33,792 nucleotides of DNA. Source: a virus. The notes below the pieces were generated by a model. The model saw only the letters and a program-made list of their open reading frames with translations. It made no database searches and had not been told where the DNA came from. The stretch's first letter is position 1. Every line of letters begins with the position of its first letter. Positions 1-33,792 of this stretch are shown one piece after another. The DNA lies in the IMG/VR virus record IMGVR_UViG_3300030106_001215, positions 1 through 33,792 of that record; one strand, written 5' to 3'. Both the position numbers and the translations under genes were made by a program.

Positions 1-1
1 G

Positions 2-430
2 TCTTCTCTAAAACAAAAAATAAAAAGAGATGCTTTTGAATATATACATGCAAACTACAAACAACTGCACAAAGATATATTTGACCCTGATCTATCACTA
101 GCAGAAAAAATATTATCAGTATCAAGTATACCCGGCATTGGTATCGTCAAGGCTGGATTTGTATTGCAGTTATGTATAGGCAAGGTAGGCTGTCTTGATA
201 CTCACAATCTGAGAATGTTTGGGTTTAGTGATAGCGCATTTAAGTTTTCTAAAACCACAACCAGAAACACTGCACTCGCAAAAGCGAGATTGTATATAGA
301 AACTTGTGAGAAGCTAGGTGGTAGTGAGTTCTTATGGGATAATTGGTGCGAGTTTATTGCCGCAAAGTATCCAAAACACTTTACCAGTGCCGATCAAGTC
401 AGCCAAATGCACGTCGATCTAATTGTATAA
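2..430 (+). CDS. HhH-GPD-like DNA glycosylase-type protein (5' truncated)
   Basis: The frame is open from the first bases of the window, so the start lies upstream; 142 residues and the stop are visible. The segment IPGIGIVKAGFVLQL followed by LDTHNLRMFG matches the helix-hairpin-helix plus catalytic-Asp signature of endonuclease III/MutY-type base excision glycosylases (LPGVGRKTA...VDTH in EndoIII). The Asp of LDTH is kept; the lysine needed for lyase activity in EndoIII aligns with Val, with a Lys one position later. The four-cysteine iron-sulfur loop of EndoIII is not seen after the motif, and the protein ends about 90 residues beyond it. By family knowledge it could bind or repair damaged or modified bases. 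The function is inferred; it could be a non-catalytic HhH DNA-binding relative. A ttg codon at 164 is internal and unlikely to be the start. Confidence 0.6.
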   Translation, partial: SSLKQKIKRDAFEYIHANYKQLHKDIFDPDLSLAEKILSVSSIPGIGIVKAGFVLQLCIGKVGCLDTHNLRMFGFSDSAFKFSKTTTRNTALAKARLYIETCEKLGGSEFLWDNWCEFIAAKYPKHFTSADQVSQMHVDLIV

Positions 431-473
431 GTAATCAGCAAGTAATAAGTAAGTAATAAAGAAGGATAAACAA

Positions 474-713
474 ATGAAAAAAATAATCCACATTAATCAG
501 CATATCATTAAACGTAACGCCAAAACCGGAGAGCGTAAGCCTGTAATTACTTGTAAGACATATAAGTCTAACGACTATGCTCACGAAGTTGCTATTGATG
601 GGCCATGTAAAATAGTATATAGTCCAGACAAGCCGCTATCTTGTGGAGCTAAAGTGTGGATAGAGACAGAAGCAGGAGTAGAATTAAAAATTGTAGAGGA
701 GACTTTGAAATGA
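474..713 (+). CDS. Conserved small phage protein of unknown function
   Basis: This 79-residue protein follows a good ribosome-binding site (AAGGA, 8 bases before ATG). It is soluble and lysine-rich at the N-terminus (MKKIIHINQHIIKRN), with a recognisable block YAHEVAIDGPCKIVYSPDKP and a C-terminal WIETEAGVEL strand. From memory, very similar short proteins recur in marine cyanophages and pelagiphages without an assigned function. It starts a run of tightly packed small genes; its stop overlaps the next start (ATGA). No catalytic motif is visible. Confidence 0.75.
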   Translation: MKKIIHINQHIIKRNAKTGERKPVITCKTYKSNDYAHEVAIDGPCKIVYSPDKPLSCGAKVWIETEAGVELKIVEETLK

Positions 714-859
714 GTAGAGACTGGCGAGAAGAGATATCAAGAGAAGAAAGACTACGTGAGATACGGACAAAGCTTATACAAAATGGTATGCCTGTTTATG
801 CCGCTGATGTAGAAGCAGAAATTCTATTAATAAAAGAAGAGAATGAAAAAGGAGAGTAG
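710..859 (+). CDS. Small hypothetical protein
   Basis: The preferred start is the ATG at 710, which overlaps the previous stop as ATGA, giving 49 residues (MSRDWREEISREERLREIRT...). An upstream ATG at 656 lies inside the previous gene and has no comparable coupling. The product is highly charged and probably helical, ending in an acidic tail. No family is recognised. Confidence 0.6.
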   Translation: MSRDWREEISREERLREIRTKLIQNGMPVYAADVEAEILLIKEENEKGE

Positions 860-861
860 AT

Positions 862-1116
862 ATGCCAATGTATAAAATTTATAAGGAACATCTTGTTTCA
901 GTTATATTTGAAGTAGAAGCTCGTTCTAAAATAGATGCTAAGTATAAGTTAATGGCAGCACAAATGTTGGAAGAAGAAGATCCTGAAAATGAGTTCAAGA
1001 AACAAATTGTACACGTTGGAGAAACTGAATACACGCCAACGCATAACATAGTTATTGAACGAATTTTTAAATGCAGAACCAATCAAAAGAAAAAATACAT
1101 GGAGATGTCAGAATGA
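862..1116 (+). CDS. Small hypothetical protein
   Basis: This 84-residue protein has its start 2 bases after the previous stop and a GGAG ribosome-binding site. The first half (YKEHLVSVIFEVEARSKIDA) looks like a beta strand followed by a helix, and the centre is acidic. It lies in the coupled small-gene run; its stop overlaps the next ATG as ATGA. No function can be assigned. Confidence 0.65.
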   Translation: MPMYKIYKEHLVSVIFEVEARSKIDAKYKLMAAQMLEEEDPENEFKKQIVHVGETEYTPTHNIVIERIFKCRTNQKKKYMEMSE

Positions 1117-1262
1117 ACAGAAGCGAAGCAAGGTTTCAAGAAAAATTACAGAGATATAAAGGTAAAAAAAGAATAGAAAAAAGATTTAGATTTCGTATAA
1201 CTAAAGCATCCAACACGGGAAAAACAAAGCGTTATTCACACCAAAATTTTGAGGCACGTTGA
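1113..1262 (+). CDS. Very basic 49-aa hypothetical protein
   Basis: The start at 1113 overlaps the preceding stop (ATGA). The in-frame ATG at 1071 lies inside the previous gene and is less likely. The product is extremely rich in Lys and Arg (for example RYKGKKRIEKRFRFRITK), which suggests nucleic-acid contact, but no fold is recognised. Confidence 0.55.
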   Translation: MNRSEARFQEKLQRYKGKKRIEKRFRFRITKASNTGKTKRYSHQNFEAR

Positions 1263-1265
1263 ACA

Positions 1266-1478
1266 ATGCCAGTATATGATTTCTTAATTAGATGCACTGA
1301 GTGTAGTGGTGAGGGAGAATATCAACTAAGTCTAAATCCATCTTCTCCTATCTATAAGTGTGGGTATTGCAGTGAAGGCTATGTAGAAGTGGTAGAAAGC
1401 TTTGACTGTGAGCGTGATCTTAGACTTGACTATCCAGATGCAGTTGATATAATCGCAGATGAAACAGAGGAGATTTAA
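1266..1478 (+). CDS. Small zinc-binding (DnaJ-like CxxC) protein
   Basis: This 70-residue protein contains two paired-cysteine motifs, CTECSGEG near residue 10 and CGYCSEGY near residue 32. They resemble the CxxCxGxG repeats of the DnaJ zinc-ribbon and probably bind one zinc ion. The C-terminus is strongly acidic. It has no J-domain, so it is not a chaperone in its own right. Similar tiny zinc-ribbon proteins are common in phages as hypotheticals. A GAGG ribosome-binding site lies upstream. Confidence 0.65.
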   Translation: MPVYDFLIRCTECSGEGEYQLSLNPSSPIYKCGYCSEGYVEVVESFDCERDLRLDYPDAVDIIADETEEI

Positions 1479-1479
1479 A

Positions 1480-1686
1480 ATGAGAATGTCAGAACTACAA
1501 GTACACAATCTAACAAATATCAAAGTTGTAGAGAGCCATCATGATAATTTTAGATGTTTTACAGTATCATTAACGTCTACAGACTACGATGGTAATAGTT
1601 ATACAACAGACTTAAAAATATTTTCTGACGATACTGATAAATCATTCCATGATTATATCCCAGAAGAAGAAGTAAAGGTGATATAA
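1480..1686 (+). CDS. Small hypothetical protein
   Basis: The start at 1480 is chosen because GAGGAG sits 7-12 bases upstream and the ATG comes 1 base after the preceding stop; the ATG at 1459 lies inside the previous gene. The product is 68 residues with a beta-strand-rich centre (FRCFTVSLTSTDYDG) and an acidic C-terminus. Its stop overlaps the next start (TAATG). No family is recognised. Confidence 0.55.
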   Translation: MRMSELQVHNLTNIKVVESHHDNFRCFTVSLTSTDYDGNSYTTDLKIFSDDTDKSFHDYIPEEEVKVI

Positions 1687-1856
1687 TGCAATTAGATACA
1701 GCTATGTATAATCATGTTAAAATCTTACAGAATGAGATAGAGATTTTAAAAAGTAAAATTAATCCCAGCATAGGAGGTCAAGGATATATATACACAACAA
1801 TCAGTACTCTTGAAGAAAGAATACAAGAGATAATAAATCAAAATATGTTGAGGTAA
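1686..1856 (+). CDS. Small coiled-coil-like hypothetical protein
   Basis: A 56-residue ORF (MQLDTAMYNHVKILQNEIEI...) starts on the last base of the previous stop (TAATG), which suggests translational coupling. Two amphipathic helices with regular Leu/Ile spacing flank a short Gly-rich turn, so a helical hairpin or coiled coil is plausible. The function is unknown. Confidence 0.5.
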   Translation: MQLDTAMYNHVKILQNEIEILKSKINPSIGGQGYIYTTISTLEERIQEIINQNMLR

Positions 1857-1878
1857 GTTTTATAATAGGGGAAAAGAA

Positions 1879-2205
1879 ATGCATAGAGGAAGAAACTATT
1901 CTGAGTATTTAATAGATAATGTTATTACTCTATTTGAAGAGGGGTTGACATCTACACAAGTAGCTAAGATAATAAATAAAAGGTTTAGGTCAGAGGCACT
2001 TGGTAGGTTTACTAGATGTTCCGCACTTAGTATTAAATTTAGGAAAGGAAAATGTGAAAAAAGTAATCGTAATTATTATTACCCACCTAGAAGATCATAT
2101 GGCTATACTAAATCATTAGCTTTAAATGAACTTCAAGATAGAAAAACTGAACAAGATGAATTAAACTTATCAAAAGAGCGTTTACAAACAGCATTGAGAG
2201 GATAA
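1879..2205 (+). CDS. GcrA-like HTH protein
   Basis: This 108-residue protein has an N-terminal segment (about residues 10-50: YLIDNVITLFEEGLTSTQVA then KIINKRF) that resembles the N-terminal helix-turn-helix of GcrA cell-cycle regulators, with the pattern of a helix, EGLTSxQVA, and a second DNA-contacting helix. In Alphaproteobacteria GcrA binds sigma70 and methylated promoters, and phages of these hosts often carry homologues. Here the typical GcrA block after the HTH is replaced by a basic, Tyr/Arg-rich stretch and a charged C-terminal helix. It may be a phage transcription modulator acting on host RNA polymerase. Resemblance is by eye and moderate; a generic HTH protein is the alternative. 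Confidence 0.45.
   Translation: MHRGRNYSEYLIDNVITLFEEGLTSTQVAKIINKRFRSEALGRFTRCSALSIKFRKGKCEKSNRNYYYPPRRSYGYTKSLALNELQDRKTEQDELNLSKERLQTALRG
1945..1973 (+). promoter_or_regulatory. Candidate sigma70-type promoter inside a gene
   Basis: TTGACA (1945-1950), 17 bases, then GATAAT (1968-1973) gives an 11/12 match to the consensus. It lies within the GcrA-like gene and would drive the downstream DUF932 gene. Being inside a coding sequence, it could be chance. Confidence 0.35.
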
Positions 2206-2209
2206 AAAA

Positions 2210-3085
2210 ATGCAACAGTTACTTGAAACAAGAGACATAATGTTCCCAGTGTACAAGCAGAGTGTGCGAGGCATAGGTGGAAAGATAGATGCACCTGATG
2301 TTAAAATGCTAACTCGTAGAAACAAAGACGGTATGGAAGAATATATCTCAGTAGTAAACAAAGACTATCGTGTAGTAGAAAATGCAGAAATACTTGAACC
2401 ACTACAAAAGCAGATGATAAATTTCTTTGATCCTCTTGTGCTCCAAGATGTTCATATTAAAGATACCGTCCTTAAAAATGGTAGAGTGTGTTACTCTGAA
2501 TACATCTTTCCAAAAGTAAAGTATGGAATACAGACTGATGTAGGACACAAGACTGAGTTTGGTCTACGATTTGTCATGAAGAATAGTTTTGATGGTAAGG
2601 GATCAGTAGTCATGTGGTCTGGTCTGATAGACTTCTTCTGTACAAATGGTACAGTGACAGGTAAGTATGATGTAACTCGTAAGAGGCACACTCGTAACTT
2701 CAACAGTGATGGTTTTATCGAAGCGTTTGCTATTACTATGGACAACCACAAAGAAATTGTTGATGGTTATCAGAGACTAGCAGATAAGAAAGTAAACGGT
2801 TTGCAAGTATTCAATCTATTTAATACTCTTACTAAAACTAAAGATGTTGGAAGGTCTGGTACACTTGCAGACAAGTTATTTAGACAATACAGTATTGAGA
2901 GGTTTACTCGTGGTGACAATGCTTTCGCCGCAATGTCGGCCATGACACATTACTCCTCACATGGTTATGGTCCATTCAACTTGACTCGTAGTGGAGATCA
3001 GGGTACACTTTACAAACGTCAAGAGAAAGTAACTAATTGGTTACGCTCTGACACTTGGAAAGAGTTTGTTGCTGAAGCTGCTTAG
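2210..3085 (+). CDS. DUF932-family phage protein
   Basis: This 291-residue soluble protein has a strong ribosome-binding site (GAGAGGAT). The early block YISVVNKDYRVVENAEILEP is characteristic of the DUF932 / phage-plasmid-like protein family, which typically has a YxVVxN element near the N-terminus and a central beta-rich domain (here WSGLIDFFCTNGTVTG near residues 137-152). The biochemical role of the family is unknown; it is common on phages and plasmids and sits here between early small genes and a terminator. It is the last gene before the 3099-3144 hairpin. Family assignment is by recall. Confidence 0.6.
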   Translation: MQQLLETRDIMFPVYKQSVRGIGGKIDAPDVKMLTRRNKDGMEEYISVVNKDYRVVENAEILEPLQKQMINFFDPLVLQDVHIKDTVLKNGRVCYSEYIFPKVKYGIQTDVGHKTEFGLRFVMKNSFDGKGSVVMWSGLIDFFCTNGTVTGKYDVTRKRHTRNFNSDGFIEAFAITMDNHKEIVDGYQRLADKKVNGLQVFNLFNTLTKTKDVGRSGTLADKLFRQYSIERFTRGDNAFAAMSAMTHYSSHGYGPFNLTRSGDQGTLYKRQEKVTNWLRSDTWKEFVAEAA

Positions 3086-3098
3086 TGTGGTAAACTAC

Positions 3099-3144
3099 GG
3101 AAAGTAAAGGCTTATTAATTTAAGTTTTTACTTTCCACTTTTTT
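3099..3144 (+). terminator. Rho-independent terminator after the DUF932 gene
   Basis: Arms 3099-3114 and 3121-3136 pair over 16 bp, including two G-U pairs, around a 6-base loop (TTAATT). A T-run follows at 3139-3144. This long stem closes the first left-arm transcription unit. Confidence 0.75.
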
Positions 3145-3162
3145 GTGATATAATAGAGGTTC

Positions 3163-3393
3163 ATGATGAAGATTCCTACATTTAAAAACAGAAAACAAAT
3201 AGATAATTATCTCAGAGATAAGGACTCTGACCCAATAGTTCTAACTGCTCTTGATGAGTATGTAAATTATCCTCTTTTTGGTTATTCATTAAATCCAATA
3301 GATTATGATGATTTAAATGGTTGGATAGAGCACCAAGTAAGTATGTTTTGGTCTGGCTACGAGGAGTATATCAATGACACTATCAATGCATGA
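3163..3393 (+). CDS. Small hypothetical protein
   Basis: This 76-residue protein is the first gene after the terminator, with AGAGG just upstream. The N-terminus is basic (MMKIPTFKNRKQIDNYLRDK); the rest is rich in Tyr, Trp and acidic residues. A TATAAT (3149-3154) lies so close to the start that any transcript from it would be almost leaderless. No family is recognised. Confidence 0.6.
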   Translation: MMKIPTFKNRKQIDNYLRDKDSDPIVLTALDEYVNYPLFGYSLNPIDYDDLNGWIEHQVSMFWSGYEEYINDTINA

Positions 3394-3520
3394 AGCTGTA
3401 GAAGAGGCAGTAGAAATACTATCTATGCTACATTTAAATGGTAAAGTAGTGACTTCAGATAATGATAAACTATCTGAGGTTATTCATACATTTAATTGTT
3501 ACTTAGATGAAGGCCACTGA
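3374..3520 (+). CDS. Tiny hypothetical protein
   Basis: A 48-residue ORF (MTLSMHEAVEEAVEILSMLH...) begins inside the 3' end of the previous gene, with GAGGAG 7 bases upstream, and ends directly before the next ATG. It is acidic and probably helical. Its position in a gap-free gene run supports it as real; function unknown. Confidence 0.5.
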   Translation: MTLSMHEAVEEAVEILSMLHLNGKVVTSDNDKLSEVIHTFNCYLDEGH

Positions 3521-3721
3521 ATGACTAAGTTTATTATAACTCAGTATGAAACTGATATAATAAAACACATTACAGACTTTGATGTTCTCATATCTGAGCA
3601 TGATGAGTCTGTATGTGTGTTTGATACCTATGAAGAAGCTGTAGAATTTTTAATGGATGAAGGTGTCCGTTACGTTAATGGTAGATTTTTAAACAACGTC
3701 AACATAGAGAGGTTACAATGA
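3521..3721 (+). CDS. Small acidic hypothetical protein
   Basis: This 66-residue protein starts on the base after the previous stop and its own stop overlaps the next start (ATGA). It has an alternating strand-helix pattern with VCVFDTYEEAVEFLMDEGV in the centre, a common arrangement in small phage proteins. No function can be assigned. Confidence 0.6.
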   Translation: MTKFIITQYETDIIKHITDFDVLISEHDESVCVFDTYEEAVEFLMDEGVRYVNGRFLNNVNIERLQ

Positions 3722-4218
3722 ATATTAATTATAAATTAATTATTACTCTTGTTTTAGCCACGGTAATGGTAGCTCTTATGTCTTCAAGATCTAAAGCAGA
3801 TGAGTTAGCTTGTTTATCTGAGGCTGTTTACTTTGAGGCTAGATCAGAAAGTTTTATAGCGCAGTTAGCTGTAGCTAATGTAGTTTTAGAGAGAGTTAAA
3901 AATAATAATTATCCAGATACAATCTGTGAGGTAGTACATCAAGGTAAATATATAAATAGTAAACCAATAAGAAATAAATGTCATTTTTCATACTGGTGTG
4001 ATGGAAAACCAGAAAGAATAAAAAATATAAAAGCTTACAAAGAAGCTATTGATGCGGCATCTCTTGCCATGCAAGGTGTTAAAGTGGATATGACACTTGG
4101 TGCTACACACTACCATGCTAACTATGTAGATCCTTATTGGAGTAAAAATCCAAGATTTATTTATCTTGGTGCAATAGGTACACATATCTTTTATGTTGAC
4201 AGTATATTATTAAGATGA
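3718..4218 (+). CDS. SleB-type cell wall hydrolase (Hydrolase_2), secreted
   Basis: This 166-residue protein opens with a basic N-terminus and a hydrophobic segment (about residues 6-21), which acts as a signal peptide or signal anchor. The mature domain carries LSEAVYFEARSES, then QLAVANVVLERVKNNNYP and a CHFSYWCDG block, the hallmarks of the SleB/CwlJ family. These enzymes cut peptidoglycan between N-acetylmuramic acid and N-acetylglucosamine. The catalytic Glu of SleB corresponds to E40 in FEARSE. The export signal suggests activity in the periplasm without a holin, as in SAR endolysins. It sits among early-side small genes, far from the other lysis candidates (holin at 19.9 kb, M15 peptidase at 22.5 kb). 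The alternative is host wall remodelling early in infection. Confidence 0.8.
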   Translation: MNINYKLIITLVLATVMVALMSSRSKADELACLSEAVYFEARSESFIAQLAVANVVLERVKNNNYPDTICEVVHQGKYINSKPIRNKCHFSYWCDGKPERIKNIKAYKEAIDAASLAMQGVKVDMTLGATHYHANYVDPYWSKNPRFIYLGAIGTHIFYVDSILLR

Positions 4219-4349
4219 TAGAACATAAACATATTAAACAACTAAAAGATATAATAAGAAAAAGAGATGAAGAAATTGCAGAGTTGCGTAAGAAACTTTC
4301 TCAGTATGAAAAAGATAGTAGAAACAAATGGGTTGAAATAAATGGCTAA
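4215..4349 (+). CDS. Tiny coiled-coil hypothetical protein
   Basis: A 44-residue ORF starts with an ATGA overlap on the hydrolase stop and overlaps the next gene by 8 bases. Most of it is a charged amphipathic helix (IIRKRDEEIAELRKKLSQYE) typical of a short coiled coil. It could be a spanin-like or scaffold fragment, but nothing beyond the helix supports that. Confidence 0.5.
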   Translation: MIEHKHIKQLKDIIRKRDEEIAELRKKLSQYEKDSRNKWVEING

Positions 4350-4524
4350 AAATCTTTGGGACAGAGAGAGAAACGATATCTTTAAAGATCTTACTAGACA
4401 GTATGAGGAGGAGGGTTACTCCCTTAAAGATGCCAAACGTCTTGCTAAAAAAGAGGTTGATGAAGTTATGGAAGACAAAGAAGATATAGTAACTTATCTA
4501 TTAAGTGATGACTTGTTTGAATAA
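4342..4524 (+). CDS. Small charged hypothetical protein
   Basis: This 60-residue protein is strongly helical and charged (LWDRERNDIFKDLTRQYEEE), with an acidic C-terminus. It overlaps its upstream neighbour and lies just before the replication genes. No family is recognised. Confidence 0.55.
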   Translation: MAKNLWDRERNDIFKDLTRQYEEEGYSLKDAKRLAKKEVDEVMEDKEDIVTYLLSDDLFE

Positions 4525-4526
4525 TT

Positions 4527-4667
4527 ATGTGGAAATTATTTATTAATAATAAAATATTATCTTTAAGTTTTAAAACAAAGAGAGAAGCAATGGAGGAGAT
4601 AATAAATAGAGAAGGACTACTTAAATATCTAGGGGTAAAAGATGTATACAGGATTAAAAGAGTATGA
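4527..4667 (+). CDS. Tiny hypothetical protein
   Basis: A 46-residue ORF (MWKLFINNKILSLSFKTKRE...) fills the gap before the primase-helicase and overlaps its start by 26 bases. It has no clear ribosome-binding site and may depend on coupling. The small basic product is unassigned; it could be non-coding. Confidence 0.4.
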   Translation: MWKLFINNKILSLSFKTKREAMEEIINREGLLKYLGVKDVYRIKRV

Positions 4668-6300
4668 TAGAGATAACTCTCGTGCTATTAGCCGCAAGCC
4701 TTGCTTTACATGTGATTCAAGTGATGCTAACGTAGAATATGATGACGGTCATCATTTTTGCTACAGTTGCGAGACATACTTTCCACCAAACTATAAATCA
4801 GAGGGCAACATGATACAACAACAGAACTCGTATCAACTTAATAAAAATAAATCTTTTAATTTTGCAGCGATAGCTGACAGAAAAATTAGTGAGAAGACTT
4901 GCAGAGAGTATGATGTTACTGTCTCAATGCAAGGTTCTATGATCACTGACCACCGATATAAATATTATGACAAAGATAACAACCACATAGCTACCAAGTT
5001 TAGACAGACACAAGATAAAAAGTTTTACTCTGAAGGTAACATGTCTGGTGCAGTTCTGTTTGGACAGAACAAGTTTAATCAGGGTGGTAAATACATTACT
5101 GTGTGTGAGGGTGAGTTAGATGCTATGTCTGCTTATGAGCTACTAGGTTCTAAGTGGCCTGTAGTGTCTATCAAGAATGGTGCGGCATCTGCTTTGAAAA
5201 ACTGTCAACAAGCTTTGGACTACTTAAATAAGTTTGATCAGATTGTCTTATGTTTTGACAATGACAAGCAGGGCAGAGAAGCAGAACAAAAGGTAGCCAA
5301 GCTATTTGAACCAAACAAATGTAAGATCATGAGTCTAGATCTAAAAGATGCTAATGAGTATCTGAAGACAGGACAACGTGAGAGGTTTGTTAATACGTGG
5401 TGGAACTCCAGAACATACACGCCAGTAGGTATAATTAATCTAGCTGACCTTGGTTCTTCTCTCTACGATGAGAAGATAAATGAGACATGCCTATATCCTT
5501 GGTCTAAGATGAACGAGAAGACCTACGGTATGCGTACAGGTGAGCTAGTGACGTTCACCTCTGGTGCTGGCATGGGTAAGTCCAGTATCATGCGTGAGCT
5601 AATGCATCACATTATGTGTAACACTGAAGATAATATTGGTGTATTAGCTCTTGAAGAAAATACACGTAACACTGCGTTTAACATCATGAGTGTTGAAGCA
5701 AATGCTAGACTGTATATCAAAGAGATACGTGAGCAGTACACACGAGATCAGTTAAACGAATGGCAGAATAAAACTGTGGGGTCTGGTAGGTTCTTTGCTT
5801 TCGATCACTTCGGTTCTATTGAGAACGATGAGATACTAGATCGTGTGAGATACATGGCAAAAGCATTAGAGTGTAAGTGGGTCTTCTTAGATCACTTATC
5901 TATTCTAGTATCAGGTCAAGAGGACAATGGTGATGAACGTAAGTCTATAGATATTCTTATGACTAAGCTACGATCTCTCGTAGAAGAAACAGGCATAGCT
6001 TTACTACTTGTCAGTCACCTACGTAGACCGTCAGGTGATCGTGGTCATGAGGATGGGCGTGAGGTATCACTCTCGCATCTACGTGGCTCTGCTTCTATTG
6101 CTCACCTATCTGATGCAGTGATTGCACTAGAGCGTAACCAACAAGCAGACGATGACGTAGAGGCTAACACCACTACCATACGTATCCTAAAGAACAGATA
6201 CACTGGTGACACTGGTGTAGCTTGCCACTTGCATTATGATAAAGACTCAGGTAGAATGTCACAGATTGATAACCCACTGATGGATGATGAAAATGAGTAA
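4642..6300 (+). CDS. T7 gp4-like DNA primase-helicase
   Basis: This 552-residue protein has the full bifunctional layout. A zinc-binding primase domain carries C21, C24, C40 and C43 (CFTC...CYSC). A TOPRIM domain has TVCEGELDAMSA (about 153-163) and CFDNDKQG (204-211), with metal-binding E156, D206 and D208. A RecA-type DnaB-family helicase domain has Walker A SGAGMGKSS (307-315), a catalytic Glu in LALEEN (about 336-340), Walker B WVFLDH (413-418) and a SHLRR motif (458-462). The length is close to T7 gp4 (566 aa). It unwinds DNA 5'-3' ahead of the polymerase and makes primers on the lagging strand, in a hexamer with the polymerase and SSB encoded just downstream. The C-terminus is acidic (MDDENE), as in T7, where it contacts the polymerase. 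Confidence 0.95.
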   Translation: MYTGLKEYDRDNSRAISRKPCFTCDSSDANVEYDDGHHFCYSCETYFPPNYKSEGNMIQQQNSYQLNKNKSFNFAAIADRKISEKTCREYDVTVSMQGSMITDHRYKYYDKDNNHIATKFRQTQDKKFYSEGNMSGAVLFGQNKFNQGGKYITVCEGELDAMSAYELLGSKWPVVSIKNGAASALKNCQQALDYLNKFDQIVLCFDNDKQGREAEQKVAKLFEPNKCKIMSLDLKDANEYLKTGQRERFVNTWWNSRTYTPVGIINLADLGSSLYDEKINETCLYPWSKMNEKTYGMRTGELVTFTSGAGMGKSSIMRELMHHIMCNTEDNIGVLALEENTRNTAFNIMSVEANARLYIKEIREQYTRDQLNEWQNKTVGSGRFFAFDHFGSIENDEILDRVRYMAKALECKWVFLDHLSILVSGQEDNGDERKSIDILMTKLRSLVEETGIALLLVSHLRRPSGDRGHEDGREVSLSHLRGSASIAHLSDAVIALERNQQADDDVEANTTTIRILKNRYTGDTGVACHLHYDKDSGRMSQIDNPLMDDENE

Positions 6301-6508
6301 AGCTTGGAAAGTTTATAGTCCTAAATTAGATAAATTTTATAGACATAAAAATATGCAGGGACTTATTTGGGAAAGAAAAAGTGCTGCTAAAAGATGTAGA
6401 ACAAGATTTTTAAATGAATACAATCTTCCCAGAGATGCTCTAGAAATTATAGAATATGATCTAGTTGAAAGTAGAAGATATAAACACGATCAAATGGATG
6501 ATTTATAA
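6293..6508 (+). CDS. Small hypothetical protein
   Basis: The product has about 71 residues when started at 6293; ATGs at 6284 and 6287 are in the same frame and also inside the helicase 3' end, so the exact start is open. It is very basic (WERKSAAKRCRTRFLNEY), ending in an acidic patch. It lies between helicase and endonuclease, which suggests a nucleic-acid-linked role, but no domain is recognised. Confidence 0.55.
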   Translation: MSKAWKVYSPKLDKFYRHKNMQGLIWERKSAAKRCRTRFLNEYNLPRDALEIIEYDLVESRRYKHDQMDDL

Positions 6509-6519
6509 GGGATATTAAA

Positions 6520-6978
6520 ATGGGTGAAGTAAGAAAAGCTTTTAACAAAAGCCTATACGAAAAAGCTGACCGGGCTGCAAAAGATGCAGCATTTAAACTT
6601 ATCAGCACAATGAACTATACAACTGTTGATACAACAGAACGTAAAGACTTTGACATTATATGCAAAGCAAGAACAGAGATACATCATCTCTATGAGGTAG
6701 AGGTAAAGTATGCATGGAAGGGAGAGTGGCCTAAGTCTTGGACTGAGATACGTATACCACATAGAAAGAAGAGACTACTTGATAAGTGGCAAAAAGAATA
6801 TCCTAATGCTCTCTTTACTTTCATGGTGTTTAGAGACGACTGTGAAAAGGCTTGGCATATTGATGCAAATGTTTTACTTGATTGTGAGGTTAAAGAAGCT
6901 TACAATAAAAATATCTCCAAGGGAGAAAAGTTTTTTCATATACCAGTAGAAAGAGCGAACCTTATAGACATACCATGA
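6520..6978 (+). CDS. PD-(D/E)XK-type endonuclease (Holliday junction resolvase-like)
   Basis: This 152-residue protein contains KDFDII (residues 42-47) followed by YEVEVKYAWKG (58-68), which fits the D-x(n)-ExK active site with D45, E61 and K63 as metal and catalytic residues. A basic stretch IPHRKKRLLDKW follows. Its place between helicase and DNA polymerase is that of the endonuclease I (gp3) in T7, which resolves branched DNA and degrades host DNA; the sequence itself is not obviously gp3. Its stop overlaps the polymerase start (ATGA), so the two are translationally coupled. Endonuclease activity is inferred; resolvase specificity is a guess from position. Confidence 0.6.
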   Translation: MGEVRKAFNKSLYEKADRAAKDAAFKLISTMNYTTVDTTERKDFDIICKARTEIHHLYEVEVKYAWKGEWPKSWTEIRIPHRKKRLLDKWQKEYPNALFTFMVFRDDCEKAWHIDANVLLDCEVKEAYNKNISKGEKFFHIPVERANLIDIP

Positions 6979-8609
6979 CTACAGCCGTAGTAGACATAGA
7001 AACAGACAGCTTAGATGCTAGTCGTATACATTGCATAGTAGCACAACATTATAAAACAGGAGAGATGCGTGAGTGGGTAGGAGATCAGTGTAAAGAATTT
7101 GGAGATTGGTCAAAGAAAATAGATACATTCATAATGCACAATGGTCTTAGCTTTGACGCTCCTGTCTTAAATAAATTAACAGGATCTAAAATATCTTCTT
7201 CACAAGTACGTGATACTTTATTGGAGTCTCAACTATTTAATCCCATCAGAGATGGAGGACATAGTTTAAAAGCATGGGGTAAAGAATTAAACTATCATAA
7301 GTTTGATTACGATGACTTCAATCATTTCACTCTTGAAATGCTAGACTATTGTAAACAAGACGTAGCATTAACCAGAAAAGTAGCGCAACGTCTTGAGTTA
7401 GAAGGCACAAAGTTTTCTAAAAAGTCTTATGAATTAGAAAGAGATGTTAGAGTTATTATAGATAATCAAGAACGTAATGGCTTTGCATTTAACATGAGAG
7501 AAGGTCAGTTACTCTTAGCTAAACTAGAAGATGAACAACATGAATTAGAAAAACAATCAATAGATATGTTTGAGCCTACTATTGTAGAGCTTAAAACTAA
7601 GACAAAAGAAATACCATTTAACATAGCATCTCGCCAACAAATAGCAGACCGCTTGATGAAACGTGGTTGGGAGCCAGATGTATACACAGAAAAAGGTAAT
7701 GTTGTAATTAATGAAGCTGTACTATCTAAAATTAAAATGCCAGAAGCAGAAATGTTTAGCAGATACTTTCTCCTACAAAAGAGAACTGGTCTTTTAAAAT
7801 CTTGGATAAAGGAATGTAGTAATGACTTACGTGTTCATGGTAGTGTTCTTACTCTTAAAACTATCACTGGCCGTATGGCTCACCACAGTCCCAACATGGC
7901 CCAAGTGCCAGCAGTCTATAGTCCTTATGGAAAAGAATGTAGAGCACTATGGGGAGTGTCAAACAGCGACACACATAAACTTGTAGGCACTGATGCAAGT
8001 GGTCTTGAACTTAGATGTCTTGCACATTATATGAACGATACTAATTTTACAGAGGAGGTTTTAACTGGTGACGTACATACTGCTAATCAAAGAGCAGCAG
8101 GATTAAAAACTAGAGATCAAGCTAAGACTTTTATCTATGCTTTTCTATATGGTGCAGGACCAGCTAAGATAGGTAAAGTTGTTGGTGGTTCTTCTTCTAC
8201 AGGACAAAGATTAATATCTAAGTTTTTATCTAATATGCCAGCTTTGAAAGTGCTAAGATCAAATGTATCAGAGGCTGCTCAGAGTGGAACTATTAAAGGT
8301 CTTGATGGCAGAAGACTACACATTAGATCAGAACATGCAGCATTAAACACTTTACTACAAGGTGCTGGTGCTATAGTCTGTAAGCAATGGCTTGTTCAGA
8401 TAAATGAAAAGGTTAGAAGATCTGGAGTTGACGCAAAGTTGGTAGCATCTGTTCATGATGAGTACCAATTTGAAGTAGCAAAACCAGATGTTCAGAGATT
8501 CTGTAAACTAACAAAGGAGGCAATGTACCAGACACAGAAAATATTTAATTTTAAATGTAACTTAGACTCTGATTATAAAGTTGGAAATAATTGGTCAGAA
8601 ACACATTAA
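6975..8609 (+). CDS. Family A DNA polymerase with 3'-5' exonuclease
   Basis: This 544-residue T7 gp5-type polymerase has the exonuclease motifs VVDIETDSL (D7, E9), HNGLSFDAPVL (N56, D61) and YCKQD (Y125, D129). The polymerase motifs are A, GTDASGLELRC (D340); B, RDQAKTFIYAFLYGAG (R380, K384, Y388); and C, VASVHDEYQFEV (H494, D495). Tyr at position 388, as in T7 Tyr526, predicts low discrimination against dideoxynucleotides. At 544 aa it is well short of T7 gp5 (704 aa), with a compact thumb and no obvious room for the thioredoxin-binding loop, so processivity probably relies on something else. It replicates the phage genome with the upstream helicase and downstream SSB. Confidence 0.95.
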   Translation: MTTAVVDIETDSLDASRIHCIVAQHYKTGEMREWVGDQCKEFGDWSKKIDTFIMHNGLSFDAPVLNKLTGSKISSSQVRDTLLESQLFNPIRDGGHSLKAWGKELNYHKFDYDDFNHFTLEMLDYCKQDVALTRKVAQRLELEGTKFSKKSYELERDVRVIIDNQERNGFAFNMREGQLLLAKLEDEQHELEKQSIDMFEPTIVELKTKTKEIPFNIASRQQIADRLMKRGWEPDVYTEKGNVVINEAVLSKIKMPEAEMFSRYFLLQKRTGLLKSWIKECSNDLRVHGSVLTLKTITGRMAHHSPNMAQVPAVYSPYGKECRALWGVSNSDTHKLVGTDASGLELRCLAHYMNDTNFTEEVLTGDVHTANQRAAGLKTRDQAKTFIYAFLYGAGPAKIGKVVGGSSSTGQRLISKFLSNMPALKVLRSNVSEAAQSGTIKGLDGRRLHIRSEHAALNTLLQGAGAIVCKQWLVQINEKVRRSGVDAKLVASVHDEYQFEVAKPDVQRFCKLTKEAMYQTQKIFNFKCNLDSDYKVGNNWSETH

Positions 8610-8614
8610 ATTAC

Positions 8615-8643
8615 TTGACAACTAAATTATGGTATGCTATTGT
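8615..8643 (+). promoter_or_regulatory. Candidate sigma70-type promoter for ssb
   Basis: TTGACA (8615-8620), 17 bases, then TATTGT (8638-8643), in one of the few non-coding gaps of the left arm (8610-8691). A perfect -35 and a 4/6 -10 would place the transcript start near 8650, ahead of the ssb gene. Confidence 0.5.
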
Positions 8644-8663
8644 GTATAAGTTACTAGACAATC

Positions 8664-8691
8664 AAGGCTGGAATAGTCCAGTGCAACTTAA
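8664..8691 (+). promoter_or_regulatory. Leader hairpin before ssb, possible SD bridging
   Basis: A perfect 5-bp stem, CTGGA (8668-8672) with TCCAG (8677-8681), closes an ATAG loop. AAGG (8664-8667) directly precedes the stem, and 10 bases separate the stem from the ATG at 8692. Folding would therefore place AAGG at a normal Shine-Dalgarno distance. There is no T-run, so it is not a terminator. An internal ATG at 8710 with GGAG at 8694 is the competing explanation. Confidence 0.35.
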
Positions 8692-9168
8692 ATGGAGAAC
8701 ATAAAGATCATGAATGATCCAATTTACATTACAGGAAAATGTCACTACGCTTCAATCATTGAACCCAATACAAAGTTTGACCCAGTATGGTCAATACAGA
8801 TTGAGGTAGACGATAATAACCGTTCTGTTATTGAGGGAGCTAATCTCAAGATAACAAACAAAGGTGATGATCGTGGTGACTTTGTTACCATCAAACGTAA
8901 AGTCATGCGTAAAGATGGCACAGAGCGTAAAGCTCCTATCGTTAAGGACTCACAAAATAATATGTGGGATGATAAGTTGATTGCCAATGGCAGTCTTGTA
9001 AATGTAAAAGCCATTCCTTATGAATGGGACTATGCTGGTAGGTCTGGCGTATCCGCTGACCTTGCTGCTGTTCAGGTTGTGGATTTTATTGAATACGCAA
9101 ATAGCAAGGAAGACTTTGCCCCGGTTGACGGTGGTTACGTACAAGAGTCAGCCTCAGTTCCCTTCTAA
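8692..9168 (+). CDS. ssb: T7 gp2.5-like single-stranded DNA-binding protein
   Basis: This protein has 158 residues from 8692, or 152 from the internal ATG at 8710 (MNDPIYITGKCHYASI), which has GGAG upstream. The pattern of a beta-rich OB-fold domain (YITGKCHYASIIEPN, FVTIKRKVMRKDGTERKAP, LVNVKAIPYEW), an acidic linker and a terminal Phe (SASVPF) matches gp2.5-type phage SSBs, whose C-terminal aromatic residue contacts polymerase and helicase. It coats single-stranded DNA during replication and recombination. It has its own candidate promoter and a leader hairpin, and a second hairpin lies after its stop, so it may be expressed separately at a high level. Confidence 0.75.
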   Translation: MENIKIMNDPIYITGKCHYASIIEPNTKFDPVWSIQIEVDDNNRSVIEGANLKITNKGDDRGDFVTIKRKVMRKDGTERKAPIVKDSQNNMWDDKLIANGSLVNVKAIPYEWDYAGRSGVSADLAAVQVVDFIEYANSKEDFAPVDGGYVQESASVPF

Positions 9169-9170
9169 CT

Positions 9171-9220
9171 AAGGAGAGGGGGAGTGGTGTTTCCTCTCTG
9201 CACTGCTCCCCCATTTTACA
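9171..9220 (+). promoter_or_regulatory. Hairpin that brings a distant SD to the exonuclease start (or terminator)
   Basis: Arms 9178-9189 and 9201-9212 pair over 12 bp (two G-U pairs) around an 11-base loop. AAGGAG (9171-9176) lies one base before the stem, and 8 bases (ATTTTACA) separate the stem from the ATG at 9221. The exonuclease has no Shine-Dalgarno in the linear sequence, so folding would create a 9-base spacing. The TTTT after the stem also allows a weak terminator. GAGAGG (9174-9179) could instead pair with CCTCTC (9193-9198), which would hide the SD. Confidence 0.55.
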
Positions 9221-10090
9221 ATGAAAACTATTGATACTCTTGTAGAAGATATATATAATTTATTTAATCTTGATCCTATAGATATGGATGAAGAAGAAGT
9301 AGATAAACACATAGATACTTTTGGTGAAATGCTGAAGGTGCATATTAAAGAATTTTTATATGACGTTCCTAGAGATAGGAAAGGTTTAAGATTATCTGCA
9401 ATAGGTAAACCAGACAGACAGATTTGGTTTGATATAAATAAACCTATTGAAGAGCATCAACTTAAACCATCAACTAGAATAAAGTTTTTATATGGTTATA
9501 TTTTAGAAGAGCTTTTACTTTTGTTCTCCACTATTGCAGGGCATGAAGTTAAAGATCAACAAAAAGAAGTATACATTGATGGTGTAGCTGGTCATCAAGA
9601 CTCTGTTATTGATGGTGTTCTTGTTGACTGCAAGTCTGCTAGTGGTTTTGGTTTTGATAAATTTAAAAGAAATAATTTATTAGAAGATGATCCTTTTGGT
9701 TACGTTGCTCAAGTATCTGCTTACGCACAAGCTAATGATATAGATAGTGCAGCATTTCTTGCTATAAATAAATCTACTGGAGAGATATGCTTATCTAAAA
9801 TACATCAGATGGATATGATCAATGCAACAGCAAGAGTCAAACATCTTAAAGATGTCGTTAATAAAAATAGTTTGCCTGATAAGTGTTATGCTGATATACC
9901 TGATGGCAAGTCTGGTAATCGTAAGCTTTCTGTTGGTTGTGTCTATTGTAGTCATAAGCAAACATGTTGGTCTGACTCTAATAAAGGTAAAGGATTACGT
10001 GTATTTAAATATTCAAAAGGTAACAGGTTTTTAACACACGTAGAAAAAGAACCAGATGTAGAAGAAGTATATGCATTGGAAGTATCGTAA
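9221..10090 (+). CDS. PD-(D/E)XK exonuclease, Cas4/RecB-like
   Basis: This 289-residue protein shows the ordered motifs of the RecB/Cas4 nuclease family: a Glu in YILEELLL (about 97), GHQDSVIDG (124-132), VDCKS (D136, K138) and AQVSAYAQ (Q164, Y168, the QxxxY motif). Downstream is a cysteine cluster CVYCSHKQTC (C240, C243, C249) with a further Cys at 222, similar to the iron-sulfur ligands of Cas4 and AddB. It sits where T7 has its gp6 exonuclease and probably degrades host DNA, removes primers, or processes ends in recombination with the SSB. Fe-S binding is inferred from spacing only. No Shine-Dalgarno lies directly upstream; see the hairpin at 9171-9220. Confidence 0.8.
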   Translation: MKTIDTLVEDIYNLFNLDPIDMDEEEVDKHIDTFGEMLKVHIKEFLYDVPRDRKGLRLSAIGKPDRQIWFDINKPIEEHQLKPSTRIKFLYGYILEELLLLFSTIAGHEVKDQQKEVYIDGVAGHQDSVIDGVLVDCKSASGFGFDKFKRNNLLEDDPFGYVAQVSAYAQANDIDSAAFLAINKSTGEICLSKIHQMDMINATARVKHLKDVVNKNSLPDKCYADIPDGKSGNRKLSVGCVYCSHKQTCWSDSNKGKGLRVFKYSKGNRFLTHVEKEPDVEEVYALEVS

Positions 10091-10466
10091 GAAACCAGAT
10101 CCAAATACACACTTTGGTTTCGTTTATAAAATAACAAACAAGAAAACAAAAAAATCTTACATAGGTTGTAAACAATATTTCATAACTCGAAAAGGTAAAA
10201 AGGTAGAGTCTAATTGGAAAGTATATACAGGATCTAGTAAATACTTAAATGAAGATATAAAAAACTTAGGTAAACGTGCATTTAAATTTGAGATTATTTG
10301 TGAATGTAAAAATAAAAGAAGTTTAAAATACTATGAGTGTTACTATCAAGTAATAAACCATGTATTAACAGCAACCCTAGAGGGAACAGATGAACCAGCC
10401 TTCTACAATAATTATGTAGGAGGTAAATTTTATAGGCCAGTACAAGAACCTCCAGATGGAAGATGA
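10071..10466 (+). CDS. GIY-YIG-like nuclease
   Basis: This 131-residue protein has FGFVYKITNKKTKKSYIGCK (residues 15-34), where FVY and YIG at about 11-residue spacing match the GIY-YIG core. It continues with WKVYTGSSKYLNEDI (49-63), FKFEII (71-76), a candidate catalytic Glu at 89 in YYECYY, and FYNNYVGG. The family makes single- or double-strand cuts in DNA and includes freestanding phage homing endonucleases and repair nucleases. It starts 20 bases inside the exonuclease gene and overlaps the next gene by 11 bases, which suggests a long-resident gene and not a recent insertion. The substrate is unknown. Confidence 0.7.
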   Translation: MHWKYRKKPDPNTHFGFVYKITNKKTKKSYIGCKQYFITRKGKKVESNWKVYTGSSKYLNEDIKNLGKRAFKFEIICECKNKRSLKYYECYYQVINHVLTATLEGTDEPAFYNNYVGGKFYRPVQEPPDGR

Positions 10467-10779
10467 ATTAGAACAAAAAGAATCTTTATATGATTTAACA
10501 GGAAAAGATCCTGATCGAAGTTTGAACTTAGCAATTATTTTAAGAGCACTGCTTGACTTATCTAAACCTAAAGATGATAATGAAACAGTAGAAACATCTT
10601 TGCTGAGAGATCAAGCTCATGCATGGGTCTTTGCCTCTATTGGTGTTACATGTGAGAACTTTGTTTACACTTGTGAATTAGCTGGCGTTGATCCTAAAAC
10701 AATAAGAACTTTTGCTGTTAAAGCTGTTACATCAAAAGATAATACAGAGATGAGGAAAAAGTTACATTCTTTTTTATAG
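10456..10779 (+). CDS. Hypothetical helical protein
   Basis: This 107-residue protein has an acidic N-terminus and several predicted helices (LNLAIILRALLDLSKPKDD, HAWVFASIGVTCENFVYTCE). The segment LAGVDPKTIRTFAVKAV has a helix-turn-helix-like rhythm. It lies between the nuclease and the DUF3310 gene in the replication arm. From memory, similar proteins occur in marine podoviruses without known function. Confidence 0.6.
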   Translation: MEDELEQKESLYDLTGKDPDRSLNLAIILRALLDLSKPKDDNETVETSLLRDQAHAWVFASIGVTCENFVYTCELAGVDPKTIRTFAVKAVTSKDNTEMRKKLHSFL

Positions 10780-10787
10780 AGGGGAAC

Positions 10788-11054
10788 ATGTCTAAAAGAA
10801 ACGAATCAAGAGATGAATATATACTGAGAAAAATGAAAGAAGAATCATCACTAGAAAAACAAATAGGTGGAGATCACTACAAAGATTGTGCGATACAGCC
10901 TATAGAATATATAGAAAAAAATAACTTAACATTTTGTGAGGGTAATATTGTTAAGTATATAACGAGACATCGTACAAAAGGGGAGGGTAGGAAAGACATA
11001 GAAAAAGTAATACACTACGCAGAAATGATTTTAGATTTATACTACAATGAGTAG
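10788..11054 (+). CDS. DUF3310 protein (T7 gp1.7-related)
   Basis: This 88-residue protein carries the full DUF3310 signature: IGGDHYKDCAIQPIEYIE, then LTFCEGNIVKYITRHRTKG and KDIEKVIHYAEMILDL. In T7 the larger gp1.7 with a related domain acts as a nucleoside monophosphate kinase for dTMP and dGMP; short DUF3310 proteins are widespread in phages. Placement directly before nrdA fits a role in nucleotide supply. Kinase activity of the short form is an inference. AGAGGGG precedes the start. Confidence 0.8.
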   Translation: MSKRNESRDEYILRKMKEESSLEKQIGGDHYKDCAIQPIEYIEKNNLTFCEGNIVKYITRHRTKGEGRKDIEKVIHYAEMILDLYYNE

Positions 11055-11060
11055 GGGCAA

Positions 11061-12851
11061 ATGATTAAAGACGGTATTACAATCTCTCCTGAGAGAGACA
11101 ATCTTTTTGATGAGTTAGGGATCACTCGTCTTAAAGAGGCTTACATGATGGACGATGAGATCTCACCACAGGAGAGGTTTGCTTATGTATCTAGCTGTTT
11201 TGGTTCTAATAAAGATCATGCTCAAAGATTGTATGAGTACGCTTCAAAACATTGGCTTTCGTATTCAACGCCTATACTATCGTATGGACGATCTAAACGT
11301 GGGCTTCCTATTTCTTGCTATCTTAATTATATTGATGATAGCTCTCAGGGGTTAGTGGAGAATTTAAGTGAGACTAATTGGCTTTCTATGCTTGGTGGTG
11401 GTGTTGGCGTTGGTTTTGGCATACGTTCATCCGATGATAAGTCCACCGGAGTTATGCCCCACCTCAAGATGTATGACGCATCCAGCCTAGCATACAGACA
11501 AGGTAGAACTCGCAGAGGTTCTTATGCTGCTTATCTAGATATATCACATCCAGACATACTTATGTTTCTTGAGATGCGTAAACCAACTGGAGATCAAAAC
11601 TTTCGTTGTCTTAATATGCATCATGGTATTAATATATCAGATGAGTTTATGGGTGTTCTTGAACACTGCATGGTTAATCCATTTGCTGATGATTCATGGG
11701 ATCTAGTTGATCCACATAGTAAAGAAATACGTGATGTTGTTTCAGCTAAAGAACTGTGGCAGCGTATACTTGAGATGCGTATGCAAACAGGTGAGCCTTA
11801 TTTACATTTTATAGATAAGTCTAATGCTGATATGCCATCATGGTTAAAACAAAAAGGATTAAAAATAAATCAGTCTAATCTTTGCTCAGAGATTATTCTT
11901 CCTACATCAGAAGATAGAACTGCTGTATGTTGTTTGTCATCTGTTAATTTAGAATACTTTGATGAGTGGTCAAAAGATAAAATGTTTTTACCAGATACTC
12001 TGGAGATGCTAGATAATGTTTTGGAAAATTTTATTCTCAACGCTCCTGATACTATTCGTCGTGCTCGTTATAGTGCGAAACAAGAGCGCAGTGTCGGGGT
12101 GGGAGCACTTGGATTTCACGCATATCTACAGAGCAAAGGTGTCCCATTTGATTGTGCGTTAGCTAAGTCTCACAACATTAGAATGTTTAAACATATTAGA
12201 GAAGGTTTGGATCAAGCTAATAGAAGTTTAGCTTTAGTTCGAGGTGAGGCTCCTGATGCTATAGGTACAGGACTAAGGTGTAGTCATGTTATGGCTATTG
12301 CACCTAATGCTTCTAGCTCTATTATCATGGGTAATACTTCTCCATCAATAGAACCTTGGAGAGCTAATGCTTATAGACAAGATACTCTTAGTGGATCTTT
12401 CTTAAATAAAAACAAGTTTTTAGATAGTCTTATTAAGACTAAATGTGAAGAAGATACTAAGCTAAACTATGATCGAATCTGGTCTAGTATCATAGCCAAT
12501 GATGGTTCTGTGCAGCATCTTAGATGCCTGTCACCTGAAGAGAAAGAGATATTTAAAACAGCTATGGAAATAGATCAACGATGGGTTATAGAACACGCAT
12601 CAGATAGACAACAATACATTGACCAATCACAATCTCTTAATGTATTCTTTAGACCTGATGCTGAGATTAAGTACTTACATGCTATACACTACATGGCATG
12701 GAGGAAAGGACTGAAGACTATGTACTATTGTCGTTCAGAAAAGATTGGTAAGGCTGACAAAGTTAGTCGTAAGATTGAGAGACAGATTATTAATGAGTTA
12801 GATATGGAAGCATTGGCATCTGGGGATGAGTGCCTTGCTTGTGAAGGATAA
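11061..12851 (+). CDS. nrdA: Ribonucleotide reductase class I, large (alpha) subunit
   Basis: This 596-residue protein reduces ribonucleoside diphosphates to deoxy forms. Visible catalytic elements are C86 in GLPISCYL, the SNLCSEI site (N273, C275, E277), the partner cysteine in AVCCLSS (290-291), the radical-path tyrosines in TMYYCRSE (Y555, Y556) and the redox pair C591/C594 in the tail GDECLACEG. APNASSSIIMGNTSPSIEP is the conserved loop near the active site. It is about 165 residues shorter than E. coli NrdA because the N-terminal ATP-cone is absent, so dATP feedback inhibition is probably lost. The matching small subunit is at 13974-14957, separated by a homing endonuclease and two small genes. 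Acts in the cytoplasm as an alpha2beta2-type complex. Confidence 0.95.
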   Translation: MIKDGITISPERDNLFDELGITRLKEAYMMDDEISPQERFAYVSSCFGSNKDHAQRLYEYASKHWLSYSTPILSYGRSKRGLPISCYLNYIDDSSQGLVENLSETNWLSMLGGGVGVGFGIRSSDDKSTGVMPHLKMYDASSLAYRQGRTRRGSYAAYLDISHPDILMFLEMRKPTGDQNFRCLNMHHGINISDEFMGVLEHCMVNPFADDSWDLVDPHSKEIRDVVSAKELWQRILEMRMQTGEPYLHFIDKSNADMPSWLKQKGLKINQSNLCSEIILPTSEDRTAVCCLSSVNLEYFDEWSKDKMFLPDTLEMLDNVLENFILNAPDTIRRARYSAKQERSVGVGALGFHAYLQSKGVPFDCALAKSHNIRMFKHIREGLDQANRSLALVRGEAPDAIGTGLRCSHVMAIAPNASSSIIMGNTSPSIEPWRANAYRQDTLSGSFLNKNKFLDSLIKTKCEEDTKLNYDRIWSSIIANDGSVQHLRCLSPEEKEIFKTAMEIDQRWVIEHASDRQQYIDQSQSLNVFFRPDAEIKYLHAIHYMAWRKGLKTMYYCRSEKIGKADKVSRKIERQIINELDMEALASGDECLACEG

Positions 12852-12861
12852 GGAGATTACT

Positions 12862-13410
12862 ATGGAACTTACTGCTGAAATAGTTAGAGAATTATTACAC
12901 TATAATCCTAATACTGGAGATCTTTTTTGGAAAGAAAGACCTCTAAAATATTTTAAAAATGAAGTTGATGCACGTAAATGGAACAGTAGATATTCTGGTA
13001 AGAAAACATTTGCTTCTATCGTTCGTGAAAAAAATGGCAGGATTAAAAACAAAACAGGTGTAATTTTTAAAAAACATTATCTATCACATCGTTTAATTTG
13101 GCTACACTATTATGGTTATTGGCCTAAAGATGAAATAGATCATATTAATCACGATCCAACTGATAATAGAATAATAAATCTTAGAGAAGTATCTCGTTCT
13201 GAAAATCAAAAAAATATGAAACTTGGAAAAAATAGTACAACTGGACATACTGGAGTCTGTTGGGATACTAAAAGGAAAAAATACAGAGCACATATTGTGA
13301 TTGATTATAAATATATCCATTTAGGACGTTACGATACTTTAAAAGAAGCAGTAGAAGCTAGACATCTAGCAAATATAAATTATAATTTTCACCCTAATCA
13401 CGGTAAATAG
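12862..13410 (+). CDS. HNH homing endonuclease with AP2-like DNA-binding domain
   Basis: The start at 12862 is chosen because AAGGAG lies 6 bases upstream; an in-frame ATG at 12826 lies within nrdA. The 182-residue product has an N-terminal NPNTGDLFWKERP segment, then an HNH_3-type core with SHRLIWLHYYGYWP (H77), EIDHINHDPTDNRIINLREV (D93, H94, N102) and SENQKN. The C-terminal block TGHTGVCWDTKRKKYRAHIV through GRYDTLKEAVEARHLAN is an AP2-like DNA-binding domain. This is a standard freestanding phage homing endonuclease, sitting between nrdA and nrdB. It probably cuts an RNR gene of related phages to spread itself. It appears intact. Confidence 0.9.
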   Translation: MELTAEIVRELLHYNPNTGDLFWKERPLKYFKNEVDARKWNSRYSGKKTFASIVREKNGRIKNKTGVIFKKHYLSHRLIWLHYYGYWPKDEIDHINHDPTDNRIINLREVSRSENQKNMKLGKNSTTGHTGVCWDTKRKKYRAHIVIDYKYIHLGRYDTLKEAVEARHLANINYNFHPNHGK

Positions 13411-13412
13411 TT

Positions 13413-13700
13413 ATGGCTAAATTTATAATAATTATTGTAATGTTCTTTCCAAACTTTGAAGATTATCTAGGTGGTAATACATTTATTGTTAGTCACAAAC
13501 ACGATAAAGAATTAGTGTTTGAAACTCAGATAGAGTGTTTTGACTACATTACAGAAAACATTAGCGATCTGGTATTGTTTGGTAAGGAAACTTATAGTTA
13601 CATAGAGGGTGCAGAAGTAAGTGAGTTTCTTTGTGTAACTAAAGAAGACTCTAAAGAATTTGAAAAAATAGAGAAAGAAGAGAGAGGTATTGATACATGA
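13413..13700 (+). CDS. Hypothetical protein
   Basis: This 95-residue protein has a hydrophobic start (MAKFIIIIVMFF), too short for a confident membrane anchor, followed by a beta/helix domain with IECFDYITENISDLVLFGKE and a very acidic C-terminus. It overlaps the next gene as ATGA and lies within the nrdA-nrdB interval. No clear ribosome-binding site precedes it. Function unknown. Confidence 0.55.
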   Translation: MAKFIIIIVMFFPNFEDYLGGNTFIVSHKHDKELVFETQIECFDYITENISDLVLFGKETYSYIEGAEVSEFLCVTKEDSKEFEKIEKEERGIDT

Positions 13701-13993
13701 TTAAGTACATAGGAAGTTGTTGGATGTCTATAATGGACAATAGATACAACCCACTAAGTAGTATACCAAGTATGTCAGTTAGGCATATGATAATGCAAGT
13801 CTTAGCATGGATGTGGTGTATTATATTTAGTATTTATGTTGGATCTTTTGTTGTATTTGGTATATCTGCAATAGCACACATACTGTTGATAGCAGGTCTA
13901 TTTGTAACTGCTATAACTTTTAAATTAGCAAAAGATAAACCTGAGATATTTACAGGTGGTTTAGGAAGAGCACATGGGGGCGAACATGAATAA
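13697..13993 (+). CDS. Small membrane protein between RNR genes
   Basis: This 98-residue protein has two closely spaced hydrophobic segments, about residues 31-52 (MIMQVLAWMWCIIFSIYVGS) and 56-76 (SAIAHILLIAGLFVTAITF), with a short cytoplasmic tail. It starts with an ATGA overlap and ends 20 bases into nrdB. From memory, similar two-helix proteins with SVRHMIMQVLAWMWC occur in marine phages, but the role is unknown. Its coupling to nrdB suggests shared expression and not necessarily shared function. Confidence 0.65.
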   Translation: MIKYIGSCWMSIMDNRYNPLSSIPSMSVRHMIMQVLAWMWCIIFSIYVGSFVVFGISAIAHILLIAGLFVTAITFKLAKDKPEIFTGGLGRAHGGEHE

Positions 13994-14957
13994 ATTAAAA
14001 CTTCAAGATGAACGAGAATACTTTAAACCTTTTCACTATCCTTGGGCTTATGATGCATGGCTCAAGCATGAGCAATCGCATTGGTTACACACAGAAGTTC
14101 CAATGCTTGAAGATGTTAAAGATTGGAAAAATAAACTAAGCACAGAAGAGAAATACTTTCTCACTAATATATTTAGATTTTTTACGCAGTCAGACATAGA
14201 TGTCTCTGGTGGTTATGTAGAAAATTATCTACCATATTTCCCACAACCAGAGGTACGCATGATGCTCACTGGTTTCTGTGCTAGAGAAGCACTTCATGTA
14301 GCAGCGTATTCTCACTTGATTGAATCACTTGGTATGCCAGAAAGCACATACAATGAGTTCAATGAATACGAGGCTATGCGAGACAAGCATGAGTTCTTCA
14401 AGTATCATGTATCAAAAGATAACATGCCCATACCTTTGCAGATTGCAGCTATCTCTGCATTTACAGAGGGACTAGCGTTGTTCTCTTCTTTTATTATGTT
14501 GTTAAACTTTCCCAGACATGGTAAGATGAAGGGCATGGGACAAATAGTTACGTGGTCTATTGTAGATGAAACACAACATGCAGAAGGTATGATCAAACTT
14601 TTCAGAACTTATGTTGAAGAAAATAGAGAGGTTTGGAATGACAAAACAAAGTCAGAAATCTATAAGACGGCAACTAAGATGGTTGAATTGGAAGATAAAT
14701 TTGTCGATCTTGCGTTTAAGATGGGTGCGATTGATGGTCTTAGTCCGTCAGAAGTTAAGGAATATATTCGGTATATAGCAGATCGTAGGCTTATATCTAT
14801 GGGAATGAAAGGTATATTCAAAGTAAAAACTAACCCACTACCTTGGGTTGAGACTATGATTAATGCTCCTACTCATACAAACTTCTTTGAGAACAGAGCT
14901 ACAGACTACGCTAAAGGTGCATTACAAGGAGATTGGTCAGATGTTTGGGCAAACTAA
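13974..14957 (+). CDS. nrdB: Ribonucleotide reductase class I, small (beta) subunit
   Basis: The start at 13974 has AGGAAG 5 bases upstream; an alternative ATG at 13986 begins MNKLKLQDE. The 327-residue protein houses the diiron-tyrosyl radical cofactor. Visible ligands are E105 and H108 in FCAREALHVAAYSHLIE, E165 in FTEGLALF, and E199 and H202 in IVDETQHAEG. Y112 sits in the radical position (EALHVAAY corresponds to E115-T-I-H118-S-R-S-Y122 of E. coli), so this is a tyrosine-containing enzyme and not a Tyr-less class Ic form. The C-terminus WSDVWAN would dock into NrdA. Together they supply deoxynucleotides for phage replication. Confidence 0.93.
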   Translation: MGANMNKLKLQDEREYFKPFHYPWAYDAWLKHEQSHWLHTEVPMLEDVKDWKNKLSTEEKYFLTNIFRFFTQSDIDVSGGYVENYLPYFPQPEVRMMLTGFCAREALHVAAYSHLIESLGMPESTYNEFNEYEAMRDKHEFFKYHVSKDNMPIPLQIAAISAFTEGLALFSSFIMLLNFPRHGKMKGMGQIVTWSIVDETQHAEGMIKLFRTYVEENREVWNDKTKSEIYKTATKMVELEDKFVDLAFKMGAIDGLSPSEVKEYIRYIADRRLISMGMKGIFKVKTNPLPWVETMINAPTHTNFFENRATDYAKGALQGDWSDVWAN

Positions 14958-15216
14958 AGAACACTTACAAGAAGTAAAAATGTCTTATTGGAAACACTTT
15001 TGGTTTGCATTAAGTATGATTCCTTATCTATTTTTTGCTATGATATTTTCAATAATACATGCAATAGTGCCGGGACTTTTTTCAGAAACTACAAGTGCTA
15101 TTATTGATGAGTTAAGCTTTAAACTATCTAAAAATAAAATAGCTGATACAGTACCCGGTCAAAAAAGATGGGAGGATAAAGAAGCTGATATAGTACCCGA
15201 TAAAAAAAGTTCTTGA
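14941..15216 (+). CDS. DUF6356-like small membrane protein
   Basis: The start at 14941 is supported by AAGGAG 9 bases upstream, inside the nrdB 3' end; an alternative ATG at 14980 is in frame. The 91-residue product has a hydrophobic hairpin (HFWFALSMIPYLFFAMIFSI) then IHAIVPGLFSETTSAIIDEL. The HF.FA...IHA.VP.LF..T.S pattern resembles the DUF6356 family of small membrane proteins seen in Proteobacteria and phages. The tail is charged and includes a near-repeat, KIADTVPGQKRWEDK and EADIVPDKKSS. The stop codon overlaps the -35 box of the hsp20 promoter. Confidence 0.6.
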   Translation: MFGQTKEHLQEVKMSYWKHFWFALSMIPYLFFAMIFSIIHAIVPGLFSETTSAIIDELSFKLSKNKIADTVPGQKRWEDKEADIVPDKKSS

Positions 15217-15241
15217 CAAATAGGCTATCATAGCGTATAAT
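15213..15241 (+). promoter_or_regulatory. Consensus sigma70 promoter of hsp20
   Basis: TTGACA (15213-15218), 17 bases, then TATAAT (15236-15241): a perfect 12/12 match with ideal spacing. The predicted start near 15248 gives a leader of about 50 bases. It is the strongest promoter match found in the window and would use host sigma factor. Confidence 0.85.
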
Positions 15242-15247
15242 ATATGG

Positions 15248-15295
15248 GTGATGCTAATAATAGATCACATTAACTAAGCTTAATAAAGGAGTTAA
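15248..15295 (+). promoter_or_regulatory. Two-hairpin hsp20 leader, candidate RNA thermometer
   Basis: Hairpin I pairs GTGAT (15248-15252) with ATCAC (15264-15268). Hairpin II pairs TTAACT (15270-15275) with AGTTAA (15290-15295), then, after a 3-base bulge, CTT (15279-15281) with AGG (15287-15289), around a 5-base loop. Hairpin II buries almost the whole AAAGGAG ribosome-binding site (15285-15291). The stem is weak and AU-rich, as expected for a structure that melts with heat. It does not match a ROSE or fourU element closely. Confidence 0.4.
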
Positions 15296-15297
15296 TT

Positions 15298-15720
15298 ATG
15301 TTTCCATATACAGAATCAATGGTAAAAAACTTTTTAGAAAACTCAATAGGATTTGATAGTCTACTATATGGTCTGAAGGAGCAGACAAATCAGTACCCAC
15401 CTTATGATATTGTTAAACACTCTGACACTTCCTATGAGATTACACTAGCACTTGCCGGTCTTTCTAAAGAAGACATTTCTGTAATACAAGAAAAAAATAA
15501 TGTTACTATATCTAATAATAAAAAAGTGGATGATGTAGGTGCTACTGTAGATAAAAAATATATACATAAGGGTATTGCTAAAAGACCATTTACAAAGAAG
15601 TTCTCACTACTACAAAATGCTATTGTGAGTGATGTGTCTTTTGAAGATGGGCTGTTAACATTACACATTAACATTGTAGTTCCTGAAAAAGAGAAACCTA
15701 AACAAATAGAAATACAATAG
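15298..15720 (+). CDS. hsp20: Small heat shock protein (Hsp20/alpha-crystallin family)
   Basis: This 140-residue protein of the IbpA type has the alpha-crystallin domain at about 38-133: YPPYDIVKHSDTSYEITLAL, AGLSKEDISV, then a beta strand NVTISNNKK, IAKRPFTKKFSL, and the signature VSFEDGLLTLHINI. The short tail ends KPKQIEIQ, which contains an IEI motif as used for oligomer formation. It would hold unfolded proteins without ATP, probably protecting host or virion proteins in the cytoplasm during infection. Hsp20 genes are frequent in marine phages. The gene is isolated as a single unit with its own promoter, structured leader and following terminator. AAAGGAG lies 6 bases before the start. 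Confidence 0.9.
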   Translation: MFPYTESMVKNFLENSIGFDSLLYGLKEQTNQYPPYDIVKHSDTSYEITLALAGLSKEDISVIQEKNNVTISNNKKVDDVGATVDKKYIHKGIAKRPFTKKFSLLQNAIVSDVSFEDGLLTLHINIVVPEKEKPKQIEIQ

Positions 15721-15726
15721 AACTAT

Positions 15727-15757
15727 GGAGGGGTGGGTAAAACCACCTCTCTCTTTT
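15727..15757 (+). terminator. Terminator after hsp20
   Basis: GGAGGGGTGG (15727-15736) pairs with CCACCTCTCT (15743-15752), 10 bp with two G-U pairs, around a 6-base loop. It is followed by CTCTTTT. It lies 6 bases after the hsp20 stop and before the true start of the next gene, so it separates hsp20 from the glycosyltransferase block. Confidence 0.65.
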
Positions 15758-15768
15758 CTGGAGAAGAC

Positions 15769-16539
15769 ATGAAAAAAGGACCAAATACAATTTACATAGG
15801 CTACGATCCTAAAGAACAGGTAGCCTACGATGTTTTAAGATTTACATTAGAACGAACTTCAATAGAGAATATTCGCATAGTGCCTATAAAAAAAGATATC
15901 TTAGAACTTAACGGTATGTATACAAGAACATGTACTACTGTTGATGGACAACAGATAGATGATATAGATAAAAAACCTTTTTCTAGTGAGTTTAGTTTTA
16001 CACGTTTTCTTGTACCAGCCATGAACATGTATGAAGGTTGGGCATTGTATATGGATTGTGATATGTATCCACGTATAGATTTTAATACTTTATTTGAAGA
16101 ATACAATTTAGACTATTATCCTTTATATTGTGTAAAACATGACTATGAACCGGGTGATGGTTTTAAAATGGATGGTAGAGTTCAACAAAACTACCGCAGA
16201 AAAAATTGGTCTAGTTTTATTTTATGGAATTGTAGCCATCCTCTTAATAGAAATTTAACACCAAAGGTTGTTAATACTCAGACAGGTCAGTGGCTCCATG
16301 CTTTTGGTTGGTTGCCAGATAAAGAAGCTGACATTGGTTCTATACATGAAGAATGGAACTGGTTAGACAATCATTCACCTGAAGAAATCGAAGCTAAGAA
16401 TGTACACTTTACCACAGGTGGACCTTGGTTTAAAGAATGGAACTCTAAAAGAGAAATTGATGGTAAATACGCAGCGGAGTGGAATTATGATTACACTTAC
16501 CTTGCAGGAACAGGACAGATAAAACCTTATGAAATATAA
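15769..16539 (+). CDS. GT8-like glycosyltransferase
   Basis: The start at 15769 (MKKGPNTIYIGYDPKEQVAY) is chosen because GGAGAAG lies just upstream; an in-frame GTG at 15733 sits inside the terminator stem. The 256-residue protein has the nucleotide-sugar entry motif IYIGYDPKEQVAY (8-20), a DxD metal site in YMDCDMYP (94-101) with SFTRFLVP before it, and NWSSFILWNC (146-155) and VHFTTGGPWFKEW (212-224) further on. This is the arrangement of GT-A fold, family 8-like transferases that use UDP- or GDP-sugars with Mn2+. The acceptor is unknown; neighbours suggest a surface glycan or protein. It overlaps the next gene by 11 bases. Confidence 0.75.
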   Translation: MKKGPNTIYIGYDPKEQVAYDVLRFTLERTSIENIRIVPIKKDILELNGMYTRTCTTVDGQQIDDIDKKPFSSEFSFTRFLVPAMNMYEGWALYMDCDMYPRIDFNTLFEEYNLDYYPLYCVKHDYEPGDGFKMDGRVQQNYRRKNWSSFILWNCSHPLNRNLTPKVVNTQTGQWLHAFGWLPDKEADIGSIHEEWNWLDNHSPEEIEAKNVHFTTGGPWFKEWNSKREIDGKYAAEWNYDYTYLAGTGQIKPYEI

Positions 16540-18910
16540 AGTAGTTACATGTTTTGATGAAACATTATTAAAACTTAATGGATCAAAACTAATAGAGCAG
16601 TTTGCCTCAAGCTGGCAACCTAGCATAGATTTTCATTGTTATTATTATAATTTAGATTTATCTAATTATTCTTTACCTAAGAAAAAGAATATTCACTATC
16701 ATAATCTAAATGATATAAATGGCTTCTCTGAGTTTATGGAGCGCAATAAAACTCATGATGGCACAGAAGATGGCAGTGTTCAATATAATTCTATCATTGA
16801 TGTTATATCAGAAGGACCAAAAGTATTTGCTATAAGTGAGGAAGCATTTAAAGATAACGACTCTTGGTTGTTTTGGTTAGATGTTAACTGCTGCACGGTA
16901 AGAGACATAAGATTAAATAGTTTAAAAGCCATCTTTAGTGATGACTCTAATGCATTGTCTCTGGCTTTAGTTGAGCATAGAAATCATTTTGCTGGTTTTA
17001 ATTTACAAAGTCAAGCTGTTGTAGAACTCCTTGCAGATATAAAAGGAGCTTATATTACAGATAGATTTACAGATTATAGAGAGTGGGGATATAACTTTAT
17101 ACTAGGTTCAATACTACCTCTATACCAAGCACGAGGTTTAAATTATAAATTATTTACAGAAAATAGTATTAGTGTATTAAATAATTTATTCGTAGATTTA
17201 CGTGACCCTGCATCTAGAAAACTTAGAGATGCAAAAGGTAATAGAATAGTTCCTCTATCTGATAAAGAAACATCACCAGATATCTTACCGGGAAGATACA
17301 AACAACTTGCAGATATAGTTAGGCATTACAAACCACAGACTATCTTAGAGACAGGAACATGGAATGGTGGTAGAGCTATAGAGATGTCTCTTGCTGCCTT
17401 TGAAAAGTCAGATAAAGTTCACTATATTGGTTATGATTTATTTGAAGATGCTACATCAGAGATAGATCAAGAAGAGTTTAACTCTAAAGCTCACAATACT
17501 TTAGCTGCTGTTGAAGCTAGACTAACAGAGTTCCAAGAGTTTGTTAAAAAAGAAAGACAAAAAGATTTTAGTTTTGAGTTAACTAAGGGTAATGTTAAAG
17601 ATGTACTCAATATTAAAGCAGATAATGATATTGATTTTGCTCTCATTGGTAGTGGTAATAGCTTCAATACTGTAGAGTATGAATATAATACTTTAAAAGA
17701 TATACCTGTTGTTGTTGCAGATCATTACTTTACAAAAGATGAAGCAGAAGAAATACCACCTGACATCTATCAAGGTGTTAACCAAGTATTTAAATCTGTC
17801 CTTACAAAAGAAGTAAAGTCAGATGAAGTACCAGATGTAGATGGGTGGGTTACATTTGATGATGCAGCCACCACTAGAAAATATGTGCTTCCTTCTAGTG
17901 ATAGAGTTCTTGGTGGTGGCACTACACACTTAGCTGTATTCTTACATGATCCTGATTTAAAGGATCTTCCAGAAGATGTTAAACGTGTTCCTATCGTAGT
18001 TCATCCTAGAGATTGTGTACCTAAAGATTATATTGTAAGTAATATACAAACCAATATAAAAATGATAGGAGAAGACAACTGGGTATCTAAACACCCCCCT
18101 CATAGAGAAGTGGGTATTGTTGTATCTGCCGGCCCTTACTTAGATTATGTAGCTCTAAAAGAGTTTATGCATATATATTTAGCAAAAGGTATTAGACCTA
18201 AAATACTAACTGTTAAACATGCTTATCCTAGTCTATTAAAGAATGGTATAATACCGTGGGGATGTATTGTTCTTGATCCTCGTTCAATAGAGGGTAAGAG
18301 CACACATAATATTGTACGTAAAGATTTGTTTAAAGATATAAATAAAGAAACTTTATTCTTTGTTGCTTCTATGACAGACCCCTCTGTTACTAAACATATT
18401 AAAGATGGTAACGGTAAACTATGGGGATGGCACGCCTTTACAGACTTCATGAGAAAAGAACAAGAACGAGGCACACAGATAGTAAATCAAACTGTGCAGA
18501 TTAATGAAGAGTTAGGTATACCTCAAGGTGCTACATTGATTACAGGTGGCACTTGTGCAGCTATGCGTGGTATTGGCTTAATGCATACTATGGGTTTCAG
18601 AGAGATACATCTCTTTGGCTTTGATTGCTGTCGTGAAGAACCAACGGCAGAAGAAAAGACAGAAACTACAGGTGATATAGAAGGTGGTGAAACACCTAAA
18701 CCTAAGTACATACAGGTTAATGTAGGAGATGTTACTTACTGGACTACAGGTGAGCTTTTAGCTATGGCTCAAGACTGTGAAAAAGTATTTGAAGATCCCG
18801 GCCTTGATGGTGTATTAGAGTTTCATGGTAAAAATACAATGATATCATCTTTATGGGATATTAAAAAGAGTAAGGAGAAACGTCCAGCGTTTAAAGATTA
18901 TTATGCTTGA
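16529..18910 (+). CDS. Three-domain fusion: GT-like, methyltransferase-like, DUF115 (Maf-like)
   Basis: This 793-residue protein has three visible parts. Residues 1-220 resemble a glycosyltransferase domain, with SWLFWLDVNCCTVRD in the place of a DxD site. Residues 250-440 resemble a class I SAM-dependent methyltransferase, with ILETGTWNGG (272-281) and IGYDLFED (300-307); the usual FIDGGHS element reads ALIGSGNS (371-378), losing the Asp and His, so activity is doubtful. Residues 525-770 resemble the DUF115/MptE-like domain of motility-associated factor (Maf) proteins, with VGIVVSAGPYLD (528-539) and GGTCAAMRGIGLMHTMGF then REIHLFGFDCC (673-701). Maf proteins transfer nonulosonic acids to flagellin in other bacteria. 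The combination suggests glycan modification of a host or virion surface protein. Domain calls are by motif. Confidence 0.65.
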   Translation: MKYKVVTCFDETLLKLNGSKLIEQFASSWQPSIDFHCYYYNLDLSNYSLPKKKNIHYHNLNDINGFSEFMERNKTHDGTEDGSVQYNSIIDVISEGPKVFAISEEAFKDNDSWLFWLDVNCCTVRDIRLNSLKAIFSDDSNALSLALVEHRNHFAGFNLQSQAVVELLADIKGAYITDRFTDYREWGYNFILGSILPLYQARGLNYKLFTENSISVLNNLFVDLRDPASRKLRDAKGNRIVPLSDKETSPDILPGRYKQLADIVRHYKPQTILETGTWNGGRAIEMSLAAFEKSDKVHYIGYDLFEDATSEIDQEEFNSKAHNTLAAVEARLTEFQEFVKKERQKDFSFELTKGNVKDVLNIKADNDIDFALIGSGNSFNTVEYEYNTLKDIPVVVADHYFTKDEAEEIPPDIYQGVNQVFKSVLTKEVKSDEVPDVDGWVTFDDAATTRKYVLPSSDRVLGGGTTHLAVFLHDPDLKDLPEDVKRVPIVVHPRDCVPKDYIVSNIQTNIKMIGEDNWVSKHPPHREVGIVVSAGPYLDYVALKEFMHIYLAKGIRPKILTVKHAYPSLLKNGIIPWGCIVLDPRSIEGKSTHNIVRKDLFKDINKETLFFVASMTDPSVTKHIKDGNGKLWGWHAFTDFMRKEQERGTQIVNQTVQINEELGIPQGATLITGGTCAAMRGIGLMHTMGFREIHLFGFDCCREEPTAEEKTETTGDIEGGETPKPKYIQVNVGDVTYWTTGELLAMAQDCEKVFEDPGLDGVLEFHGKNTMISSLWDIKKSKEKRPAFKDYYA

Positions 18911-19583
18911 ATATACAGAAGAATATAGTAGAGATAACACATCTCAAAGATATAAAGATTTATTAAAAGAATATGAGAAGTTACATGCACTTGATGAAGG
19001 CATGTTTAACGGTAGAAGTTTAGTAAGATTTGCTGGACCACTTGAACAAATAATTAACAAACATAAGTGTGAAACATTACTAGATTATGGTTGTGGTAAA
19101 GGACATCCTTATACAGATAAGTTTCATACAGTTCCTGACTCTGATTTTCTAGATAAACCAATCCATGAGTTTTGGGGTATAAAAGATATCACTTTGTACG
19201 ATCCCGGTGAAGAGGAGCATAGTAAGTTACCAACCGGTGTTTATGATATTGTAATATGCACTGATGTTTTAGAACATATACCACATGAAGATCTTACTTG
19301 GGTTATTGAAGAGATACTTAAATACTCTACAAATGTAGTATTTCTTAATATATGTTGTATACCTGCCATGAAACATTTTCCTAATGGTGAGAATGTTCAT
19401 GTGTCATTGTATCCTGTTAAAGAATGGCTACAATTTATTGCTAGATTATCTATAGATTATCCGTATCTAACTATCTATGTTTATGCAGATGACAAAGAAA
19501 ATGATAAGTATCATTTAAATGCTTATAAAATAATACCAAGACCTACAATTATACCACTCAAAACTAAGCCTGAAAAAGAATGA
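18903..19583 (+). CDS. Class I SAM-dependent methyltransferase
   Basis: This 226-residue protein has motif I LLDYGCGKG (59-67), a following acidic element YDPG (99-102), and YDIVICTDVLEHIPHED (114-130), the classic post-motif DVLEH of Methyltransf_11/23-like enzymes. It overlaps both neighbours by a few bases (ATG inside the previous 3' end, ATGA into the SET gene). The substrate is not evident: such enzymes in glycan clusters methylate sugars or small molecules. No DNA-methylase motif (DPPY/NPPF) is present, so DNA modification is unlikely. Confidence 0.8.
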   Translation: MLEYTEEYSRDNTSQRYKDLLKEYEKLHALDEGMFNGRSLVRFAGPLEQIINKHKCETLLDYGCGKGHPYTDKFHTVPDSDFLDKPIHEFWGIKDITLYDPGEEEHSKLPTGVYDIVICTDVLEHIPHEDLTWVIEEILKYSTNVVFLNICCIPAMKHFPNGENVHVSLYPVKEWLQFIARLSIDYPYLTIYVYADDKENDKYHLNAYKIIPRPTIIPLKTKPEKE

Positions 19584-19900
19584 CTGTATTAAGATATAAT
19601 AGATTTTATTATGATCCATTACCCAGTAATGTTAAGATTGATGAAAGTCCTATACATGGTCATGGCATCTTTGCTAAAGAAGATATTAAATCTAAAACAG
19701 ATTTAGGTTCTACTCATATTAAATATCCTATGATTGTAGGTTATATAAGAACACCTCTAGGTGGTTTTATAAATCACTCAGATACTCCAAATTCTTATTT
19801 AGTTGTATCACAAGAGTGGGATGATTATCTAATTTATAATATACTAACAGCAAGAAAAATATTAAAGAATGAAGAAATACTTATAGACTATGAGGTGTAA
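19580..19900 (+). CDS. Minimal SET-domain protein (putative lysine methyltransferase)
   Basis: This 106-residue protein carries the SET order: VKIDESPIHGHGIFAKEDI (18-36) as the SET-N strand motif, GGFINHSDTPNS (61-72) with the N65-H66 SAM/substrate pair, and EILIDYEV (99-106) with catalytic-type Y104. Pre- and post-SET cysteines are absent, so this is a minimal form, shorter than typical SET domains (about 130 aa). The protein ends two residues after the catalytic Tyr. It may methylate lysine on a host or phage protein; the target is unknown. It starts with an ATGA overlap, in one unit with the methyltransferase and glycosyltransferases. Confidence 0.75.
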   Translation: MTVLRYNRFYYDPLPSNVKIDESPIHGHGIFAKEDIKSKTDLGSTHIKYPMIVGYIRTPLGGFINHSDTPNSYLVVSQEWDDYLIYNILTARKILKNEEILIDYEV

Positions 19901-19911
19901 GGAGTAATATA

Positions 19912-20316
19912 ATGTTAGGAATAGCAGACAGTGTTATAGGTGTAGCTGGTAAGGTTCTTGATAAGTTTGTAGAAGATAAAGATCTCAAGACTAAACTAGA
20001 GGCTGAACTAAAACAACAGATGATTAGTCTTGATCTTGCTCAGACACAAGCAAATATAGAACAAGCTAAACACCCTTCTATCTTTGTAGCCGGAGCTAGA
20101 CCTGCCATCATGTGGATATGTGCTCTAGGTCTTGGTTGGCAGTTTATTCTTGCACCTATATCCTCATGGATTATTTTAACTTGGTATCCAATGGTAACAC
20201 TACCTATGTTAGAAACAGGTGAACTAACAAGTCTTGTTCTTGCTCTTCTTGGTCTTGGTGGTATGCGTACAGCAGAGAAATGGAAAGGTGTCCAAAGAGA
20301 TAATATGAAACAATGA
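19912..20316 (+). CDS. 3TM-type holin
   Basis: This 134-residue protein has an amphipathic N-terminus (MLGIADSVIGVAGKVLDKFV), a charged helix, and the conserved segment HPSIFVAGARPAIMWICALG, followed by hydrophobic stretches at about 64-82, 83-97 and 104-117. This pattern, with xxSxFVAGxRPxIxWxC, is typical of the holin of 3TMs family (PF11351 type) found in phages of Alphaproteobacteria and gene-transfer-agent-like elements. It would form inner membrane lesions to release endolysin or trigger lysis. It lies just before the cupin and small terminase, away from both cell wall hydrolases. AAGGAG precedes the start. Confidence 0.8.
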   Translation: MLGIADSVIGVAGKVLDKFVEDKDLKTKLEAELKQQMISLDLAQTQANIEQAKHPSIFVAGARPAIMWICALGLGWQFILAPISSWIILTWYPMVTLPMLETGELTSLVLALLGLGGMRTAEKWKGVQRDNMKQ

Positions 20317-20663
20317 AAGCAGGAAAAGTTTGGGGTGAGACACACTCTGTATTTAAAAATGGTGTATTTGAATTTCACCATATAAAATTTAATAAAGGTA
20401 GTAAATGTAGTAAACATAAACACAAGTATAAGTGGAATGGATTCTATGTTACTAAAGGTAAACTAATTATTAGAGTGTGGAAAAATGATTATAATCTTAT
20501 GGATGAAACACTTCTCACAGAGGGTGAATGGACAACGGTAAAACCGGGAGAGTATCATCAGTTTGAAGCTGTATCAGATGGTGAAGCTCTTGAATTATAT
20601 TGGGCTGAGTTTGACCATGATGATATTGAACGTGAGACAGTAGGAGAGGCTAGTGGCTCTTAA
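20313..20663 (+). CDS. Cupin-fold protein
   Basis: This 116-residue protein has cupin motif 1 (GSKCSKHKHKYKWNGFYVTK, with the HxH pair but without the usual Glu) and motif 2 (VKPGEYHQFEA, with PG...H). Three His residues could hold a metal. Small single-domain cupins include sugar-nucleotide epimerases, isomerase-like and binding proteins, and similar ones appear in marine T4-like phages. The nearby sugar-linked genes suggest a carbohydrate role, which is only an inference. It starts with an ATGA overlap on the holin and overlaps the terminase gene by 11 bases. Confidence 0.7.
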   Translation: MKAGKVWGETHSVFKNGVFEFHHIKFNKGSKCSKHKHKYKWNGFYVTKGKLIIRVWKNDYNLMDETLLTEGEWTTVKPGEYHQFEAVSDGEALELYWAEFDHDDIERETVGEASGS

Positions 20664-21120
20664 CGAAAAACAAGAAAAGTTTGCACAGTCTTACGTATTA
20701 CATCGTAATGCTACAGAAGCTGCAAAGAACGCTGGTTATGCTCCTGACTCAGCAGCCAATCAGGGCTACCGTCTTATGCAGAATCAAGAGATTGTTGATA
20801 GAGTCCACGAACTAGAGCAACAACTTGAAACAGATGTAGATGTTATAGGTGAATTAGAAAAACAGTATGAGTTTGCTAAGAACAACGGTCACTCAAATAG
20901 TGCGCTCAAGGCACTAGAGTTATTATCTAGAATACGTGGTGCTAATAGTGATGTTAATTCGGGGTTAGATAAAGACACACTAGAAACAGCTATCATTGGG
21001 TGTCTTAATACATTAGGAGAAGAGAAAGTTATTAATCTATTACAGAAATGTGACTTTGCAGGTAACATATTTGAAGAGGGGGATATAGAAGAGGATGCCA
21101 AGGAAATGGAAGGTGTATGA
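20653..21120 (+). CDS. terS: Terminase small subunit
   Basis: The GTG start at 20653 has AGGAG 5 bases upstream. The 155-residue protein begins ALNEKQEKFAQSYVLHRNAT then EAAKNAGYAPDSAANQGYRL, the helix-turn-helix domain of Terminase_2 family small subunits, which recognise the packaging site. A central helical region (VHELEQQLETDVDVIGELEK) and a Leu-rich segment would form the oligomer ring; the tail is acidic. In most phages the large subunit follows directly, but here the next genes are a 44-residue ORF and a terminator, so the ATPase must lie outside the window. Confidence 0.8.
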   Translation: MALNEKQEKFAQSYVLHRNATEAAKNAGYAPDSAANQGYRLMQNQEIVDRVHELEQQLETDVDVIGELEKQYEFAKNNGHSNSALKALELLSRIRGANSDVNSGLDKDTLETAIIGCLNTLGEEKVINLLQKCDFAGNIFEEGDIEEDAKEMEGV

Positions 21121-21229
21121 TTCTGATGGTAATATAGTTATTATTACTACATATAAAGAAGCAGCTATATATATGTTAAAAAAACTAAAGGGTAAGAAAA
21201 AAAGAGGGGCAAAGCTGACCACTGAGTAG
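21095..21229 (+). CDS. Tiny basic hypothetical protein
   Basis: A 44-residue ORF (MPRKWKVYDSDGNIVIITTY...) overlaps the terminase 3' end by 26 bases, with GAAGAGG close upstream. The C-terminus is highly basic (LKKLKGKKKRGAK). Part of its 3' end forms the terminator stem at 21205-21242. Similar short proteins with a DxDG-IxxT pattern follow small terminase genes in other phages, from memory. Function unknown. Confidence 0.5.
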   Translation: MPRKWKVYDSDGNIVIITTYKEAAIYMLKKLKGKKKRGAKLTTE

Positions 21230-21242
21230 CCGTTTTGCCCCT
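21205..21242. terminator. Bidirectional terminator at the convergence point
   Basis: Arms 21205-21215 and 21232-21242 pair over 11 bp (one G-U). On the minus strand the stem is followed by CTTTTTTTC, a strong terminator for the leftward structural operon; on the plus strand only a short TTT follows. The stem overlaps the 3' end of the small gene ending at 21229. Confidence 0.75.
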
Positions 21243-21243
21243 T

Positions 21244-21258
21244 TAGGTTACTAACCTA
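21244..21258. repeat. 15-bp interrupted palindrome
   Basis: TAGGTTA, one base, TAACCTA is a perfect 7-bp inverted repeat with a single central base. Lying between two hairpins in the convergent intergenic gap, it could be a protein-binding site or part of a larger fold. No function is known. Confidence 0.6.
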
Positions 21259-21265
21259 CCAGAGA

Positions 21266-21297
21266 GGTATAGATTGCTCTGTATGAGCAGATATACC
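21266..21297. repeat. Hairpin just after the last minus-strand gene
   Basis: GGTATA (21266-21271) pairs with TATACC (21292-21297), and TGCTC (21275-21279) with GAGCA (21285-21289), with a small asymmetric internal loop and a 5-base end loop. It has no adjacent T-run, so it may protect mRNA 3' ends or act together with the terminator beyond it. Confidence 0.55.
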
Positions 21298-21300
21298 CCC

Positions 21301-21570
21301 TTAACGTGGATTTCTACCTAACTTACCTGCCTGATAAGCAGCAGCACCAAAGTAAGCTGCAATTAAACCTGACAAGGCTAGATAAGCCATCTCCATAACA
21401 TTATTATTACCATAACGGTCTGGTATAATTATAATAGCTATAGTCATAGCAAGCAACATTCCCATCACAAGCCAAGCCATACGTCTTCTATTAGTCTGAT
21501 ATACAGACTTATCAGGCATCATATCTTTTTCTTCTTTATTAATATCATCGTGCATCATTTCACCCACCAT
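21301..21570 (-). CDS. Two-helix membrane protein, holin-like
   Basis: This 89-residue protein has a charged N-terminus (DDINKEEKDMMPDK), two hydrophobic segments (about 32-49, AWLVMGMLLAMTIAIIII, and 60-79, EMAYLALSGLIAAYFGAAAY), and a short basic tail. GAGGAG lies 6 bases before the ATG at 21570. The topology fits a class II holin or another small membrane protein. It is the last gene of the leftward operon and sits near an M15 peptidase, but a 3TM holin is already encoded on the other strand. Function is inferred from topology only. Confidence 0.6.
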   Translation of the reverse strand: MVGEMMHDDINKEEKDMMPDKSVYQTNRRRMAWLVMGMLLAMTIAIIIIPDRYGNNNVMEMAYLALSGLIAAYFGAAAYQAGKLGRNPR

Positions 21571-21579
21571 TAGAACTCC

Positions 21580-22047
21580 TCATATATTAAGATAAATTAT
21601 TGCACCTATCGCTACGATTATCGCAGCAAATAAAGTTATTAAAGCAGCGAATCCAATGTTCTTTAGTTTCTCTAATCTCTGAGCTTGTCTTTTTGCTGCA
21701 TCTTGCTTTGCTTTTTTTAATTCAAGTCTTGCTTCTCTCTCCAAAGCTAGAAATTGTTGCCAACTGCCTGGAGTTCCATAGAGTTGCATAAACTCACGAA
21801 GCTCTTCTCGTTGTCTTTGGACAGTCTGAGTATGTAACAGACGTTTCATAGCAGTTTCAGAACTAGAACTGCCCATGAGTTTTGTTTTATTGTTTTCTTC
21901 TTGTACTTGTGAACAGCCTTTAGCCCAATCAGTTAGCTGCTTACCACAATCTGCAACTGTTCTACCATTCTGAAGAAGTTGTTTTACTTCTTTAAATGCT
22001 TTGTTAGCTAACGCTATGCCACTAATAATTGTGACTGGATCAACCAA
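21580..22047 (-). CDS. Hypothetical virion- or lysis-associated protein with C-terminal membrane helix
   Basis: This 155-residue protein begins MVDPVTIISGIALANKAFKE, then a small Cys-containing region (DCGKQLTDWAKGC), a long charged coiled-coil-like section (LALEREARLELKKAKQDAAK), and a C-terminal hydrophobic helix (about 132-153). From memory, proteins with this start and layout occur next to tail and internal protein genes of marine phages, with unknown role. A membrane-tethered coiled coil would also suit a spanin-like part, though a C-terminal anchor is the reverse of the usual Rz layout. Confidence 0.6.
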   Translation of the reverse strand: MVDPVTIISGIALANKAFKEVKQLLQNGRTVADCGKQLTDWAKGCSQVQEENNKTKLMGSSSSETAMKRLLHTQTVQRQREELREFMQLYGTPGSWQQFLALEREARLELKKAKQDAAKRQAQRLEKLKNIGFAALITLFAAIIVAIGAIIYLNI

Positions 22048-22069
22048 AATTACCCCTCAATCTATCAAC

Positions 22070-22297
22070 TCATACAAATATCTCTTTTGTACTGTTTGAT
22101 TTACCAACTTCTACTTCTTGACCATACCTATCATACAATGTGGTAGAGGACTCAGACACTCGTACAACAGGACCATCCATTGTGTATTTACGTGTTATGT
22201 AAGTAAGTTCGTCTCCACCAGATTGTATTGTATGTCGTGTATATACTTCTATAGGAGCCATACTCATACCCATGATATGTGTCTGTATAGGCTCCAT
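22070..22297 (-). CDS. Small hypothetical protein
   Basis: This 75-residue protein is coupled to the upstream M15 peptidase by a one-base TAATG overlap. It appears beta-rich (EVYTRHTIQSGGDELTYITR) and soluble. No family is recognised; proximity to the peptidase suggests only shared transcription. Confidence 0.6.
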   Translation of the reverse strand: MEPIQTHIMGMSMAPIEVYTRHTIQSGGDELTYITRKYTMDGPVVRVSESSTTLYDRYGQEVEVGKSNSTKEIFV

Positions 22298-22683
22298 TAT
22301 TTATAACTCCATATTGTTGGTCTAGGTGTACGATCTGAGTCATCCATATCATCTATATGAATAAATCTTTTATTATGTGCTCCACGTTGAGACACACCTA
22401 TGCCTGTAAATTTATGTTCTATTGCTAATCTAATAAGATCATAAGCATCTGATCCTGTTACAGCTACATCTACTGCACGTCCTTGCACATGTGCTGAATT
22501 AGGAGAACCACCTATTGCACTGTTATGTGCTTGACTTCTATAACCTGACGTGATAATCATTGGTCTATCGTAGCACTCACGAAGACACTCTAATTTTTCC
22601 ATGAACTGTTCGTCCATTAAACACTCATCTGTACCTTTACATCTCATTTCTTTTTCTGTAAAGTAAGTCCAATTTGTTGACAT
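22297..22683 (-). CDS. Peptidase M15-type endolysin
   Basis: This 128-residue protein has the M15_3 zinc-peptidase set: ITSGYRSQAHN (44-54), SAHVQGRAVDV (63-73; H65 and D72 as zinc ligands) and FIHIDD (107-112; H109 as third ligand). Related enzymes (for example the T5 endolysin and D-Ala-D-Ala carboxypeptidases) cut peptide bonds in peptidoglycan. There is no signal peptide, so release needs a holin. Coupled to both neighbours by TAATG overlaps. It is the second wall-degrading enzyme in the window. N-terminal cysteines C15 and C21 (and C33, C37) are unusual but not catalytic. Confidence 0.85.
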   Translation of the reverse strand: MSTNWTYFTEKEMRCKGTDECLMDEQFMEKLECLRECYDRPMIITSGYRSQAHNSAIGGSPNSAHVQGRAVDVAVTGSDAYDLIRLAIEHKFTGIGVSQRGAHNKRFIHIDDMDDSDRTPRPTIWSYK

Positions 22684-22931
22684 TATCTACAAATCCTTTC
22701 CATCATATTATCTAGTTTAGTTTCAAGTTTATCAAAACGATCTATAAGTTTTTCTATATCTCGTTCAACATCATCTTTACGTGCATACTCTTTTGCTATC
22801 TCTTCTCTAGTCTTACTAACTAATATACGTGCTTCATCTAGTTTTGTATTCACACCACGTATCCACCATATCACCATACCAGCAAAGCCGCTAAGTATGA
22901 GGTTCCATATCATTGCACTTTCTGGCATCAC
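22683..22931 (-). CDS. Membrane-anchored coiled-coil protein (spanin- or holin-like)
   Basis: This 82-residue protein has an N-terminal hydrophobic helix (about 6-24, AMIWNLILSGFAGMVIWWIR), then a long charged coiled coil (KTREEIAKEYARKDDVERDI and onward) to the C-terminus. The layout matches an i-spanin (Rz-like) or the small membrane proteins next to M15 endolysins. Its stop overlaps the endolysin start (TAATG) and its start overlaps the internal protein gene (ATGA). No separate Rz1 lipoprotein was recognised. Assignment is by topology and position. Confidence 0.6.
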   Translation of the reverse strand: MMPESAMIWNLILSGFAGMVIWWIRGVNTKLDEARILVSKTREEIAKEYARKDDVERDIEKLIDRFDKLETKLDNMMERICR

Positions 22932-25900
22932 TCTTCTCCAATTACTAAATCAGGTGGATCTAATCTTAAATCTCTACCACGATAAAATTTTTCTACATCT
23001 AATAAACTTCTTCTTAAAGTATTTATTTCTCCAGAAAAATTTCTATTAGTTTTATTTCTAAGATTATTTAATAAATCTCCAAAATATTTTGAATCTTGAC
23101 TTATTTGTCTTATAGCATATCTACCACTAAATATTGAACCTAATTCTTTTTTAGAAGGTATTGCTCTACCTAAATCAATATTATTATTAAATAATCTTAA
23201 AGCTTTACCTTTAGGTAAAAAATATCTAAGATCACCGTATAGTTTAGAAAGACCTTGTTGAAAAGCATACTGATCTTTTTGAGCTTCATCATAGTCTTTT
23301 AAGATAGGAGCTAAATCATAAACTGCGGTTGGATCATTTAATTTATTTTTTAAACCCTTGTTAAAATCAGACCAATTACTATTAGCATTATTACTTAATT
23401 GTCTTAATGCAAAACCAGTAGCTTTAGTTAAATCTATTTTTTCTTCTTTAAGTCCGGGTAATGCAATACCATTCATATCTAAAAGATCAACAATACCTTC
23501 TGCTCTTTGAGGAGTTTCTCCATAATATCTAGGATTTAAAAATTTATCTATATCATAAAGAGAACTATCTTTATTATCTAATGCACCAGAATCTATAACC
23601 ATATCTCTTGCAAGTTTTATAAATCCGGGTTCAATAGCTTTTACAGTAGTACGTAAAAGATCTACATCACCAGTTTTTATATAACCTAATAAACCTTGCG
23701 CTCCATCTAATGCAAGTGATTGACTAACAAAAGGATCAAGAAGTTTTATTCCAGCATCAAGCATTGCTTTATCTAAATCTTTAGATACATCTTCTCCTCT
23801 AGATGCTTTTAATATAAAAGGAGCTACGAGACTAGCTAGATGAGAATCTGCATTAAGATAACTTAAATCTCTTATATAAGGATTACCATCTTTATCTACT
23901 CTAGTTACAACAATAGCATTATCTCTTTGATACTCTGGTAGTATGTATTGTCTTAAATTTTCTAATACTTCAGATGTTCCAAATAGTTCATTAAAACCTA
24001 AAGCAGCACTATATACTGCTCCTTGGGCTGCATTAAATTGTAGTAATCTTGCTGCCGCAGATTTTTGTAACTCTTTGTTATTTGTTTCAAATCCTAAGTT
24101 TAAATCATCAGCAGCAGTTTTAAATAACTGATAAGTGTTTCTTAAACGCTCTGCTGGATACGCAGTAAACGTACCAATAACAGGCAATGCTCTTAGTTTT
24201 TCTAATATTAGAGGAATACGATCATATATAGGAGTTAAGTTTGCTGTTCTTATTGCTGCTCTTTCTTTAATATAATCTTCTTTTGTTACTGGCCCATCTA
24301 TATTATAGTCACGTTTAAAGTTTGTTAGTAATTCATTTTGTTTCTCAGGTGTAAATGCATCAAATATTTTACCTTCTTTTATTTTTTCATTTTTATAAAC
24401 TCCAAACTTAAATATATCATCGTTAGCTTGATAAACTTCTCTTGCTTTTTTTCCGGGTTTACCCAAGAACAATAATTTAGAAGCTATACTTCTATCACCT
24501 GTAGTATCTGCAATATCTTGTATTCTGTTTACTGCTTGATTTAAATCAATATTAGAACCTTGTAAACCTTGTTGTTGAAACTCAGTCCACTCTTTTACAA
24601 ATTTTTCTGATTTTTCTTTATTAGTTAAATTAGCATAAGATTTAATACCACCAGCTTTAATACCATCATATATGCCTTTAATATTACCACTAGAGGCAGC
24701 ATATCCCATTGCTCCAAGAAAGTTTCTTGCTTGAGCTAAAGGACTATAAACAGTTTTACCTGCTTTAGAAAAAGCTTGTGTTCCTAGAAAAGTTCTATAG
24801 GCTGCTCCAAAAGCAGTATTTTTATTAAACTGATCTTTAAAAAGTGGATTATCATCAAATAATTCTTTTAATTTATTAGCATGATCTTTTTCTATATAAA
24901 TATCTTTTAAATCTTTTTCAATAAAACCTCTAGGTAATTGAAAAACAGATGTTGCTTTTTCACCGGGTTTAGAACTATCTATAAGACGTACAACTTCTTT
25001 ACCATCAAATTTTTGAGAAGCTTCTCCTGCACTTTTAGCACGTATACCTAAATTTTTATTAAGTGCATCAGCACCTATATCTGAAGCTAGATTTGTTTTA
25101 GAGGCTGTTTCTGTTATACCATTTATACTATCTAATATACGAAAAGCTGGAGTATTATTATAACCAATTATTGTCTTTACCGAATCAGGTATATCACCCT
25201 CTGGTGCTTTTTTTTCAAATGGACCTTTTAATGTTCTTTTTGCTCTAGAAGGTGTATATAATTCTTTTATTTTATCTAGTAATATTTTATTAGTTGCCTC
25301 TTCAGACATAGCTATATTACCATCTTTATCTAATATTTTATCAGCAATACTTTTGTATGTATCTTTATCTTTATTTAAGATAACTGTTGCTTTATAATCT
25401 TCAATTATATTAGGATTCTTTTCTAAAAACTTTTTAAAAGGTTCTCTTGTTAGTGAAAAGTATGAATCAGCTACGTTACGAGCATAGTTAGAATTATCTC
25501 CAAATATTTTTTCTTTAACTTTATTTGGTAATTTAGATTCAGAGGCATACTTAGTTGTCTCATCTATCAGACTTCTAAAGTTTGTAACCTGTTGATAAGT
25601 CTCAGGCGCATTTGTTCTTAATATATCTAATGCTTCAGCATCATTTTCTAAAGCTCTATTTTGAATATCAACATCAACATTTTCTTTTTCAGATGCTTTA
25701 GCAAATTGTTCCTGTATCTCAGAGGCTCTATCTGAGAATGGTTTAATCTCACCAGTTCTTCTCTCAGCTAAACGTCTGGTTGAGTCTTTAAGATTGGCAG
25801 TGGGTAAAAAGTTTCTAGCTAAAAAATTTGATGCAGTCTTAGCAGCTTCACTATTATCAATAAGTTTACCAACTGAATCTTTAGCACCACCTATTGCTAA

Positions 25901-26572
25901 ACTCCCTGTTACACCAACAGCAGGAGATATAAGTCCTTCTGCTAAACCTTGTAATGCAGCACGACCAAAATCTATACCACCTATATCTAAAATAGAATCT
26001 CTTTCTAAGCCTATATCTTTTTCAACATCTTGAGCAATAATACTTTGAGCAGCACCGCCTGTTCCTGCAATACCTCCTTCAACAGCTAAACTGTATTGAA
26101 CAGGTTTAGTTGTAAGAGCTTTTACTCTAGATTTAAGTGCTGACCTAACTCCTTGTTTTGCTAACTCTTTTGCTCCCATAACAGCAGCACCTCCAGAACC
26201 TAATGTAAAGGCTGAAGCAATGGCTGCTACAAAGTTAGTGGGGTCAGTTGCACCAGCTAATAGATAATCTGTTAAAGCTGCACCTGCTGGTGCTCCACCT
26301 TCCTGAAAGAAGGTTGGCATTTGTTCTACTTGTTCTAAAGAATATCTTAATAATTGTTTACGATCTTCATCTAGATCTTTCATATCTTGACCAGTATTAT
26401 ACGTAGAAAGTATATTAGTATCAAAATATCTTTTCTTAGTTAAGAAAGTATCTAGAATATCTTTAGGATCATAAGCAACATTTTCTCCTAATCCTTGTAA
26501 GACATGATATGTAGAATCAATAAAATCTTTATTTTCTAATAACCCATCATAAGTTATTTTAGGTTCAGACAT
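22928..26572 (-). CDS. Giant internal virion protein (putative ejected core protein)
   Basis: This 1214-residue protein is the longest in the window. The N-terminal 250 residues contain Ala/Gly-rich hydrophobic segments (AGATDPTNFVAAIASAFTLG, GGIAGTGGAAQSII, GLISPAVGVTGSLAIGGAK), followed by long Lys/Asn/Asp-rich helical regions and a soluble C-terminus. Great length, hydrophobic patches able to insert in membranes and a place in the tail-gene operon are features of ejected internal proteins such as T7 gp15/gp16 and their counterparts in marine podoviruses. No lytic transglycosylase motif was seen at the ends. The role in forming a DNA-translocation channel is inferred. Confidence 0.65.
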   Translation of the reverse strand: MSEPKITYDGLLENKDFIDSTYHVLQGLGENVAYDPKDILDTFLTKKRYFDTNILSTYNTGQDMKDLDEDRKQLLRYSLEQVEQMPTFFQEGGAPAGAALTDYLLAGATDPTNFVAAIASAFTLGSGGAAVMGAKELAKQGVRSALKSRVKALTTKPVQYSLAVEGGIAGTGGAAQSIIAQDVEKDIGLERDSILDIGGIDFGRAALQGLAEGLISPAVGVTGSLAIGGAKDSVGKLIDNSEAAKTASNFLARNFLPTANLKDSTRRLAERRTGEIKPFSDRASEIQEQFAKASEKENVDVDIQNRALENDAEALDILRTNAPETYQQVTNFRSLIDETTKYASESKLPNKVKEKIFGDNSNYARNVADSYFSLTREPFKKFLEKNPNIIEDYKATVILNKDKDTYKSIADKILDKDGNIAMSEEATNKILLDKIKELYTPSRAKRTLKGPFEKKAPEGDIPDSVKTIIGYNNTPAFRILDSINGITETASKTNLASDIGADALNKNLGIRAKSAGEASQKFDGKEVVRLIDSSKPGEKATSVFQLPRGFIEKDLKDIYIEKDHANKLKELFDDNPLFKDQFNKNTAFGAAYRTFLGTQAFSKAGKTVYSPLAQARNFLGAMGYAASSGNIKGIYDGIKAGGIKSYANLTNKEKSEKFVKEWTEFQQQGLQGSNIDLNQAVNRIQDIADTTGDRSIASKLLFLGKPGKKAREVYQANDDIFKFGVYKNEKIKEGKIFDAFTPEKQNELLTNFKRDYNIDGPVTKEDYIKERAAIRTANLTPIYDRIPLILEKLRALPVIGTFTAYPAERLRNTYQLFKTAADDLNLGFETNNKELQKSAAARLLQFNAAQGAVYSAALGFNELFGTSEVLENLRQYILPEYQRDNAIVVTRVDKDGNPYIRDLSYLNADSHLASLVAPFILKASRGEDVSKDLDKAMLDAGIKLLDPFVSQSLALDGAQGLLGYIKTGDVDLLRTTVKAIEPGFIKLARDMVIDSGALDNKDSSLYDIDKFLNPRYYGETPQRAEGIVDLLDMNGIALPGLKEEKIDLTKATGFALRQLSNNANSNWSDFNKGLKNKLNDPTAVYDLAPILKDYDEAQKDQYAFQQGLSKLYGDLRYFLPKGKALRLFNNNIDLGRAIPSKKELGSIFSGRYAIRQISQDSKYFGDLLNNLRNKTNRNFSGEINTLRRSLLDVEKFYRGRDLRLDPPDLVIGEE

Positions 26573-26586
26573 TATAATATACCTTA

Positions 26587-28347
26587 TTATTTAGACTGAG
26601 CTTTAGGTGATGATTGTGTAACTGTTACTTTAGGCACTAACTTTTTTATTGGTTGTGGACCACCACCACCAAGCCTCATGCCAGCAACAGCTTGTCTACC
26701 TTGAATAAGAGGTCTTAATATTGAATACATTTGAGGATATTTTTTAGCAAATGCTTCTAATGCCCCTACATCACCCTTCGTTAAAATTGGTTCTAAATCT
26801 TTTATTATTGATGCTGCATCTTTAGCATCTAGTAATCCTTTTCTACGAGCTTTAGCTACCTCTGCTCTAGCTTTTAATAAAGCTGATTGACTTGCTATGC
26901 TTGTGGACATATCAGCAATATCTTGTTTAGCTGCTGCTGCTTCTTTCTCAGAAATAGCAACATCGGCTGCTGATTTTCCTTTTATTGATTTACCTAAAAA
27001 TGCATCAAGAGTTGGTAGAATTCCTCCTGTCTCTAAAGCTGCTTTTCTTGCAGCATCAAATGCTTCTATTCTAGTGGCTCTTGCAAGTGCATCTTTTTGC
27101 TTTTTAATAGCCGCTTGTCTAGCCTCTTTTCCTCTAGCTATGGCTTCTCTTTGTGCTTTTGCAGTTTCAATTAAAGATCCTAAACCAAGATCAAAAGTGC
27201 TTTTTTGTTTTTGATTAAACAATACATTTTGTATTGGTGCAGAACCTCCTCCTGCCATCTCATCTTCTAACCCTTGTTCATCTATAAGTTGTCGTTGTCT
27301 ATTTATAAGTTGAGATAAATTACCACCACCTAGAGATTTTCTAACTACAGGTAGTCCAACTAATCCACCTACATTACCACCTGTTGCACCAAGGCCAAAC
27401 ATTTTACCGAAAGATCTTCCTAAATTCCCAAGACTAAATCCACCTTTAGTGCCACCACCACCCATTCCATATAGTTGTAGTCCGGTAAGACCAGCACTAA
27501 GTAACTGACCAGTTCTAGATCCTGCTGGACCCATTGTAGTTTTTGTTGTATCAGGCGTTCGTAAAAATGGATTACCATAAACAAAACTAGAGTATTGAGC
27601 AAGAGCTTGTTTAGGAAATTCTTTTTCTTCTAAATAGTCAGAAAATTCTTTGTCTAATAATCTTTGACTTTCTGCTCTTTCAGCTTGTCCCAAGTCTTGT
27701 AATAATCCAGCTTCAGTAAGACCAACATTAAATTCATCTAAACCAAACTTTTGTATGTCAGCAGCCCTTTGTCTACCAAGTTGATCTGCTATAGTAAACT
27801 GTCTAAATGCATCTTCATAAGCTTTTTGTGATCCTATAGCTTGTATGTCTCCAAGACGTTCAGCTTGTCCTTGACCTAGTAATGCAGCTTGAACACCAGC
27901 ACGACTACCAAGACCAGATAATCCTCCAGCACTTATAGCTTCTGTTTCAAATGCTGGTAATATTCTTTGCTCAAAATCTTCTTGAGCTTTTCTTTTTTGT
28001 ACGTCTACAACAGCTTGTTGATAAGGACTCATAAATTTTTTAGCAGTCTCTGCTGTAAACTCAGTAGGTAGTCCTCTTATTAATGTTTCAGCTTCTTCTC
28101 TTCTAGGATCTTGTATACCAACTAAACCTTTTTGTCTTTCAATAGCTTGTAATTCTAATTGATCACGAGGAGCAATAGTCTCTCCTTCATATGGCAGATA
28201 CGGTTCTTCTTTATCTTTAGCATATTGTGCTTGAGCTTCTTTTAAAACCTCTTTAACATAAGGTGCAATCTCTTCAGGTAACTTTGAGACTGTTCTTACA
28301 GTTGTTGTAGGGCTTGTTTTAGTTCTACCAAATATTGCATCTAACAT
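26587..28347 (-). CDS. Internal virion or structural protein, Gly/Ala-rich
   Basis: This 586-residue protein starts MLDAIFGRTKTSPTTTVRTV, runs through long Ala/Glu/Gln helices (residues 30-250), a Gly-rich middle (about 290-345: MGGGGTKGGFSLGNLG), and a Lys/Ala-rich helical C-terminal half. The alternation resembles minor virion proteins that lie inside the capsid or at the portal (T7 gp14-like in place). It sits directly before the 1214-residue internal protein in transcription order. No enzyme motif is visible; assigned by context and composition. Confidence 0.55.
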   Translation of the reverse strand: MLDAIFGRTKTSPTTTVRTVSKLPEEIAPYVKEVLKEAQAQYAKDKEEPYLPYEGETIAPRDQLELQAIERQKGLVGIQDPRREEAETLIRGLPTEFTAETAKKFMSPYQQAVVDVQKRKAQEDFEQRILPAFETEAISAGGLSGLGSRAGVQAALLGQGQAERLGDIQAIGSQKAYEDAFRQFTIADQLGRQRAADIQKFGLDEFNVGLTEAGLLQDLGQAERAESQRLLDKEFSDYLEEKEFPKQALAQYSSFVYGNPFLRTPDTTKTTMGPAGSRTGQLLSAGLTGLQLYGMGGGGTKGGFSLGNLGRSFGKMFGLGATGGNVGGLVGLPVVRKSLGGGNLSQLINRQRQLIDEQGLEDEMAGGGSAPIQNVLFNQKQKSTFDLGLGSLIETAKAQREAIARGKEARQAAIKKQKDALARATRIEAFDAARKAALETGGILPTLDAFLGKSIKGKSAADVAISEKEAAAAKQDIADMSTSIASQSALLKARAEVAKARRKGLLDAKDAASIIKDLEPILTKGDVGALEAFAKKYPQMYSILRPLIQGRQAVAGMRLGGGGPQPIKKLVPKVTVTQSSPKAQSK

Positions 28348-28351
28348 ATTA

Positions 28352-28981
28352 CTATCCTATTGCTGATCTTAATGAAGCTAATCCATTTATTTGTTTTGGC
28401 TGTTTAGTTGTGCCAAAGGCTTTCTGTCGTATTTCTTTTACTACTTTATCCATTACATCTGCACCTGCATCTGCACTACCATTGCCAAGAGCAGACATTG
28501 TATGTGCATCTACAATGTACTCATCTGGACTTACAGCAAGTCTTGCTACCTGTTTACCTTTTTCTACTATAGGCATTTGTATATTATCTTGCATACCATG
28601 TCCTTCACCGGGAACAGGCCCACTACCAAAACTAACAGCCATCCCCTCTGTACCAGCCTTTGCTTGCATAGTGGGTTGCTGTTGCATACGCATCATAGCA
28701 AGTGTGTCTAGAGAAGATCCAGAATCTAAAGCTCTTTTAACATTTTCTACACCAGCAACTCGTCTAGGGTCAGAGGGCATAACATTCATTGATCTTTGGC
28801 TTTGATCTTGTTGTATCATTGGCATAGCTTGTTCCATGCCACGGACAACATCTTCTTGTGTTATGGGTTTAATAGCTTGTGATGTTTTTTCAAATTCTTC
28901 TGTTGTAACTCCTGCTCTTTTTAACAGGTTGTCCATTGCAACAACACCAGCAGTATTTAAAATATCTTTAGGTATTGCCAT
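28352..28981 (-). CDS. Structural-operon protein with LSPDEY-type motif
   Basis: This 209-residue protein has a Met/Gln-rich centre (MMRMQQQPTMQAKAG) and a conserved C-terminal block LAVSPDEYIVDAHTMSALGN then GSADAGADVMDKVVKEIR. The block (S-P-x-E-Y/F-V-V-x-A...LGDG...AGA) is widespread in marine phage virion-operon proteins, often near internal or tail proteins, with no defined function. It overlaps its upstream neighbour by 14 bases and is 4 bases from the next gene. Confidence 0.6.
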   Translation of the reverse strand: MAIPKDILNTAGVVAMDNLLKRAGVTTEEFEKTSQAIKPITQEDVVRGMEQAMPMIQQDQSQRSMNVMPSDPRRVAGVENVKRALDSGSSLDTLAMMRMQQQPTMQAKAGTEGMAVSFGSGPVPGEGHGMQDNIQMPIVEKGKQVARLAVSPDEYIVDAHTMSALGNGSADAGADVMDKVVKEIRQKAFGTTKQPKQINGLASLRSAIG

Positions 28982-29159
28982 CTAACCCACCTTTAAAATT
29001 ATTGTCCATCATACTATTATAACTTAATTTTTTCATTTTCACAAATTCTTGTTTTTGATCAAGTCTATATCTATTAGGATCAATAGCTTGTCCTGTATTT
29101 AAATTACCTAATAGAGTACTATTATTAATAAGGTTTATATGATCTATTAATTTAGACAT
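28968..29159 (-). CDS. Small hypothetical protein
   Basis: The start at 29159 is preferred because it forms a one-base TAATG overlap with the upstream gene; an in-frame ATG at 29177 is also possible. The 63-residue product (MSKLIDHINLINNSTLLGNL...) is Asn-rich with a basic centre. It sits within the structural operon and has no recognised family. Confidence 0.5.
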   Translation of the reverse strand: MSKLIDHINLINNSTLLGNLNTGQAIDPNRYRLDQKQEFVKMKKLSYNSMMDNNFKGGLDGNT

Positions 29160-29434
29160 TAGTTTAAATTCTGCCATGAAGTTTCTGTACCAAGACTAAC
29201 ATATCCTTTAAACTTACCTGAACTTACCGAATATGCTATGTCACCTTTTTGTGGGCGACCTATCTGAGTTACTGTCGTTACAGTAAATACAGTTGCTGCC
29301 GCCGCATTATCTATATCTAAATCTCTTGCATCTAACTCTTGAATTAAAACATCTCCCCATGTTCTTACTTGATTGTACATATCTACCAAGTCTTCATTTG
29401 TTAGTGCAAAAGGTAAAACAGGATATGTTGCCAT
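29159..29434 (-). CDS. Small structural-operon protein
   Basis: This 91-residue protein has an N-terminal helix (FALTNEDLVDMYNQVRTWGD) and a beta-rich C-terminal half (FTVTTVTQIGRPQKGDIAYS) ending WQNLN. One-base TAATG overlaps link it to both neighbours. Similar proteins with a GDIAYxxxSGKFKGYV element occur in marine phage tail regions, from memory, possibly as virion decoration or tail parts. Role unproven. Confidence 0.55.
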   Translation of the reverse strand: MATYPVLPFALTNEDLVDMYNQVRTWGDVLIQELDARDLDIDNAAAATVFTVTTVTQIGRPQKGDIAYSVSSGKFKGYVSLGTETSWQNLN

Positions 29435-31272
29435 TATCTTTCACCATCACCTTGTAATGCTAAACGAACTGATCCCCATCTCCAACTAGCATTATTTGAT
29501 GCACAAGATACCCTAATTTTAGCTTGCCTTCCTCTAGCTCTTATATCAATCTTTTCTGTATTGCTAAATATATCAAACTCTTTTGTAGTCTGTTCTGTGC
29601 TTTCAGGATATTTCTTTGTTATTATTTTAAATTTAATTTGTCCTCCTGATAAATCATAGTCAGGTACAATCTTATTCATAAACATAACTTGATTACCATC
29701 ATTAATATCAAAATCACCAGACTCCACAAAAGATGTTAATGTTTCGTCACTACCTGTAAATATACCTGGTGGTTCATTGTTATAAATATTATTTCCAGTT
29801 GCAGTTACACCAGTTGTTATAGTATTTCCAAATACACTGCGATCAGTAAATGTGGTAAATATCATTTCACCGTATACCCAATATTTTTCTTCTGGATTAT
29901 AGATAACATATTTATTACACTCTGTATTACCATTAGAAACGTAGAGCCATATTATTTCTCTAAACTCAGAATTAATACCACAATAAACTTTATCATAATA
30001 AGATGTATTAAGATCATCAAATATAAATCTACGAACCGTACAATCTAAAACTTGCACTGCACCAGCATAAACATAAAAATTATCATAACCCATCCAATAT
30101 GTAGTTCCGTTATAATCTATAGCTGCATGTTGTCCTATGAGTCCACAGTTAGTTCCTACTTGTTGAAACTTAAATACAAAGTTACCACCAACAAATTGCA
30201 TAAGCCAAAGAGCATTATCTGTCCAAATATTAATAGCATTTCTTGCACGAACAGCACCAACTATTCTAGTTCCATCTGTTAATACAACTTCACCAGCATC
30301 TGTTGCGGCAGTTGGATTCCATTCATTTCTATTATCTTGATCAGACCAACGAACAAGCATAGGGTCAAATGTACCACTAACTGTAGCAGTAGCTTCAAAT
30401 CTATTTGTACCAAGACAAATAAGATGTCTATCATTAGGAGACACAATAATAGAGTTCGTGCTTACAGGTGATGTTGTAACAGATGTTGCTCTTAGTGGTT
30501 CTGTGCTTGCATCAGAATCATAGTAAAATAATCCACCACCTCTTCTATTAGCTACAACATCATCACCCCAGTTATCAAAACTCCATTGTGATATTTCTAA
30601 AACTAAACCACTAGCACTAGCTGATGCAGGTTGATTCCATGCTCTTGTTTGTGAAGCACATACTGTGGCTTGATACCTAGCAGCACTGTAACCTAAACCT
30701 ACGGCTGCAACAGAGTTACCTGTTGGTATATAATAATTAAATGTTGCACTTCCTACATCACTACCAGTTGCATTAGCAGCAGTTGTTGTATTAATTGTAA
30801 AAACATTTGCACTTTCAACAGATACAATTTGATAAGTATTACCTTGTAAACTTACAGCATTAAATGCTGCTGAAGATGTAAATAAAACATAATCACCAAC
30901 TGCTCTACCATGTGCTGCATCTGAACAACAAACTCTAACTTCACCAGAAGCTGTACCAAAACAATTTGTTAAAGTAGTTATTGTTGTTATAGGTGTTACA
31001 TCATATAACTCATCACCCTCATGAATATAAAGTTTTTCAGGTGTGCCAAATATTGCAGTAGAAATATTATCAGCAGGTTTCCATGCTAGTAATGCTCTAG
31101 CTGATCCATCAAACTTATCTCCTTGTGCTCTTGTTTCATATCCTCGCATGTTCTCAGGTTTACCTTCACGAAACCTAACACGATTTCCATCAAACCATTT
31201 ACCCTCTTCTGCATATTGGGTAGACTCTCTATGAAAACCCGGAGCTAGTTTAAATGTTTGTAACTGTGCCAT
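29434..31272 (-). CDS. Packaged-DNA stabilisation / tail hub-like protein
   Basis: This 612-residue protein starts FKLAPGFHRESTQYAEEGKW and FDGNRVRFREGKPENMRGYE, the N-terminal pattern (PGxxRxxTxYAxxxxWxDxxxVRFxxGxPExxxG) seen in P22 gp10-like phage stabilisation proteins and their podovirus relatives. The rest is beta-rich, with repeated blade-like units (IGAVRARNAINIWTDNALWL, IYNPEEKYWVYGEM), consistent with a beta-propeller-like head-tail or tail protein. It has an unusually high number of cysteines for a virion protein. It lies between small tail genes and the collar fibre gene. The identity with gp10 is inferred from the N-terminal pattern. Confidence 0.65.
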   Translation of the reverse strand: MAQLQTFKLAPGFHRESTQYAEEGKWFDGNRVRFREGKPENMRGYETRAQGDKFDGSARALLAWKPADNISTAIFGTPEKLYIHEGDELYDVTPITTITTLTNCFGTASGEVRVCCSDAAHGRAVGDYVLFTSSAAFNAVSLQGNTYQIVSVESANVFTINTTTAANATGSDVGSATFNYYIPTGNSVAAVGLGYSAARYQATVCASQTRAWNQPASASASGLVLEISQWSFDNWGDDVVANRRGGGLFYYDSDASTEPLRATSVTTSPVSTNSIIVSPNDRHLICLGTNRFEATATVSGTFDPMLVRWSDQDNRNEWNPTAATDAGEVVLTDGTRIVGAVRARNAINIWTDNALWLMQFVGGNFVFKFQQVGTNCGLIGQHAAIDYNGTTYWMGYDNFYVYAGAVQVLDCTVRRFIFDDLNTSYYDKVYCGINSEFREIIWLYVSNGNTECNKYVIYNPEEKYWVYGEMIFTTFTDRSVFGNTITTGVTATGNNIYNNEPPGIFTGSDETLTSFVESGDFDINDGNQVMFMNKIVPDYDLSGGQIKFKIITKKYPESTEQTTKEFDIFSNTEKIDIRARGRQAKIRVSCASNNASWRWGSVRLALQGDGER

Positions 31273-31273
31273 A

Positions 31274-32353
31274 CTATGTCTTAATTACGTAGTTTAATAT
31301 AAAAGTAGGCTGTACTATATTATGTGCGGAACCACTACCAGTAGATCCAGAAGAACCACTTACAGGCGTAGTTTGTGTAAGATCTTGTCTAAATACAGCA
31401 CCATTAGTAGAATTTTGTGCGTTATCACCACCAGTATTAATTACATAAGATCCTGCTCCATGAGTATGTGCAGCAAGTTGAGCTTCAGTTAGTGTATGTG
31501 TTTCAGCACCACCAGATCCACCAAGAGTATCACCATCAACACCACCTGTTTGTCCAGTTAATCTATTAGCACTCGTACCACCCATATCATCTTGACCAGC
31601 AATAACACGACCACGTAAGTCAGGAAGATTAAATGTACTTGAACCATCACCATCACCATATATGCTTGTAATAACTGAAAATAATCCAGAATATGTAGAA
31701 CGACTTACTGCCTGACCATGACACAATAAAAATCCAGAGGGAGTTCCAGCAGATGTGCCAGCAAAAGGCACAATACATCCAGTTGGAACAGTTATGATAC
31801 CTGTTAAATTAGACCCATCACCATGAAACGCAGAGGCGCATACTTTAGCACTTACATGTACGTTTCCTGCAATAGTTACAGTAGATCCAAATGTAGCTGC
31901 ACCAGTTACAGTTAAAGAACTAAATTCTGTTGGAGCAACATTAAAAATATCTGTTCCATTAGTTATTACAAACTGATTTTCTGATGGTCTTATAGTAACA
32001 CCAGTTTGTCCAGCAACTTTTAATATAATATCTGCACCAGCAGAAGCATAAGATACAACATTACGTACTACATAACTTTTAGAATTATTAGGTATAAGAA
32101 TATTAATAGCACTATGAGTTCCACCTACACTACCTTGAACTTCAAGAAAAGCAGAACGAGCCTGATCACCACTACCTTGATTTTCAGTTAATGTAACATT
32201 AGCAGTAGTTCCTACTGTTATGGTTGTATAACCAGCAACTGCATCATCAACAAGACTAATAACACCATCATTAAGAACTTGTCCCCAACTATTAGGGTTG
32301 TCTCCATCACCTTGTTTATTAAGTCTAAGGTTAGTGGTAAAAGTACTAGACAT
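31274..32353 (-). CDS. Tail fibre with phage collar domain
   Basis: This 359-residue protein begins with the tail-attachment-like pattern NLRLNKQGDGDNPNSWGQVL. A central beta-rich repeat region contains FHGDGSNLTGI, a motif common in phage fibres. The C-terminal half has the Phage_Collar domain: GCIVPFAGTSAGTPSGFLLC, then STYSGLFSVITSIYGDGDGS, TFNLPDLRGRVIAG and a His-rich end with ETHTLTEAQLAAHTHG. Such fibres bind host surface receptors or form the collar or short fibre. It is followed by the stabilisation-like gene with a 1-base gap. Confidence 0.9.
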   Translation of the reverse strand: MSSTFTTNLRLNKQGDGDNPNSWGQVLNDGVISLVDDAVAGYTTITVGTTANVTLTENQGSGDQARSAFLEVQGSVGGTHSAINILIPNNSKSYVVRNVVSYASAGADIILKVAGQTGVTIRPSENQFVITNGTDIFNVAPTEFSSLTVTGAATFGSTVTIAGNVHVSAKVCASAFHGDGSNLTGIITVPTGCIVPFAGTSAGTPSGFLLCHGQAVSRSTYSGLFSVITSIYGDGDGSSTFNLPDLRGRVIAGQDDMGGTSANRLTGQTGGVDGDTLGGSGGAETHTLTEAQLAAHTHGAGSYVINTGGDNAQNSTNGAVFRQDLTQTTPVSGSSGSTGSGSAHNIVQPTFILNYVIKT

Positions 32354-32354
32354 T

Positions 32355-32585
32355 TTATTTTCCTTCTAAAGATTTAAGAAGTTCATTTGTAAAAGTATCA
32401 AGAGCTACTTGCACTTGATCTAGTTGAAACTTTAAATTATTTGCTTTTAGCTGTAAGTCTTTTATCTGATTAATAAAATAATGTTGTTGTTCAGACAAAT
32501 CATTTTCTTTATAATCAGTGCCATTTATATGTATAACATTTGGTTCTTCAGCTTTTATAGCGTTATCGTTCACTTTATTCTCCAT
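32355..32585 (-). CDS. Small coiled-coil protein (DUF6447-like)
   Basis: This 76-residue protein has INGTDYKENDLSEQQHYFIN followed by a heptad-like coiled coil (IKDLQLKANNLKFQLDQVQV). The N-terminal INGxxYxxxDLS pattern followed by a helix resembles DUF6447-type proteins next to tail fibre genes. It may be a fibre chaperone or trimerisation factor, which is a guess from position. A TATAAT on the minus strand (32607-32602) lies in the 29-base gap upstream. Confidence 0.6.
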   Translation of the reverse strand: MENKVNDNAIKAEEPNVIHINGTDYKENDLSEQQHYFINQIKDLQLKANNLKFQLDQVQVALDTFTNELLKSLEGK

Positions 32586-32614
32586 AAATATTTATTATAA
32601 TATTATATCACACT

Positions 32615-32932
32615 TTACCAAGGAATACCAGAATCTTGTTTTGGAGTTGCTTTCTCTGCAATCTGATTAGCTACATTAGCCTCTATTGAAGTTACTCCAT
32701 CAGAACCTAGAGCAGCTTTTGCCCAATCTATTGCTTGTGTTTCTTTTATATCTGAGTAAGCAGTAAAGGACGACAGATCATCTGTTGGAATAACAATAGT
32801 CCCATAACATTCTCCTGTGTTTCCACTTGAGTCTTTATCTATGCAAATCCAATGCACATTAAAAACTACGTCTGTTTTACCACCATGACTTTTGTAAAAG
32901 TCAAGATTATTAATTTTCCACGTTGCTGCCAT
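32615..32932 (-). CDS. Conserved tail-region protein
   Basis: This 105-residue protein starts MAATWKINNLDFYKSHGGKT, has a beta-rich core (VVFNVHWICIDKDSSGNTGE, YGTIVIPTDD), and ends GIPW. From memory, proteins starting MAATWxI and ending in PW are common next to tail fibre genes in marine phages, including cyanophages; no function is established. A strong AAGGAG lies before the start. Confidence 0.6.
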   Translation of the reverse strand: MAATWKINNLDFYKSHGGKTDVVFNVHWICIDKDSSGNTGECYGTIVIPTDDLSSFTAYSDIKETQAIDWAKAALGSDGVTSIEANVANQIAEKATPKQDSGIPW

Positions 32933-32947
32933 TTTTTTCTCCTTAAT

Positions 32948-33792
32948 TTAGCAAGCCATTAATACACATGGCACAAGGTATGAGCCATCATCATAAGTAT
33001 GTGATTTAGTAATTGATATAACTTTCGCAATCGTTTTGCTGCGAACAATGTCATCGCCCTGCGGCTTGGCTGTGCCATCCCCTGCACTCATCAGCAAGTC
33101 ACCTCGTGCCACTATCATGCCACTGGCAATACGAATAACCATATCTCCCGTCATTGCAATATTCATATCATTAACACGACTCTTACCGTAGGGGTCGTCG
33201 TAAAGTTCTTCTTCGTTCCAGTTAATAAATACACCAGCTACATTTACGTCACCTTCTACAGAAGATACAGCCATGCAGTTTAATTGTTCGTTATCTTTAG
33301 TTGTACCATCTTCTTTAGTCCACACAGCCATCTTGTCAAGGTTAGTCATCACAGTGCCTTTGAGCAAGCCATCAATGCGGTTTCCATCTTCAGCTTGTGA
33401 CCAACGCCCTAAGTGACCACCATTGTAAGTTACAGTGCTGCCAGATACGATAATGCTACCTTCATTACTGTTATCTTGTCTGAAAGCCACAAGCGTTCCA
33501 TCAGAGTCCTCTCTATTAACATAAAGTGCTGCGCTTGTGCTTGTTGTACCAATGAATCCAGCAGCACTAGCATGTGTTTCAAAGCCATTATTAGCTAGTC
33601 CTGCCGCTGTCTTTAACATCAAAAGTCGTCCAGAAGAATCAATAACCCCACGTTGAGATCCGTTTACATCAAACCGCATCTCATCACCATTGTGAGCATA
33701 TATAATTTGACCAATTGTACTTGAATCTGGATCACCAAAACTAATTGTACTATTAAAGTTAGCAGCAGCTTTTAGAAGTTGTTGAACATTAC
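32948..33792 (-). CDS. Tail fibre, C-terminal part (5' truncated at window end)
   Basis: The frame stays open to the window edge (in-frame codons continue upstream of the internal ATG at 33679), so at least 281 residues are the C-terminal portion of a longer protein. Visible elements are ISFGDPDSSTIGQIIYAHNG then EMRFDVNGSQRGVIDSSGRL, a pattern of phage fibre repeats, and a conserved end ARGDLLMSAGDGTAKPQGDD, IVRSKTIAKVI, YDDGSYLVPCVLMAC. The end block is widespread in marine phage tail fibres. The region is clearly richer in G+C than its neighbours (60% in 33061-33120), which suggests transfer of the receptor-binding part. Confidence 0.75.
   Translation of the reverse strand, partial: NVQQLLKAAANFNSTISFGDPDSSTIGQIIYAHNGDEMRFDVNGSQRGVIDSSGRLLMLKTAAGLANNGFETHASAAGFIGTTSTSAALYVNREDSDGTLVAFRQDNSNEGSIIVSGSTVTYNGGHLGRWSQAEDGNRIDGLLKGTVMTNLDKMAVWTKEDGTTKDNEQLNCMAVSSVEGDVNVAGVFINWNEEELYDDPYGKSRVNDMNIAMTGDMVIRIASGMIVARGDLLMSAGDGTAKPQGDDIVRSKTIAKVISITKSHTYDDGSYLVPCVLMAC

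Follow-up and report, generated by a model that had tools for sequence, protein, structure and literature searches.

A three-gene row centred on a fusion

The window, by which we mean the whole 33,792-nucleotide stretch analysed (IMG/VR virus record IMGVR_UViG_3300030106_001215), carries a gene for a three-domain fusion protein at 16529..18910 on the plus strand, with an ATG start and a single open frame of 793 residues. The encoded protein consists of a GT-A glycosyltransferase fold (residues 1-235), a COMT/Methyltransf_24-type methyltransferase fold (236-460) and a DUF115 domain (461-793). A reading of the sequence alone had proposed one 793-residue protein with three domain types, and all three of the folds it named were found using Pfam and AlphaFold2 models compared by VIA-align. 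In 133 of 148 related loci, a set that includes some near-copies, the whole fusion lies in a single reading frame, ruling out that a sequencing error had joined separate genes. Among the remaining 15 loci, 12 are truncated by the locus end, L139 and L150 represent two fragments of the same contig, and L087, although alignable over its whole length, failed the ORF filter. In a first IMG/VR scan, from which 80 relatives were kept, all 80 matches were stop-free and 79 spanned the fusion protein. The fusion is thus confirmed as one intact gene with three domains, the folds of which are predicted.

The fusion gene sits between two genes on the same strand. The upstream gene encodes the glycosyltransferase GT268 (15733..16539; PHROG match phrog_28018) and overlaps the fusion gene by 11 bases; its ORF opens at a GTG at 15733, with an ATG at 15769 looking the likelier start. 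A GT268 gene was found upstream on the same strand in all 133 loci whose flank exceeds 1 kb; in 116 of them it abuts the fusion gene to within 60 bases, in the other 17 a gap of 70-526 bases intervenes, and its DxD motif (DCD in the window) is kept in 136/136 alignments covering the site. Downstream, with an 8-base overlap, lies the class I methyltransferase gene MT226 (18903..19583, plus strand; PF13489, E 1.4e-6), which directly follows the fusion in 116/116 loci with more than 900 bases of flank. The three-gene row is fixed across the loci with enough flank, and the motifs of both flanking genes are intact. An Hsp20 gene (15298..15720, plus strand), found in 101 of 128 loci with enough flank, precedes this cassette, and a promoter-like site matching the sigma-70 consensus at 12/12 positions (15213..15241, plus strand) lies before both. 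The row adjoins holin and terminase genes, the terminase small subunit gene further downstream (20653..21120, plus strand; PF03592, E 1.8e-15) being present in 87/87 loci with enough flank. No flagellar gene was found among the ORFs scanned. Among 26 of the 49 window ORFs listed and 15 ORFs from a fused 57-kb relative, none was recognised as a gene for sugar-nucleotide synthesis, so a supply of donor sugar is assumed below.

Predicted folds and residue patterns

Profile searches bore out the three domain assignments unevenly: the MptE-like match exceeded its Pfam cut-off, the Methyltransf_24 match fell below its own, and no family was returned for residues 1-230. The N-terminal domain (16529..17233) was instead recognised by VIA-align, Foldseek and an HMM match to free-standing phage genes. 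The model of residues 1-240 has a GT-A fold that aligns with domain 1 of PBCV-1 A064R (2p6w; Z 14.6, rmsd 3.0, 174 residues aligned), and Foldseek matched the domain to GT6 enzymes at fold level only, with no GT6 Pfam match. Residue comparison showed that the DxD site (residues 118-120; 16880..16888) is degenerate, reading Asp-Val-Asn in the window, and that His-Asp at 187-188 is replaced by Gly-Tyr. Across the 66 non-redundant members used for residue counts, DxD is present in 21, NTN occupies the site in nine belonging to one clade, and 36 have neither DxD nor NxN, 30 of which have also lost D188. Living relatives include members with DxD and His-Asp, with DPx and His-Asp, and with neither, which may represent steps of decay. 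Residues R233 and R239 are kept in 66/66 members, in all of which residue 118 is D, N or E. Values of dN/dS for the domain were 0.023-0.138 in 33 close pairs, not independent of one another, lacking both DxD and NxN. Judged from these ratios, the GT-A domain of the window's lineage is still under purifying selection despite the lost DxD and His-Asp.

The central domain (residues 236-460; 17234..17908) was identified by Pfam, Foldseek and VIA-align. Its Methyltransf_24 match in the window (residues 273-390) has an E-value of 0.013; at E 0.05 the family matches 23 of 29 non-redundant relatives, with a best value of 3.2e-5, and the model of residues 240-476 resembles COMT-type methyltransferases (VIA-align Z about 15). 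The SAM-binding motif ETGTWNGG (residues 274-281; 17348..17371) conforms to E/DxGxxxG, and E274, G276, W278, N279 and G281 are invariant in an alignment of 66 members. By contrast, the DGGHS motif of an unfused methyltransferase on viral contig L170, which has D and H at the positions equivalent to 374 and 377, is replaced by GSGNS (residues 374-378; 17648..17662). This Asp and His, which we take to be the metal site of cation-dependent O-methyltransferases, are lost in every fused copy examined, residue 374 being G in 66/66 and residue 377 N in 60 and D in six. Since the SAM motif and D303 are invariant, the methyltransferase domain may be active in some other way.

The C-terminal domain (residues 461-793; 17909..18907) matches PF01973 (MptE-like) at residues 505-702 with E 4.7e-12 and 46.4 bits against a cut-off of 34.6, and the family matches 29/29 non-redundant relatives at E 0.05. 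We take PF01973 to be the former DUF115/Maf_flag10. In PMC11339370, pfam01973 is named Maf_flag10. Modelled alone (AlphaFold2, pLDDT 84.7, pTM 0.81), the domain is closest in fold to residues 244-503 of Maf 5mu5 (Z 18.4), followed by archaeal MptE/HPPK 8sd5 (Z 16.0), SteA (11.9), thiamin pyrophosphokinases (10.2 and lower) and sialyltransferases (9.7 and less, CstII 8.5). A chance DUF115 match is ruled out by the Pfam score above cut-off together with the Maf and MptE fold matches. The proposal that this is a Maf domain agrees with the best fold, but the family takes in the pterin enzyme MptE as well, which leaves room for a reading other than Maf. Conservation within the phage family is strong, with R494, D495, H564, D583, R585, H593, S614, D617, H635 and GGT673-675 kept in 66/66 members.

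The whole fusion protein was modelled with a pLDDT of 78.2 and a pTM of only 0.48. Residues 236-778 of this model align to Maf 5mu5 residues 31-503 (VIA-align Z 16.8) at an rmsd of 14.2, indicating that the domains do not hold one common orientation.

Marine distribution and an unfused counterpart

A single viral metagenome scan returned 450 stretches encoding relatives, and the fusion carriers are a widespread, uncultured ocean virus group. Judged by DNA polymerase, the nearest isolates are phages of SAR11 and roseobacters. The fusion protein had no tblastn match in plasmids or in 50,697 GenBank phage records, a set from which entries very close to the window may be missing; a divergent family member gave weak matches to two phage records, in the GT-A part only. 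No PHROGs family matched the window protein. A PDB search with the protein alone gave one weak match, to the general glycosylation pathway protein 3aag (E 0.17, residues 496-604), and profile searches returned nothing beyond one UGGT fragment and weak hits of L-asparaginases to a short region near the C terminus (E 0.08 or worse). In cellular genomes, one contig matched, binned to Sneathiella; two of 289 genomes of its class had a match, namely the same contig and one DUF115-only gene. A cellular origin was rejected, the Sneathiella-binned contig sharing a 100% identical stretch with an IMG/VR contig equal to it in length. The open-licence PMC literature, judged by titles and abstract openings, yielded no such DUF115 or MptE-like phage enzyme, and a search for hydroxymethylpterin with phage glycosyltransferase found nothing relevant by title. 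The sequence-only reading, which knew of no described phage enzyme with this layout, is upheld in that we found no description of the family and no GenBank phage record matched the fusion.

Contig L170 encodes all parts of the fusion individually, in a stretch bounded by the major capsid gene and a head-tail adaptor gene. The row runs from the portal end through the capsid gene (phrog_9953, E 2.7e-86), two MptE-like genes, a GT268 homologue, a GT-A gene and the Methyltransf_24 gene to an SU10-type adaptor. Among 199 ORFs searched, the fusion-family HMM matches the free-standing methyltransferase at E 1.9e-36. No other unfused cassette turned up when three L170 genes were used for scans, a method limited to close relatives, and two L170 proteins had no match among phage records. 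Glycan clusters of Caulobacter phage CcrSC, Pelagibacter phage Mosig and Stenotrophomonas phage DLP_6 likewise combine GT268 homologues with, variously, methyltransferase, MptE-like, GT-A or GT29-family genes. In CcrSC, whose host is C. crescentus/vibrioides CB15, the unfused relative of the cassette comprises MptE-like gp169, GT268-type gp172 and methyltransferase gp173. The genes are separate in these phages and on L170; L170 and Mosig retain DxD in their unfused GT-A genes, and L170 retains DGGHS in its methyltransferase.

Inferred function and competing explanations

Our preferred explanation, held tentatively and at a little less than an even chance, is that the protein is an enzyme of glycan transfer resembling Maf, in which the companion domains are partly degenerate, and that with its flanking genes it builds a glycan, most likely on the virion. 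Residue patterns, gene row and the single unfused cassette among head genes are observed and the folds predicted; from these we infer the activities, sugar, acceptor and target. The Maf-like core would comprise the methyltransferase-fold domain followed by DUF115, with the GT-A domain as an extra in front. DUF115 would be the working transferase, using a host-supplied nucleotide-activated, possibly CMP-linked acidic, sugar. Given the loss of two methyltransferase motif residues and, in the window's lineage, of the GT-A metal site, the other two domains may now mainly bind the acceptor glycan or hold a complex together. Ordinary glycosyl and methyl transfer would fall to GT268 and MT226, both with intact motifs, and the three genes together would produce a short methylated glycan, with a virion protein at the time of assembly as its likeliest site.

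The extent of the Maf matches, to residues 31-503 for the whole protein and 244-503 for DUF115 alone, argues for the Maf-like reading. Maf 5mu5 (Magnetospirillum) shares the PF01973 domain, and its N-terminal domain is described in PMC11339370 as a degenerated Rossmann fold with weak similarity to methyltransferase motifs, its centre being CstII-like. The phage protein differs from Maf in its added GT-A domain, its intact SAM motif and its setting among phage glycan genes instead of flagellin genes. The virion as target is favoured by the place of the L170 cassette within a row of head genes, and a precedent is PBCV-1 A064R, a GT-GT-MT protein that finishes a capsid glycan according to PMC9614988. 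Counting against glycan transfer, the MptE fold is nearly as close as Maf, and SteA and thiamin pyrophosphokinases outrank sialyltransferases. Counting against the virion, the head-gene cassette is a single contig (L170), the fused 57-kb relative has its capsid gene in a different module from the cassette, and relatives of the flanking genes elsewhere adjoin tail and lysis genes, tRNAs or RNR genes. Of the three targets originally suggested, surface glycans and virions remain options and flagella are unsupported.

The main rival, possible though on the unlikely side, is that late in infection the cassette alters the host surface (LPS or capsule), which might for instance keep new virions from binding debris or exclude other phages. 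In several unrelated phages, glycan genes cluster with an MptE-like, GT29-family or sulfotransferase partner, and temperate-phage glycosyltransferases that change host serotype are known (PMC12619734). However, family searches gave no polymerase- or flippase-type match among the ORFs scanned, the row adjoins holin and terminase genes, and the L170 parts lie between capsid and adaptor genes.

It is clearly unlikely that all three domains are active, with a metal-free GT-A domain, as a single-chain assembly line like PBCV-1 A064R, all of whose domains are active according to PMC9614988. The two proteins share an N-terminal GT-A fold and a virus-encoded chain joining glycosyl- and methyltransferase domains, but A064R lacks DUF115 and has its methyltransferase C-terminal, whereas the phage order is GT-MT-DUF115. 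BoGT6a, a GT-A enzyme among the GT6 fold matches, has NXN for DXD and is active without metal (PMC3961637); the NTN clade, the invariant arginines, the restricted residue 118 and the purifying selection on this domain also count in favour. The window itself has DVN and no His-Asp; the methyltransferase motif Asp and His are gone in 66/66; and the adjoining glycosyl- and methyltransferase genes have intact motifs.

Quite improbable is a DUF115 domain acting as an MptE-like pyrophosphokinase on a small molecule or modified DNA base instead of as a glycosyltransferase. The Pfam family is named after MptE, the archaeal 6-hydroxymethyl-dihydropterin pyrophosphokinase that gave the second-best fold and whose chain in 8sd5 stands alone at about 215 residues, SteA and thiamin pyrophosphokinases (Z 11.9-9.7) score at or above sialyltransferases, and the L170 methyltransferase matches phrog_2675, named DNA methyltransferase, at E 1.6e-9. 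Yet that methyltransferase fits Methyltransf_24 far better (60.1 bits), Maf outscores MptE and may have the same two-domain arrangement, and the partners are glycosyl- and methyltransferases, none of the ORFs scanned being recognised as a gene for pterins or base modification.

Glycosylation of host flagellin, as by cellular Maf proteins, is highly improbable: it is suggested only by the DUF115 similarity to Maf, and against it stand the lack of flagellar context among the ORFs scanned, a missing counterpart to the C-terminal helical domain of the 632-residue Maf chain (the match stops at model residue 778, Maf 503, and the phage chain ends 15 residues later at 793) and nearest isolates by polymerase infecting roseobacters and SAR11, the latter not known to have flagella.

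The Maf-like virion-glycan reading would make the row a candidate marine-phage system for virion glycosylation. Between them, the locus and its relatives also span natural steps from separate genes to a fused protein whose active sites are partly lost, a setting in which the conversion of enzymes into binding parts can be tested. More speculatively, and doubtfully, Maf and the phage family may share an origin in which a methyltransferase joined to DUF115 became an inactive acceptor-binding part, a step the phage would repeat with its GT-A domain while sugar-coating its own virions; this would give a clue to the possible past of Maf's unexplained N-terminal domain. A distant whole-length relative of the fusion protein is probably BFVD A0A6J7X5Q0, a 714-residue protein of an uncultured Caudovirales phage (Foldseek E 2.5e-51, 26% identity over 817 columns) named only 'methyltransferase domain containing protein'.

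Domain architecture and predicted folds

The fusion gene (16529-18910, +) is a single reading frame encoding 793 aa, which shares 11 bases with the preceding gene and 8 with the following one. Pfam placed PF01973 MptE-like, the former DUF115, above cut-off at residues 505-702 of the window protein and gave a weak match to Methyltransf_24 at residues 273-390; among 29 non-redundant relatives these were found in 29 and 23, respectively (E 0.05). In an AlphaFold2 model of the whole protein (29-row alignment; pLDDT 78.2, pTM 0.48), residues 1-240 are predicted to form a GT-A fold (PBCV-1 A064R domain 2p6w, Z 14.6, 174 aligned, rmsd 3.0), residues 240-476 a COMT-type methyltransferase (MT) fold (Z about 15), and residues 236-778 a Maf-like arrangement (Z 16.8 but rmsd 14.2). 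Foldseek top matches were the flagellin glycosyltransferase family member Maf 5mu5 (1.7e-7), O-methyltransferases, the glycosyltransferase GlyE, archaeal HPPK/MptE 8sd5 (1.9e-5) and GT6 enzymes. Modelled separately from 66 rows (pLDDT 84.7, pTM 0.81), the DUF115 part matched Maf 244-503 with Z 18.4 and MptE with 16.0, followed by SteA (11.9), thiamin pyrophosphokinases (10.2 and 9.7) and sialyltransferases (8.0-9.7). Each of the three domains is already known, and BFVD probably holds one distant whole-length relative, generically named; no description of the fusion layout, its spread, the unfused counterpart or the stepwise motif loss was found in searches of open-licence PMC papers.

Occurrence and unfused counterparts

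An IMG/VR scan returned 450 stretches encoding a fusion relative, the best 80 of which were taken further, and a second scan with a divergent member as query yielded 69 loci, including one that the first had recovered. The full-length fusion is present in 133 of 148 loci, near-copies included, and the longest carrier contigs reach 50-63 kb; tblastn gave no match to the protein in 50,697 phage records or 72,556 plasmids. On contig IMGVR_UViG_3300030109_000446 the gene is split into two matching pieces separated by a short break, possibly a frameshift or a true gene disruption. The nearest relatives by DNA polymerase are the Pelagibacter phages HTVC103P, HTVC104P and HTVC115P (45-46% identity to the window). 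The covered parts of HTVC103P and HTVC115P have a primase-polymerase row in common with the window, and contain no annotated cassette of this kind and no ORF matching the DUF115 HMM.

The fusion would have arisen by the joining of once separate genes. Free-standing GT-A relatives with both DxD and His-Asp occur in phages (E-values over 907 ORFs): the one in Pelagibacter phage Mosig (E 1.9e-14) immediately precedes a homologue of GT268, the glycosyltransferase gene upstream of the fusion, and that of podovirus MW202713 (E 4.4e-10) stands 5' of a methyltransferase, close to terL. Contig L170 carries all parts, each as its own gene, in one row: portal end, capsid (phrog_9953, E 2.7e-86), two MptE-like genes (PF01973, at 70.7 and 83.2 bits), a homologue of GT268 (phrog_28018, E 7e-19; Glyco_transf_8), GT-A (HMM E 3.8e-6; DAD at the DxD site, Thr-Asp for His-Asp), Methyltransf_24 (60.1 bits; HMM E 1.9e-36 over 199 ORFs) and, after one unknown gene, an SU10-type adaptor (27.8 bits against a cut-off of 27; phrog_6013 tail protein). 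In Caulobacter phage CcrSC, a short MptE-like gene (31.9 bits, slightly below the cut-off of 34.6) is clustered with homologues of GT268 and of MT226, the methyltransferase gene downstream of the fusion. A gene of Stenotrophomonas phage DLP_6 annotated as hypothetical (L155:6635-7423) partially matches the GT29 sialyltransferase family (PF00777, E 1.2e-7, residues 25-73) and lies in a cluster with homologues of the flanking glycan genes. In Synechococcus phage S-SCSM2R, a gene of fusion-like length annotated as carbohydrate phosphorylase (L157:5623-7998) lies immediately 5' of a GT268 homologue and matches none of the three domain HMMs.

Altered residues and selection

Across 66 non-redundant fused members, the SAM-motif residues, D303 and D398 of the MT part are invariant, and the unfused DGGHS aligns with G-S/G-G-N/D-S, with G374 in 66/66; at position 377, 60 members have N and the other 6 have D. 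The GT-A metal site is DxD in 21 members, NxN in 9 and neither in 36; position 188 is Asp in 30/66, and 30 of the 36 members with neither motif have lost this Asp as well. We infer that DxD would be the earlier state, since free-standing relatives have it. In a tree of the MT and DUF115 part the NxN rows form a single group (100/100), and under midpoint rooting the 36 motif-less rows and two DxD rows (L070, L075) together make up one group of 38; the motif-less state could stem from a single loss or from several.

GT-A dN/dS was 0.023-0.249 over 52 close pairs and 0.023-0.138 in the 33 close pairs lacking DxD and NxN, the pairs being non-independent and synonymous sites near saturation in some. 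These low values in motif-less pairs indicate that the altered domain is retained, not discarded. Between the window and L004, dN/dS was 0.094 for GT-A, 0.214 for MT and 0.132 for DUF115 (one MT value in the whole comparison was undefined). R233 and R239 near the end of the GT-A part are invariant, and in BoGT6a the diphosphate is described as held metal-free by two basic residues near the C terminus (PMC3961637); by this analogy the altered domain could possibly still bind a sugar nucleotide.

Gene neighbourhood and proposed role

GT268 (15733-16539) lies 5' of the fusion on the same strand in 133/133 loci with enough flank, abutting in 116 and 70-526 bases apart in 17, and MT226 (18903-19583) lies directly 3' in 116/116. 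The GT268 DxD is retained in all 136 alignments covering it, as are D61-Y-G and G65-K of MT226 in 132/132. By tblastn presence within the locus (E 1e-4), which may miss divergent copies, the terminase small subunit was found in 87/87 loci of sufficient flank, Hsp20 in 101/128, holin in 86/105, cupin in 21/98, SET in 11/110 and RNR beta in 10/122.

DUF115 would be the putative catalytic part of the fusion protein, as the sole domain without observed motif loss (conservation judged within the family). In combining a methyltransferase-like Rossmann domain with DUF115, the protein resembles Maf; the Maf N-terminal domain is described as a degenerated Rossmann fold weakly like methyltransferase motifs, of unclear function (PMC11339370). 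A precedent is PBCV-1 A064R, a virus-encoded GT/MT chain described as finishing the capsid glycan (PMC9614988); mycobacteriophages, too, are reported to have glycosylated virions (as cited in PMC12619734). We favour a role of the cassette in virion decoration because of the L170 head-gene row and the placement between Hsp20 and the holin/terminase genes, though this evidence is thin, the row coming from one contig; modification of the host surface instead of the virion is a serious rival. The ORFs scanned, 26 of the 49 listed for the window and 15 from a 57-kb relative (in part counterparts of window genes), included no recognised gene for sugar-nucleotide synthesis.

Ahead of Hsp20 and the cassette, a sequence match to the sigma-70 consensus promoter (TTGACA-17-TATAAT) at 15213-15241 is 12-of-12. 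Among 58 non-redundant members for which 2.2 kb of upstream sequence was available, the best site was perfect in 22 and 11-of-12 in 23, vs 1 and 4 in single-base shuffles; HTVC103P and HTVC115P also have exact sites just 5' of Hsp20. A terminator-like hairpin (15727-15752) follows the Hsp20 stop and precedes the likely GT268 ATG (15769), inside one expected transcript, where it could possibly act in attenuation. Further window genes encode a small SET-domain protein (19580-19900; PF00856, E 3.3e-9) directly 3' of MT226, a cupin protein (20313-20660; PF07883; phrog_7851, with the name cysteine dioxygenase) flanked by holin and the terminase small subunit, and an HNH/AP2 homing-endonuclease-like protein (12826-13410) between RNR alpha and beta, whose gene overlaps the RNR alpha ORF at its end.
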